From positions 1-51,555 of the forward strand of contig JAPLKT010000025.1 of assembly GCA_026387895.1 (NCBI GenBank): 51,555 nucleotides of DNA, read 5' to 3'. The stretch comes from Gemmatimonadota bacterium. Its GTDB lineage: Bacteria > Gemmatimonadota > Gemmatimonadetes > Gemmatimonadales > Gemmatimonadaceae. The notes beneath the pieces are model-generated. The model saw nothing but the letters and a program-made list of their open reading frames with translations. It was not told where the DNA came from and did not search any database. Below are positions 1-51,555 of this stretch, one piece after another; position 1 is the first letter of the stretch, and every line of letters begins with the position of its first letter. A program made the translations under genes and the position numbers.

Positions 1-62
1 TGGATGCCATCTACTCTATACCCAAGCAGCCATTAAAACAAAAATCACCCGCAGTTGTCATC

Positions 63-941
63 ATGCACTCAACTGGTGGCGATCGAGATGCCGCCGCTTG
101 GGCCCCGCCTTCGGAAGCAGAGATTCCCAACGATTCGCTCGGTGCCTCGATCCGCCGTGGGCTCGCCTTGCTCCGATTTACTCCCGAGAGTCTGCCGACG
201 TATGCGACGTCGAACCTGCGCTGCACGAGCTGTCACCAGCTCGACGGGCGCAAAGCGACGTCCGCGCCGCTCACGGGCGCGCATGCGCGGTTCCCCAAGT
301 ATCTGACGCGATCGGGCGCTGTGATCGCACTCGCGGATCGTGTGAACTATTGCTTCACCCGTTCGCTGGCGGGGAATGCGATTCCCTCGGATAGCCGCGA
401 GATGGAAGACATTCTCGCCTACCTGGCGTTCATCAGTAAAGGTGTGCCCATCGGCGCCAAGGTGATGGGGGCTGACGGGCTGCTGGCAATGAAAGACTCG
501 CTCGCCGGCGATACCGCGCGCGGACGCGTCGTTTTTGAGACAAGTTGTGTGGTCTGCCATCAAAAGGACGGGGCCGGCTCCGGCGCGATTCCCTCACTCT
601 GGGGCGCCAAATCCTATTCGATTGGCGCGTCGATGGCACGGGTCGAGCGGGCGGCGAGCTTTATTTGGCACAACATGCCGCAGACCGCGCCTGGCTCGCT
701 CACCACCCAGCAAGCCTTCGACGTTGCGGCGTTCATCAACTCGCACGAACGTCCTGACTCGCCGGGCAAGGACGGCGACTGGCCCATTGGCGGTGCGCCG
801 CGCGATGTGCCCTATGCCACGAAGGGACATGCCGCGTTCAACCCACCCGCGCGACTCGTGCCGCGCGGCAACCCACAGGGTGCGCTCGTGCCCGCGCCCA
901 CTCGTATCGGGCGCACTTCCCGAGGAGCTGCCCATGACTGA
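63..941 (+). CDS. Di-haem c-type cytochrome (TsdA/SoxA-like), possibly 5'-truncated
   Basis: Periplasmic electron-transfer protein with two haem c sites, CTSCH near residue 54 and CVVCH near residue 162, each followed by a cytochrome-c fold. The opening region (WAPPSEAEIP, then a RRG-LLxxTPE stretch) resembles the start of mature thiosulfate dehydrogenase/SoxA-type di-haem cytochromes, and MPQTAPGSL probably carries an axial Met. No signal peptide is visible from the ATG used. The frame stays open to the left edge of the window, so the true start may lie outside; the first 60 bases are AT-rich and look unlike the gene. The stop overlaps the start of the SoxC-like gene by 8 bp, indicating one operon. 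Haem binding is certain from the motifs; the TsdA/SoxA label is inference. Confidence 0.8.
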   Translation: MHSTGGDRDAAAWAPPSEAEIPNDSLGASIRRGLALLRFTPESLPTYATSNLRCTSCHQLDGRKATSAPLTGAHARFPKYLTRSGAVIALADRVNYCFTRSLAGNAIPSDSREMEDILAYLAFISKGVPIGAKVMGADGLLAMKDSLAGDTARGRVVFETSCVVCHQKDGAGSGAIPSLWGAKSYSIGASMARVERAASFIWHNMPQTAPGSLTTQQAFDVAAFINSHERPDSPGKDGDWPIGGAPRDVPYATKGHAAFNPPARLVPRGNPQGALVPAPTRIGRTSRGAAHD

Positions 942-2223
942 TCCGGAGTCGAAGGAAGGCGCCGCACTCACGCGCCGCGACCTGCTGCGCGGTGCAGCGG
1001 TCGCCGGTGGCGCCGCGTTGGTCGGCATCCCTGCGGTCGCGCGATCGCAGGCACAGGCCTTGGCGCCCGTAGTGCCGCCCTTAGTGCCGCAGGTGCTGCC
1101 GCCGATCCCCGCGGACGCCACGAAACTGCTGGGTACGCCGACGTCGCCGGTGGGCACTCGCTCCCGATTCGTGACGGCATCGCGCGCACCGACGGGCGAA
1201 GTGACCGGGACGTCGTTCACACCGTTGCAGGATCTGACGGGGACCATCACGCCGTCGGATTTGCACTTCGAGCGACACCACGCCGGCATTCCGCTGCTGG
1301 ATCCCGCGCGGCACACGCTCACGGTGCACGGCATGGTGGATCGCCCCATGGCGTTTACGGTGGACGAGCTGCGGCGCTTCCCGCAGGTGACGCGGGTCCA
1401 TTTTGTGGAGTGCTCAGGCAATGGACGGGGTGCCTACCGCGATCCGAAGCCTGAACTCACACCGCAGAAGATTGCCGGGATGACCAGCAACTCCGAGTGG
1501 ACCGGTGTTCGACTGGCCGACATTATGAAAGAGGTGGGTGCGCAAGCATCAGCGCAGTGGTTCCTCGCCGAAGGGGGCGATGCCTGCCTGCTCGCGCGGA
1601 GCATCCCAATGCCCAAGGCATTTGACGATGCGTTGGTTGTGTGGGCGCAGAATGGCGAACCGTTGCGTCCCGAACAGGGCTATCCCATGCGATTGCTCCT
1701 ACCGGGCTACGAAGGGAACGCGAACGTGAAATGGTTGCGCCGCCTTGAAGTGGGGATGCGGCCGTGGATGACCCGATGGGAGACGGCGAAGTACACCGAT
1801 CCGCTCCCGGGTGGCATTGCGCGTCAGTTCAGTTTCGAGATGGATGCCAAATCGGTGATTACGTCACCGTGCGCGCCGCGCACGATCACGAAGGGGTGGA
1901 ACCCGATCAGCGGGCTTGCCTGGAGTGGTCGCGGTCGCATTACGAAGGTCGAGGTCAGTACCGATAACGGCAAAAGCTGGCGCGAGGCCGAGTTGCAGGG
2001 GCCGTCGCTCCCCAAGGCGCATGTGCGCTTCGCGTATATGTGGGAGTGGAAGGGAAGCGAACAGGTGCTGCTCTCTCGCGCAACCGACGAGACGGGCTAC
2101 GTACAACCCACTCGTGCGAAGCTTATTGAAGTGCGTGGGAAGGGAACGGACTATCATTTCAATCCGATCTATGGTTGGCGAATTGCCACCGACGGCGCCA
2201 TCACCTTCCACGGGGAGAGCTGA
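934..2223 (+). CDS. soxC: Sulfite/sulfane dehydrogenase molybdopterin subunit, SoxC-type
   Basis: Molybdenum-cofactor enzyme of the sulfite oxidase family, expected to oxidise sulfite or protein-bound sulfane sulfur in the periplasm together with a SoxD cytochrome. A Tat-type leader (TRRDLLRG, residues 13-20) is followed by a hydrophobic stretch. The cofactor-ligating Cys lies in VECSGNGRGAY (Cys160), and the central domain and the C-terminal dimerisation domain (from about residue 320) both follow. The ATG at 934 is chosen because a GAGGAG ribosome-binding site sits just upstream and the Tat leader then starts correctly; the longer in-frame extension is shadow sequence over the upstream gene. 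It lies between two c-type cytochromes, which fits a Sox operon. The family is secure; SoxC rather than another sulfite dehydrogenase rests mainly on the neighbouring SoxD-like gene. Confidence 0.88.
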   Translation: MTDPESKEGAALTRRDLLRGAAVAGGAALVGIPAVARSQAQALAPVVPPLVPQVLPPIPADATKLLGTPTSPVGTRSRFVTASRAPTGEVTGTSFTPLQDLTGTITPSDLHFERHHAGIPLLDPARHTLTVHGMVDRPMAFTVDELRRFPQVTRVHFVECSGNGRGAYRDPKPELTPQKIAGMTSNSEWTGVRLADIMKEVGAQASAQWFLAEGGDACLLARSIPMPKAFDDALVVWAQNGEPLRPEQGYPMRLLLPGYEGNANVKWLRRLEVGMRPWMTRWETAKYTDPLPGGIARQFSFEMDAKSVITSPCAPRTITKGWNPISGLAWSGRGRITKVEVSTDNGKSWREAELQGPSLPKAHVRFAYMWEWKGSEQVLLSRATDETGYVQPTRAKLIEVRGKGTDYHFNPIYGWRIATDGAITFHGES

Positions 2224-2225
2224 GC

Positions 2226-2822
2226 ATGCGCGCGATTCAGAGCTGCAGTCTCCGCGTTCGTGTGTTACCGGCAGCGCTCCTCGTACTTGCCGCGTGCGGT
2301 GGAAAGCCGGGCGGCGACACACCAGCTCGCTACGGCATTGGCCGCGCGGCCACGACGCAAGAGATCGCCGCCATCGACATCGATGTGGGTCCCGACGGCG
2401 CGGGACTGCCCGCGGGCAAAGGGAGTGTGAGTGACGGCGCGGCGATCTACGCCACAAAATGCGCGCAGTGCCATGGCCAAAAGGGCGAAGGCATGCCCCC
2501 CGCGTATCCGGCGATGGTCGGCCGTGATTCCGCGGGTGAAAAATTTGGGTTCGCCAAGGACGCCAAGATTGCGAAGACGATCGGCAACTACTGGTCCAAC
2601 GCGACCACGGTGTTCGACTACATCCGACGCGCGATGCCGCACACCGCGCCGGGCTCGCTGACCAACGATGAGGTCTACGCCCTCACCGCGCATTTGCTCT
2701 CGGCCAATGGGTTGCTTCCCGCCACGGCGACGCTCGATTCCGCCTCGCTCATGCAGGTGAAGATGCCTGCGGCCGGACATTTCGTGCCCGACAATCGACG
2801 CGGCGGCGGCACCATCCGCTGA
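2226..2822 (+). CDS. soxD: SoxD-like mono-haem cytochrome c lipoprotein
   Basis: Electron-accepting partner expected for the SoxC-type enzyme encoded just upstream (2 bp gap after the soxC stop). The 198-aa product has a lipoprotein signal ending LVLAAC (lipid-attached Cys24). The stretch YGIGRAATTQEIAAIDIDV is typical of SoxD cytochromes, and the haem site CAQCH covers residues 79-83. An axial Met is likely in AMPHTAPGSL. The start at 2226 gives a clean lipoprotein leader, whereas the upstream in-frame extension runs over soxC. The lipid anchor suggests the complex is held at the membrane. A strong hairpin follows the stop. No other sox genes are visible in the window, so the rest of the operon must lie to the left or elsewhere. 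Confidence 0.82.
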   Translation: MRAIQSCSLRVRVLPAALLVLAACGGKPGGDTPARYGIGRAATTQEIAAIDIDVGPDGAGLPAGKGSVSDGAAIYATKCAQCHGQKGEGMPPAYPAMVGRDSAGEKFGFAKDAKIAKTIGNYWSNATTVFDYIRRAMPHTAPGSLTNDEVYALTAHLLSANGLLPATATLDSASLMQVKMPAAGHFVPDNRRGGGTIR

Positions 2823-2840
2823 GGGCGGTCCGGGATGCAC

Positions 2841-2874
2841 GAAGGGGCGGCTCCGTCACCGGAGCCGCCCCTTC
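2841..2874. terminator. Bidirectional hairpin terminator
   Basis: A perfect 15-bp stem (GAAGGGGCGGCTCCG with its complement) and a 4-nt loop TCAC sit between the converging soxD-like gene and the beta-barrel gene. There is no strong T-run on the plus side, so it may act for both directions or with Rho. Confidence 0.75.
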
Positions 2875-2889
2875 GTCGTGCGAAGCACC

Positions 2890-3678
2890 TCACCAGCCAA
2901 CGCGACGGCCGAAGATCACCTTCAGGATGTTGTGGTCACCGCTGCCGGCGGCCAGCACGCCGTAGCCGACGTTCAGTTCCCACTCTGGTCCGAGGTCGAA
3001 GTCGAGCGTCGGATAAATCATGTGCGACTGGTCGGCCGCGGCAGCCATCCGCTTGAGCGAACCGGTGCCGCCAAAATATTCGATCCCCGCGGAGATCTTA
3101 TCGTTGAGCTCCCACTGGAGCTTCACTGCGGGCGCGAACATCATCCCGTCGAGTCCTTTGCCAGCGTCTGGCCCTTTGACCGACCAGCCGATGGTTGGGT
3201 TGATCGACCAGTAGAACTTGCCGATGGTTTGATCGATAATCGGACGGAACTCCACACCTAGCTCGCTGTCATCGAACGCCTTGTTCGTGGGGCCGAACTC
3301 CGTCGACAGACTCAGCCCGACCGGGAGCTTCCATGACTCCGGCGCGCGGATGCGCGGACGAATATGCGTGCCCACAAACCGATAGCCGTCGGAGCCGCGA
3401 GCGCTGGTAAAGACATAGAAGCCGACTTCGAAGATGTCGCTGAAGCCGTGCGTGATCTCCAGCGTCTCGTGGAAGGCGCCGTTGGTGGCGAGCAAGCTTC
3501 CCGTGCGGGCGGTGCTCCCCGATCCGGTGAAGTTGCTGTGGAGCTCAAAGACCGTGGTCCCCTTCTTGGTGGTTTCAGAGGGGTAGACCTGGATCTCATA
3601 GTTTTCCTGTGCGGCGGCTAGGGCCGGCAAGGCACAGGACAGGGCGAGCGCAAAACGCGCAACGGTAAGAATTCGCAT
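2890..3678 (-). CDS. Probable outer-membrane beta-barrel protein
   Basis: A 262-aa exported protein of unrecognised specific function. The ATG at 3678 gives a clear signal peptide (MRILTVARFALALSCALPALAAAQ); an in-frame extension to 3795 has no such feature and is not used. The mature part shows alternating short polar/hydrophobic segments with many aromatic ends (FEVGFYVFTSARG, YRFVGTHIRPRIR, KLQWELNDKISAGIEYFGG) and ends in an aromatic residue (RRVGW), as expected for barrel strands. The pattern recalls the phenol-degradation MetA-like / transporter-type barrel families, but that is only a resemblance. It is monocistronic and faces the sox operon across a shared terminator. Confidence 0.65.
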   Translation of the reverse strand: MRILTVARFALALSCALPALAAAQENYEIQVYPSETTKKGTTVFELHSNFTGSGSTARTGSLLATNGAFHETLEITHGFSDIFEVGFYVFTSARGSDGYRFVGTHIRPRIRAPESWKLPVGLSLSTEFGPTNKAFDDSELGVEFRPIIDQTIGKFYWSINPTIGWSVKGPDAGKGLDGMMFAPAVKLQWELNDKISAGIEYFGGTGSLKRMAAAADQSHMIYPTLDFDLGPEWELNVGYGVLAAGSGDHNILKVIFGRRVGW

Positions 3679-3820
3679 GCCAAAAGATACGCAGTGGCCG
3701 CGACAGCGGGAGGGACTAAAATCAGTATCATCCGTTCGTCGAGCGGGTTGGCCGGGGCATGCGGCCCCGGGGCGCGATTCGTACATCGCGAACACGGGGC
3801 ACCATGATATCTTTTAGAGA

Positions 3821-5023
3821 ATGCTAACTCCGCCATCGGGACCGACTACACCAGGGGCGTTCGCCTCCTCATCGTCCGCAGCGGCTGGAACGCTGCCGAC
3901 GCCGGAGCTGGTGCCCGTCGACGAACAGGTGACCGGCCTCGCGATTTGGGCGGTGGTGTTCGCGGGCGGAATTGGATCCCGCTTCTGGCCGCTCAGCACA
4001 CCGACGCGCCCCAAACCGTTGCTCGCCCTGGTCACCGGTCGGACCCTGCTCGAGGACACCGTCGGGCGCCTGCAGCCGCTGATTCCCCCTGAGCGCGTGC
4101 TCGTCGTCACGAGCGCCGACATCGCGCCGGCGATTCGTACCGCCATCCACGACGTGCCCGACGCGAACGTCCTGGTCGAGCCGCGCCCGCTCGGCACAGC
4201 GGCCGCGCTCGCGTGGGCGGCGCAGGAGATTGCACGTCGTGCGGGTCCGAACACGGCCTTTGTCGCACTGCACTGTGACCTCGCGATTGGATTCCCTGGC
4301 GTGTTCCGTGACATGATCCACCGCGCGGCCGCGGTGGCGCATCGCGAACGTGCGATTGTCGCCATCGGCGTCACGCCGACGCGCGCGGATCCGCATTTTG
4401 GCTACCTCCGGACTGGGGCATTGCTCGACGCCGACGCGCCGCTCGATCGTGGCGGGTCGGCCATCGTCGACGGGTTCGAAGAAAAACCCGATGCAGCGCG
4501 CGCGGCCGAGTTGATTGCGCAAGACGCGCGCTGGCACTCGGGGGCCTTCGTCGCCGATGCACAGACGGCACTGGCGCAACTCGCGCGCTACACACCAGAA
4601 ATTGCATCGGGACTCGACCAACTCGCGCACGGCGATGTCGACGGATGGGTCGCCCGTCTTGGCGACTCTGTGTCGATTGAGCGCGGCCTGCTGGAACGCG
4701 TCGAGCGACTGCTTGTGGTCAGTGGGGACGTCGCGTGGGACGACATCGGCACCTGGGCGAGTCTCCGGCGCGCGCGGGATCTCGACGACGACGGCAATGG
4801 GGCGCTTGGGCGCGTCTCCTTCGTGGACAGCGAGAACAATATTGTGCACGCCGAAGGGGGCACGGTGGTCCTCTACGGGGTCGAACGGCTCCTCGTCGTG
4901 ACGCTCCCCGGGCTGACCTTCGTCACGACGCTCGATCGCGCCAATGATCTCAAGCCGTTGCTCGACGCGCTGCCGGGGAGCGTCAGGATTCACCCAGGGG
5001 TGACGGTTCAGCGAGAGGGGTAG
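3821..5023 (+). CDS. manC: Mannose-1-phosphate guanylyltransferase
   Basis: Predicted to make GDP-mannose from GTP and mannose-1-phosphate, supplying polysaccharide and glycan synthesis in the cytoplasm. The nucleotidyltransferase signature VVFAGGIGSRFWPLST with PTRPKPLL follows about 45 residues into the protein, and the substrate-site region DPHFGYLRTG and VDGFEEKP are both present. A hexapeptide-like C-terminal end replaces the cupin isomerase half, so this is the mono-functional type (about 350-400 aa) rather than the fused ManC/AlgA form. The N-terminal roughly 40 residues are low-complexity (SSSSAAAG) and not part of the enzyme core; a later start is possible, but the ATG at 3821 is preceded by a weak TAGAGA site. 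Confidence 0.88.
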   Translation: MLTPPSGPTTPGAFASSSSAAAGTLPTPELVPVDEQVTGLAIWAVVFAGGIGSRFWPLSTPTRPKPLLALVTGRTLLEDTVGRLQPLIPPERVLVVTSADIAPAIRTAIHDVPDANVLVEPRPLGTAAALAWAAQEIARRAGPNTAFVALHCDLAIGFPGVFRDMIHRAAAVAHRERAIVAIGVTPTRADPHFGYLRTGALLDADAPLDRGGSAIVDGFEEKPDAARAAELIAQDARWHSGAFVADAQTALAQLARYTPEIASGLDQLAHGDVDGWVARLGDSVSIERGLLERVERLLVVSGDVAWDDIGTWASLRRARDLDDDGNGALGRVSFVDSENNIVHAEGGTVVLYGVERLLVVTLPGLTFVTTLDRANDLKPLLDALPGSVRIHPGVTVQREG

Positions 5024-5130
5024 CAGAACTCGAAATCGGTCCGCTATATTTATGAATAATCAATGAATATTGCGGAGATATTTGCGTCACGACTGGCGGA
5101 AATGTCGATGTGCTCAGCCTCAGGAGCTCG

Positions 5131-7272
5131 ATGCCGAATCTACGTGCAACCTTCGCAGCGTGCCTTGCCATCGCGGGGTTCGCGCCCGCGCTCGTCTTGG
5201 CGCAGCAGGTCGGACGCGACACCGCCACGCTGGCGCCCGTGACCGTCACCGGGGGGCGTATCACGACCCCGCTGTTCAAGACGCCACTCGCCGTCACACA
5301 ACTTCAGAAATCGGAATGGGCCGGGAAATCTGGCTACGCGATCAGCGATGCCCTGTCGCTGGTGCCGGGCGTTCTGGCGCAATCGCGCTATGGCTCCGGC
5401 GACGTGCGGCTGACCATCCGCGGCTTTGGCTCGCGCGGAGCAGGTGATCGTTCCAACTCGGGGACTTCGCGCGGCGTCCGTGTGCTGTTGAACGGCATCC
5501 CTGAGACCGAGCCCGATGGTCGCACCAGTTTTGACGCACTCGATTTAGCGACGGTGTCGCGCATCGAGGTCGTCCGCTCAAATGCGTCGGCGCTGTGGGG
5601 CAACGCGGCGGGCGGCGTGGTGAACTTCACCACCGTACCTGATTTCACGCACGACTTCCTGTCGCCAACGCTGCAGTACGGCACCTTCGGACTCAAGCGG
5701 GCCTCGCTTGGGACGGGTATGCTCGTGGGGCAGGGGAAGCTCTACGCAACCGCGGTGAGTACGACATTCGACGGGTGGCGCACGAACTCACAGGGCGACC
5801 GAACGCTGCTTGACGGCGGGGTCGTCACACCGATTGACAAGAACACAGATTTCGCCGCGTATCTCACGATGACGCGCAACAGATTCAACGTGCCGGGCCC
5901 GCTGTCGATGGCGCAGGTGGACGCGGACCCGCAGCAGGCGAACGCTACCTATCTCTCTCGTCGTGAACGTCGTGACAACGTGGTCGGCCGTCTCGGTCTC
6001 ACGCTCGACCATCGGTTCGCAGGCGACCAGGGAATCAGTGCGATGTTGTTCATGACACCCAAGTACCTCCAGCGATCGGAGCGCGGCACGTATCGCGATT
6101 TCAATCGGTATCATCTCGGCGGCAACGCCGTGTACCGCACCGCAACCGATTTTGGCGACGGGATGAAGGGGACCCTGTCGATCGGGACTGATGTCGCGTA
6201 TCAGGATGGGGCCATTCTCTTCTACGGACTCAGCGCCGCTGGGACGCGCGCCTCCAACCTCACCGATAACAAGCGGGAGGGCGCCAACAATTTCGGACTG
6301 TTCCTCAATCAGGACGTGGACCTCGGCGCCAAGTGGAGTGCGAGCCTCGGCGCGCGGTACGATGCGATTACCTACACGTACACCAGCAACGTGACGCTGA
6401 AGCTGAACACCACCAAAGGCTTCACGGGCGTGACGCCAAAGATCGGACTCAACTATCGATTCTCCTCGACGCACAGTCTGTATGCGAGCATCGGTGGCGG
6501 TGTCGAGGTTCCGGCGGGGAACGAGACGGATCCGTCGAGCGCATTCGGCCAGGATACCGTCACCAACATCAATCCGCTGCTCGAACCTGTTCGGTCGTTC
6601 ACGTACGAAGTCGGAACGCGTCAGGTGCTCGCGCTTGGTCACGGGTTCTTCAAATCGGTCACGTACGATGCGGCCGCCTTCTGGACCAATGTGACCAACG
6701 AGATTGTCCCGTACCGCGGTGGGCGTTTTTACTTCACCGCTGGGCAGGCGCGTCGTTCAGGTGCCGAACTCGGCGCGACGATCCAAGCCGAGGGCGGATG
6801 GTCGCTGGCGACCGCACTTACGTTCATGAGCGCCAAGTACACCAGCTATGTGGTGGACTCTGTGCATTACGGAAAGCCCGGAAAAATGGCGGACTATTCC
6901 GGGAAGAACGTCGTCGGCATTCCTTCTGTGCTGACGAACGCGACTTTGGGCTGGGCACCGCAAGCGCTGAATGGACTGCGAGTCCAGTTGGGATTGCAGC
7001 ACACCAGTGACTACACGGTGGACGATGCCAACAGCGTCAATGTTCCGGCGGCCACTGTGTTCAATGTCGGGCTCGTGAGTGAGCGTCCGTGGGTGCTTGG
7101 CGACGGCAAGCTCGGCCTCCGATCGTCATTCACCGTGCAGAACGCCACCGACAAACGCTTCATTGGCTCAGCGTTTTTGAATCCCGACGTCGTGGGCGGA
7201 ATCCCGGTTGCATTTGAGCCTGGCTTACCGCGACAGTTCGTGCTTTCATTTACGCTCGAGCGACTTCACTAG
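5131..7272 (+). CDS. TonB-dependent outer-membrane receptor
   Basis: Active-transport receptor of the outer membrane, 713 aa. A signal peptide ends in ALVLAQQ, followed by a TonB box-like stretch (DTATLAPVTVTGGR). The plug domain (roughly residues 35-165) carries the usual landmarks DALSLVPGVLAQSR, VRLTIRGFGSRG, IPETEPDGRTSFDALDL and IEVVRSNASALWGNAAGGVVNF. The rest is a 22-strand barrel region ending LPRQFVLSFTLERLH, with a terminal aromatic/hydrophobic strand. The ATG at 5131 is preceded by CAGGAG six bases upstream. The overall layout resembles PupB/FecA-like and FhuE-like siderophore receptors, but the substrate cannot be read from sequence. The upstream region is AT-rich (CTATATTTATGAATAATC) and likely contains the promoter; no Fur box was assigned. 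Confidence 0.88.
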   Translation: MPNLRATFAACLAIAGFAPALVLAQQVGRDTATLAPVTVTGGRITTPLFKTPLAVTQLQKSEWAGKSGYAISDALSLVPGVLAQSRYGSGDVRLTIRGFGSRGAGDRSNSGTSRGVRVLLNGIPETEPDGRTSFDALDLATVSRIEVVRSNASALWGNAAGGVVNFTTVPDFTHDFLSPTLQYGTFGLKRASLGTGMLVGQGKLYATAVSTTFDGWRTNSQGDRTLLDGGVVTPIDKNTDFAAYLTMTRNRFNVPGPLSMAQVDADPQQANATYLSRRERRDNVVGRLGLTLDHRFAGDQGISAMLFMTPKYLQRSERGTYRDFNRYHLGGNAVYRTATDFGDGMKGTLSIGTDVAYQDGAILFYGLSAAGTRASNLTDNKREGANNFGLFLNQDVDLGAKWSASLGARYDAITYTYTSNVTLKLNTTKGFTGVTPKIGLNYRFSSTHSLYASIGGGVEVPAGNETDPSSAFGQDTVTNINPLLEPVRSFTYEVGTRQVLALGHGFFKSVTYDAAAFWTNVTNEIVPYRGGRFYFTAGQARRSGAELGATIQAEGGWSLATALTFMSAKYTSYVVDSVHYGKPGKMADYSGKNVVGIPSVLTNATLGWAPQALNGLRVQLGLQHTSDYTVDDANSVNVPAATVFNVGLVSERPWVLGDGKLGLRSSFTVQNATDKRFIGSAFLNPDVVGGIPVAFEPGLPRQFVLSFTLERLH

Positions 7273-7374
7273 CCGCGGGCGCCGCTCAGCTTGTAGCCTG
7301 AACGTGTTGGGGCGTATCTTGCGGTTGTCGCCGCGCGATACGCCCTTTCGCCTTCTGTGAGTTTAGCCTCCGTC

Positions 7375-7785
7375 ATGAGCCAGCGCTCCGCCTTATTCTA
7401 CCGCATCACCAACGGCATCCGCGTAACGGTGCGTCCGGTGTATCTGCAGGAACAGTCAATCCCGGAACAGCAGCAGTTCGTGTTCGCCTATTTCGTGCGC
7501 ATCGAGAACGTGGGCACGCGCGCGGCGCAGTTGCTGTCCCGTCGCTGGCGCATCCACGATTCGTTCGGCGAAGACAGCGAAGTCGCGGGCGACGGTGTGG
7601 TAGGGGAGCAGCCGTCGCTGGCCGTCGGTGGGGTGCACGAGTACCAGAGCTTTTGCGTGCTCAAATCGCCGAGCGGTCACATGGAAGGCGAATATCACTT
7701 CGTGCGCGACGACGACGAGCACTTTGACGCGGAGATTCCCCGCTTCACACTCGCCGCCGACGAATGGCTGGGCAAGCAAAACTGA
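7375..7785 (+). CDS. apaG: ApaG (DUF525) protein
   Basis: Small single-domain protein of the ApaG family, 136 aa, the usual length. Recognisable core: ITNGIRVTVRPVYL, FAYFVRIENVGTRAAQLLSRRWRI, and GVVGEQPSLAVGGVHEYQS with GHMEGEYHF near the end. ApaG is a fibronectin-type-III-like fold often linked to diadenosine tetraphosphate hydrolase genes; no apaH is nearby here. The ATG at 7375 is preferred over an upstream GTG at 7357. The next gene begins only a few bases after the stop, so the two are probably co-transcribed. The biochemical role of the family is not firmly established. Confidence 0.9.
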   Translation: MSQRSALFYRITNGIRVTVRPVYLQEQSIPEQQQFVFAYFVRIENVGTRAAQLLSRRWRIHDSFGEDSEVAGDGVVGEQPSLAVGGVHEYQSFCVLKSPSGHMEGEYHFVRDDDEHFDAEIPRFTLAADEWLGKQN

Positions 7786-7792
7786 TGCGCGT

Positions 7793-9025
7793 ATGGTCAC
7801 GCTGATGGCGGCTCAGCCCATTCGCGAGGCCGACATCGCCGCATGGCGGCGCGACACCCTGGGCTGTGCGCAGTGCACGCACTTGAACAGCGCCGGTGCC
7901 TCGCTCGTTCCGACACCGGTGCACGAGGCGGTGATTGGGCATCTCGAGTTAGAACGGCAAATCGGCGGCTACGAGGCGGCGGCCGCCGCCGCGCCGGGTA
8001 TCGGCCGGTGCTATGACGACATCGCGGAGCTGATTGGTGCGCGCTCGTCGGAGATCGCCGTGGTGTCGAGTGCCACCGCAGCATTCGCACAGGCGCTGTC
8101 GAGTGTGTCGTTTACCGCCGGCGACACGATTGTTACGACCAACGCCGACTACATCTCCAATCAGTTGATGTTCTTGTCGCTTGCGCAGCGGTTCGGCGTG
8201 CAGGTGATCCGCGCCGAGGATGATGCGCGGGGTGGGGTAGCGCTGGGGTCGCTCCGTACGCTCGTGCGCCGTCACGCGCCCAAGCTCGTGTCGCTCACTT
8301 GGATTCCCACGAACTCGGGGCTGGTGCAGCCGGCTGCTGACGTCGGCGCGATCTGTGCGGAGGCTGGCGTTCCGTATCTGCTCGATGCCTGTCAGGCGGT
8401 AGGGCAGCTTCCGATTGATGTGACGCAACTCCAGTGCGATTTTCTCGCCGCCACGGCGCGGAAGTTCTTGCGTGGTCCGCGAGGGATCGGGTTCCTGTAT
8501 GTGTCCGAGCGCATGCTTGCACGTGGAGCGCATCCGTTGTTCCTGGATATGCGCGGCGCGGCGTGGACGGCGAGTGACGTGTACGAACTCTTCGACGGTG
8601 CACGTCGATTCGAGCAGTGGGAACTCCCCTACGCTTTACTGCTCGGCATGGGTCGCGCGGCCCGCTACGCGATTGACGCGGGGGTGGAACGCACCGCCGG
8701 ACGGGCCCATGCCCTGGCCGAGAGCCTGCGTCATGATCTCGCGTCACTCGCGGGAGCTCGTGTGCTCGACGAGGGGACGCAGCGCTGTGCCATCGTCTCG
8801 CTCGCGGTGGACGGGCGTGAGGCGTCGTCCCTTATGCACGCGCTTCGCGCCCGGGGCATTCACACGACCGCCCAGTCGCGCGCCGACGCCGTTATCGACC
8901 TGAGCCGAAAAGTGGCGGAGTCGACCCTCCGGATTTCGCCGCACTATTTCAACACCACCGCGGAACTCGAGCTCTTCCGCGGCGCCCTGGTCGACCTAAT
9001 CAGCTCGCCAACGCACGAGATATAG
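7793..9025 (+). CDS. Class-V aminotransferase / cysteine-desulfurase-like PLP enzyme
   Basis: PLP-dependent enzyme of the class-V aminotransferase fold, about 410 aa. The cofactor Lys is in LAATARKFLRGPRGIGFLY, the PLP-phosphate and ring contacts fit THLNSAGASLVP near the N-terminus and YLLDACQAVGQLPIDV in the middle, and the C-terminal small domain follows. It resembles the SufS/isopenicillin-N-epimerase-like branch, but no desulfurase active-site Cys loop is evident, so a desulfurase role is not claimed. The ATG at 7793 is chosen by where homology begins; an ATG at 7805 is an alternative and neither has a strong ribosome-binding site. It follows apaG with a 7-bp gap. Confidence 0.85.
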   Translation: MVTLMAAQPIREADIAAWRRDTLGCAQCTHLNSAGASLVPTPVHEAVIGHLELERQIGGYEAAAAAAPGIGRCYDDIAELIGARSSEIAVVSSATAAFAQALSSVSFTAGDTIVTTNADYISNQLMFLSLAQRFGVQVIRAEDDARGGVALGSLRTLVRRHAPKLVSLTWIPTNSGLVQPAADVGAICAEAGVPYLLDACQAVGQLPIDVTQLQCDFLAATARKFLRGPRGIGFLYVSERMLARGAHPLFLDMRGAAWTASDVYELFDGARRFEQWELPYALLLGMGRAARYAIDAGVERTAGRAHALAESLRHDLASLAGARVLDEGTQRCAIVSLAVDGREASSLMHALRARGIHTTAQSRADAVIDLSRKVAESTLRISPHYFNTTAELELFRGALVDLISSPTHEI

Positions 9026-9057
9026 CCTCCCAGCGCGGCTCGGCGTAACTTCACCGG

Positions 9058-11583
9058 GTGAGACGCCTTTGGGTTCTGCTCCTCGCCATCGCCTGCCGCT
9101 CCGCCACGGAGGGGCCGCGTGATCCGTCCGCCGTGAGCACGATCACGGTGTCGCTCGCCGCGGGTCGTGTGGCCATTGGTGGGAGTGTTCTCGCGAAAGC
9201 GGTGCTGAAGAACGGCGCTGGGGCGATCATCGCGGACGGACTCCCGGCGTGGAGTTCGTTGAACCCCACCATAGCGGTTATCGAAGCAAACGGGTTGATC
9301 ACCGGAGTGGGGCTGGGAACCGCCACCATTCGTGCTTCTGTTGGGAGCGTGACCTCCGACGTGCAGGTTGTGGTGGTGAACCCGGTGGCGACCTCGCTCG
9401 TGATGACGCGTGACACCGCAACGGTGCTTTTCCCCAGTGGAACGTTGCAGTTACAGGCCAACGCGCGCGATGCCTCTGGTGCGCTGATTGCTCGTCCGGA
9501 CATCATCTGGAGTTCTGCCACGCCGCTGATTGCCCGTGTGAGCGCCGCAGGACTGGTGACGCCGGTGGCCGCCGGTACTGCCGTCATACGCGCCTCGATG
9601 GACAGTGCGGTTGCTCAGGCGATCGTTTCGGTGCAGGTGGCTCCGGTAGCAAACGCGCCGACAATCACGGCAATCTCGCCCAGCTCGACACTCGTCCCCG
9701 GGGGGACCTACACACTCACCGGTGCGAACTTCGCGAATACCTCCTCGGGGAACGCGGTGGTCATCGACGGACTCCCCATGGTGGTGGGCTCGTCCTCGCT
9801 CACGAAGATGGTCATTACGCTGCCGAGCTCCGGCTTTTCCTGCGAGCCCACGCGCCAAGTCCTTATTCAGGTCACCGCGGGGGGCGTGACGGGTGGTGGT
9901 GCCGCCACATTGCAGGTCGCGAGCCCACGCACGCTACAGCCGGGGCAGTCCATTGTGCTCAGCGCCGCCAGCGATGTCCGCTGCAATGAGCTCGCGCTCA
10001 CCGGCGGCCGTTATGTTGTGAGCGTCTATAACGCGAGCCGCTCGAGCATTACCCCAACAGCGCTCAACGCGGTGTCGGCGACGCTGCGCGGCGCCATTAC
10101 AATCGGTGGTGGGCAGGTCGCAGCGGCTGCGAATCTCGCCGTGGCAGCGCCATCGGCTACGTCGCCCTCCAACACGACGCACCTCAATATCCTCGAGCGC
10201 AATCGCGGGATGTTGACTCGTGTTGCGGCGCGCAGTTCTTCGATCACGACCACGGCAAGCACCACCGTTGGCACCATCACGCCGGTCAAGCTGCCGAACC
10301 TCGACGCCGCAAACTTTTGCGTCTCGAGCATCGCCATCAACGCTCGAACAGTATTCGTCGGGCAGCGCGCGGTTATTCTCGAGGACACCAGCACGGTGTT
10401 TGGCGCACGCGCCACGCTCGCAGGGCAAATGGACGACTACTACCGGCGGCTCGGACAAGAGTTCGACGCTGTCATGTGGCCGCTCATCACGACGAACTTC
10501 GGCAATCCGCTCGCGATGGACGCCCAAATCGGCGGCGTCGGCAAAGTGATGATGGTCTTCTCACCGCGCATCAATGTGATGCAGCAACAGGCGGTGCAGG
10601 GCTTTGCGGTGAGCTGCGACCTCGACCCCACCCTGCCGAGTAGCAATGCGGGCGCGTTCTTTTACGCCATCGTTCCCACGAGTACCACGAGCGGCTACGC
10701 CAATGGCGAGTCGCGCGACAGCTGGCTCCGGCAAGTTCGAGCCACGGTGGTACACGAGGTCAAACACATCGCCACCTTCGCCGAGCGCCGGTCGCACGCG
10801 CTCTCGCTGGATCCGGTCCTTACTGATGTCTCGTGGGAGGAAGGCATGGCGCGCGTGGCCGAGGAACTTTATGCGCGCACGTTCTATCAATCGGCGGCCA
10901 AAGCAAATCTGCGCTACGCGACCTCGGTCGGGTGCGATCTCACCTTCCAAACCGTCGGTGCTGCCTGCCAGGATCGCCCTGAGCTGATGCAGCGCCACTT
11001 CGCAGCACTCTTCAGTGCGCTCTCAACGTCACAGTCGCTGAGCCCGCTGGGACGGGCGCAGGCCACCGACGTCAGTTTCTATGGCAGCGCCTGGTCGCTT
11101 CTGCGGTGGGCGATCGACCACTATGGTCCCACTGAGACGCAGTTCTTGACCGCCTTCACCACGGGCACGGCAACTGGTGTCCCTGCGCTCGAAGCGCGAA
11201 CCGCCAGTCATCCGTGGGAAGAAATTCTTGGTGAATGGTCGCTCGCCATGTATCTCGATGATCTTCCCGGCTTCACCACCGCCAATGCACGCATTGATTT
11301 CCCGTCGTGGAATCTCCGCAACATCTTTTTGGGGTTGTGCGGCGATCTGGGACCGTGCACCACAACAAATGCGGTGCAACAGTACCCGCGCCCTATCCCA
11401 CAGCAGCCGCGCGCGGTGAGCTTTGGCAACTTCACCTCAGTCATCACTGCGATGGTCGGCGGCGGCTATACACTCTTCGACCTCGGCGGAACACAAACGG
11501 CCCGCCAACTGCTCGAACTCAAAGGTCCGAACGGAACCGACCCGCCGTCCACCATGCGCATCGCGATCGCGCGGGTGCAATAG
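9058..11583 (+). CDS. Ig-like-domain lipoprotein with HExxH metalloprotease-like domain
   Basis: An 841-aa surface or periplasmic lipoprotein. It starts at GTG 9058 with a short leader ending LLLAIAC. Next come two bacterial Ig-like (BIG2-type) repeats, roughly residues 25-195, marked by AWSSLNPTIAVIEANGLITG and IIWSSATPLIARVSAAGLV, then an IPT/TIG-like domain (about 200-285). The C-terminal half carries HEVKH (His566, Glu567, His570) and, about 40 residues later, WEEGMARVAEELYAR. That combination resembles M30/hyicolysin-type zinc peptidases, where a Glu in EG-A acts as third ligand. The last 130 residues form a separate module that recurs in the truncated gene at the right end of the window. 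Proteolysis is plausible but unproven. Confidence 0.78.
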   Translation: MRRLWVLLLAIACRSATEGPRDPSAVSTITVSLAAGRVAIGGSVLAKAVLKNGAGAIIADGLPAWSSLNPTIAVIEANGLITGVGLGTATIRASVGSVTSDVQVVVVNPVATSLVMTRDTATVLFPSGTLQLQANARDASGALIARPDIIWSSATPLIARVSAAGLVTPVAAGTAVIRASMDSAVAQAIVSVQVAPVANAPTITAISPSSTLVPGGTYTLTGANFANTSSGNAVVIDGLPMVVGSSSLTKMVITLPSSGFSCEPTRQVLIQVTAGGVTGGGAATLQVASPRTLQPGQSIVLSAASDVRCNELALTGGRYVVSVYNASRSSITPTALNAVSATLRGAITIGGGQVAAAANLAVAAPSATSPSNTTHLNILERNRGMLTRVAARSSSITTTASTTVGTITPVKLPNLDAANFCVSSIAINARTVFVGQRAVILEDTSTVFGARATLAGQMDDYYRRLGQEFDAVMWPLITTNFGNPLAMDAQIGGVGKVMMVFSPRINVMQQQAVQGFAVSCDLDPTLPSSNAGAFFYAIVPTSTTSGYANGESRDSWLRQVRATVVHEVKHIATFAERRSHALSLDPVLTDVSWEEGMARVAEELYARTFYQSAAKANLRYATSVGCDLTFQTVGAACQDRPELMQRHFAALFSALSTSQSLSPLGRAQATDVSFYGSAWSLLRWAIDHYGPTETQFLTAFTTGTATGVPALEARTASHPWEEILGEWSLAMYLDDLPGFTTANARIDFPSWNLRNIFLGLCGDLGPCTTTNAVQQYPRPIPQQPRAVSFGNFTSVITAMVGGGYTLFDLGGTQTARQLLELKGPNGTDPPSTMRIAIARVQ

Positions 11584-11600
11584 CGCGGCCGGACGAACAG

Positions 11601-11631
11601 ACGGGGCGGCCACAACATGTGGCCGCCCCGT
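11601..11631. terminator. Bidirectional hairpin terminator
   Basis: A perfect 14-bp stem (ACGGGGCGGCCACA with its complement) and a 3-nt loop ACA sit between the converging Ig/HExxH gene and the ABC permease gene. Confidence 0.75.
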
Positions 11632-11652
11632 TGCCGTTCATGGCCGCTGCAA

Positions 11653-14199
11653 TTAGTTCTCGCGCAGAGCCGCCATTGGCGTTTCGCGAAACACATCGCG
11701 GCTCGTCACCAGGCCAATCGTCACGGCAAGCCCCATCATCAAGGCCGCGATTCCTGCAGCGGCCGCGATCGCCGGTGAGAACGAGCCCTTGAACACAAAA
11801 TGGATGAGCGCCCAGGCGCCGCCAAAGGAGAGTACCATCCCGGTCAGCGCGCCGAGGGCACCGAGTAGCGCGTACTCCACCAGTAGGATTCGCATAACCT
11901 GCGCCTGCGTGGCGCCGAGCGTTTTGAGTAGCACGCTTTCGCGCAGACGGTCTCGGCGCGTGGCGGCAACCGCACTGAATAGCACCGGAACTCCCATCGC
12001 CAAACTAAAGAGCGCGAGGAATCGCACGGCAAGGCTTACCTTCTCGATGATCTCTGTAACCGTTCGACGGACGAGCGAGAGGTCGACGCTCGACACATTC
12101 GGGAAGCGCGTAACGGTGCGACGCTGCAAACGCGCGATGGTCGTGTCAGCGCTGATCGAAGCCATCGTCACGAACTGTTTCGGCGCCGTGACGAGCCCTT
12201 TCGTCGCGAACACCGCGAAAAAATTCGGCTCGAACCGCCCCCAGGTGACGACGCGCAAGCTTGTGATCTGCGACAGGATCCGCACGCCCTGCACATCCCA
12301 GAGAATTCGGTCGCCGAGCGTCACCTTCAGTTGCGTCGCGACATCTTGGTCGAGCGAGAGCTCAGTGACGGAATCGGGGAGGGTCGCGGACCCGAACCAC
12401 TTGCCGCTCACAATTTTCTCCGTGGAGACCACGGTGTCGCGATAGGTCGAGCGATACTCGCGGCGCAGGGTCCAGTGATTTGGCCGCATCGCATGCGCGG
12501 CGGCCCAGCGCACCCCGGTCACGCCGTTGATCTCGGCGACCTTCATCGTGACGATCGGCGAGTATCCCATCACATGCTGCCCTTCGGCGGCAAAGATGGA
12601 GTCGAGGCCCGCGCGCTGGTCCTCCTGAATGTCAAACAGGATCATGTTCGCCTTCGACTGCGCCGCGGTCACATTGAACTGGTTGAGCAGATTCGCCTGA
12701 ACCAGAAACAGCGTGCTGACGAGAAACGAACCGAAGCCGAGTGCGAGAACCACAGTGCGCGTCTGGTTGCCGGGGCGATACAAGTTCGCAAGGCCCTGGC
12801 GCGCCACATACGGCCAGCGCGCCGATCCCATGCGGCGCGCAAGCCACGAGAGCCCCGTGGCGCTCAGGTAGAGCACCACCATGCTTCCCGCGATGCCACC
12901 GGCAAAGCCCGCGCCGCGCTTGAGCGAGCCCGCGCGCTCAAACGAGAGCGCCAGCACACTGCCGACCAATGCGACATTTACCAACTGCGTGGGGATGTCG
13001 CGCGCTCGCGCCCGGTCGAGTGCGTCGGCGTCACGGCGCAACGCCTGCAACGGCGACACGCGCCGAAGCCCCAGCAAAGGCCGCAGCGCGAACACCAAGG
13101 CCACCCACACGCCAATCCCGAGCCCTGTGAGCAGTGCCTTGGGGTCGAGCGCGACGCTCACGTCCACCGGCAAGAAATCCTTGAGCACCAGCGGCAGTCC
13201 AAACTGAATGGCCACGCCAAGCACCGCCCCCATCGCCGCACCGAGGAATCCCATCACGCTCGCCTGCAGCACATAAATCGCGAGCACCTGGCCGCTCGTG
13301 GCGCCCAAGCATCGGAGCACGGCCACGGTCTCGATTTTGCGAGTGACAAAGGCATTCACGCCGCTCGCCACACCAATCCCGCCGAGCAGCAATGCGATTA
13401 GTCCAACGATGCCGAGGAAGTCTGCGAGCTGTCCGATCGCTTCCGTGAAATTCGATTCGCGCTGCGTGACCGTCACCACGCGCACATTCTGTTTCTGCAA
13501 TCGGGCACGGTACGCCTTCACCCAGTCGTCGCTCGCGATGTTCGACGGAAGCTTCACCAGCGCCTCATACGACGCGCGGCTGCCGAAGCCGAGGAGTTGT
13601 GTCTCGGCGGCGTACCGTTCGGCGATGTATACGCGCGGGCCAATCGCGGCGGCGAACCCCGGGTCCCCCGGCATCGCCTCGACGGCGCCGATAATCTCAA
13701 AGCGTCCGTAACCGATGGTCAGCGAGTCGCCGACCTGCGCGTCGAGTGCGATCAGCAATGCGGGGTCGACCACCGCGCGTCGGCCCGCCTGCACTTGTGA
13801 CCAGCGTCCCGCCGGTGAAGTCTCCACCGCGCCATAGAAGGGATATCCGTCACCGATCGCCTTCACCTGCGCGAGTCGTGTGCCGCCCGAACGCTGCGCC
13901 AACACCATCGAGCCAAAGCTCACCACCCGTACGACGGGCGTGCCACGCGCGGCGATCGTGTCGAGTGCGCGCTGCGCATCTTCGGGGAACTGCGCGTTGT
14001 ACGTGAACGACACATCGCCGCCCAGCAGCGTGCGCGACTGTGATTTGAGCGAACTCTGCACATTCGCCGCAAACGAATCGATCGCGACCAGCGCGGCGAC
14101 GCCGAGTGAGATCGACGACATGTACAACAGCAGCCGACGGCGAGCCGTGCGGCTCTCGCGCCAGGCCAGACGCGGAATAGCGGACCAGCGCATCGCCAT
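11653..14199 (-). CDS. FtsX-type ABC transporter permease (YbbP-like)
   Basis: Inner-membrane permease of the MacB/FtsX/LolC superfamily, 848 aa. It begins with a short cytoplasmic segment and TM1 (LLLYMSSISLGVAALVAIDSF), followed by a large periplasmic domain (to about residue 260) and a group of three TM helices with the FtsX core. A second copy of the same arrangement follows, with the C-terminal FtsX core including VLLKTLGATQAQVMRILLVEYALLGALGA. The doubled layout of about 800-850 residues matches YbbP rather than the single-core MacB. Its start overlaps the stop of the ATPase gene (TGATG), so the pair is translationally coupled. The pairing with a divergent SGNH esterase gene matches the tesA/ybbA/ybbP neighbourhood known from E. 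coli. Substrate unknown; lipid or lipoprotein extrusion is an inference. Confidence 0.85.
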   Translation of the reverse strand: MAMRWSAIPRLAWRESRTARRRLLLYMSSISLGVAALVAIDSFAANVQSSLKSQSRTLLGGDVSFTYNAQFPEDAQRALDTIAARGTPVVRVVSFGSMVLAQRSGGTRLAQVKAIGDGYPFYGAVETSPAGRWSQVQAGRRAVVDPALLIALDAQVGDSLTIGYGRFEIIGAVEAMPGDPGFAAAIGPRVYIAERYAAETQLLGFGSRASYEALVKLPSNIASDDWVKAYRARLQKQNVRVVTVTQRESNFTEAIGQLADFLGIVGLIALLLGGIGVASGVNAFVTRKIETVAVLRCLGATSGQVLAIYVLQASVMGFLGAAMGAVLGVAIQFGLPLVLKDFLPVDVSVALDPKALLTGLGIGVWVALVFALRPLLGLRRVSPLQALRRDADALDRARARDIPTQLVNVALVGSVLALSFERAGSLKRGAGFAGGIAGSMVVLYLSATGLSWLARRMGSARWPYVARQGLANLYRPGNQTRTVVLALGFGSFLVSTLFLVQANLLNQFNVTAAQSKANMILFDIQEDQRAGLDSIFAAEGQHVMGYSPIVTMKVAEINGVTGVRWAAAHAMRPNHWTLRREYRSTYRDTVVSTEKIVSGKWFGSATLPDSVTELSLDQDVATQLKVTLGDRILWDVQGVRILSQITSLRVVTWGRFEPNFFAVFATKGLVTAPKQFVTMASISADTTIARLQRRTVTRFPNVSSVDLSLVRRTVTEIIEKVSLAVRFLALFSLAMGVPVLFSAVAATRRDRLRESVLLKTLGATQAQVMRILLVEYALLGALGALTGMVLSFGGAWALIHFVFKGSFSPAIAAAAGIAALMMGLAVTIGLVTSRDVFRETPMAALREN

Positions 14200-14879
14200 C
14201 AGGTGGCTCCGGTCATCCGATCTTCCACCACTTCGCCGTCGCGGAGTCGAATCACCCGCCCCGTGCGTTCGGCGAGCGCGATATCATGCGTGACGATCAC
14301 CACGGTCGACCCCGACTCGCGGTTGAGTTCTTGGAGGAGTTCCACAATCCGCTCGCCGGTCGCGCCGTCGAGGTTGCCGGTGGGCTCGTCGGCAAACAGG
14401 ATGCGCGGATTGTTCGAGAAGGCGCGCGCGATGGATACGCGTTGCTGCTCGCCCCCTGAGAGCTGAGCCGGGAAGTGCCCCGTGCGGTCGCTAAGCCCGA
14501 CGCGCTGCAAGAGGTCGCGGGCGCGGTCGGCGGAGCCGTCCTCCCCGCGCAATTCTAGCGGCACCTGCACATTTTCCAATGCGGTGAGTGTCGGGATCAG
14601 CTGGAACGATTGAAAGATGAATCCGACTTTCTCACCGCGCAGGAGGGCGCGCTGGTCTTCGGTCATCCGCGTGATGTCCACGCCGTCAAGGCTGACGGCG
14701 CCATCACTCGGCGTGTCGAGGCCGGCGAGGAGGCCGAGGAGGGTCGTCTTGCCGCTCCCTGAGGGGCCGACGATCGCGACAAAGGCCCCCTGTGGGATGG
14801 AGAAGGAGACATGTTTCAGTACCGCCAGCCGGCCGTTGCCGCTCTGGTATTCTTTCGTGAGGTGTGTAGCCGTGAGCAT
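14199..14879 (-). CDS. ABC transporter ATP-binding protein (LolD/YbbA-like)
   Basis: Cytoplasmic ATPase that powers the adjacent FtsX-type permease. All motifs are intact: Walker A GPSGSGKTTLLG, Q-loop FIFQSFQLIPTL, signature LSGGEQQRVSIARAF, Walker B ILFADEPTGNLDG and the switch His in VIVTHDIAL. The length (226 aa) is typical of LolD/YbbA. The ATG at 14879 is chosen because the family starts with MLTATHLTKEYQSG; the in-frame extension upstream of it is shadow sequence of the divergent esterase gene. Start codons of this gene and the esterase meet in the tetramer CATG, so the two promoters must lie inside each other's coding sequence if the esterase really starts at 14878. Confidence 0.9.
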   Translation of the reverse strand: MLTATHLTKEYQSGNGRLAVLKHVSFSIPQGAFVAIVGPSGSGKTTLLGLLAGLDTPSDGAVSLDGVDITRMTEDQRALLRGEKVGFIFQSFQLIPTLTALENVQVPLELRGEDGSADRARDLLQRVGLSDRTGHFPAQLSGGEQQRVSIARAFSNNPRILFADEPTGNLDGATGERIVELLQELNRESGSTVVIVTHDIALAERTGRVIRLRDGEVVEDRMTGAT

Positions 14880-15717
14880 GAGTGCAGCGGTGCAGGGAAG
14901 TCGCCGTCTCGCCCAAGGGCGTTGGACGCGCGGCATGATAATCGGACTCGGACTACTGAGCGCGGCGTGCGGTGGTGGCACGAGCGCCGGTGGCACGAGC
15001 GCCGGTGGCACGAGCGCCGGTGGGGCAAATAAGTCTCCAATGGCGAACCCCGGCGGGGAGCGCTCGGTTCCTGTGGAATCAACTACCGTGGCGGCGCCAT
15101 TGGCAGTCGGCGCGGCGCCGGAGGAGGTGCAAGACCGTACGGGCGCGCCGCGCGTTCTGTTTCTGGGGACGTCGCTGACCGCCGGGTATGGCTTGGACGA
15201 CCCCGCGCAGGACAGTTGGCCCGCGGTGATTCAGCATATCGCCGATTCGCTGCATGTGCCGCTGGACGGGGTGAACGCCGGCCTGTCTGGGGAGACATCG
15301 GCGGGGGCGCTGCGTCGCACCGAGTGGCTCCTTAAGCAGCACGCCGACCTGGTGGTGATCGAGACTGGCGCCAATGATGGGCTCCGGGGACTCAATTCTG
15401 ATTCCACCGCCGCCAACCTCCGGGCGATTATCGGCAAGATCCGGGCAGCCCAGCCAGCGGCGAAGCTGCTGCTGGTGCAGATGGAGGCGCCGACCAATTT
15501 GGGCACCGGGTATACCCGTGATTTTCATGCGCTGTATGGTCGGGTGGCTCGGGAGGCCAAGATTGCCCTTTCTCCCTTCCTGCTGGACGGTGTGGCGGGG
15601 GTGCGGACGCTCAACCAGGCGGACGGTATCCACCCTCTGCCGGAGGGGGCCCGTCGGGCGGCTCGGACCATGTGGCCGTCGATCCGGAGTGCGATCGGCA
15701 GGCCGGGCAGGCCGTAG
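14878..15717 (+). CDS. SGNH-hydrolase lipoprotein (TesA/arylesterase-like)
   Basis: Exported esterase or lysophospholipase-type enzyme. The SGNH blocks are all present: Ser in LFLGTSLTAGYGLDD, Gly in NAGLSGETSAG, Asn in ETGANDGLRG, and Asp/His in DGIHPLPEGA. A lipobox LLSAAC precedes a linker built from three exact 15-bp repeats (14974-15018, encoding GTSAG units). The start is uncertain: ATG 14878 overlaps the start codon of the divergent ATPase gene, GTG 14872 has a GAGG nearby, and ATG 14935 gives a shorter, cleaner lipoprotein leader. The last residues run into GC-rich repeats after 15700. The gene is divergent from an ABC exporter in the same way as E. coli tesA from ybbAP. Confidence 0.85.
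   Translation: MSAAVQGSRRLAQGRWTRGMIIGLGLLSAACGGGTSAGGTSAGGTSAGGANKSPMANPGGERSVPVESTTVAAPLAVGAAPEEVQDRTGAPRVLFLGTSLTAGYGLDDPAQDSWPAVIQHIADSLHVPLDGVNAGLSGETSAGALRRTEWLLKQHADLVVIETGANDGLRGLNSDSTAANLRAIIGKIRAAQPAAKLLLVQMEAPTNLGTGYTRDFHALYGRVAREAKIALSPFLLDGVAGVRTLNQADGIHPLPEGARRAARTMWPSIRSAIGRPGRP
14974..15018 (+). repeat. Three 15-bp tandem repeats in a lipoprotein linker
   Basis: The unit GGTGGCACGAGCGCC occurs three times without mismatch just after the lipobox of the SGNH hydrolase, coding for a flexible Gly/Ser/Thr linker. Copy number could change without shifting the reading frame. Confidence 0.85.
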
Positions 15718-15782
15718 GCAGGCGTAGGCAGGCCGTAGGCCTTCTGGACCCCCTGGGGACCCTATCCCGCCCCGGGCACACG

Positions 15783-15811
15783 TTGACCCAACCGATTGTC
15801 TGGTTTATACT
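15783..15811 (+). promoter_or_regulatory. Sigma70-type promoter of efp
   Basis: A near-consensus -35 element TTGACC (15783-15788) and -10 element TATACT (15806-15811) are separated by exactly 17 bp and lie about 50 bp before the efp start codon. This is the clearest promoter in the window. Confidence 0.75.
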
Positions 15812-15861
15812 TGAAGGCTACCTCCGAACACTTTCGAATCGCTTAAGAGGGATGTCGTTCA

Positions 15862-16428
15862 ATGGCAATGCCCGCCACCCAGATCCGTCGCGGAATGGTC
15901 CTCGTTTTTGAGGGCGATCCGTGTCGTGTGATCGAGTTCCGTCACCACACGCCCGGTAACCTCCGCGCGATGGTGCAGGCCAAGCTCAAGAACATGCGCA
16001 GCGGCAACAGCTTCGAGCATCGGTTCCGCGCGGCCGACTCCATTGAGAAGGCGGACATGGAGACGCACGAGCTGGAGTTCATGTACGCCGGTGGCGACAC
16101 CTGGCATTTCATGAACACCGAGAACTACGACCAGCTGGAGATGGACGCCGAGACGTTGGGCGACAATGCGCAGTGGATGCAGTCGGGGATGAAGATCCTC
16201 GCGGAGTATTACAACGGCAAGGCAATCGGCATTCAGTTGCCACAGCATCTGTCGCTGACGATTGTCGACACCGCGCCGGTGATGAAGACGGCGACCAAGA
16301 CGGCGAGCACCAAGCCAGCCACGTTGGAGAATGGTGTGACGATCAACGTGCCAGAGTTCATTGCGAGTGGCGAGCGGGTGCGTGTGAACCCGACGACTGG
16401 CGAGTACATGGATCGGGCGAAGGACTGA
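15862..16428 (+). CDS. efp: Translation elongation factor P
   Basis: Ribosome-binding factor that relieves stalling at proline runs, 188 aa with the three-domain EF-P layout. The KOW-like N-domain includes MVLVFEGDPCRVIEFRHHTPGNLRAMVQAK-type sequence, followed by two OB domains, with the ending GERVRVNPTTGEYMDRAKD as expected. The tip of the N-domain loop reads PGNLRA, so the position that holds modified Lys34 in E. coli (PGKGQA) is Asn here, with Arg two residues later. No epmA, epmB, earP or ymfI gene is seen in the window. GAGGG lies upstream of ATG 15862; a second ATG two codons later is a minor alternative. Confidence 0.93.
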   Translation: MAMPATQIRRGMVLVFEGDPCRVIEFRHHTPGNLRAMVQAKLKNMRSGNSFEHRFRAADSIEKADMETHELEFMYAGGDTWHFMNTENYDQLEMDAETLGDNAQWMQSGMKILAEYYNGKAIGIQLPQHLSLTIVDTAPVMKTATKTASTKPATLENGVTINVPEFIASGERVRVNPTTGEYMDRAKD

Positions 16429-16560
16429 GTTCGGTGGTTTGCACTACGCTTTTTTAATAACTGATGAGAAAGTGGCGATGTGAGGTTGAAGTAGTCACGT
16501 CGTCGCGCTACGTTTGAAGTCTGCACGGAATCCCTGCCGGGGGTGCACCAACCGGCGATG

Positions 16561-16634
16561 GTGGCTGTAGCTCAACTGGTTAGAGCACCGGTCTGTGGCA
16601 CCGGGGGTTGCGGGTTCAAGTCCCGTCAGTCACC
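16561..16634 (+). tRNA. tRNA-His (GTG)
   Basis: Full cloverleaf by eye: acceptor GTGGCTG/CAGTCAC, D-stem GCTC/GAGC, anticodon stem CCGGT/ACCGG around loop CTGTGGC, and T-arm GCGGG-TTCAAGT-CCCGT. A G at 16560 and discriminator C at 16634 fit the His identity pair. CCA is not encoded. Confidence 0.93.
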
Positions 16635-16650
16635 CTCCTGTCGGAATGTT

Positions 16651-16723
16651 AGGTCCGTAGCTCAATTGGTAGAGCACCGGTCTCCAAAACCGGCGGTTGG
16701 GGGTTCGATTCCCTCCGGGCCTG
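16651..16723 (+). tRNA. tRNA-Trp (CCA)
   Basis: Cloverleaf by eye: acceptor AGGTCCG/CGGGCCT, D-stem GCTC/GAGC, anticodon stem CCGGT/ACCGG around loop CTCCAAA, T-arm GGGGG-TTCGATT-CCCTC, discriminator G. It lies 16 bp after tRNA-His. CCA is not encoded. Confidence 0.93.
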
Positions 16724-16759
16724 TCGACAATTGAGGATGTATCGGAAGGGAAGTCCTGC

Positions 16760-16832
16760 GGCGCTATCGTCTAGGGGACTAGGACACGGCCCTCTCAAGG
16801 CTGGAACACGGGTTCGAATCCCGTTAGCGCTA
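16760..16832 (+). tRNA. tRNA-Glu (CTC)
   Basis: Acceptor GGCGCTA/TAGCGCT (a G-U first pair), D-stem GTCT/GGAC, anticodon stem CGGCC/GGCTG around loop CTCTCAA, T-arm ACGGG-TTCGAAT-CCCGT, discriminator A. Confidence 0.9.
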
Positions 16833-16885
16833 TGTGACCGCAGTGTGGGTTGTCTGTTGTAGGTGTAGGACAGCAGGCGATAGTC

Positions 16886-16957
16886 GGCCTCATCGTCTAT
16901 CGGTTAGGACGGCACCCTTTCAAGGTGCAGAGACGGGTTCGACTCCCGTTGGGGCTA
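16886..16957 (+). tRNA. tRNA-Glu (TTC)
   Basis: Acceptor GGCCTCA/TGGGGCT (with G-U pairs), D-stem GTCT/GGAC, anticodon stem GCACC/GGTGC around loop CTTTCAA, T-arm with loop TTCGACT, discriminator A. It is the major Glu isoacceptor, beside the CTC species. Confidence 0.9.
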
Positions 16958-17118
16958 TGCAGGGCTGCCAACGGGCGGCGTGCAAGAGAAGTAGTGAAAG
17001 CAGGGAAGCACCGCAGGGTAGTGGAGTTGGCTCCGCCCCGGCAGGTGAACAAGGGTTGCTGGACGCTCGGCGATGTGTGGTGCCGAGTCGGTGTTGGGGG
17101 CGTGGTGCCGCAAGGCGT

Positions 17119-17143
17119 CTCGGTTCGAATCCGAGTCAGGGCA
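17119..17143 (+). other. Orphan tRNA-like T-arm and 3' acceptor half
   Basis: CTCGG-TTCGAAT-CCGAG is a perfect T-arm followed by TCAGGGCA, as at the 3' end of a tRNA. A GTGCCGCAAGGCGT hairpin just before it resembles a Leu-type variable arm. No acceptable D-arm and anticodon arm could be built upstream. The best 5' acceptor (GCCCCGG at 17035) has one mismatch and would make a 109-nt molecule. It is either a decayed or insertion-bearing tRNA (Leu-like) or an unusual structure. Confidence 0.4.
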
Positions 17144-17155
17144 TGAGGTTCCCTC

Positions 17156-17227
17156 GCCACAGTAGCTCAGGGGTAGAGCACTCGATTCGTAATCGAGCGG
17201 TCGTCGGTTCAATTCCGACCTGTGGCT
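17156..17227 (+). tRNA. tRNA-Thr (CGT)
   Basis: Acceptor GCCACAG/CTGTGGC, D-stem GCTC/GAGC, anticodon stem CTCGA/TCGAG around loop TTCGTAA, T-arm GTCGG-TTCAATT-CCGAC, discriminator T. It is the last tRNA of the cluster, with a hairpin terminator 25 bp downstream. Confidence 0.93.
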
Positions 17228-17252
17228 CTTGAGGTGTGAGGTAGAAAACGAC

Positions 17253-17289
17253 AACGTCCCGTCCCGGCGCAATGCCAGGACGGGACGTT
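17253..17289. terminator. Hairpin terminator after the tRNA cluster
   Basis: A 12-bp perfect stem AACGTCCCGTCC/GGACGGGACGTT with a 13-nt loop follows tRNA-Thr. It also lies downstream of the minus-strand membrane-protein gene, so it can serve both. Confidence 0.75.
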
Positions 17290-17365
17290 TGCTATTCCGT
17301 AGCCTCTCCGACGGTCGAGCGCCCAGTCGCAGCGGGCTACGTCGCAGCGCGCGCCGTCGTTGTGA

Positions 17366-17746
17366 CTAGGCCTTGCTGGCGGAGAGTTTGCCGTAGGTAT
17401 AGCCCGAGGCCACCCCACTAACCAGTAGCACCACCGCACTCGCAGCGGCGGTAGCCAGCGCGCGCCGGCCGTCGAGCACGTAGAACACATCGACCAGCAC
17501 AATCTGACTGACCGCGATCACGAGTCCGGATTTGACGCCATTGCCGGTCATGCCAGTCACCCAGGAGATGACGAAGGCACCAATGACGCTCGTCACCGCC
17601 CACATGGCGTACGCCGGAACCATTGCCGCGGCCGCGGCCGCTGCCACGGCGGCAGCGGAAAGCGTTGGGGTAAACAAATACGTGTTCATCAGATAGCCAA
17701 GTACGCCAGAGACGATCGCCGTTCCGAGCAGTGCCTTGTAGTTCAT
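17366..17746 (-). CDS. Small hydrophobic membrane protein, unknown function
   Basis: A 126-aa protein with four likely membrane segments: ALLGTAIVSGVLGYLMNTYLF, an Ala-rich stretch into AMWAVTSVIGAFVISWV, GLVIAVSQIVLVDVFYVL, and AAASAVVLLVSGVASGY. No family was recognised. ATG 17746 has a GGGGGACA upstream; an in-frame ATG at 17764 is less likely. It is the last gene of a minus-strand run (YHYH - HupE-like - DoxX - this gene), about 100 bp after the DoxX stop, so co-transcription is possible but not shown. Confidence 0.6.
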   Translation of the reverse strand: MNYKALLGTAIVSGVLGYLMNTYLFTPTLSAAAVAAAAAAAMVPAYAMWAVTSVIGAFVISWVTGMTGNGVKSGLVIAVSQIVLVDVFYVLDGRRALATAAASAVVLLVSGVASGYTYGKLSASKA

Positions 17747-17848
17747 GTGAACTGTCCCCCGCACGAAGTGAGGTACGCGCCCGATTAAAAATCATCGACG
17801 CGACGACAAACGTGGTGCGCCCTGAGGGGGAGCGCAAGTGAAACGCTC

Positions 17849-18235
17849 CTACCCCTTCGACAGCCGCGCCTGCAGCAACGGCAAGTACAACGTCCGGTAG
17901 CCATGCGCCGCGGTGAACATCAACACCGGCAGAACAACGGCCATCGGCCAGTTGGCGACGTCGAGCGTCAGGTGGAACCAGCAGATCACCACCACAATCG
18001 GCGACAGCACCACCAACGCAAGGGGCGCGAAGAACCCGGTGAGCAGCGCCGCGCCGCACACAAGCTCCACCACCATCACAATGCTGATCAGATGGCTGTT
18101 CACGAGGGCCATCACGAAGCTCTGCGCGGCGGGATCAGAGGGCAGGGCGCCGGCGCCCATCAGCTTGGCGATCCCGCTGGCGAGAAACAGGAGCCCGAGG
18201 AGAATACGGCTGATCATGGGGAGCTTGGCGAGCAT
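17849..18235 (-). CDS. DoxX-family membrane protein
   Basis: A 128-aa protein with four membrane helices in the DoxX pattern: ISRILLGLLFLASGIAKL at the N-terminus, VVELVCGAALLTGFFAPLALV in the middle, and a final helix with VLPVLMFTAAHGYRTLYLP. DoxX-type proteins take part in quinone-linked redox chemistry or envelope redox balance in various bacteria, but the function of this one cannot be assigned. It starts 58 bp after the stop of the HupE-like gene and is probably in the same transcript. Confidence 0.85.
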   Translation of the reverse strand: MLAKLPMISRILLGLLFLASGIAKLMGAGALPSDPAAQSFVMALVNSHLISIVMVVELVCGAALLTGFFAPLALVVLSPIVVVICWFHLTLDVANWPMAVVLPVLMFTAAHGYRTLYLPLLQARLSKG

Positions 18236-18293
18236 AAGACCTCAGGGAATGGGCGAGAGTCAAAAACGCGAAACTGTCCGCGTTGCTCGCAAC

Positions 18294-19418
18294 CTACACA
18301 CCAAGCAGCCGCTGCACCAACCACACGCTCCCGCAAACCGCGGCAACCGCCGACGGCACCCGCGGATCGGTGAGTCGCCCTGCCCCAACACGACGCAGCA
18401 GAAACGCAATCACGAGCACCGCACCCAGAAACAGCGCTTGCCCCACCTCGATCCCCACATTGAACCCCACGAGGCTCATCGCGCGGTACGCACCACTCAA
18501 CCCAATATCCGCCATTGCCGACGCGAACCCGAGCCCGTGCAGCAACCCGCAGCCAAACACAATCGCGACGCGTTGGCGCACCACCACCGCGCGCCCGCGC
18601 AGGTTGAGCACGGCCATCAGCACAATGCTCGCGGCAATCAACGGCTCCACCACACTCGCCGGCAGCCGAACCCAGCCGAGCAGTGCGACGGTGAGCGTGA
18701 TGCTATGCGCCACCGTAAAGCTCGTGAGCACCCCAGCCCAATAACGCCATCCAACGGCAGCGGCAATAATCGTCAAGAGAAACAGCAGGTGATCCGCGCC
18801 GCTAAGTATATGACGCACCCCAATCCCAACGAACTCGCGCAACACCTGCAGCGGTGCGCCAAAGAACTGATGCGACGTGCGCCCGGCACTCAAAATCGCC
18901 ACCTCGGCGTCACGCCCGCGCGTCGCCTTGATGGTGAGTTGTTGCTCCGACGGTGTGCGCCCGAAAATATCGGTCGTCAACTGCAGCGCGCGCGGTGCCC
19001 GCGCGAAACTCACTTTCAGTAGCGCGAGGAAATGTCGACTTCCCGTGGCGGCACCGCCCGGCGCACGGTCGTCGGGCTCCATGCTCACAATGAGCGTGTC
19101 GAGCGTCGCCGCTTGTTCAGCGTCCGTAATTCGGAACCGCGCCGTGATGCGCGCACGCAACGTGGCGTCGTGCGCGCGGAGCTCCGCAAGCGACAGCCGG
19201 CCATCGTGGTCGTCGTCGGCGTCGGGAAAGGCCGACACTGGCAGCGCGACCGCCGCGAACACCGCGTTGTCGAGCACATTGAGCGTGCCCTGCTGCGCGG
19301 GCATCAGATGCGCCCACAGCGGGGGCACACACAGCAGGGCGAGCCCCACGGTGATCGTGAGCACGCGAGGGATGCGAATACCACTGCGCACACCACCGCG
19401 CATACCACCGCGCATCAC
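18294..19418 (-). CDS. HupE/UreJ-family transporter with exported EF-hand N-domain
   Basis: A 374-aa membrane protein. An N-terminal leader (after Met/Arg/Gly repeats) ends near LWAHLMP. A periplasmic domain follows, holding a complete EF-hand loop, residues 68-79 (DDDHDGRLSLAE: ligands at 1, 3, 5, 9 and 12). From about residue 185 comes the HupE-like core with GIGVRHILSGADHLLFLL, SFTVAHSITLTVALLGW and FGCGLLHGLGFASAM, where the His/Asp pairs are the metal-binding signature. Family members are linked to nickel/cobalt or copper uptake; which metal applies here is unknown. It begins 31 bp after the YHYH gene stop. The EF-hand loop suggests Ca sensing or stabilisation outside the cell membrane. 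Confidence 0.82.
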   Translation of the reverse strand: MMRGGMRGGVRSGIRIPRVLTITVGLALLCVPPLWAHLMPAQQGTLNVLDNAVFAAVALPVSAFPDADDDHDGRLSLAELRAHDATLRARITARFRITDAEQAATLDTLIVSMEPDDRAPGGAATGSRHFLALLKVSFARAPRALQLTTDIFGRTPSEQQLTIKATRGRDAEVAILSAGRTSHQFFGAPLQVLREFVGIGVRHILSGADHLLFLLTIIAAAVGWRYWAGVLTSFTVAHSITLTVALLGWVRLPASVVEPLIAASIVLMAVLNLRGRAVVVRQRVAIVFGCGLLHGLGFASAMADIGLSGAYRAMSLVGFNVGIEVGQALFLGAVLVIAFLLRRVGAGRLTDPRVPSAVAAVCGSVWLVQRLLGV

Positions 19419-19449
19419 GCGACCCAGCTACCGCGCGTCACACGGAAGA

Positions 19450-20781
19450 TCACGGCGGCCCGCCTGGCCCGCCTGGTCCGCCGACCCCGGTGATGCTCAC
19501 GCCCTTGAAGCAGCGCTGGATGTACGGGTACGTGTCGGTGATGTAGTAGTGGTAAATCCCATTCGGAAACTCCGGCGTCACCCCGGTGCGGCCATTGCAC
19601 TGATCCAAGTCGCCAGAGCCGGCCACGTACTCGTAATCCTGCATAAAGGTCCCCATCAAGAAGATCGTCGTGGACGGACGACCCGCGTCCGGCGCGGCCT
19701 TCTTCTGCCAGCTGCCACGCATGGCGCGGGTTCCCGACGCCGCATTATTGGCGTCAACGTAGCCGTAGCGCGCGTAGATCGGGAATCCGTCGCGCGCCCA
19801 CGCCACGAGCGCCAACCCCGTGCCCTTGCCGAGTCGGGCGATCACGCCCTCGGGCATGCCGTGATAGTGGTACTGCCCGTTGGGCTGCACGTGCGCGTTG
19901 TTTTCGTCGGTGCCAAAGGTGAAGGCGCCGCCGAGTGCTTCAAGGCGCCAGGGGTCAGTGCCGCCAGCGGCCACGCAGCCCCCGCCTGGGTTGACCGATG
20001 TGGCGGTCGAGGTGCAGGTGCCGGCGGTACCTGGGTCAAGCTTCACGCTGTTCCACACATAGCCGATGTCACCACTCTGGGTGGCGGTGCCGGTATTGTT
20101 CGGCGTCAGGGTGAACGTCATGCTGATGTTCTGCACGCCGACCGGTGTGGCGAAGTTCCCGCCCGTGACGGCGTGCTCCGGAATCCCATTGCCGGTCAGG
20201 GTGCGCACGGTGCCGCAGCTCCAGCTCCAGACGCTGTAGGCATTCACCTTGGTGCTGCTATTGAAGCTGTTGTTCGAGAGTGGGCAGCCGATCGCTGCCG
20301 TGGACCCGGCGGGAAGCGTGGGCACGGCTGGTGTCAGCGATACCGCAGCGGACGCCGCGCCCGTGCCAATGGCATTCTTCGCCACGACGGTGCAGGAATA
20401 CGCGGTGCCATTGGTGAGCCCGCTGACGGCCACCGGGCTCGCGGCCGAGTTGCCGGTGATGGTCGTGCTGCCGGCCGTGCAGGTGGCCGTGTAGCCTGTA
20501 ATGGCGCTCCCACCAGTGCTCGGCGCGGTAAAGGTGAGGCTTCCGCCGCCGTTGCTCGGGGTGGCCACAAGACTGGTCGGGGCACCGGGGGCGGTAGAGG
20601 TGCCGCCCGTGCCGGAGGTTGTGGTACCAGTGGTGGAGCCACTGCTACAGGCGAGGGCGAGCCAGCTGACCGCGACTATGACTGCGGTCGTGCGGACAAC
20701 GGTGCCTGCGGTGCCTGCGGCGACTGTGCGGCGGGACCGCGAGAGCACCAGCAACGGGGACGTTAGCAAACCCAAAACCAT
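19450..20781 (-). CDS. YHYH-domain lipoprotein with fibronectin type III domain
   Basis: A 443-aa exported lipoprotein (lipobox LALAC, Cys45) followed by a Gly/Ser/Thr linker and a fibronectin type III-like domain (about 66-151; PGAPTSLVATPSNGGG to the SLTPAVP edge). The rest is the YHYH domain, with the namesake motif GQYHYHGMP at residues 304-307 and later conserved pieces WARDGFPIYARYGY, MGTFMQDYEYVAGSGDLDQCNGR and YHYYITDTYPYIQRC. The family function is not established. The His/Tyr-rich motif suggests metal or ligand binding, and the next gene encodes a metal-permease-like protein. ATG 20781 is chosen for its CTCAGGAG ribosome-binding site; the in-frame extension to 20847 is not supported. 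Confidence 0.85.
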   Translation of the reverse strand: MVLGLLTSPLLVLSRSRRTVAAGTAGTVVRTTAVIVAVSWLALACSSGSTTGTTTSGTGGTSTAPGAPTSLVATPSNGGGSLTFTAPSTGGSAITGYTATCTAGSTTITGNSAASPVAVSGLTNGTAYSCTVVAKNAIGTGAASAAVSLTPAVPTLPAGSTAAIGCPLSNNSFNSSTKVNAYSVWSWSCGTVRTLTGNGIPEHAVTGGNFATPVGVQNISMTFTLTPNNTGTATQSGDIGYVWNSVKLDPGTAGTCTSTATSVNPGGGCVAAGGTDPWRLEALGGAFTFGTDENNAHVQPNGQYHYHGMPEGVIARLGKGTGLALVAWARDGFPIYARYGYVDANNAASGTRAMRGSWQKKAAPDAGRPSTTIFLMGTFMQDYEYVAGSGDLDQCNGRTGVTPEFPNGIYHYYITDTYPYIQRCFKGVSITGVGGPGGPGGPP

Positions 20782-20890
20782 AAAAAAACGCTCCTGAGAA
20801 AACGGCCTGTGCAATATCATAACTGACAACCCGGTCATGGAGTTCATTCCATGGCTAGTCGTCCGTACGTCCGCCTTTGCGGCGCGGGGG

Positions 20891-22669
20891 CTAGAACTTC
20901 GCCCCCTCCGCCTGAAACACCACCTTGCCGTTGAAGATCGTCATCACGCACTTCGCGTCCTTGATCTGCGCCGTTGGCACGGTGTAAAAGTCGCGGTCCC
21001 AGATCGCGAGATCGGCGTATTTACCAACTTCCACCGAGCCGATTTTCGTCTCGAGAAACAGCTGATGCGCGGCCCAAATGGTGACGGCGCGGAGCGCGGT
21101 CTTTACATCGACCGACTCCTTCCGCCCAAACGGATCGCCGCCGTACACCCCGAGCAGGGGTTCGCGGGCCACGGCGGCCCAGATGCCGTAGCGTGCGGCG
21201 AAGGGGGTGACGCCGAAATCTGAGCCGTTTGCCCAGAGGATCCCCTTGCTCTTGAACGTCGCAAAAGGATTCAGTCGCGCCGAACGCGCCGCCCCAAAAT
21301 TCCCGGCGTACGTATCACCCAACCACCAGGTAAACGTCGCGCTCGGTTCGGGATACCCCGCGTCGTATGTATGCTGCAGCTTGGCCATCAGCTCGATCGC
21401 GTGGTCGCTGGGGATGTTCGAGTGGATGATCCCGTGGCGCAGCCCCTTTTTGGGATTCTCGCGCATTGCCTGGTCGTAGCTGTCCATCACCCAGTCGATC
21501 CCTTGGTCACCGATCGAGTGCACCGAGACGTGCATTCCGGCATCGTGGAACATGCGGATGAGCATGCGGACCGTATCCGGCGACGAGCTCGGATAGCCGT
21601 GGTTCCCCTTGTCCACGCCGGTGAAGTCGCGGTTCCAGTCGTCAAAGAGCCAGGCGGTGCGCGCGCCACCTGAGCCGTCGATATAGAGCTTGATGCCACC
21701 GCTGATCAGTTGGTCGTCGCCAGTGCTTTCGTACGGCCGCGTTGTGGCAGCGCGCTGTTCGATGATCCGCTTGGCGCCCTCCACACTGCGTCCACCGAGC
21801 CAAAGGGCGAAAACGCGCACGTTGAGCGCACTGTCAGCCTGCACCTTCTTGTAGGTGTCCCACGCCTGCGGCGAGACGCCGGGATCTTTGACCGCGGTCA
21901 TTCCCTCGGCGTTGAAGCCCTTCACGATGTCGCGAATGCCGCGCTCGGTATCACCGGGGTTTCGTCCCGGCACGAGACGACGCACTAGCCCCTGCGCCCC
22001 TTCCTTGAGCACCCCCGTAGGGGAGCCGTCGGCGTTGCGATCGATCGTGCCAGCCGGCGGATTCGGCGTGTCCTTGGTGACGTTGCCGAGCTTGAGCGCG
22101 AGGCTATTCGCGACGCCGTAGTGGCCGGTAGTCTGTGTGAGATACACCGGATTGTCTGGCGCGGCGGCGTCGAGATCCTTGGCGCTCACCATCCGCTTTT
22201 CGGAGAGCTTCCCCTCGTCCCACCCTTGGCCCTCAATCCACGCGCCTTTCGGGAGCGAGGCCGCCTTTGCCTTTACCGCGGCGACGATGTCGGCCACGCT
22301 CTTCACCGTCGGATACGCGAGGTCGAGGACGAAGAGCCGCGTGGTGCCTGCGTTCGCAAAGTGTGCGTGCGCGTCAATCAGCCCCGGCGTTACGGTGCGC
22401 CCCGCGAGATCAATACGTCGCGCATTCGGCGCGGCCAGGCGCTGCACCTCAGCGTTGGTCCCCACGGCGATGATTTTGTTGTCCGCGAGGGCCACGGCCT
22501 GCGCCACGCGATCGTTCGCGTCGACCGTGAGCACGCGACCATTCACGAGAATGAGGTCGGCGCGCGGCTGTGCCGGTTGCGGCGCGGCTTGTTGTGCCGC
22601 AAGGAGCGAGGGGGCGACGGCGAGGCAGAGCAGTGCCGTGCGGGACTTCCAGCCACGGAAACAGAACAT
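20891..22669 (-). CDS. Exported YtcJ-type amidohydrolase
   Basis: A 592-aa metal-dependent hydrolase of the amidohydrolase superfamily (YtcJ/NfdA-like). A signal peptide (SRTALLCLAVAPSLLAAQQ) puts it in the periplasm. The start of the barrel has VTPGLIDAHAHF (metal-binding H-x-H), the carboxylated-Lys/His region and SIGDQGIDW follow, and the C-terminal part has LWANGSDFGVTPFAARYGIWAAVAR, typical of this branch. The substrate is unknown: relatives hydrolyse N-substituted formamides and other amides. ATG 22669 has GGAGG six bases upstream, so the in-frame extension to 22807 is rejected. The gene is divergent from the methyltransferase gene across a repeat-rich spacer. Confidence 0.88.
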   Translation of the reverse strand: MFCFRGWKSRTALLCLAVAPSLLAAQQAAPQPAQPRADLILVNGRVLTVDANDRVAQAVALADNKIIAVGTNAEVQRLAAPNARRIDLAGRTVTPGLIDAHAHFANAGTTRLFVLDLAYPTVKSVADIVAAVKAKAASLPKGAWIEGQGWDEGKLSEKRMVSAKDLDAAAPDNPVYLTQTTGHYGVANSLALKLGNVTKDTPNPPAGTIDRNADGSPTGVLKEGAQGLVRRLVPGRNPGDTERGIRDIVKGFNAEGMTAVKDPGVSPQAWDTYKKVQADSALNVRVFALWLGGRSVEGAKRIIEQRAATTRPYESTGDDQLISGGIKLYIDGSGGARTAWLFDDWNRDFTGVDKGNHGYPSSSPDTVRMLIRMFHDAGMHVSVHSIGDQGIDWVMDSYDQAMRENPKKGLRHGIIHSNIPSDHAIELMAKLQHTYDAGYPEPSATFTWWLGDTYAGNFGAARSARLNPFATFKSKGILWANGSDFGVTPFAARYGIWAAVAREPLLGVYGGDPFGRKESVDVKTALRAVTIWAAHQLFLETKIGSVEVGKYADLAIWDRDFYTVPTAQIKDAKCVMTIFNGKVVFQAEGAKF

Positions 22670-22697
22670 CAGGACCTCCGGCGGTGAAATAGCCATG

Positions 22698-22719
22698 GCA
22701 CAACAATAGCACAACAATA
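22698..22719 (-). repeat. Two 11-bp direct repeats upstream of the amidohydrolase gene
   Basis: GCACAACAATA occurs twice in tandem (plus-strand reading), about 30-50 bp before the amidohydrolase start. The 11-bp period puts both copies on the same face of the helix, as for a repeated binding site; the region is AT-rich compared with its surroundings. Confidence 0.5.
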
Positions 22720-22755
22720 GCTCAAGCCGGCCAGAGCGTCGATATATTGCGCGCA

Positions 22756-22782
22756 CGGCGCGCAGGGCGCGCAGGGCGCGCA
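22756..22782. repeat. Three 9-bp GC-rich repeats
   Basis: GGGCGCGCA occurs twice exactly and once with one mismatch in the spacer between the divergent amidohydrolase and methyltransferase genes. Confidence 0.5.
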
Positions 22783-22824
22783 ATGCGTGGCAGCAGGTGC
22801 GCGCCATCTCTCAGGAGCGAATGC

Positions 22825-23637
22825 GTGGCGACGATCGACGAGAACATTGCGATGTGGGGACGCGACTACGACTGGTCGCAGCACGGCGACGAGTGGTCGG
22901 ACAGCTGGGGGAGCGCCGCGGCGCAGTGGTATTTCTCACTGCTGCCGCGCATCCGCGACCTCGTTCCGGCACCGCGCGTCCTCGAGATTGCCCCAGGGTA
23001 CGGACGATGGACCCACTACCTCCGCGCTCTCGCCACGGAAAAACTCACGGTCGTCGATCTCAACGAACGCTGCATCGCCGCCTGCAAGGAACGCTTTGCC
23101 GGCGACACGCACATGGAGTATCACGTCAACGACGGGCGCTCGCTGGCGATGATCCCCGACGGTACCATCGACCTGGTATTCAGCTTCGATTCGCTCGTGC
23201 ACGCTGAGTCGGATGTCATGCAGGAGTACGTGCAACAGATCGCACGCAAGCTCACGCAGGAGGGGGTGGGGGTTATTCACCACTCGAACATGGGGGAGCT
23301 CGACGGCTATCGGACGCGGATCGCCGCTCTCCCGTTCTTCGTCCGCAAGTTCCTCCGCGCCACGGGGCGTCTTGACACGATCGATCATCAGTGGCGCGCA
23401 CGCACGATGACGGCCGCCAAGTTCGCGACCGTCGCACAGGCGGCCGGACTCGCTGTGTTGAGCCAAGAGCTGCACAACTGGCATTCCGTAGGATTAATCG
23501 ATGCGATCTCGGTGTTCGCGCTGCGGGACTCGCAGCGCGCACGTGCGAATGGCCCGACCCGTGTATTCCGTAACGCCGACTTTATGCGCGATGCCGAACA
23601 GGCGCGTCGCATCGCGGCCCTGGCGGGTGCTCGGTAG
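22825..23637 (+). CDS. SAM-dependent methyltransferase (class I)
   Basis: A 270-aa cytoplasmic methyltransferase of the Rossmann type. Motif I is VLEIAPGYGRWTHYL, the acidic end of strand 2 is LTVVDLNERCI, and motif IV is DLVFSFDSLVH, followed by VGVIHHSNMGEL. The substrate is not recognisable; WxPRxLH-type and sugar/glycan-modifying methyltransferases have a similar layout. GTG 22825 is chosen because AGGAG (22812-22816) lies at proper distance; the frame also extends upstream to 22747 through low-complexity Arg/Gly/Ala codons made by a 9-bp repeat, which is not credible as protein. The 3' end contains three GGTGCTCGGTC-like repeats just after the stop. Confidence 0.8.
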   Translation: MATIDENIAMWGRDYDWSQHGDEWSDSWGSAAAQWYFSLLPRIRDLVPAPRVLEIAPGYGRWTHYLRALATEKLTVVDLNERCIAACKERFAGDTHMEYHVNDGRSLAMIPDGTIDLVFSFDSLVHAESDVMQEYVQQIARKLTQEGVGVIHHSNMGELDGYRTRIAALPFFVRKFLRATGRLDTIDHQWRARTMTAAKFATVAQAAGLAVLSQELHNWHSVGLIDAISVFALRDSQRARANGPTRVFRNADFMRDAEQARRIAALAGAR

Positions 23638-23713
23638 GGTGCTCGGTCGGGTGCTCGGTCGGCCCAAGATCGCTAGCGGCATCCCAGCCGAGTAGCTATC
23701 TTACACTCGAGTT

Positions 23714-23786
<73 letters not shown>

Positions 23787-23817
23787 CTGCTATTATCAGC
23801 CCCATTTGCTGCAAAAG

Positions 23818-23853
23818 AACCGCCGATTCTCGTCCTGAGAATCGGCGGTTTTT
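23818..23853 (+). terminator. Intrinsic terminator of tRNA-Gly
   Basis: A perfect 14-bp stem AACCGCCGATTCTC/GAGAATCGGCGGTT with a 5-nt loop GTCCT, followed by further Ts, is a classic Rho-independent terminator. It also lies 3' of the minus-strand DUF4236 gene. Confidence 0.85.
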
Positions 23854-23890
23854 CGTATGTCCGCGTTCGGCTTCGGCCGCGTGCTCGCTC

Positions 23891-24205
23891 TCAGCTGCCG
23901 AACAGCAGCGCCGCGCCAACGAGCACCTCCAGCACCATGACCACGAAAACGGCCGAGACATGGCCGATCTCTCGCTCCTCGGGCTCTGCTGCGGCTCCCG
24001 GTTGCGCGGGATGGCCCGCCTGGTGTCGCTCATAGTCCGTGTAACTCACGCCCGTGCCCGGGATCCCGACCGTGGTCCGCGTGCCGTTCTTGCCAACCGT
24101 GACATGGGCTCCGCGTACTCCTGCGCTCAGACTCACGCCCCGCTTGCCGAGATTGATGCGAATCCCTGGGAGAATCTTGATCGACCGGCGGAATCGGAAG
24201 CCCAT
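23891..24205 (-). CDS. DUF4236 protein with C-terminal membrane helix
   Basis: A 104-aa protein. The N-terminal 55 residues form the DUF4236 pattern MGFRFRRSIKILPGIRINLG, GVSLSAGVRGAHVTVG and GTRTTVGIPGTGVSYT, which is highly characteristic. A short Pro/Ala/Glu linker leads to one TM helix (VSAVFVVMVLEVLVGAALLF). The start at 24205 is fixed by the family's MGFRFRR beginning. It lies 10 bp downstream of the Spy-like gene stop and may be the last gene of that operon. Function is unknown. Confidence 0.85.
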   Translation of the reverse strand: MGFRFRRSIKILPGIRINLGKRGVSLSAGVRGAHVTVGKNGTRTTVGIPGTGVSYTDYERHQAGHPAQPGAAAEPEEREIGHVSAVFVVMVLEVLVGAALLFGS

Positions 24206-24215
24206 GATGCGTCCC

Positions 24216-24770
24216 TCAGCGGGTGGGAGGGGGCAGCGTGTCGCGCACGCCGCCATTGGCCCCGCCATTCCCCCCGCGCCCGCGGCTGCCGCGCGTACCG
24301 CGGCTCGCCCGACGCAGGGAGTCGAGCTTGTCGCGTTGATCATTGGTCAGGATGGCGTTGACCTCGCTGCGGGTCGAGTCCATCGCGGGGCGCACGATCG
24401 CCCAGGTGGCCTTCATCAGCGAGTCAACGCGCGGCCGACGACGGGCAAAGGCGGAGTCCAAGCGTGCGCGCTGGTTTTCACTGAGCCCGATCTGGTCGTA
24501 GCCCGTGGGGAGGTGCGTCGAGTCCGAGCGGCTCGACGACATTCCGCCTGACATTCCGCCTGACATTCCGCCTGACATTCCGCCGGGCCCGCCACGTCCG
24601 CTTCGCCCGCCGCCCCACATCCGACCACCGCCGCCGAGCCCCGCGCGCGGGCCGCGATGCGACATTCGCTCGAAGGCGCCGCCAGCAAAGGCGCCCACGA
24701 GAAAGACCACTACGATCATCAACAGGGCTTGTGTGCGGACGCCGCCGGCTGCTTCAGTGGTGCGGGTCAT
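24216..24770 (-). CDS. Spy/CpxP-like membrane-anchored protein with GGMS repeats
   Basis: A 184-aa protein with one N-terminal membrane segment (ALLMIVVVFLVGAFAGGAF). A Gly/Arg/Met-rich linker with GGMSGGMSGGMSGGMSS follows, then a helical part QIGLSENQRARLDSAFARRR ... AILTNDQRDKLDSLRR, with the spacing of LTxxQ-type Spy/CpxP or periplasmic heavy-metal-sensor proteins. Its start overlaps the stop of the upstream regulator gene (ATGA), and that gene in turn overlaps the ECF sigma gene, so the three are one translationally coupled operon. A role in envelope stress or metal response is inferred from this context. Confidence 0.65.
   Translation of the reverse strand: MTRTTEAAGGVRTQALLMIVVVFLVGAFAGGAFERMSHRGPRAGLGGGGRMWGGGRSGRGGPGGMSGGMSGGMSGGMSSSRSDSTHLPTGYDQIGLSENQRARLDSAFARRRPRVDSLMKATWAIVRPAMDSTRSEVNAILTNDQRDKLDSLRRASRGTRGSRGRGGNGGANGGVRDTLPPPTR
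24540..24587 (-). repeat. Four 12-bp repeats coding GGMS
   Basis: The plus-strand unit CATTCCGCCTGA occurs three times exactly and a fourth time with a changed end, coding for Gly-Gly-Met-Ser repeats in the Spy-like protein. Copy-number change would stay in frame. Confidence 0.85.
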
Positions 24771-25168
24771 TGGTCAAATCTCCCCATAAGCGCGACGGTC
24801 GAGATACTCTCGCCCGTGAGGGCCGCACCGACCGTACCGGAGACCCCCAGCGCGTCCGCGATATCGTCGCCCACCGACACCGAGTCCGTGGTGCTCCCAG
24901 TCTCGCCACTCAACGCGCGGAGCGTGGCCAGCGACGCCAGCATCACCAGTAACATGGCGGCCATCAGCGGGAGTCGCCAGCGCGCGACGAGTCCCAGCGG
25001 ACTCGCGGGCACCCCGGGCACCCCGGGCACCGAGAGTGTCGCCGCCTGACGCCGCCGCCAGAGTGTCCCTTGGGCGGCATGTCGGACGTTGGCCACACGC
25101 CGCGCGAACGCCGCCGGTGGCTGCGTGGGGTCAAGGGCACTCAGGTCCATGGGATCTTCGTCAGTCAT
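24767..25168 (-). CDS. Putative membrane anti-sigma factor
   Basis: A 133-aa protein with a short cytoplasmic N-part (DPTQPPAAFARRVANVRHAA), one TM helix (WRLPLMAAMLLVMLASLATL) and a small periplasmic tail. No zinc-binding HxxxCxxC motif is present. Its position directly after the ECF sigma gene (start overlaps the sigma stop by 8 bp) and one-helix topology suggest an anti-sigma factor, but no family motif confirms this. ATG 25168 is chosen over the extension into the sigma gene. Confidence 0.6.
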   Translation of the reverse strand: MTDEDPMDLSALDPTQPPAAFARRVANVRHAAQGTLWRRRQAATLSVPGVPGVPASPLGLVARWRLPLMAAMLLVMLASLATLRALSGETGSTTDSVSVGDDIADALGVSGTVGAALTGESISTVALMGRFDQ

Positions 25169-25736
25169 TCCTCGTGTACTCCCGAAAAAGGGATCCGCCC
25201 AGTCGCTCACGCAGGGCTTTCCGCGCCACAAACAGGTGCTGGCGCGAGCGCACCTCCGTCATCTCCAGCTCCTCGGCGATCTCCTTGTGCGACCATCCGT
25301 CGAGGTCATGCATCAGTACCACCTGGCGTTGCACCTCGCTCAATGTTGCGAGCGCGGCCGTCAATCGATCCGCCAGTTCTGCCTGCGCCACGTCCCGAAA
25401 CGGGGAGTCCCGCGCCTCGGCGATTTCCGGCACGAGCTCGGAGGTCTCGCGCACCTTGCGGTAGCTGCGGTAGCTCAGTGCTCGGTGCCGCACGATCGTC
25501 ATCAGCCACGGGACAAACCGATCCCGATCGCGGCAGTCGTCGAGCCGCTCCAGCGCCTTCACGAACGAATCCTGACAGACTTCTTCTGCGTCGTGCTGGT
25601 TGACCAAAACGCCGAGCGCGACCGAGTACGCCGTGCGGTAGTGTCGTCGCACCAGCGCATCGAACGCGTCGCCGTCTCCACGCAAGCACTGCGTGACGAG
25701 GTCGGCGTCGGAGGGAATGGGGGCTGGAGTCGACAC
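25161..25736 (-). CDS. ECF RNA polymerase sigma factor
   Basis: A 191-aa sigma-70 family, group 4 factor. Region 2 includes FDALVRRHYRTAYSVALGVL, HDAEEVCQDSFVKALERL and RFVPWLMTIVRHRALSYRS. Region 4 includes TLSEVQRQVVLMHDLDGWSHKEIAEEL and the recognition helix around EVRSRQHLFVARKALRERL. Length and layout are typical. It heads a coupled operon with a membrane protein and a Spy-like protein. The target promoter could not be assigned, and no auto-regulatory promoter was recognised upstream. Confidence 0.92.
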   Translation of the reverse strand: MSTPAPIPSDADLVTQCLRGDGDAFDALVRRHYRTAYSVALGVLVNQHDAEEVCQDSFVKALERLDDCRDRDRFVPWLMTIVRHRALSYRSYRKVRETSELVPEIAEARDSPFRDVAQAELADRLTAALATLSEVQRQVVLMHDLDGWSHKEIAEELEMTEVRSRQHLFVARKALRERLGGSLFREYTRND

Positions 25737-25783
25737 GGACAGTATGATGACCGCTGGGGGGAGGTTTGCGTTAGACCCAGGGG

Positions 25784-28396
25784 GTGTCGAGCCAGATTCG
25801 GAGGACTAGATTGCCTTCGGTTGTCCCGCCACTACTCCCCCCCCCCCGTCGCGCTGCATCTGTGCCCAATACCCAGGCTGATTCCTCGCAAGAGCCCACC
25901 GAGCAAGCGCCCACCGATTCGCTCTTGGGCTTCACGGCCAGCGCTCGCTGGATGAACTCGGCGAAGAAGCGTCACTTGGTGACGCTTCTCGTCTCGACCC
26001 TGTTCATTGCGATTGCGAACATCACGTTCGTCCCGACGCTCTCGCCGATCGTGTACGTGGTGATGGCGCTCTGGGTGGGCTTGCACCTGTTGCTGTCGTC
26101 CCGGGCGCCCCTGGCGAGCGGGTCCCCTGCGCAGGTGAGCCGATACGCGACGGGGCTGGTGACTGACACGTTCATGCTCAGCGTGGTGTACCTCATTGCC
26201 GATGGTGCCCAGTGGGTGGGGCCGTTGTTCTATGTGTACACCGCGATGGTGGTGAGCGCCACGCTGCCCAAGCGGGGCATTATCGCGATGATGGGGTTCT
26301 TGTTGGCCATGTATGGTCTCGTGGTGGCCGCGACCGTCTACGGCTGGGTGCATCCCACGATCCTGATTGGTTCCGTGTCCATGGAAGGGAACAGGGCGTG
26401 GGGGCTGGCGACGGTCTTGAGCGCCACCATCATGTTCTTCTTTGCCTGGACCGTGCAAAATGGGGTGATGCAGGCGATTCGCGCATCTGAGGCGCGATAC
26501 GCCAACTTGGTGCAGGCGGCGCCAGATCTCATTGTCACCTTTGACGTCACGGGGAAGGTGGTGGAGGCGAATCCTGCCGCGTTGATCGGGTCGGGTTTCA
26601 CCCTCGAAGAAATGCGGGGACGACAGAACGAGTTCTTTTTCCTGCCAGAAGAGTGGGAGTTTGTCTCCTCCGGGTTCTTCAAAGCGATGCAGGGGAGATC
26701 GACGCAGAGCCTCCAGTTCCGGTTCGTGCGAAAGGACGGCGAGATTCGCTGGCTGGATGCGACGGTTGCGCCGCTCTTTAGCCAAGGGGAGCCGGCAAAG
26801 GTGCTGGTGGTGGCGCGCGACATCACCGAAGTCCGCGAAAAAACGGATCAGCTGCGCGTCTCCGAGGCGCGGTTGCGCCTCATGCTCACCTCGCTCAACC
26901 TTGGGTTCTTCACCGTGGACGCCGAGCGTCGCATTACCGCCGCGGAGGGGACGTGGGCGCGGAGCCGGGCCCTCGAGGGCTCCTCGTTTTTAGGGAAACA
27001 ATCGACCGAGTTTGTCGCCCCTCGGCTCGCCGAAATGCTCGAGCGCGGCCTTGATGGGGCGCTGGCTGGTCAATCGGCGCAGTTTGAGTTCACCGGCCGA
27101 ACCGACCCCGACCGCGTCAAGCGCACCTACCGGACCTTTCTCGCCCCCATTCCCGACGAGTCGGGGGCGGTGGTGGGTGCGGTGGGGCTGTGGACCGATA
27201 TTACCGCGGTAAAAGAGGCCGAGGCGGAGACGGCGAAACTGCAGCGGCGGCTCAGCGAGGCGGAGCGTGCGGAGTCGCTCGGCCGTCTGGTGTCTGGGGT
27301 GGCGCACGAGCTGAACAATCCGCTGACCGCCATCATGAATTTCACCGAGGAACTGACGGCGCTGGCAACGGACGACCGCGAGCGGTTGGCGCTGGCGGTG
27401 ATTCGAGCGCAGGCGCAGCGCTCGCGGACCATTGTCCGTGACCTGCTGACCTTCGTGCGACAAGGGGCGCCGCGTCCGTTCTCCCTGAATCGAGCGGGTG
27501 AGATGCTGGCCCCGGTGCTCCTGGCCACGGGGACGGAAATGATCGGCCACGAGGTGACGCTGACCGAGTCGCTCGAAGACCAGGAGGTGGCGTTGAAGCT
27601 GGACCGATCAGGCTTTGAACAAATTGTCTCGAACTTGCTCGAGAACGCGTCGGATGCGGCCGGGGCGGGTGGGACGGTGACGATCCGTTCGCGTCGCGCG
27701 GGCGACCGGTTCTTTGTGGAGGTTGAGGACAGCGGAACGGGCGTTCCCGCACAGCACATGGCGGCGATTTTTGAACCGTTCTTTACGACCAAGGAGCCCG
27801 GGCGCGGGATGGGGCTTGGACTCAGCGTGTCGCGCGGGCTCGCGCAGTCGTTCGGGGGCGATCTCACGGTGGAGAACTTGGCCGCGCCCGCGCACGGGGC
27901 ACGGTTTACCCTGTCGTTGCCGGTGGCGCCCGCAGTTGCTGCCGCCGCTGCCCCCGTAGCCGAGGCACCAGCAAGCACCATCGCGGACAGCGCTCCGCAC
28001 CCCACCCGGACGCCGACCGTGATGGTGGTGGATGACGAACCCGCCGTACGCCTGTCGCTGGCCTACCCGCTGAAGCGTCGTGGGTGGGAAGTTGAACTGG
28101 TCGAGGACGGGCTCCGCGCGTGGGAGGTGCTGTGCACCCCCGAGGCGCTGGAGCGCTATCACGCCATCATATGCGATTTGCGGATGCCCAGGTTGTCGGG
28201 GCAGCAGCTGCACGAGCGGCTACAGGCGGTGCACCCGACGCTCGCAGCCCGCATGATTCTCTGTACGGGTGACGCCACGGGTGCCGAGTTCGTGGAGTTC
28301 CTCCATCGGACGCCGGTCGAGGTGTTGGAGAAGCCCTACGAGATCTCCGATCTGCTGGCCGCCATCGAGCGGGTTCGCCCTGCGGCCTGGAAATAA
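25784..28396 (+). CDS. Membrane hybrid histidine kinase (PAS-PAS-HK-REC)
   Basis: An 870-aa sensor kinase. Six or so membrane helices lie at residues 65-222, PAS domains at about 235-350 (DITEV end) and 360-475 (WTDIT end), HisKA with the phospho-His at 508 (SGVAHELNNPLTAI), and the ATPase domain with N-box NLLENASDAAG, G1 VEDSGTGVP and G2 GRGMGLGLSVSRG. An Ala-rich linker leads to a receiver domain with D798 (IICDLRMPRLSG) and K in LEKPYE. The start is GTG 25784. An 11-C run at 25837-25847 falls at residues 18-22, and a GTG at 25862 or ATG at residue 57 could serve as later starts. No cognate separate regulator is adjacent. Confidence 0.88.
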   Translation: MSSQIRRTRLPSVVPPLLPPPRRAASVPNTQADSSQEPTEQAPTDSLLGFTASARWMNSAKKRHLVTLLVSTLFIAIANITFVPTLSPIVYVVMALWVGLHLLLSSRAPLASGSPAQVSRYATGLVTDTFMLSVVYLIADGAQWVGPLFYVYTAMVVSATLPKRGIIAMMGFLLAMYGLVVAATVYGWVHPTILIGSVSMEGNRAWGLATVLSATIMFFFAWTVQNGVMQAIRASEARYANLVQAAPDLIVTFDVTGKVVEANPAALIGSGFTLEEMRGRQNEFFFLPEEWEFVSSGFFKAMQGRSTQSLQFRFVRKDGEIRWLDATVAPLFSQGEPAKVLVVARDITEVREKTDQLRVSEARLRLMLTSLNLGFFTVDAERRITAAEGTWARSRALEGSSFLGKQSTEFVAPRLAEMLERGLDGALAGQSAQFEFTGRTDPDRVKRTYRTFLAPIPDESGAVVGAVGLWTDITAVKEAEAETAKLQRRLSEAERAESLGRLVSGVAHELNNPLTAIMNFTEELTALATDDRERLALAVIRAQAQRSRTIVRDLLTFVRQGAPRPFSLNRAGEMLAPVLLATGTEMIGHEVTLTESLEDQEVALKLDRSGFEQIVSNLLENASDAAGAGGTVTIRSRRAGDRFFVEVEDSGTGVPAQHMAAIFEPFFTTKEPGRGMGLGLSVSRGLAQSFGGDLTVENLAAPAHGARFTLSLPVAPAVAAAAAPVAEAPASTIADSAPHPTRTPTVMVVDDEPAVRLSLAYPLKRRGWEVELVEDGLRAWEVLCTPEALERYHAIICDLRMPRLSGQQLHERLQAVHPTLAARMILCTGDATGAEFVEFLHRTPVEVLEKPYEISDLLAAIERVRPAAWK
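25837..25847 (+). repeat. Run of 11 C residues near a kinase start
   Basis: Homopolymer of 11 C inside the first 70 bases of the hybrid-kinase reading frame, coding Pro residues. It is long enough to be prone to slippage in replication and also in sequencing. Confidence 0.85.
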
Positions 28397-28495
28397 CGGT
28401 GGGGACACACTGTGCGTTAGCTTTGAGGAAACCTAGTGCAGCACCTCCCGGAGCGATCCAGTCCCGGATTCGTATTTTGCAATGACCTACTCAGA

Positions 28496-30001
28496 ATGCA
28501 CGAATTAAACTGGTCCCGAGTGCTCGGGCACTCGGGATCGCGGATTTCTGCGGCGGTCGTCGGGTTCGCGCTGGTCGCCTGTACGCCGCCTGCAATGGTT
28601 GGTGGGACCGCAGGGGCGCCCCCAACGCCCTGGGCGGTGTGGCAAGCGCCGCGTGACGCGGTGCAGCCACTCCCGGCCCCAGGCCGCACGTCCCGCTTTG
28701 CCGCACCGGCACCGCTCAATGCGTCGAAAATGGGCGCCTTGCTCCTCGGTGATGTCGTAGAACTCGCGCTCTCGAACAGTCCGCAGACCCGCGCCTCGTG
28801 GGCGCAGGCGCGCGCGGCCTCGGCGTCCTATGGATCATCGCGGGGGCGGTTGGTACCGTCCGCGAGTTTTGACGTCACGGGGGGGCCGTCGCAGAGCGTG
28901 TCGCAGAATCCGGCCCGTGTTCCGGCAGAACGCACACTCACAACGGCCACGCTCTCGCTACAGTATCTCCTCTGGGATTTTGGCGCGCGCGGGGGCACGA
29001 TTGGTGCCGCCCACGAGGCGCTGTTTGCCGCGGGATTGAATCACAACGCGGCCGTGCAGTCGGTGGTGTTGCAGGCCGAGGGGACGTACTTCACGTATCA
29101 GTCGAGCCGGGGCCTGTTCGACGCCGCGCGTGCCACGGTGAAGACTGCGGAGACGAATCTCGCGGCCGCCGAACGGCGCCACGATGTGGGGCTCGCCACG
29201 ATTGCGGATGTGCTCCAGGCCCGCACGGCGTTGGCGCAGTCGCAGTTGGCGGCGCAAACAGCGGAAGGTAATGTGCAGGGCGCGCGCGCGCAGTTGGCGC
29301 TCGCCCTTGGGATGCCAGCGAATGCCGCCTTTGATGTCGCGGCAGATACCGCCGCGCTCGGTGCGGTAACCATCGCGGAGAATGTCGACTCGCTGATTGA
29401 GCGCGCGGTGCGCGATCGTCCCGATGTGGCGGCCGCGCGCGCGGTGGCGCGTCAGAGCGAGCAGCAGATTCGGGTGGTCCGTTCGGCGGCGCTCCCGTCG
29501 GTGACCTTTGGGGCGAACAGCGGAAAGGCGATGTCCAATGCCCCCGCGCTCGAGGGACGGACCTTTGCGATCACCTTGGGATTGTCGGTGCCGCTGTTCA
29601 ATGGATTTGGCCGCGAGCTGGATCTGGTGGCGGCGCAGGAAAACTTTGCGGCGGCCGTGGCGCGCGCCGATCAGGCGCGGCTGCAGGCTGTGGCGCAGGT
29701 GTTTACGTCGTATTGGGCGTTGCGCACGGCCGCGCAGCGCGTGACCACCGCGGCGCAGCTGCTGGCGAGCGCCACGCAGTCGGAGGACGTTGCGCGCGGC
29801 CGGTATGCAGAAGGGGTGGGCAGCATTCTCGATTTGTTATCGGCACAAAACGCGCTTGCGGATGCGCGCGCGCAGGCCGTTCAAAGCCGGTGGACCTGGT
29901 TTACCGCGCTCGCTCAACTCTCGCGTGATGCTGGCGTGCTCGGTACCGCCGGCGAAACGCACCTCAAACTCACCCCTGCAGTTCCGGGGAGCCCCGAATG
30001 A
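28496..30001 (+). CDS. TolC-like outer-membrane efflux lipoprotein
   Basis: Outer-membrane channel component of a tripartite efflux pump, 501 aa. The leader ends in FALVACTPP (lipobox). The two repeated coiled-coil/barrel halves of the OEP family are visible, e.g. LGDVVELALSNSPQTRASWAQARAA near the start of the first, and AVRDRPDVAAARAVARQSEQQI starting the second, with EGVGSILDLLSAQNALADARAQAV near the end. ATG 28496 is chosen since it yields a good lipoprotein leader; a GTG at 28436 is the alternative. The stop overlaps the adaptor gene by 4 bp. Confidence 0.87.
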   Translation: MHELNWSRVLGHSGSRISAAVVGFALVACTPPAMVGGTAGAPPTPWAVWQAPRDAVQPLPAPGRTSRFAAPAPLNASKMGALLLGDVVELALSNSPQTRASWAQARAASASYGSSRGRLVPSASFDVTGGPSQSVSQNPARVPAERTLTTATLSLQYLLWDFGARGGTIGAAHEALFAAGLNHNAAVQSVVLQAEGTYFTYQSSRGLFDAARATVKTAETNLAAAERRHDVGLATIADVLQARTALAQSQLAAQTAEGNVQGARAQLALALGMPANAAFDVAADTAALGAVTIAENVDSLIERAVRDRPDVAAARAVARQSEQQIRVVRSAALPSVTFGANSGKAMSNAPALEGRTFAITLGLSVPLFNGFGRELDLVAAQENFAAAVARADQARLQAVAQVFTSYWALRTAAQRVTTAAQLLASATQSEDVARGRYAEGVGSILDLLSAQNALADARAQAVQSRWTWFTALAQLSRDAGVLGTAGETHLKLTPAVPGSPE

Positions 30002-31206
30002 CTTCGAATTCTCTGCGTTCCGCTCGCGTTCGTCCCGCGTCGCTTCTGGTCGCGCCTGTGCGTGCGACGCTCGTCTTCACGACGTTTTTGCTCGCAGCCG
30101 CATGTACGAAGCCTGCCACGCCGGGGAAGACTACCGTGCCGGTGACTGTGACGCTCGCCGAGTTGGGGGATGCGCCATATCAGGTGACGGCCAACGGGAT
30201 TGTCGAGCCGCTGCAGTCGGTGGCGGTGCAATCGCAGGTTGGCGGCGTGTTGACGGCGGTGAAGTTCAAGGAAGGGGATGAGGTACAGGCCGGACAGATT
30301 TTGTTTGAGATTGACCCGATCCCGTACCGTGCGGCGTTGCAGCAGGCGCAGGCCGTGCTCGCGCGGGATCAGGCGCAGTCTGCGAACGCGCAGCGCGATG
30401 CGGATCGGTACGCGGCGTTGGCGCAGCGGGATTTCGTGACGCGATCGCAGGCCGATCAGGCGATGTCGAACGCCACCGCGCTGAAGGCGGTTCTGGACGC
30501 GGACAAGGCCAGCGTGGCGACCGCGCAGTTCAATCTCGACAATGCCTCCATCCGTGCTCCGGTGTCGGGCAAGACCGGCGCATTGCTGGTCCGGCAAGGG
30601 AATCTCGTGCGGTCGAATGCCACGACGGCGCTGGTTCAAATCAATCAGATTCACCCGATTCTTGTGCGTTTTGCTGTGCCGGAAAAGGAACTCCAGTTGG
30701 TGCAGCAGTACTCGCGAAGTGGTGCGGCGTTGCGCGCGACTGCGCGCCCGGCGCACGATGGGGTACCCGTCGTCGGAGCACTCAGCTTTGTGGACAATGG
30801 AGTCGACACGACCACCGGCACGGTGACGTTGAAGGCCCGGTTTCCGAACGACGACAATCGTCTGTGGCCTGGGCAGTTCATGCCGGTCACGCTCGACCTC
30901 TTTGTGCAGGCCGGCGCGGTGTTGGTGCCCTCGGTGGCAGTGCAGACCGGACAGGATGGGTTGTTTGTCTGGATCGTAGATGACGCGGGGAAGGCGCAGC
31001 TCCGACTGGTCAAGGTGGCGCGTGCGTTCGGTGAGAAATCGGTGATTGCGTCGGGGCTCAGCGCCGGCGAGCGGGTAGTGGTCGATGGCCAGTCGCGACT
31101 GACCGTTGGCGCAACGGCAGATATCAAAACGGTTGGCGCGGCCACGAAGGCCCCTGCCGCAGGCGCTGGCAAGGTTGACGGACGGGGCGCTCGGAAAGCG
31201 CCATGA
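29998..31206 (+). CDS. RND efflux periplasmic adaptor lipoprotein
   Basis: Membrane-fusion protein linking the RND pump to the TolC-like channel, 402 aa. The lipoprotein leader ends in FLLAAACTKP. Family landmarks are present: VAVQSQVGGVLTAVKFKEGDEVQAGQILFEIDP (lipoyl half), a short hairpin DRYAALAQRDFVTRSQADQA, NASIRAPVSGKTGALLVRQGNLV (second lipoyl half) and the beta-barrel LKARFPNDDNRLWPGQFM. It overlaps the genes on both sides by ATGA, so channel, adaptor and pump are one operon. The MdtA-like adaptors have the same layout. Confidence 0.92.
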   Translation: MTSNSLRSARVRPASLLVAPVRATLVFTTFLLAAACTKPATPGKTTVPVTVTLAELGDAPYQVTANGIVEPLQSVAVQSQVGGVLTAVKFKEGDEVQAGQILFEIDPIPYRAALQQAQAVLARDQAQSANAQRDADRYAALAQRDFVTRSQADQAMSNATALKAVLDADKASVATAQFNLDNASIRAPVSGKTGALLVRQGNLVRSNATTALVQINQIHPILVRFAVPEKELQLVQQYSRSGAALRATARPAHDGVPVVGALSFVDNGVDTTTGTVTLKARFPNDDNRLWPGQFMPVTLDLFVQAGAVLVPSVAVQTGQDGLFVWIVDDAGKAQLRLVKVARAFGEKSVIASGLSAGERVVVDGQSRLTVGATADIKTVGAATKAPAAGAGKVDGRGARKAP

Positions 31207-34200
31207 ACATCACGGCGCTCTTTATTCGTCGGCCGGTCATGACCACGTTGGTTATGATCGGCTTCTTGGTGTTCGGCACGCTCTCGTACCAGAAGCTCGC
31301 CGTGAGCGATCTGCCGGTTGTGGATTATCCCACGATCACGGTGAGCGCGGCGTTGCCGGGTGCGAGTCCGGAAACGATGGCGAGTGCCGTGGCCACGCCA
31401 CTCGAGAAGCAGTTCACGACCATCGCGGGCGTCGACAACATGACGTCCACGAGCTCGCTGGGAGTCACCACGGTCACGCTGCAGTTCTCGCTCGATCGCA
31501 ACCTTGATGCCGCGGCACAAGACGTGCAGTCGTCCATCAGCAAGACGCTGCGTGAGTTGCCGCCGGGCATCGTGCCGCCGTCGATGAGCAAGTCGAACCC
31601 GGCCGACCAGCCGATTCTCTATCTGAGTTTTCGGTCGGCGACAATGCCGCTCTCGCAGCTGGATGAGTACATCCAGACGAGCATCGCGCAGCGACTGTCG
31701 ACCATCAGCGGCGTTGCGCAGGTGCAGGTGTTGGGCACGCAGAAGTACGCCGCGCGTGTGCAGCTTGATCCACGCAAGCTGGCGAGCCGCGGCATCGGCA
31801 TTGACGAGGTGGCCAGTGCGGTCGCCCAACAGAATGTGAATCTCCCAACGGGCGTGCTATGGGGGGCCAACAAAGCGTACACCGTGAACGCCAACGGGCA
31901 GTTGGTGAATGCGGCGCAGTTCGGCGAAGTCATAGCCGCGTATCGCAACGGGGCTCCGGTTCGCCTGAAGGACCTCGGGCAGGTGGTCGACGGCGTCCAG
32001 AACGACAAGATCGCCGGCTGGTACAAGGACACGCGCGCCATCTCGCTCGGTGTGCAAAAGCAGCCCGGCACGAATACGGTAGAAGTTGCGGATGCCATTC
32101 AGGCGATGCTGCCGACACTGCGCGCGCAGGTGCCGGCGGCGATCGATTTCACGCTGTTCTACGACCGCTCTCAGGGGATTCGCGAGAGCGTGCACGACGT
32201 GAAGGTCACGTTGATGTTGACCGTTGCGCTGGTGGTGATGGTGATTTTTCTGTTCCTCCGCAATGTGTCGGCGACGGTGATTCCGTCGTTGGCGTTACCG
32301 ATGTCGCTGGTGGGAACGTTTGCGGTGATGTACGCCCTGAACTTCAGTCTCGACAACTTGTCCTTGATGGCGCTCACGCTGGCGGTGGGGTTCGTCGTCG
32401 ACGATGCCATTGTGATGCTCGAGAACATTGTGCGCCATATGGAAATGGGCAAGAAGCCCATGCAGGCCGCGCTCGAAGGCGCCGCGGAAATCGGGTTTAC
32501 GATCCTCTCCATGACGCTCTCCCTTGTGGCGGTATTCATTCCGTTGCTGTTCATGGGCGGGATCGTCGGCCGGTTGTTCCGCGAGTTCGCCGTGACCATC
32601 GCCGTCGCGATTCTCGTGTCAGGGTTTGTGTCGCTCTCGCTCACGCCGATGCTCGCGAGTCGGTTCCTGACGGCGGAAGGCATTCACGGCAGCCACAACG
32701 GTATCCTCGATTGGTTCGAGCGCCTCTATCAAGCGACGGCACGATTCTACGGACGCACATTGCAGTGGGTGATGCAGCATCGCCCCGTGGCACTCGTCGC
32801 GTCAGCGCTGGCGCTGATACTCACGGGGGTCGCCTACCAGATCATTCCAAAGGGATTCTTTCCCTCAGAGGATCAGAACCGACTCACCGTGTCAACGGAA
32901 ACGGCACAAGGCACCAGCTTTGCCGACATGGTGGCGCATCAGAAACGAGTTGTTGCGATCGCGTTGACCGACACCGAGAATATCGAGGCCCTCATTTCAA
33001 ACGTTGGGACCTCGCAGGGCGGTGGCGCGTCCACGGTGAACCAGGGGCGTTTCACCCTTCGCCTCCGTCCGCGTGCGCAGCGCAAGCTCACCGCAGACGA
33101 GCTGATTCCGATTCTGTCGAAAAAACTCCGCGTGGTGCCGGGTGTTGCGGTGTACCTGCGCAACGAGCCGGTCATCAACGTGGGAGGGCGTCCCTCCAAA
33201 GGCAGTTACCAGTACACCCTCACCTCGCCAGACCTCACGTCGCTATACGCCGCCGCAAAGACAGCTGAGGCCACGTTCAAAACGCTGCAGTCGACGGTCG
33301 ACATCACCACCGACTTACAGATTGCCAATCCGCAGGCATCGCTCAAGCTCAACCGCGACCGCGCGGCCCTGTACGGCGTGACGCCAGAACAGATTGAGAC
33401 CGCGCTCTACAACGCCTACGGCTCACGGCAGGTTTCCACGATCTACACGGCCAACAACGAATACTGGGTGGTGATGGAGCTCTTGCCGGAGTTTCAACGC
33501 GACCTGAGTGCACTCGACCTCCTGTACGTCCGCGGGAAAACGGGCAAGCTGGTGCCGCTGTCCTCCGTGACGACGGTGGAGCGCAACATTGGCCCAATGC
33601 TCGTGAACCACACGTCGCAACAGCCAAGTGTTACAATTTCGTTCAATCTCAAGCCAGGGTACGCGCTCGGACAGGCGACCGATGAAATCGAGAAAGAGAT
33701 CAAAGCGGTGCTCCCTGAAGGGATCTCCACTGGCTTTTACGGCGCCGCACAAGTGTTTCAGGACACACAGAAGGGGCTCCTCGCGCTCTTCGTCATTGCC
33801 ATCTTCGTGATTTACCTCGTACTCGGCGTGCTCTACGAGAGCTTTATCCATCCGCTCACCATTCTTTCTGGCATTCCATTTGCTGCGTTCGGCGCGTTGC
33901 TCGCGTTGCTGCTCACGCGGACGGAATTGACCGTGTACGCGTGGGTCGGCATTATCATGCTCGTGGGCTTGGTCAAGAAGAACGCGATTATGATGATTGA
34001 TTTTGCGGTAGACGCTGAGTCGAAGGGGAAAGCCCCGTCCGAGGCAATCCTCGAAGCGTGTGCGGTGCGATTCCGCCCAATCATGATGACCACCATGGCC
34101 GCGCTCGTGGGTACGCTGCCGATTGCTCTGGGTGCCGGTGCCGGCGCCGAGTCGCGTCGGCCACTCGGAATCGCGGTGGTGGGCGGCCTCGCGTTTTCGC

Positions 34201-34316
34201 AGCTGATCACGCTGTACGTGACGCCTGTAATTTATACGTACTTTGATGACATGGTGCGCCGCACGAAGCGTGCGGCCGCTCCAGTGGACGAATCGGCGCA
34301 GATCGTGACGAACTAA
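31203..34316 (+). CDS. RND efflux pump, HAE1/MdtB-C-like
   Basis: Inner-membrane proton-driven drug pump, 1037 aa, with 12 expected membrane helices and two large periplasmic loops. The N-terminus NITALFIRRPVMTTLVMIG is typical. Proton-relay Asp pair lies in VGFVVDDAIVMLENIVRHME (TM4) and the Lys region in LVGLVKKNAIMMIDFAVDAE (TM10). Sequence detail such as ISGVAQVQVLGTQKYAARVQLDP and GKTGKLVPLSSVTTVERNIGP resembles the MdtB/MdtC branch. Substrates are unknown: multidrug, bile salts and metals all occur within the family. No regulator gene is adjacent other than the hybrid kinase 100 bp before the operon. Confidence 0.93.
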   Translation: MNITALFIRRPVMTTLVMIGFLVFGTLSYQKLAVSDLPVVDYPTITVSAALPGASPETMASAVATPLEKQFTTIAGVDNMTSTSSLGVTTVTLQFSLDRNLDAAAQDVQSSISKTLRELPPGIVPPSMSKSNPADQPILYLSFRSATMPLSQLDEYIQTSIAQRLSTISGVAQVQVLGTQKYAARVQLDPRKLASRGIGIDEVASAVAQQNVNLPTGVLWGANKAYTVNANGQLVNAAQFGEVIAAYRNGAPVRLKDLGQVVDGVQNDKIAGWYKDTRAISLGVQKQPGTNTVEVADAIQAMLPTLRAQVPAAIDFTLFYDRSQGIRESVHDVKVTLMLTVALVVMVIFLFLRNVSATVIPSLALPMSLVGTFAVMYALNFSLDNLSLMALTLAVGFVVDDAIVMLENIVRHMEMGKKPMQAALEGAAEIGFTILSMTLSLVAVFIPLLFMGGIVGRLFREFAVTIAVAILVSGFVSLSLTPMLASRFLTAEGIHGSHNGILDWFERLYQATARFYGRTLQWVMQHRPVALVASALALILTGVAYQIIPKGFFPSEDQNRLTVSTETAQGTSFADMVAHQKRVVAIALTDTENIEALISNVGTSQGGGASTVNQGRFTLRLRPRAQRKLTADELIPILSKKLRVVPGVAVYLRNEPVINVGGRPSKGSYQYTLTSPDLTSLYAAAKTAEATFKTLQSTVDITTDLQIANPQASLKLNRDRAALYGVTPEQIETALYNAYGSRQVSTIYTANNEYWVVMELLPEFQRDLSALDLLYVRGKTGKLVPLSSVTTVERNIGPMLVNHTSQQPSVTISFNLKPGYALGQATDEIEKEIKAVLPEGISTGFYGAAQVFQDTQKGLLALFVIAIFVIYLVLGVLYESFIHPLTILSGIPFAAFGALLALLLTRTELTVYAWVGIIMLVGLVKKNAIMMIDFAVDAESKGKAPSEAILEACAVRFRPIMMTTMAALVGTLPIALGAGAGAESRRPLGIAVVGGLAFSQLITLYVTPVIYTYFDDMVRRTKRAAAPVDESAQIVTN

Positions 34317-34355
34317 GACAGGCGGTACCTGTAGGTCGACCCAGAGGAGGGAAGA

Positions 34356-35606
34356 ATGGACAAGCGAGAGTTCTTGCGGACCATGGGTGGTGCCTCGATG
34401 GGGATGCTCTTTGCCCCGGACATCCTGCAGCGGTACGCCACAATGCCGGTGCAGGCGCTCGCCGAAGACGAACCCTTCTGGGCTGGGGTCCGCTCGAAGT
34501 TCAAGCTGACACCAAACTACATCAACCTCGAGAACGGCTTTTTCTGTTTTCAGCCGGAAGAGGTGCTTGAGGCGTTCATCGGACATGTGCGCGCCATCAA
34601 TCTGGAAGCGTCGCACTACATGCGCACCGTGAAGGACACGGACAAGCTCCGGGTTCGCACAAAGCTGGCCGGCATGGCCGGCTGTTCCGCGGACGAGTTG
34701 GTTATCACGCGAAATACCACCGAGTCGTTGGATACGGTGATCAACGGCTACGACTGGAAGCTCGGCGACGAAGCGGTGATGGCGAACCAGGATTACGGCG
34801 CCATGATTGACATGTTCAAGTTGCAGGCCAAGCGACATGGCATGGTCAACGTGTTTGTGGACATCCCGATGGATCCTGCGTCCGACGACGTCGTGGTGCA
34901 GAGCTACGCCAAGGCCATCACGCCGCGCACGCGGTTGCTGATGATCCCGCACATGGTGAACATCACGGGACATCTGCTCCCCGTGCGCGCCATCTGCGAC
35001 ATGGCGCACGCCCGCGGAGTGGACGTCATGGTCGATGGTGCGCACGCCTTTGCGCAGATCGACTTCAAGATTCCGGATCTCCATTGCGACTACTACGGCG
35101 CAAGCTTACATAAATGGCTCTCCACGCCAATCGGCGCGGGGATCCTCTACGTGAAGCGTGAGAAGATTGGGCGCCTCTGGCCGATCTACGGTGACGAAGG
35201 GCCGAAGCAGGACGATATCGCGCGGTTGAATCACACCGGCACGCACCCGCCACATACGGACCTTGGCATCGAGAACGCCATTGTCTTTCACGAGGCCATT
35301 GGGGTGGTGCGCAAGGAAGCCAGACTTCGCTACTTGCAGCGCTACTGGAGCGACAAGGTGCGCGGGACGCCCCGCATTGTGCTCAACACCCCAGCCGACC
35401 CCGCACGCTCCTGCGCGATCGCCAACGTTGGCATCCAGGGGATCGCCCCAGGCGATTTGGCCAAGACCCTCTTGGATCGATTCAAGGTCTGGACCGTCGC
35501 CATCGATGGGGCAGGGGTCCACGGCGTTCGTGTGACGCCGCAGGTGTACACGTCCACATCCGAACTCGACACCTTCGTGCGCGCGTTGCGCACACTGGCG
35601 AGCTAA
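34356..35606 (+). CDS. Class-V aminotransferase with Tat-like leader (isopenicillin-N-epimerase-like)
   Basis: A 416-aa PLP enzyme. The cofactor Lys lies in YGASLHKWLSTPIGAGILYV; other fold-type I pieces are LVITRNTTESLDTVINGYDW, DQDYGAMI-like binding (ANQDYGAMIDM) and DVMVDGAHAFAQIDF with the ring-contacting Asp. The N-terminus MDKREFLRTMGGASMGMLF resembles a Tat leader but has KR rather than RR, so export is uncertain. The GAGGAGGGAAG site upstream of ATG 34356 is strong. The C-terminal residues and stop abut the stop of the minus-strand REC-EAL pseudogene (tail to tail, no spacer). It is a different branch from the aminotransferase at 7.8 kb. Confidence 0.85.
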   Translation: MDKREFLRTMGGASMGMLFAPDILQRYATMPVQALAEDEPFWAGVRSKFKLTPNYINLENGFFCFQPEEVLEAFIGHVRAINLEASHYMRTVKDTDKLRVRTKLAGMAGCSADELVITRNTTESLDTVINGYDWKLGDEAVMANQDYGAMIDMFKLQAKRHGMVNVFVDIPMDPASDDVVVQSYAKAITPRTRLLMIPHMVNITGHLLPVRAICDMAHARGVDVMVDGAHAFAQIDFKIPDLHCDYYGASLHKWLSTPIGAGILYVKREKIGRLWPIYGDEGPKQDDIARLNHTGTHPPHTDLGIENAIVFHEAIGVVRKEARLRYLQRYWSDKVRGTPRIVLNTPADPARSCAIANVGIQGIAPGDLAKTLLDRFKVWTVAIDGAGVHGVRVTPQVYTSTSELDTFVRALRTLAS

Positions 35607-36824
35607 CTAGTCTCGGACGTTCGCGGCTTCCCACTCGGTTTTCCACGCGATCAGCTGCGCGCTGGGGACCGGGCGGCAGTAGTAAAAGCCCTGCACTTCG
35701 TCGCAGGCAAGGGAGCGGAGCAGCGCACAGTCTGCTTCGCTCTCGGCGCCCTCAGCCACGACGCGCATGCCGAGTGCGTGCGCGAGGCTGATGTTGGAAT
35801 CGACAATCGCGCGAAGCGTTGGGTTGTCGATTGCTCCACTGACAAAGGAGCGGTCGATTTTGATCTCGTCGAAAGGCAGGCGCCGAAGCTTTTCCTGATT
35901 GGAGTAGCCGGTGCCAAAGTCGTCGACGGAAAAGTTGAATCCCATTAAGCGGAGCCGCGAGATGACCTCCATGCCGGACGCCATGTTCGTCATCAGGCGT
36001 CCTTCCGTCACTTCGAGCGTCAAGAGGCTGGTGTTTGCGCCAGTCTCGTCAACGATGCTGCGGAGGCGGTCGGGTAGGTCGTAGCGCAGCAAGTCGTCCG
36101 CAGAGATGTTGACGGCGACCACCAGATTGTGCCCCGCCTGCTGTCAAGCCGCCTGCTGCACGGCGGCCACGCGAAACACCGCGTAGGTCAGCTCTTCGAT
36201 CAGGCCGTGATCCTCCGCGACAGGAACAATGCTCAGCGGGGGAATCATGCCACGCACCGGGTCGAACCACCGCAAGAGTGCTTCGACGCCCACCACGCGA
36301 TTGGTATCCAGCCGAATCTTGGGCTGGTAATAGAGCTGGACATAGCCTGCCGCGATTCCCGTGCGCACGTCGTCTGGCGTCACCGCCGCGGCGGCGGCCG
36401 CGGCGGCCGCGCTTTCGCCCTGCGACGTGGCTACGCTCTCCAAGATGGTGCGGAGTGCGTCGACCGTGAACGGCTTCTCGAGAATCCCGAGGAATCGCAA
36501 GTTCCGCTCTTCAATCAGCGCGGCGACCGTGCGACGCAACCGGTGCGCGGACCCCGACATGATCGCGAGTCCACCGCGGAATTCTCGGGTCGCCAGGTGC
36601 CGTGTGAACTCGATTCCGTCCATCCCGGTCATGTCGATGTCCGAGAGAATCACGTCGGGACGAACAGCCGCATCGTCGAGAATCTGCAAGGCCGCGTGAC
36701 CGTCGGAGGCGAAGAGCGCGTCGGTGACACCGCAAGCCTCCAGCATCTCACGCACGACCTCAATCTGGAAGAAGTCGTCGTCGACGGCGAGTACACGCAA
36801 TGGCGTGGAGAGCTGAGGAGTCAT
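35607..36824 (-). pseudogene. REC-EAL response regulator interrupted by an in-frame TGA
   Basis: Receiver plus EAL (cyclic-di-GMP phosphodiesterase-type) protein, 405 codons from ATG 36824. Receiver: phospho-Asp62 in VILSDIDMTGMDG and Lys117 in LEKPF. An Ala-run linker leads to EAL, with YYQPKI, GVEALLRW, VAVNIS, LEVTEG, SVDDFGTGYS, IKIDRSF, VVAEGAE and EVQGFYYCRP, so all the usual metal and catalytic positions are present. Codon 227 (36144-36146) is TGA where the family has a conserved Trp (pattern QQAA-W-QQAG-HNLVVAVN). The frame then continues intact to the stop at 35607. A 10-bp direct repeat CAGCAGGCGG flanks the TGA. Resembles RocR/PvrR-type regulators. It is the last gene of a signalling operon; 16 bp separate its start from the upstream kinase stop. 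Read normally it would make a truncated protein. Confidence 0.85.
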
Positions 36825-36840
36825 GGCGCAGGCCTCGTGG

Positions 36841-39315
36841 TCACGCGTGCTCCGCGCTCTGGTTTCGTTGTGCGACTTCCTGCTCCACGGCGGCAAACAG
36901 TGTGTGCATTTCGGCGACGCGCCGTGCGGTGCGCGCGGGCGCGTCGCCGACGCCGGTGGACGACTCGAGGGCCTCGCACTTGCGCGCGATGCGATGTGCC
37001 CCGACCGTGGCGGCGGCGGACCGAAGGCGGTGTGCCAGCCTAGCAACGCCGGGGAGTTGCCCACTCGCGACGCACGTATCCATCTCGACGAGCGTTTTCT
37101 GCGTGGTCGTCATGAAGACGCCCAGCAGTCGTGTGACTTTCACAGGATCGCCGCTGACCATTTTCTCGAGTGCCGTGAGGTCGAGGTTCGGCATGGTGAT
37201 TTCCATCGTCGGCAGACTTGTCGCCGCGCCCAAAGCGGGCGAGGGCACGTCAGCACTGCCGCCGGTGCGGTGCACCTCCAGCCAACGACTCAAGACCTGA
37301 AAGAGCTCATCCGGGTCTATGGGCTTGGTGACGAAGTCATTCATGCCAATCACAAGACAGCGCTTCCGCTCTTCGACCGTGGCATTGGCCGTGGTCGCAA
37401 TAATCGGGATCGCGGCGCCCTCACCGCGTTCGCGGATGCTACGCGTCGCCTCCATGCCGTCCAGCACCGGCATTTGCACGTCCATCAGGATCGCATCAAA
37501 GCGATGTCCAGCGTCCAGCTGCTGGAGCGCCTCGAGGCCATTTCCCGCAATGGTCACAATGGCACCGACGGATTCGAGTAACTCTTGCACCACCTGTTGA
37601 TTGAGCTCGTTGTCCTCGGCCACGAGAATCCGTGCACCGCGGCACCGCGTGCGCCCCCGCTCCGCGAGCTCGCGCTTCACAACGTCCTGACGAAGCAGCG
37701 CTTGCGCATCGCTGAGGGGCAGGGCCACCGTGAACGAGAAGGTGCTGCCGACGCCGACGGTGCTCTTTACTCGGAACTCGCCACCCATGAGCGATACCAG
37801 GCGCTTGCTAATCGCGAGGCCTAGCCCCGTGCCCCCCGCGTTTCGCGTCGACGAGGTGTCGAGTTGGGTGAATGGATCGAAGAGCTGGTTCGCCATCTCG
37901 CTGGGGAAGCCAATTCCCGTGTCTGAGACCGTGAACAGCAGCACCGCATGCTCCCCTTCACGCTCCGTCATGGAGACACGCACGTCGACCGATCCGCGCT
38001 CGGTGAACTTGACGGCGTTGCTGATCAGGTTCAAGAGCACCTGCTGGAGCCGCACCGAGTCGCCCACCACGAAGTCCGGGACCGCAGCGTCGCACACAAC
38101 GGCCAGCGCGATCCCCTTTGTCTGCGCTAAATGCAGGGTAATCGCTTCGGTCTGCTCAAGAAGCGTTCGCAACGAGAAATCAATGTGCTCGAGCGTCATC
38201 ACCCCAGACTCGACCTTCGACATATCGAGAATCTCGCTCACGATCCGCAGCACATGCTGTGCGGAGCGCTCGACCTTAGAGAGGTAGTCGCGCTGCCGGG
38301 TGTCGAGGTCGGTCGTCAAGCAGAGGCTGGAGAGTCCGATAATCGCGTTGAGCTGCGTCCGGATCTCGTGGCTCATATTCGCCAGAAATACACTTTTCGA
38401 ATTGGTCGCCGTTTCGGCGCGGCGGCGCGCCGCGACCAGCTCCGCCGTACGTTCGGCGATGCGCTCCTCGAGCGAGGCGGACCGGGCGCGGAGTTCTTCG
38501 TCGGCGGCTCGGCGCTCGGTGGTGTCGGACTGGATAGAGACGAAGCGCGTCACCTCACCCGAGGCACTGAGGACTGGGGTGATTTGCAGCTGTACCCAGT
38601 AGGGATCGCCGGTTTTTGTGAAGTTGAGAATCTCGGCGCGTACCGAGTGACGCTCGCGGATGGAGGTGCCCAAGAGGTGAGCAACCTCGCGCGATGAGCG
38701 CGCGCGCTGGAGCACGCTCCCAGGGGTCCGCCCTGCCATGTCATCCAGGGTGTAACCGGTCCGACGGGTGAACGACTCGTTCACCCATGTGGTATTACCA
38801 TTCGCGTCGGTAATAATCACCATGTTGTCCGTGGTGCTCGCCACGAGCGACAACATGTCGATTTCACTGCGCGCGCGCTGCTCCGCTGTAAGATCCTCGA
38901 TGGCGCCAACGAACCCACCTTGCGGTACCCTCGCAATCGAGAACTTGGCCCAGCAAGATTCCAATCGTTCCGGTTGTGCTTCGAACGTGTGACGTGGCCG
39001 ACTCGTATCCGCCAAGAACTCATCAAACGCCTGGCGATACGGCGCGCGCAGGAAGTTCCGAAAGGGAAGGCGCAAGCAGCGCATCGGGTCATCGCCCATG
39101 ACACGCTGCCACGCGGGGCTGACATACCCGAGCACACCCTCTTCGTCGAGCTCGAAGACGACCTGCGAGAGGTACTCCACGCGGCGGCGGAGTCGGTTCT
39201 CGGACTCCGAGAGTGCCTCGATGAGTCGCGAGGTCGCCTCCACGTGGATGTCCGACTGCCGGCTCAGAGCGCTGGCGAGGTCGGGGCCGCGGCGCTCTGT
39301 TTCGTTAGTCGACAT
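36841..39315 (-). CDS. Cytoplasmic hybrid kinase: PAS-PAS-HK-REC-HPt
   Basis: An 824-aa soluble phosphorelay protein with no membrane helix. PAS/PAC domains lie at about 45-145 and 155-270, followed by a coiled coil (LRARSASLEERIAERTAEL). HisKA has His316 (NMSHEIRT), the ATPase has N-box NLISNAVKF, G1 SDTGIGFP and G2 GGTGLGLAISKRL, the receiver has D612 (ILMDVQMPVLDG) and K664, and the HPt domain has His762 (RLAHRLRSAAATVGA). The usual Pro after HEIRT is Gln here. All relay residues are otherwise present, so phosphate can go His-Asp-His and then probably to the REC-EAL protein encoded next. The start overlaps the stop of the preceding isochorismatase-like gene by 11 bp. Confidence 0.9.
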   Translation of the reverse strand: MSTNETERRGPDLASALSRQSDIHVEATSRLIEALSESENRLRRRVEYLSQVVFELDEEGVLGYVSPAWQRVMGDDPMRCLRLPFRNFLRAPYRQAFDEFLADTSRPRHTFEAQPERLESCWAKFSIARVPQGGFVGAIEDLTAEQRARSEIDMLSLVASTTDNMVIITDANGNTTWVNESFTRRTGYTLDDMAGRTPGSVLQRARSSREVAHLLGTSIRERHSVRAEILNFTKTGDPYWVQLQITPVLSASGEVTRFVSIQSDTTERRAADEELRARSASLEERIAERTAELVAARRRAETATNSKSVFLANMSHEIRTQLNAIIGLSSLCLTTDLDTRQRDYLSKVERSAQHVLRIVSEILDMSKVESGVMTLEHIDFSLRTLLEQTEAITLHLAQTKGIALAVVCDAAVPDFVVGDSVRLQQVLLNLISNAVKFTERGSVDVRVSMTEREGEHAVLLFTVSDTGIGFPSEMANQLFDPFTQLDTSSTRNAGGTGLGLAISKRLVSLMGGEFRVKSTVGVGSTFSFTVALPLSDAQALLRQDVVKRELAERGRTRCRGARILVAEDNELNQQVVQELLESVGAIVTIAGNGLEALQQLDAGHRFDAILMDVQMPVLDGMEATRSIRERGEGAAIPIIATTANATVEERKRCLVIGMNDFVTKPIDPDELFQVLSRWLEVHRTGGSADVPSPALGAATSLPTMEITMPNLDLTALEKMVSGDPVKVTRLLGVFMTTTQKTLVEMDTCVASGQLPGVARLAHRLRSAAATVGAHRIARKCEALESSTGVGDAPARTARRVAEMHTLFAAVEQEVAQRNQSAEHA

Positions 39316-39922
39316 GGGACGCCTGCAGCACGTCGAGCACTTCGGTGCTCGTGGCGGTGTTTGCGTAGAGCGGAAAAATCTGCTCGTAGTAGAAGCGGTC
39401 TTCCATGAGCGTTCGGCCGTAGATGCAGTCGGTCAGGATGGTAACGTCGTAGCCGAGCTCTGCGGCCCTCCGCCCGGTGGAATCAACGCACAGCCCCGTG
39501 GAGTTCCCCGCAATCACGACGCTACGAATGCCTCGTTCGGTCAGGGTCTCCTGAAGTTCCGTGCCGAAAAAGGCATTGAACCCCTGGCGATTCGGAATGG
39601 TGGTGATGACGTCGGTGAACTCGGCGAGCTCGTCAATCTGCTGAGCGCCCCAGGTGCCACGCTGCAACGCCCCCATGTCGCGGATCGCGGCAAGTAGTCC
39701 GCGCGGCTTGGTTGTGGTTGACGCGTCGGCGACATCGAACATGATAGGCGTGGAAATCACGAGGATCGGGAGCAACGCGACGGAACGCATGAACTCCAGC
39801 GTGCGCGCGAGCGACGCATCAATGCGCTCGGCGGATTCCACCATGCGGCGCAGGAGGCCGCTTTGGGCGTACTTGTCGTTCTCGAACCCCACCAACAGGA
39901 GGGCCGTGGTGCGAGCGTTCAT
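39305..39922 (-). CDS. Isochorismatase-fold protein B, lacking catalytic Asp and Lys
   Basis: A 205-aa cysteine-hydrolase-like (isochorismatase superfamily) protein. The fold's start, normally I-D-x-Q-N-D, reads TALLLVGFENDKY, so the catalytic Asp is Gly. The position of the catalytic Lys, normally K-(5)-F, reads RQGFNAF, so Lys is Arg. The nucleophile Cys is kept in VIAGNSTGLCVDSTG. It is a paralogue of the next gene (39960-40571), with similar length and many shared motifs. ATG 39922 has AGGAG upstream; the extension to 40165 is shadow sequence over the neighbour. It overlaps the kinase start and so is coupled to it. Loss of two triad residues argues against hydrolysis. Confidence 0.85.
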   Translation of the reverse strand: MNARTTALLLVGFENDKYAQSGLLRRMVESAERIDASLARTLEFMRSVALLPILVISTPIMFDVADASTTTKPRGLLAAIRDMGALQRGTWGAQQIDELAEFTDVITTIPNRQGFNAFFGTELQETLTERGIRSVVIAGNSTGLCVDSTGRRAAELGYDVTILTDCIYGRTLMEDRFYYEQIFPLYANTATSTEVLDVLQASHVD

Positions 39923-39959
39923 TCGGGTCTCCTGGTGGGTGTGAGGAGGGCGTGCGGTG

Positions 39960-40571
39960 TTACGCCGCAGCGCTCTCGAGCTCGCCCAGCAGCGTGCGGC
40001 TGTCGACCGCGCGCGCATAGAGCGGGAACATCCGCTCGCAATACAAGTCGTGTTCGGCTGCGGTGCCCGAGAGCACGCAGTCGGTGAGCATCGTGACGTT
40101 GTAGCCGAGCTCGTAGGCGGTGCGTGCGGTGGAGTCCACGCACAGCGACGTGATAGCGCCGGCAATCACCACATCGGTGATGTTGCGGTCGCGAAGCTCA
40201 CGTTCGATGGAGGTGTTCAAGAAGGCGTTGAAGCCAGACTTGCCACGCACCGTGAGAATACGGTCGCCGTATGTCTGCAGCTCGGGGATCGGTTCTGCTC
40301 CCGGGGTGCCAGGCAACAGGGCGCCGCTCTCGCGCAACTTCCAGAGGATCCCGTTGGCGTTTGTCGCCGACACAAAACGCTGCGTCAGCTCGGTGGGCGG
40401 CACAATCACCGTCATGGGTGACTCGGAGACCTGACTCACGAAGCGGAGCGTGCTCTCCAATACGGAATCCGTGCGCTCCGCGTCGTCGATCGCCGACCGA
40501 AGAGGGGCATTCGCGGAAAACTGATCGTTCTGAAAACCAATCAGTAGGAGTGCGGTCGTGGCCGGATTCAT
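39960..40571 (-). CDS. Isochorismatase-fold protein A, lacking catalytic Asp
   Basis: A 203-aa paralogue of the gene that follows and the first gene of the signalling operon. The start TALLLIGFQNDQF has Gly at the catalytic Asp position. The Lys site GKSGFNAF keeps Lys, and the Cys is present in VIAGAITSLCVDSTA. Shared ends include FPLYARAVDSRTLLGELE here and FPLYANTATSTEVLDVLQ in protein B. In the active family the triad is Asp-Lys-Cys, so this copy retains two of three. The 37-bp gap to protein B indicates co-transcription. Function unknown; ligand binding or partnership with protein B (hetero-oligomer) is inference. Confidence 0.85.
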   Translation of the reverse strand: MNPATTALLLIGFQNDQFSANAPLRSAIDDAERTDSVLESTLRFVSQVSESPMTVIVPPTELTQRFVSATNANGILWKLRESGALLPGTPGAEPIPELQTYGDRILTVRGKSGFNAFLNTSIERELRDRNITDVVIAGAITSLCVDSTARTAYELGYNVTMLTDCVLSGTAAEHDLYCERMFPLYARAVDSRTLLGELESAAA

Positions 40572-40616
40572 TTCGGTGGTCCTAAACGGGGGCGTGATGC
40601 AATTTGTGCTATTCTA

Positions 40617-40641
40617 ACAACTTTGTATGGTAACTAGTTGT
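40617..40641. promoter_or_regulatory. Inverted repeat upstream of the signalling operon
   Basis: ACAACT (40617-40622) and AGTTGT (40636-40641) form an inverted repeat with a 13-bp spacer in the AT-rich region about 50-70 bp before the first gene of the minus-strand signalling operon. On the minus strand a TAGAAT -10-like element overlaps the proximal half. A possible operator, not verified. Confidence 0.35.
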
Positions 40642-40714
40642 GCCTCCAGAGAAAGGGTCTCAAGCGGATCTTCTTGGAAATAGGCCGTTCCTATGTTTGT
40701 CTAGGCCCCAAAAA

Positions 40715-42163
40715 TCAGTAGGCAGGAGGAGGGCGACGTAATCCGTGTGGGGCAGCGGTCTCGAAGGCGCGGGCCAGTTGGAGGACCGAGAGGTCACCGC
40801 GCGGGCGTCCGACGATTTGCAGCCCAACCGGGAGACCGTCGCTCGTGAATCCTGCGGGGACGGAAATAGCGGGCGCGGCCATCATCGAGACGTACCAGCA
40901 GGAGCGCATCCAGTCGATGTAGGTGCCCATCGATTGGCCGGCGATCTCCATGGGGTAGGGGGTCGTGTGGTCGAAGGGTACGACCTGCGTGACCGGGAGC
41001 ACGAAGTAATCGAAGCGCGAGAAGAACCCGCGCACTTGTCCGTGGAACCGTGCTTGGCGGGCGAGTGCGCGTGCGACGTCGGCGCTCGATTGCCGCTCGG
41101 CTTCGGCGATCTCCCAGTGAATTGTTTCCTTCACCAGTTCTGGGCTGCGGCGCGCGAGTGGCTTGAGGTTCGCGTGGAACCAGAGGTGGCGGAGTGTTTC
41201 GAAAGCAAGATCGATGCCGACGAAATCTGGTTCCGCTTCCGTGACGACGCAGCCGAGTTCGGTGAAGACCGATCGCGCAGTGCCGACGACGCGGAGGATT
41301 TCTGGATCGAAGGGAAGTCCGCCCAGGTCGTGGAACCAGCCGATGCGGAGGCCGCGGACATCGCGTTCGAGTGGTGCGCGGAAAATGGCCGGGTCGTCGT
41401 CGAGTGAGAGCGGGTTACCGTCGCAAGGGCCCGCGATTGCGCTCAGGAGCAGCGCGGTGTCGGCCACCGTGCGGGCCATGGGGCCGTTCGTCGAGAGCGG
41501 AGACCAGGAGCCTTGGTCGTCGTTGACGCGACCAGGTGACGGGCGCATCCCTACGATGTTGGTGAAGGCGGCCGGGTTTCGGAGCGAGCCGCCCGTGTCG
41601 CTGCCGTCGGCGATCGGGAGCATGCCCGTGGTGAGGGCAACGGCTGCGCCACCGCTGCTGCCGCCGACCGTTTTCCGTACGTTGTACGGGTTTACCGTGG
41701 TGCCGAATACCGGATTGAAGGTGTTGGAGCCCGCGCCGAACTCTGGGGTGTTGGTCTTGCCGACGGTGATCGCCCCCGCGGCCCGCAGCAAGCGCACGAG
41801 TCGTGCGTCGGTGGTGGGCACGTGATCGCGAAAGGCGGGGGAGCCGTAGGTGGTGCGGATCCCGGCGGTGTCGACGAGATCCTTGTGGGCGATCGGGAGG
41901 CCGTGGAGCGGGCCCAGAGGTTCGCCGCGCGCTTGGCGCTCGTCGGCCGCGGCGGCATCGGCCATGGCCTGTTCACCGGTGAGGGTAACGATGGCGTTGA
42001 ACTGCGGGTTTACCGCCTCAATGCGTGCGAGGTGCGCCGAGACCACCTCGCGCGCGGAGAGCTCTCCGCGCGCAATCCACCCCGCGAGGGTGACCGCGGT
42101 GGCATCGCAGAGGCTGTCGCCTGTGGGAGTGACACCGCGGCCCCCACTTGGGGGCGTGCTCAC
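40715..42163 (-). CDS. Amidase-signature-family amidase
   Basis: A 482-aa amidase of the GatA/AtzF-type amidase-signature family. The catalytic Lys lies in GLPIAHKDLVDTAGIRTTYGS, and the signature Ser-Ser-Lys core follows in TVGGSSGGAAVALTTG and GSDTGGSLRNPAAF, where the second Ser of the latter is the nucleophile. The C-terminal part is of usual length. No gatB/gatC is adjacent, and the sequence has no Gln-amidotransferase extension, so it is more likely a free amidase. The substrate cannot be read. It overlaps the stop of the upstream propeller gene slightly (start 42163, upstream stop at 42160), so the two may be co-transcribed. Confidence 0.88.
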   Translation of the reverse strand: MSTPPSGGRGVTPTGDSLCDATAVTLAGWIARGELSAREVVSAHLARIEAVNPQFNAIVTLTGEQAMADAAAADERQARGEPLGPLHGLPIAHKDLVDTAGIRTTYGSPAFRDHVPTTDARLVRLLRAAGAITVGKTNTPEFGAGSNTFNPVFGTTVNPYNVRKTVGGSSGGAAVALTTGMLPIADGSDTGGSLRNPAAFTNIVGMRPSPGRVNDDQGSWSPLSTNGPMARTVADTALLLSAIAGPCDGNPLSLDDDPAIFRAPLERDVRGLRIGWFHDLGGLPFDPEILRVVGTARSVFTELGCVVTEAEPDFVGIDLAFETLRHLWFHANLKPLARRSPELVKETIHWEIAEAERQSSADVARALARQARFHGQVRGFFSRFDYFVLPVTQVVPFDHTTPYPMEIAGQSMGTYIDWMRSCWYVSMMAAPAISVPAGFTSDGLPVGLQIVGRPRGDLSVLQLARAFETAAPHGLRRPPPAY

Positions 42164-45100
42164 ATTGCGACCTTCGGCTTCGTCACAATCACGCCGTTGA
42201 GTTGCGCTGCTTTTAGGAGCGCGTTGAACTCATCGACCTGTTTGGTTTCGACGTCCGAGATGCGCTGCTGTATGGTGGTCCAGAGCTTCTCCAGCTCAAC
42301 GAAGCGATCACGCACCGGCTGCGTGAGGACTTCGTTGCCTTCGAGGTTGCCGAGGAGGAAGGCGTACTGGGCGTTAATGCCGTTGCGGAAGTTGATCACG
42401 TCTTGGCCGTTAGCCGCCTTGGTGGAGAGGCGCGGATCGAGCGAGTCGACGGCGGTGGTGATGCCGTTGCCCTTCTCGGCGATCTGCTTGCCGGTGGGGA
42501 CGTCCTTGGCTTTCTCGATGTAGCCTGCGACCTGCGACTTGACGTCGCGGATGCGGAGAAGCGACTCGTGGATCTCGTCGACGCGTGCGACGATCGCGCG
42601 GGCCATCGCATCACGGGCGGCGATCTCAGTGGCACTGGTGGAGATGCGCGGATCTTGCACGACCGTGAAGCTGCGCGTTTGGACCGTGGTGCCGACCGTG
42701 AGGCGCACCTGGTAGGTGCCGGGAGTCATGAGATAGCCCGCGCCTGATCCGCCCCAGATGTTCACGTTGCCTGGGAGCTTGGCCGGCGATTCACTGCGGA
42801 GATCCCACTGGAAGGCGTTGAGCCCCGCTTTCAGGGTGAGGGGAGCCGGTGTGGCCACGCCCTTACCAACGGCGCCCTTACCGAAGCGGCGGATCACGAT
42901 GCCACGCGTGTCGAGGAACTCGAGGGTGGCGGCGTTGGCGGAGTCGGGTGCGGCCGCGAGTGCGATAAAGATGTTGGCGCCCGGGGCAGGGTTGGTCCCC
43001 GCGCCGGTGCTGCGTCCCTGTGTACCCGGCACGAGCATCGCTTCGCGCGGGGTGAAGAGGTGGACCACGGCCTTGGCTAGGTCGGCGCTCAACTGGCGTA
43101 CCGCGCTCAGATCGTCGAGCGCCCAGAAGGCGCGTCCTTCGGTGGAGGCGTAGAGATTGCCGTGGCGCACGTCGAGTCCCGTGACCGGCACGTTCGGCAA
43201 GTTCTGCGAGAAGGGCTGCCAGTGAGCGCCGCCGTCGAAGGAGAGGTAGGCGCCTGTTTCGGTGCCCGCGTAGAGGAGGCCTTTTCGCTCCGGGTCTTCG
43301 CGAATCACGCGGACCGGTTCACCCTCGCGCATGCCGGTGCTGATGCGGGTCCAGCTGCGCCCATAGTCGGTGGACTTCATGGGGTAGGGGGTGTAGTCGC
43401 CGCGGCGATCGAGGCGGAAGGCGAGGTACACCGTGCCCGGATCGTGCGGGGAGACTTCGAGCTCGTTGGAGAGACCGACCGCGAGTCCGGCGGGGGTGAC
43501 GTTTGTCCACGTTTTGCCACCGTCGCGCGTGAGCTGCACGAGCCCGTCGTCGGTGCCCACATACAGCGTGTTGGCATCGTGCGGCGACTCGGCGATCGTG
43601 ATAATCGCGCCGTACACTTCACCGCCTGCGCCTTCGTTGGTGAAGGGGGTGCCGCCCAATCCTTGCGTGGCTTTGTCGTTGCGGGTGAGGTCGGGAGAGA
43701 TCGGGGTCCAGGTGCGGCCGCGGTCGGGCGAGCGGAAGAGCACATTGCCGCCGTGATAGATCACATTGCCCGCATGGCGCGAGACCAGCGCTGGCGCCGT
43801 CCAGTTGAAACGGTACTTCGTTTCGTTGCTCGGCTCGGTGAGGTTCAGCTCCGGCCAGGGCATGATGTTGCGACGGAGGTTCGAGGTCATGTCGAGCTCG
43901 TCGAGAATGCCCTGGTAGCAGCCGCCGTAGATGTAGCGCGGGTTCTTGCGGTCGACGCCAATGTTGGCGCTTTCGCAGCCTGGGCCATTCTGCCAATCGG
44001 CGTCGGTGATCGCGCCCTCGTCGGAGCGGCTCTTGATAATGACCGAGGAGTTGTCTTGCTGGCCGCTGTAGAGGCGGTAGGGGTAGGCGTCGTCGACGAT
44101 CACGTGGTAGAACTGTGCGGTGGGCTGATTGCCCTGCGTGCTCCAGCTCTTGCCGCCGTCGAGCGAGATGGTGGCGCCGCCGTCGTTGGCGTTCGCCATG
44201 TAGCGCGAATCCTTGGGGTTGATCCAGAGGAAGTGGTTGTCGCCATGTTGTGCGTTGAGCGTGGCGAAGGTTTTGCCGCCGTCGATCGACTTCATGATCG
44301 GGGCGTTGATCACGTAGACGACGTCGGCGTTGGCCGGGTCGGCGGTGATGTTCATGTAGTACCAGCTGCGCGTGACGATGTTGCGATCTTCGGAGAGGAG
44401 CTTCCACGTGTTGCCTGCGTCATCGGAGCGGTAGAGGCCGCTCTTTTCCGCTTCGACGATGGCGAAGATGCGGTCTGAGTTTGCCGGGGACACGGCGACG
44501 CCGATTTTGCCCATGAGCTTGGGGAGTCCGCCGCTGAGGCGCGTCCAGTTGTCGCCGCCGTCGGTGGACTTCCAGATGCCGCTGCCGGCGCCGCCCTAGC
44601 GCACCTGCCAGGGGAGGCGCTGGTGGTCCCAGAAGGCCGCGTAGAGGATGCGCGGGTTGGTGGGATCCATGGAGAGGTCGCTTGCGCCACTGAAGGCGTT
44701 GGTGCCCTTGAGGATCAGCGACCAGTTCTTGCCGCCATCGGTGGAGCGATAGATGCCGCGGTCGGCGGTGCCTTTCCAGCGATCGCCTTGGGCGGCGACG
44801 TAGACCAGGTCGGGGTTCTGCGGGTGGACGCGGACTTGGGAGATCTGCTTGGTGGCGGCGAGGCCGATGTTCTTCCAGGTCTTGCCGGCGTCGGTGGACT
44901 TGTAGACGCCGTCGCCGTAGCTGGAGGACTGGCCGCGCACCGCGTGTTCACCCATGCCCACATAGAGCACGTTTGGGTCTGATTCCGCGACACCGATGGC
45001 GCCGACGGAGCTCGTGCGGAAGAAGCCATCGGAGATGTTTTTCCAGCTATGGCCGGCGTCGTCGGTTTTCCAGAGTCCGCCGCCCGTGTAGCCAGCGTAG

Positions 45101-45294
45101 TAGACGTAGGGTTGGCCGGTGACGCCGGCGATGGCGTCGGCGCGTCCACCGCGGAAGGGGCCGATGTTGCGCCACTGGAGGGTCTTGAGCAGCGACGAGT
45201 CGGCGGTGGCGGCCGGCGCTTGGGCGCGGAGGGTGGTGGTGGTGCCGAGGGCGAGGAGTGCCGCTGCGAGAATGCGGAAGGCGCGCGTATGCAT
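42160..45294 (-). pseudogene. Sortilin/VPS10-like beta-propeller protein interrupted by in-frame TAG
   Basis: Exported protein, about 1045 codons, made of BNR/sialidase-type repeats of the VPS10/sortilin-like beta-propeller family. A signal peptide ([21 protein letters not shown]) is followed by repeats such as [46 protein letters not shown] and, later, RDGGKTWTNVTP and DYGRSWTRI. A C-terminal Ig/helical part follows. Codon 233 (44596-44598) is TAG inside a conserved stretch (family reads about WQVRSGGxGSGI; here WQVR-stop-GGAGSGI), with the frame intact on either side, as if TCG (Ser) became TAG. The ATG at 45294 gives the cleanest leader; ATG 45333 is possible. As written it makes a short N-terminal fragment. 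Confidence 0.82.
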
Positions 45295-45390
45295 CGTGAG
45301 GGGGCGGAATGGGGCGACGTGAGCAGAAGTCATGGAGAGAAGTTACCGTCTCGGACGGCTGGGGCAACGGTGGCGGATGGGGGGAATACG

Positions 45391-45423
45391 ACAGCGCCAG
45401 CCGCGAGGTGCGGCTGGCGCTGT
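45391..45423. terminator. Hairpin terminator after the DUF805 gene
   Basis: A perfect 14-bp stem ACAGCGCCAGCCGC/GCGGCTGGCGCTGT with a 5-nt loop lies 40 bp past the DUF805 stop and upstream of the propeller gene start. Confidence 0.7.
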
Positions 45424-45463
45424 GGCACTTGCTTCCGTTCGCAGCGCTCGCGATCAAGGTGCG

Positions 45464-45886
45464 CTAGCGCGGCCCGTACTTGTTGTCGCCCTGCGTGCCT
45501 TCCTCACAAAACCAGATCGTCAGTGGGATTGCTCCGATAACTGTGAGGACAATCGCATACCACCAGCCCGAGCGATTCGTGTCATGCAGGCGGCGCACTG
45601 TGACTGCGAGTCCAGGAAGCGCTAGTCCTAGGATGCAGAGCCAGTAGAGACCGCTCTGCACGAGTGAGCCCGCGCCGAACAAAAAGATCGAGACAATGCT
45701 GACCCCTAAGTCCGCAAGGAACGAAAAGAGGCTCCAGTACCAGAACTCCGCACGGCTCGCTCGCCCCTCGAACGCCGCATACTTTGAGAAGCACGCGCGA
45801 ACGGCATCGCCGAAGCCGATCGGGCCGCTGGGCTGCGCCGTGTGTTTCGGCGTGGGTGCTTCCGGTTGAACGGACGAGCTTGTCAT
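45464..45886 (-). CDS. DUF805 membrane protein
   Basis: A 140-aa protein with the DUF805 pattern: CFSKYAAFEGRASRAEFWYWSLF leading into membrane helices, ADLGVSIVSIFLF, LALPGLAVTVRRLHDTNRSGWW and a final helix, ending EGTQGDNKYGPR. About four membrane segments. These proteins are widespread inner-membrane proteins of unknown function. Start 45886 fits the family, with a short Pro/Thr-rich N-terminus. It is separated from its neighbours by hairpins on both sides, so it is probably a single-gene unit. Confidence 0.9.
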   Translation of the reverse strand: MTSSSVQPEAPTPKHTAQPSGPIGFGDAVRACFSKYAAFEGRASRAEFWYWSLFSFLADLGVSIVSIFLFGAGSLVQSGLYWLCILGLALPGLAVTVRRLHDTNRSGWWYAIVLTVIGAIPLTIWFCEEGTQGDNKYGPR

Positions 45887-45975
45887 GGCTGCGCTCCAGC
45901 TGTCAGCGATTGTGTCGTGGGGACCGGGATTACCCTCGAGAATGCGTCTACGCTAAAGTTGACCGTTTGTACTGG

Positions 45976-46010
45976 GAAGGCGCCAGCCACAGGATGTGGC
46001 CAGCGCCTTC
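45976..46010. terminator. Imperfect hairpin terminator
   Basis: GAAGGCGC..GCCACA pairs with TGTGGC..GCGCCTTC (8 + 6 bp with two mismatches between) around a 3-nt loop, 30 bp past the stop of the small secreted protein gene. Confidence 0.6.
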
Positions 46011-46037
46011 GTCATTCATGCGTCGTACCAGTCGCGC

Positions 46038-46433
46038 TTAGCTGCAGCGGAGAACCTTCACGGCGTAGCCGGTATTGGGCGGCGCAGCCGGATTCATGGT
46101 CGACATCGTGCAGGTCAAGCCGGCCGGGAGATCCGCCATCTTCTTATAGACCCCCTTGTAGCACGACACGGAGTGAATGTACGGAGCTTTCACGTTCAGC
46201 GGATTCCAGTGCGACGTCTTGACGCCCGTGCGCGAATCCGTGAACTCGATTTCTGTGTTCGAGAGCGCGCGTGGGTTTGTCACCGTCTGCGTCGCAGTGC
46301 CGCTGGGAATCACGCACTCCATGGCGGTGGGAATCTTAATCATTCCCGTCGTGTCGGTGAGCGCCTGCGCCTGCGCCGGCCGAGCGGCTAGTCCGAGTGT
46401 GAGCACCGCGAGCAACACAATCTTCGCTTTCAT
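46038..46433 (-). CDS. Small secreted protein, unknown function
   Basis: A 131-aa exported protein. A signal peptide MKAKIVLLAVLTLGLAARPAQAQ is cleaved before ALTDTTG. The mature part has four Cys (ECVIP, VSCYKG, LTCTMS, VLRCS), likely forming two disulfides, plus a short beta-rich domain. No family was recognised. ATG 46433 is set by the leader; the extension upstream is non-coding. A sigma70-like promoter (TTGCAA, 18 bp, TATATT) lies about 50 bp upstream on the minus strand. The divergent plus-strand gene at 46.7 kb shares the spacer. Confidence 0.75.
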   Translation of the reverse strand: MKAKIVLLAVLTLGLAARPAQAQALTDTTGMIKIPTAMECVIPSGTATQTVTNPRALSNTEIEFTDSRTGVKTSHWNPLNVKAPYIHSVSCYKGVYKKMADLPAGLTCTMSTMNPAAPPNTGYAVKVLRCS

Positions 46434-46483
46434 GGTTGACTCCTTGCCGAGAGGTGATGAGGCTGAGAAGGTAACACTACGAG

Positions 46484-46513
46484 AATATACGGCGTTATGG
46501 TATCGGTTTGCAA
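46484..46513 (-). promoter_or_regulatory. Probable sigma70-type promoter
   Basis: On the minus strand TTGCAA (46508-46513) and TATATT (46484-46489) are spaced 18 bp and lie about 50 bp before the start of the small secreted protein gene. The spacer is in an AT-rich intergenic region. Confidence 0.55.
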
Positions 46514-46662
46514 AGCCCATACATATAACGTGACGCCCCCGATACGCCGAAGCATGCGTACAATGCTGAAACACCGCTGTGACGCACATCACTAACTGTC
46601 GTATTGTGTGACAGGGGGGAATGTCGTACTTTTTATGTGCCACCCTACTTACGAGGTTCCTC

Positions 46663-47445
46663 ATGCACCGTGCACTTCGTCTGACCCTTCGCGCCGCAAT
46701 GGCTATGGCCGCCGTGCTCGTCGCCGCTCCCGCCGCCATGGCGCAGATCCCCGGCATGCCGCTCTATACCAACCCGCGTTACGGCTCTGGCATCCGCGTG
46801 CACGCAGACGCGGGCGGTTCGTCAGAAAAAATGATCGGTAATCAGGTGTTGCAGGGTGGTGTCTCGCTGGCACTCGGACCGGTGGGCTTCAGTGCGAGCG
46901 TGGGAAGCAGCTCGGAAAACCTGGCGTCGCTTAGCAGCTGCGCGTCGCGTCCGACTGTGGGCTGCGAGCGCAAAAAGATTAGCGCCTCCGCACTCGGCCA
47001 GTTCCGCGTGATCGGCGACGGCAACTCGTTCCTCACTGTCGCGCTCTTTGGCGGAGTCGCCACGGATCTCTCCATGTCGGACGCCCTCGATTGCAGTCAG
47101 TACACGGGCCTCTCGGCCACGGTCTGCAACATCGACAAGAAGAATAACTCGGCGAAGCGCATGACGATTCCGGTTGGCGCCTCGGTATCGGCGCACATCC
47201 CGCTGTTGATCACCAGCCTGAACGTCTGGGCCGCACCCCGGTATAGCTTCAATACGATGATGAACTGCCCGGACGGCGCCAACTGCGGTGTCAACGGCGG
47301 CGACGTGCGCGTTGCGATCGGGGCTGACATGCCGATTCTTGGCCTGTTCGCCATTCGTGCCGCGTACGACATGGGCAAGATTGGTGGCCAGAACGCCAAC
47401 TTCTGGGGCCTCGGCGGCTCCATCGGCTTCGGCGGCGTGCACTAG
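46663..47445 (+). CDS. Exported beta-barrel-like protein, unknown function
   Basis: A 260-aa protein with a signal peptide ending PAAMAQ, then a Gly-rich mature part with alternating beta segments such as ALGPVGFSASVGSSSE, FLTVALFGGVATDLSM, LNVWAAPRYSFNTM, DVRVAIGADMPILGLFAIRAAYDMG and the C-terminal LGGSIGFGGVH. The pattern suits a small outer-membrane beta-barrel. Two Cys pairs sit in loops. ATG 46663 is preceded by ACGAGG. No known family was assigned. It is followed by an excellent terminator and is probably transcribed alone. Confidence 0.7.
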   Translation: MHRALRLTLRAAMAMAAVLVAAPAAMAQIPGMPLYTNPRYGSGIRVHADAGGSSEKMIGNQVLQGGVSLALGPVGFSASVGSSSENLASLSSCASRPTVGCERKKISASALGQFRVIGDGNSFLTVALFGGVATDLSMSDALDCSQYTGLSATVCNIDKKNNSAKRMTIPVGASVSAHIPLLITSLNVWAAPRYSFNTMMNCPDGANCGVNGGDVRVAIGADMPILGLFAIRAAYDMGKIGGQNANFWGLGGSIGFGGVH

Positions 47446-47483
47446 TCGCACCGAAGACACACGATTACATGAAAGACGGTAGA

Positions 47484-47518
47484 ACAACGGGCGCTCGAAC
47501 TTCTCGAGCGCCCGTTGT
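47484..47518 (+). terminator. Intrinsic terminator
   Basis: A perfect 15-bp stem ACAACGGGCGCTCGA with its complement and 5-nt loop ACTTC, followed by GTGTTTTTC, ends the barrel gene. It lies just before the metalloprotease-like gene. Confidence 0.85.
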
Positions 47519-47573
47519 GTTTTTCACAGCTGCTGGTGACAATGTCGGCTGCCGCATAATCCCAGGAGAAACT

Positions 47574-48776
47574 ATGCGTGTAGGACCTGCTCGACCGTTG
47601 GTGCTCAGTGCGACACTCGCGGTGGCACTTGTTGGTGTGGTGGCCTGTGGTGGCGCGGCCCCGACCAATGCCAGCAACTCAAACACGAACGGCACCGGTA
47701 TTGCTGAGTGCAAGTTGCCGACGACTGGGTCGGGGCGCGGGGTGTATCTCGGATTCCCGCGTCGGCCGAATGGGCTCAAGACAATAGGAACGGTGAATGT
47801 CGGCGTGGCGATGGTCGACTTTTCCGATGCCGTGGCCAACAAGACGCCTCAGGCGGCGTTCGCTATGATCTCCCCAGGGGCCGTGAATTTCTTCACCGCG
47901 GCGTCATACGGGCAGATGAATTTGGTGCTGACGCCAACGCTGCGGTGGGACCGTATGAGCAAGGCGTCGACTGGCTATAGCATGACGCGCGCGACCATCT
48001 CGTTCGCGAGTCAGAAAGCCTACGCGACCGAGGCACTAACCCTCGCCTCGCGCACGTTGGACTTCTCGAATGCGGACGCCTTTTTGGTGCTCACCACACC
48101 CAATGCGTCCGTGATTGATCTTGGGCCGACATTCACCGCGAATGCAGGCGACGGGATCACCATCAGCGGCCGAGCGATGGAGAGCGGGGTGACGTCGGGG
48201 TACGATCTCAATTTCTGGGGTCCGTACTGGCTGAACCACGAAATGGGGCACGCCGCAGGGCTCGTGGATTTGATCGATTTCAATCCGGGGACGCTGCACC
48301 GTGACCACTGGACCGGCACCTTCAGCATCATGACCGAGATCAACGCCTTGGCGCCGATGTATTTCGCGTGGGAGGCCTGGCAGAGCGGCTGGATCGCCGA
48401 CTCGCAGATCACCTGTGCGCCTGCGGCGGCGACCACGACGGTGACACTTACCCCGATCGAAGACGCGGGCGGCATGAAGGCGGTCATCATTCCCATCGGC
48501 AAGTACTCGGCGATTGTCGTCGAGAGCCGACGCGCGAAGGGACTCGACTATCAGCTCGGGGCCGGTGGACCGCTCGTGTACCTGGTGAACACGGATATCG
48601 GTACGCAGAATCCCAACGGGCTTGGGCTGATCAAGGTGCTCCCGCTCGACGATGCGGATTACACCAAGGTCAGGAAGCTGCTCACTCCTGATCAGAGTGT
48701 CACCTACGCCGGCGTGACGGTGAAGTTTCAGTCACTCACCGGTGGGAACGATGTGATTGCGGTGACGCGGCCGTAA
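47574..48776 (+). CDS. Metzincin-like (M6-type) lipoprotein protease candidate
   Basis: A 400-aa lipoprotein; the leader ends LVGVVACGGAAP. The active-site-like motif is WLNHEMGHAAGLVDL, which fits the HExxHxxGxxD zinc signature of M6 (immune inhibitor A)-type and other metzincin-like peptidases, with three ligands present. A later IMTEINA may act as the Met-turn equivalent. The N-terminal part and the C-terminal beta-rich tail are unassigned. ATG 47574 follows CAGGAGAAACT, a strong ribosome-binding site, and the upstream in-frame extension crosses the terminator, so it is rejected. Secreted or surface-linked proteolysis is inferred. Confidence 0.8.
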   Translation: MRVGPARPLVLSATLAVALVGVVACGGAAPTNASNSNTNGTGIAECKLPTTGSGRGVYLGFPRRPNGLKTIGTVNVGVAMVDFSDAVANKTPQAAFAMISPGAVNFFTAASYGQMNLVLTPTLRWDRMSKASTGYSMTRATISFASQKAYATEALTLASRTLDFSNADAFLVLTTPNASVIDLGPTFTANAGDGITISGRAMESGVTSGYDLNFWGPYWLNHEMGHAAGLVDLIDFNPGTLHRDHWTGTFSIMTEINALAPMYFAWEAWQSGWIADSQITCAPAAATTTVTLTPIEDAGGMKAVIIPIGKYSAIVVESRRAKGLDYQLGAGGPLVYLVNTDIGTQNPNGLGLIKVLPLDDADYTKVRKLLTPDQSVTYAGVTVKFQSLTGGNDVIAVTRP

Positions 48777-48801
48777 GGGGTTCCGTTTGGGTGGGATGCA
48801 C

Positions 48802-48834
48802 AAGTGGCCGGCGCATCATCTGCGCCGGCCACTT
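48802..48834. terminator. Bidirectional hairpin terminator
   Basis: A perfect 14-bp stem AAGTGGCCGGCGCA/TGCGCCGGCCACTT with a 5-nt loop TCATC sits between the converging protease-like gene and the M20 peptidase gene. Confidence 0.8.
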
Positions 48835-48848
48835 TGCATAGCAATCGC

Positions 48849-50360
48849 TTACGGAATCGTCGGCGGATTCGTCGTCAGCAACTTGGTAATGCGATACAAG
48901 AACTCCTGGCCCTCAAAGAAGGACTTGATCCCCATGCGTTCGTCGCGGCCGTGCGCGCGCGCGTCGACCGACGGGTCACTGAAGAGCCCCGAGACACCGT
49001 AGGCGGGGACGCCGAGTGTGAGGAAGAAGCGTGAGTCGTTGGCGCCGGTGGACATGGTGGGGATGATCGGGATGTTCCCGAAGAGTTCTTTGGTGACCTG
49101 TGCTACTGGCTGCGAGATCTCGGCGGAGAGCGATGCGGCCGGCGAGTTGGCGCGCTGTGATTTCACGAGCACTTTGACGGCCGTATCGCCGATTGCTGTT
49201 TCGAGCGCGCGGCGGACATCGTCAGGCGCGTCGGTGGGATACATGCGGCAGTTGATGTTCGCTTCGGCGAGCTGTGGCAGGGCGTTGGTGGCATGTCCGC
49301 CGGAGAGCATGGTGGCGACGCAGGTGGTGCGGAGCATGGAGCTGTACTTCTCGTCGGCGGCGATGATTGCAGCGGCGGCGGCGTCGGCTGGGTTGGCGAC
49401 GAGCGCCTGCATGGCGCGCCCCATGGCCGGTGTTTCCTGCTTGGCCGTTTCGGTGAAGAACTGCCGCGTGACTTCGCTCATGCGCACCGGAAAGTGGTAG
49501 CGTCCCACTTTGGAGAGGGCGTCGGCGAGCGAGGTGATGGCGTTGTCGTCGCGCGGCACCGAGGAGTGGCCGCCGCGGTTGGTAACGTGCAGGGTGAAGT
49601 TGGCGACCACTTTTTGCGCGAGCTGGATTGTATTGAAGAGCGGCTGTCCGTTGCGCAGCACGCCGCCGCCTCCTTCGTTGATTACGATCCCCGCGTCGAC
49701 GAGTTCACGATGGTTGGTGACCAGCCAGTCGACGCCGTTGAAGGGGCCACTTTCTTCGTCGCTCGTGAGGGCCACAATGATGTCGCGATCCGGGCGCCAT
49801 CCTTCGGCCTTCATGCGCAGGAGATTCGCCACGAAGATTGCTGCCATGGCTTTATCGTCGGCCACGCCGCGGGCGTAGTAGTAGCCCTCTTTCTCGGTAA
49901 AGACGAAGGGGTCGAGGTCTGGGGACCAGTCGGCCTTGAGCGCTTCGACCACGTCTAGGTGAGCGAGGAGCAGGAGCGGCTTGCGGCCGGCGGGGTTCTT
50001 GCCGCGGAGGCGCGCGACCACGTTGTGGCGCTCGGGGCGGGGGCCACCAATGAAAATGTCGGAGTCGGGGATCCCCGCGGCGCGGAAGCGCTTGGCCATA
50101 GCCAGGGCGCCATTGGTGATGTTGCCGGTGGAGACTGAGGTATTGATCTCGACCAGTTCCTTGAGGACGCCGCGTGCGACTTCCTGGGTGGGGGAGAGCT
50201 TGCCTGGTGTGAAGTCGGGGGTGGTGGCGGGTTTTGCTTGGGCGCTGAGCAGTGCGGGGAGCAGGGCGGCGATCGCGAGGGTGGACATCGCGAGGGTGGA
50301 CATCGCGAGGGTGGACATCGCGAGGGTGGACATCGCGCGGCGGGTGGTGAGGAGGGTCAT
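48849..50360 (-). CDS. Exported M20-family metallopeptidase
   Basis: A 503-aa dizinc peptidase or amidohydrolase of the M20/M28-like carboxypeptidase group. Metal ligands sit in LLLLAHLDVVEA, YARGVADDKAMAA, LTSDEESGPFNG and the C-terminal His/Asp region (YGVSGLFSDPS ... HGRDERMGIKSF). The dimerisation domain lies near residues 220-340 (TNRGGHSSVPRDDNAI). The signal peptide carries a Met-Ser-Thr-Leu-Ala motif repeated four times, encoded by a 15-bp tandem repeat (50271-50330), before a normal hydrophobic core. Substrates are unknown. Upstream lies a six-copy decamer array. Confidence 0.9.
   Translation of the reverse strand: MTLLTTRRAMSTLAMSTLAMSTLAMSTLAIAALLPALLSAQAKPATTPDFTPGKLSPTQEVARGVLKELVEINTSVSTGNITNGALAMAKRFRAAGIPDSDIFIGGPRPERHNVVARLRGKNPAGRKPLLLLAHLDVVEALKADWSPDLDPFVFTEKEGYYYARGVADDKAMAAIFVANLLRMKAEGWRPDRDIIVALTSDEESGPFNGVDWLVTNHRELVDAGIVINEGGGGVLRNGQPLFNTIQLAQKVVANFTLHVTNRGGHSSVPRDDNAITSLADALSKVGRYHFPVRMSEVTRQFFTETAKQETPAMGRAMQALVANPADAAAAAIIAADEKYSSMLRTTCVATMLSGGHATNALPQLAEANINCRMYPTDAPDDVRRALETAIGDTAVKVLVKSQRANSPAASLSAEISQPVAQVTKELFGNIPIIPTMSTGANDSRFFLTLGVPAYGVSGLFSDPSVDARAHGRDERMGIKSFFEGQEFLYRITKLLTTNPPTIP
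50271..50330 (-). repeat. Four 15-bp tandem repeats within a signal peptide
   Basis: The plus-strand unit CATCGCGAGGGTGGA occurs three times exactly, and a fourth time with one mismatch. It codes for the MSTLA repeats in the leader of the M20 peptidase; copy-number change would keep the reading frame but alter signal-peptide length. Confidence 0.9.
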
Positions 50361-50390
50361 GGTGTGGATAATACGAGGTTCGGAGCGTGG

Positions 50391-50450
50391 AGGCGAGCGG
50401 AGGCGAGCGGAGGCGAGCGGAGGCGAGCGGAGGCGAGCGGAGGCGAGCGG
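50391..50450 (-). repeat. Six exact decamer repeats upstream of the M20 gene
   Basis: The 10-bp unit AGGCGAGCGG (plus strand) is present six times without mismatch, 30-90 bp before the M20 start. The period matches about one helical turn, so spacing of any upstream element would change by whole turns as copies are gained or lost. Confidence 0.9.
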
Positions 50451-50549
50451 GTTTGGCGGGGGAGCTGCGCGTGAACTAGCGGCTAGACTCTCGAGGTACG
50501 GCGCGATAGATTATTCAGACTGTCCGCGAGGTGGAGTAGTTGCGGCGGA

Positions 50550-50623
50550 CGGGACGTAGCGCAGCCCGGTAGCGCACCTGAATGGGGTTCAGGGGGTCGC
50601 GGGTTCGAATCCCGCCGTCCCGA
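50550..50623 (+). tRNA. tRNA-Pro (GGG)
   Basis: Acceptor CGGGACG/CGTCCCG, D-stem GCGC/GCGC, anticodon stem CCTGA/TCAGG around loop ATGGGGT, T-arm GCGGG-TTCGAAT-CCCGC, discriminator A. It is a solitary tRNA, on the opposite strand to its neighbours. Confidence 0.93.
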
Positions 50624-50654
50624 CTTGTGTAAGGCTTGTCTCCCCCAGCGGCGA

Positions 50655-51197
50655 TCAGCCGCAGCCGCCGCCACCCGCACCAACCCACAACACCCCATAC
50701 GCACTCGGCGCGCGATCGAGTGGTCCCACCCAATAGATCCGCGCGCCACGCTGCGACTGCAACGCCGGCGGCACACCAACTAACGGCCGACGTTCGCCAT
50801 TGGTGAGTCGTAGCTCGTACCCCGCGGCCGCCGAGCAGAGCGTGCCGTCCGTGGCCGCGACGCTGTCGGCGCTGCGGACCGCGAAGTGGGACACGGCAAC
50901 GCCGCAGCCCGGACCTGCAGGCGTCAGCGCACCGCTGCGATCATCCCGAACGCCCCACACGGTGATCTCGAGCCCCTGCGCCGCGCTCAGCCCACTTGGG
51001 ATGGCTTCGCGCACGTCACACACGCCGCCCGCGTGGCGCAGCACCAGGCGAACCATTGGCTCGCTGCCAGTGACCGAGAGCACGCCGCGCAGCGAATCCG
51101 AGGCCAGCGGTGCCACGCGCGCCTCCACCTTCGGCGTCGCCCGTTTGCAGGCAGTAATCGATGCCACCAAGAGCAACGCGCGCACAGAAACATGCAT
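50655..51197 (-). CDS. Small lipoprotein, unknown function
   Basis: A 180-aa lipoprotein; the leader MHVSVRALLLVASITACK has a lipobox at Cys17. The remainder is beta-rich with four further Cys (VCDVRE, PGCGV, TLCSAA, GGCG), and ends in a Gly run. No family was recognised. It starts 9 bp after the stop of the upstream gene at 51206, so both are in one operon. ATG 51197 is set by the lipoprotein leader; a longer in-frame extension upstream overlaps the neighbouring gene and is rejected. Confidence 0.65.
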   Translation of the reverse strand: MHVSVRALLLVASITACKRATPKVEARVAPLASDSLRGVLSVTGSEPMVRLVLRHAGGVCDVREAIPSGLSAAQGLEITVWGVRDDRSGALTPAGPGCGVAVSHFAVRSADSVAATDGTLCSAAAGYELRLTNGERRPLVGVPPALQSQRGARIYWVGPLDRAPSAYGVLWVGAGGGGCG

Positions 51198-51205
51198 CAC
51201 GCGGC

Positions 51206-51555
51206 TCACGGCAACCGCGCGATCGCGATCCGCAACGTCGCCGCCGGTGCGCCGCCGCCGAATGCGCGGAGTTCGAGCACCTGTGCCGCCGACATCGTGC
51301 CGCTGAACCGGAAGTACGCCGCCGCGCCGCCACGAATGCCGACCTGCGATGCCGTGAAGGCGCCAAACGATCCTGTGGCTGGCACAAGCGGGAAGGGGAG
51401 AGTGAACCGCGTTCTCCAGGTCGGATCGGCACTCAGCTGGATATAGATCTCGCGCGTGTTCCAGGTCGGGATCTTGAGATCTGCGCTCGAGGAGATGAGC
51501 CCAGGGAAGTCGTCCGTATACAGCGCGAGACTCCATCCGCCGATCATTTGATCAA
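51206..51555 (-). CDS. C-terminal end of a second Ig/HExxH-type protein (cut by window edge)
   Basis: The visible 116 codons match the last part of the protein encoded at 9058-11583: GGWSLALYTDDFPG against GEWSLAMYLDDLPG, a WN-R-IF/IY core, a beta-rich module, and a final ALRIAIARLP / TMRIAIARVQ end. The frame stays open to the right edge, so the N-terminal part, including any metalloprotease-like HExxH, lies outside. This indicates a paralogous pair about 40 kb apart. It precedes a small lipoprotein gene, which the first copy does not have. Confidence 0.8.
   Translation of the reverse strand, partial: DQMIGGWSLALYTDDFPGLISSSADLKIPTWNTREIYIQLSADPTWRTRFTLPFPLVPATGSFGAFTASQVGIRGGAAAYFRFSGTMSAAQVLELRAFGGGAPAATLRIAIARLP

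Follow-up and report, generated by a model that had tools for sequence, protein, structure and literature searches.

Among the closest described relatives of the system presented here are the anglerases, of which the copper-bound Ang-1 domain (9GCE) is a founding member; Ang-1 is reported particularly from Pseudomonadota and Ang-2 from Actinomycetota (PMC12537917). Ang-1 and Ang-2 have several features in common with the protein described below: an exported domain with a histidine (His1) directly after the signal peptide, fusion to a PF13795 permease, and an Ig-like beta-sandwich in which helices follow the second strand. It differs from both in having an EF-hand-type calcium loop within that helical stretch, in having a YHYH lipoprotein as its partner (PMC12537917 does not mention YHYH in its main text), and in its occurrence in Gemmatimonadota, Myxococcota, Burkholderiales and Deinococcus; some members are without a permease. 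PaDUF6702, a Ni sequesterase, is comparable as a stand-alone His1 beta-sandwich metal binder, whereas the domain studied here is fused to a permease and scores only 11.3 bits against DUF6702, under the cut-off of 24. The zinc-binding proteins ZrgA and PA4063 resemble it in the fold of the outer domain (Z 9.9–11.2). ZrgA serves a zinc ABC transporter (PMC9820375); in contrast, shared-neighbour clustering does not find ABC genes to be a conserved part of the YHYH pair.

The locus is found on contig JAPLKT010000025.1 of a Gemmatimonadota bacterium (Gemmatimonadaceae; GCA_026387895.1). The window, meaning the whole stretch of DNA analysed, covers positions 1–51,555 of this contig (51,555 nt). In reading order along the minus strand, the four genes are those for a YHYH lipoprotein with an fn3 domain (19450..20847), a His1 domain of the anglerase type fused to a HupE/UreJ-2 permease (18294..19418), DoxX (17849..18235; PF07681, 38 bits against a cut-off of 23.6), and a small membrane protein (17366..17764) without a Pfam or NCBIfam match. 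They are separated by 31, 58 and 84 bases. The placement of the genes given in a preliminary description of this DNA, along with its gaps of 31 bp (YHYH to HupE-like) and 58 bp (HupE-like to DoxX), were confirmed. The YHYH gene ends at 19450 and has candidate starts at 20847 (ATG), 20781 (ATG) and 20748 (GTG).

The second gene specifies a signal peptide ending in PPLWA (19311..19418), followed by a domain of 150 residues (18861..19310) that starts HLMPAQQGTLN... At the junction PPLWA/HLMPAQQ, signal peptidase would be expected to cut before the histidine, so that the mature protein would begin with His1. The same A/H junction occurs at all 46 partner loci (44 by pattern; L040 and L121 by reading). 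In its predicted fold, this outer domain agrees with the copper-bound domain of Ang-1 (9GCE; VIA-align Z 11.3, rmsd 3.1; Foldseek E 1.4e-5), with mature residues 2..150 aligned onto residues 2..155 of 9GCE over 134 residues and at 14% sequence identity. In a HMMER search with the partner profile, the best 60 of 169 matches were all calmodulins and did not include 9GCE, and the resemblance of the profile to calmodulin loops is weak (E 0.003–0.01). The His1 start and the fold match to 9GCE together mark it as a metal-capture domain of the anglerase type, into which a calcium-type loop is inserted and which is joined to a permease.

A complete EF-hand loop outside the membrane core had been proposed for this protein, and this was borne out: DDDHDGRLSLAE (19182..19217, minus strand; mature residues 32–43) is a full 12-residue canonical loop. 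Loop positions 1, 9 and 12 (residues 32, 40 and 43) are invariant in 25 sequences, and positions 5 and 6 (residues 36 and 37) are at least 90% conserved in the same set. The strict pattern is present at 26 of 37 loci; the other 11 comprise eight near-canonical and three degenerate loops (L065, L066 and L070). Because the Pfam EF-hand score of the partner (14.1–15.1 bits) is under the cut-off of 25.9, we speak of an EF-hand-type loop and not of an EF-hand protein. Such a loop is not likely to be the transition-metal site, and most likely represents a calcium-stabilised loop inside the His1 domain.

The remainder of the protein (18294..18860, minus strand) is a HupE/UreJ-2 membrane core, as indicated by PF13795 (HupE_UreJ_2; 139.9 bits against a cut-off of 24.5), by the helices of the model, and by H167, D173 and H174, which are invariant in the partner alignment and form an HX5DH motif. 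Those permeases (reportedly described by Brito in 2010) are said to have a membrane core and an HX5DH-type motif, features also seen in the window partner, which differs in belonging to the PF13795 branch and in having an exported domain that starts with His1. Neither urease nor hydrogenase genes were found among the shared neighbours of the pair. The permease is kept in 36 of the 46 partners and absent from eight, and these eight still adjoin a YHYH gene, so the constant unit is the YHYH protein plus the His1 domain.

The YHYH protein matches the Pfam YHYH family (PF14240) with 208 bits (cut-off 25), has a lipobox (LALAC/S), and carries the YHYH motif at residues 145–148 of the modelled fragment. 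In the numbering of that fragment, D133, H138, H146, H148 and D172 are invariant across 39 close and 72–73 distant rows, a His/Asp set that suits one metal site. They also fit a published prediction (PMC7824862) of a Zn-dependent hydrolase with a three-His-plus-Asp zinc site deduced from its His/Asp residues. The predicted structure is confident (pLDDT 89.8, pTM 0.88). No relative was found in the PDB, either by Foldseek (best E 4.3), by VIA-align on 30 aligned candidates, or by comparing the YHYH profile with PDB sequences; the modelled protein thus appears to be without a solved relative at the sensitivity used, which does not thereby make it a new fold. The preliminary description held that YHYH is a domain of no established function, and the open-access literature (5.39 million papers) agrees in that it holds, among the matches listed, one functional prediction and no tested function. 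No paper treating HupE and YHYH together was found in this literature. The YHYH domain of phage tails belongs to the same Pfam family, but is a part of the virion, whereas the window protein is cellular, a lipoprotein that has a His1 domain as its partner. The whole protein had no match among viral contigs, while annotated phages gave 457 cyanophage-type records at low identity. At an Undibacterium locus (L050), YHYH is fused to a metallophosphatase domain.

The adjacency of the YHYH and HupE-like genes, which the preliminary description had offered as a check, proved to be strongly conserved. From a genome scan 80 YHYH loci were kept; L020, L021 and L023 were dropped from the counts as repeats of L039, L037 and L033. 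The partner lies beside YHYH at 34 of the 40 closest loci and at none of the 40 most distant, which makes 34 among all 80. The limits of the group L033–L066 plus L070 were set once it had been seen where the partner ends. Loci L114–L122 and L124 were chosen with both genes already known, and so add nothing to the adjacency count, being used only for His1, the loop and the permease; L125–L128 were picked among weak YHYH matches for their long frames. A survey of 623 genomes from three groups yielded 19 copies of the partner domain, each of them next to a YHYH gene scoring above 200 bits, and 19 of the 20 YHYH genes above that score have the partner. Of these samples, G000, G003, G020, G266 and G270 overlap rows of search profile A4, G238 shares coordinates with L035, and nine Limnohabitans-family genomes have no A4 overlap as far as their handles show. 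Neither L051 nor the second YHYH gene of G380 (L123) has an adjacent partner. On a complete Deinococcus plasmid, the YHYH and HupE/UreJ genes are 4 bases apart. The pair is kept in no fewer than four phyla: Gemmatimonadota, Myxococcota, Pseudomonadota and Deinococcota.

The pair could also travel merely as a mobile or inherited cassette of two genes without a joint function. It is scattered, being present in 6 of the 249 genomes from the phylum, and in Deinococcus it lies on a plasmid, both of which a cassette would explain. We regard this as very improbable, because gene order is rearranged while proximity is kept (divergent in L049 and L050, convergent in L052), the partner can shorten while the pair stays, YHYH proteins of other types have different His1 proteins as partners (see below), and the wider flanks are not shared: when the open frames of 37 close loci (counting the window and L022) were clustered, shadow frames and small groups were all that recurred besides the pair.

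A four-gene operon in which DoxX and the small membrane protein work together with YHYH and HupE is improbable in our judgement, even though all four genes lie on the same strand with short gaps, in an order that is identical in G015. No terminator-like site was found in the YHYH–HupE or HupE–DoxX gaps, and a strong intrinsic-terminator-like hairpin (17253..17289, minus strand; 16 pairs, 11 GC) closes the gene run. However, a weak terminator-like site (7 pairs) precedes the small gene at 17807–17791, and among the 37 close loci DoxX and the small gene accompany the pair in just two cases, the window and its close relative G015 (L023/L033). The sole other DoxX match (L092) has no HupE partner. 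The adjacency of YHYH and HupE goes beyond chance; that of DoxX and the small gene does not. A promoter scan of the window gave no match, which says little in GC-rich DNA. The amidohydrolase gene at 20891–22807 was considered as head of the operon and rejected, since in G015 it is separated from YHYH by another gene (presumably similar to polyphosphate kinase 2) and is thus not linked to the pair. No metal-responsive RNA element was found adjoining the pair, and no riboswitch in the window; a cobalamin riboswitch lies 2–3 kb away in L115, one of 12 other loci.

Other YHYH types have His1 neighbours of their own. A His1 protein follows the gene in all eight of the PEBP-fused YHYH examples examined, and these proteins (HEL...) gave no significant match to the EF-loop domain by hhalign (probability 1.1%). 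In one Saprospiraceae genome, YHYH is followed by a DUF6702 protein with His1, and a DUF6702 protein is described as binding Ni tightly (PMC12537917). For many YHYH genes (those of Marinimicrobia, Verrucomicrobia, the short Gemmatimonadota type and cyanophages) no His1 neighbour is on record, so YHYH has no general need of one. We tentatively suggest that YHYH lipoproteins may be dedicated exchange partners of His1 (mono-histidine-brace) carriers, as a general two-part metal system, although with some doubt; at least three YHYH types would then each have a His1 protein of their own (the EF-loop anglerase with or without permease, the HEL... protein beside PEBP-YHYH, and DUF6702). If true, this would be a general, undescribed envelope system in which a transition metal passes between a lipoprotein held at the membrane and a carrier with His1.

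For the window pair itself, we put at about even the prospect that it is an envelope module of two proteins that captures a transition metal, with copper or nickel most likely and zinc possible; the metal, its direction and the physical contact of the pair are as we infer them. The calcium loop would stiffen the His1 face and His1 would bind the metal. YHYH, lipid-anchored on a membrane, would bind or free metal and exchange it with His1, a contact that seems natural because loss of the permease leaves the pair intact, and the permease, where present, would then take the metal across the inner membrane. That a metal is captured and transported at the envelope, as first proposed, gains specific support from the mature His1 start and the fold match to a copper-bound metal-capture domain. 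The permease itself is missing from several relatives. Alternatively, the His1 domain could be a metal-loading chaperone for YHYH, which would then be a secreted enzyme, perhaps a hydrolase, that depends on this metal, with the permease supplying or recycling it. The hydrolase prediction (PMC7824862) with the retained His/Asp set and the metallophosphatase fusion of Undibacterium both suit this, and the outlasting of permease loss by the pair suits delivery to YHYH better than import. It is nonetheless somewhat unlikely, given the many YHYH genes without any His1 neighbour and the 36 of 46 partners that retain the permease.

Since YHYH is retained even where the permease has been lost, the work of anglerases would seem to go beyond feeding a permease, and the anglerases gain a calcium-looped type. 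The conserved coupling of YHYH to a metal-gripping His1 partner in distantly related bacteria connects the YHYH family with the handling of metals, and a conserved partner with a metal-capture domain makes the function of this widespread family testable.

On the minus strand of the window, genes for a YHYH lipoprotein, a HupE-like protein, a DoxX protein and a small membrane protein follow one another in that order, with intergenic gaps of 31, 58 and 84 bases. Pfam searches gave 208 bits for YHYH in the lipoprotein, which also carries an fn3 domain, 139.9 bits for HupE_UreJ_2 in the HupE-like protein and 38 bits for DoxX, and found no family for the small membrane protein. No terminator-like site was found between the YHYH, HupE-like and DoxX genes; a weak one lies after DoxX, upstream of the small membrane-protein gene, and a strong one follows the latter. 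Five tRNA genes are clustered at 16561-17228, adjoining the module; at about 17117-17146 there is also a tRNA-like 3' half, which neither tRNA program recognises as a gene.

The pair formed by YHYH and its HupE-like partner is real, and this part of the neighbourhood given in the preliminary description is conserved. Five window-type YHYH sequences were used to scan named genomes, the best 80 of 100 relatives were retained, and neighbours were sought with profiles made from the window's own proteins. With these profiles, 34 of the top 40 loci show the partner adjoining YHYH, while the 40 most distant show none. The exceptions among the best 40 are four loci labelled Marinimicrobia or without a label (L067, L068, L069 and L072), one from a Gammaproteobacterium (L071), and L051, whose genome (G279) holds the partner domain on a different contig. 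By their labels, the hosts of the pair belong to Gemmatimonadota, Myxococcota and other 'Deltaproteobacteria', Burkholderiales, Sphingomonadales and Gammaproteobacteria, but most are metagenome bins, so individual labels may be wrong; one locus labelled Archangium, for example, is 78% identical to the window. An isolate, Deinococcus sp. KNUC1210, carries the pair on a complete plasmid, 4 bases apart and already annotated as YHYH protein and HupE/UreJ family protein, with an N-terminal histidine (His1, the first residue of the mature exported protein after the inferred signal-peptide cut), an EF-type loop and the permease motif HX5DH. One Archangium-labelled genome (G266) has three pairs of YHYH and His1-permease (L034, L040 and L124), and at L115 a cobalamin riboswitch (5557-5806) lies 2-3 kb downstream of the pair.

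Co-occurrence was sampled in both directions in 623 genomes. In the window's phylum (249 genomes), YHYH above 200 bits and the partner's outer domain occur in the same six genomes, adjacent in all six. In the Limnohabitans (G287) family (200 genomes), YHYH above that score lies at 10 places in nine genomes; these nine also hold the domain, next to YHYH in each, and one additional YHYH (G380:C331) has no such neighbour. Among 174 genomes from the phylum to which G270 (Myxococcaceae) belongs, each of the two was found at four places, all adjacent, in the same two genomes. In total, 19/19 partner domains adjoin such a YHYH, and 19/20 such YHYH have the domain. The chance of coincidence in the first two samples is about 3e-12 and 9e-16 assuming independent genomes, a value that kinship raises. 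Since HupE_UreJ_2 at large is far commoner (149/249 genomes of the window's phylum), the pairing is specific to this partner type and not to the permease family. DoxX and the small membrane protein, earlier counted in one likely operon with the pair, are not conserved members of the unit: among the loci profiled they accompany it only in the window and a close relative (G015), and open-frame clustering found no third common neighbour in 37 loci.

Across the partners compared, the signal peptide ends in alanine immediately before a conserved histidine (HLMPAQQGTLN in the window), and His1 is present in all 46 loci examined, two of them read by eye. Domains with N-terminal histidine preceding HupE/UreJ-2 permeases are described in PMC12537917 (2025) under the name anglerases; two are reported to bind copper at the nanomolar level, and a copper-bound structure is available (9GCE). 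When the predicted structure of the window's partner in its mature form (pLDDT 88.2, pTM 0.75) is compared with solved ones, 9GCE ranks first by Z (11.3; residues 2-150 on 2-155), practically level with zinc-binding ZrgA (Z 11.2) and ahead of PA4063; Foldseek E values are about 1e-5. Model residues 1-4 are of low confidence, so the model gives no prediction for the geometry of His1 itself. The EF-hand-type loop occupies residues 32-43, between the second strand and a helix, and its D32, S40 and E43 do not vary in the 25 sequences compared. In this stretch 9GCE has helices, and its second copper ligand, Asn41, falls within the loop by residue number, though not necessarily in space.

The membrane core is present in 36 of the 46 partner loci. 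Of the remaining ten, two are cut by a contig end (L044 and L062) and eight are complete partners without a permease (L022, L037, L053, L065, L066, L070, L121 and L122). YHYH stays next door in all eight, which makes YHYH and the His1 domain, judged by gene arrangement, the candidate working contact. The L066 partner (1858-2634) ends in a histidine-rich tail. The window genome's second HupE_UreJ_2 (L113, contig C43, 1995-3860) shares its open frame with a cytochrome c (CBB3-type) domain.

Of 50 window-type YHYH rows, 41 have a lipobox; some of the rows repeat a genome, and some are truncated or begin at an uncertain point. Eight residues (D133, H138, Y145, H146, Y147, H148, D172 and D223, numbered on the modelled fragment) are shared without exception by 39 close rows and by every distant row that covers them (59-73 rows). 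The YHYH model is confident (pLDDT 89.8), and structure searches and a profile search of the PDB gave no match among solved structures. For jumbo phages, PMC7824862 predicts that YHYH has a zinc site, formed by three histidines plus one aspartate, and acts as a hydrolase in phage tails. The main rival to an exchange of metal between YHYH and the His1 domain is that metal goes to YHYH as a cofactor instead. Distant relatives occur in 457 cyanophage records of a phage collection, one phage annotating its own as gp7 baseplate wedge initiator.

Some other YHYH types also have His1 neighbours. The window genome's second YHYH (L024, contig C46, 8329-10639) is fused to PEBP (PBP) and followed by an exported His1 protein (HELSDAS...), for which no Pfam name was found and no sequence kinship with the window's His1 domain was detected. 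The same order is seen in all eight PEBP-type loci examined (L024-L027 and L125-L128), the PBP domain being confirmed in the seven scanned. One Saprospiraceae YHYH is followed by a DUF6702 protein with His1, and a Myxococcota YHYH (L130, 170 bits) is preceded by a permease-free His1 protein with an EF-type loop. A rough scan found no convincing His1 neighbour for short Gemmatimonadota YHYH genes or in nearly all Verrucomicrobia, Planctomycetes and Marinimicrobia loci, and none was found at L123, L129, L131 and L132; the His1-less types count against the generality of the YHYH-His1 link. In Verrucomicrobia-type loci, tandem arrays of at least two YHYH genes are frequent (L075-L077, L094, L098, L099, L104-L106, L109 and L110), and some Verrucomicrobia YHYH proteins (L075, 7419-9005; L076, 7785-9050; L077, 2676-5399) seem themselves to begin with histidine after the signal peptide (HPDHGD..., HDLSGEHAHPHYD...). 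Very long YHYH frames occur in Undibacterium/Oxalobacteraceae (L049, 5361-8807; L050, 5418-8807), the latter fused to DUF4214 and a metallophosphatase domain. On a Loktanella plasmid (L135, 68-4020), a YHYH gene, two separate PEBP genes, a second YHYH gene and one for a small His-rich protein stand in a row; PEBP therefore adjoins YHYH as separate genes too.

The evidence connects YHYH with His1 metal carriers. The module most likely handles metal at the envelope, where metal would be captured and exchanged between the anchored YHYH protein and the His1 domain, and would then be taken up in those species that have the permease.
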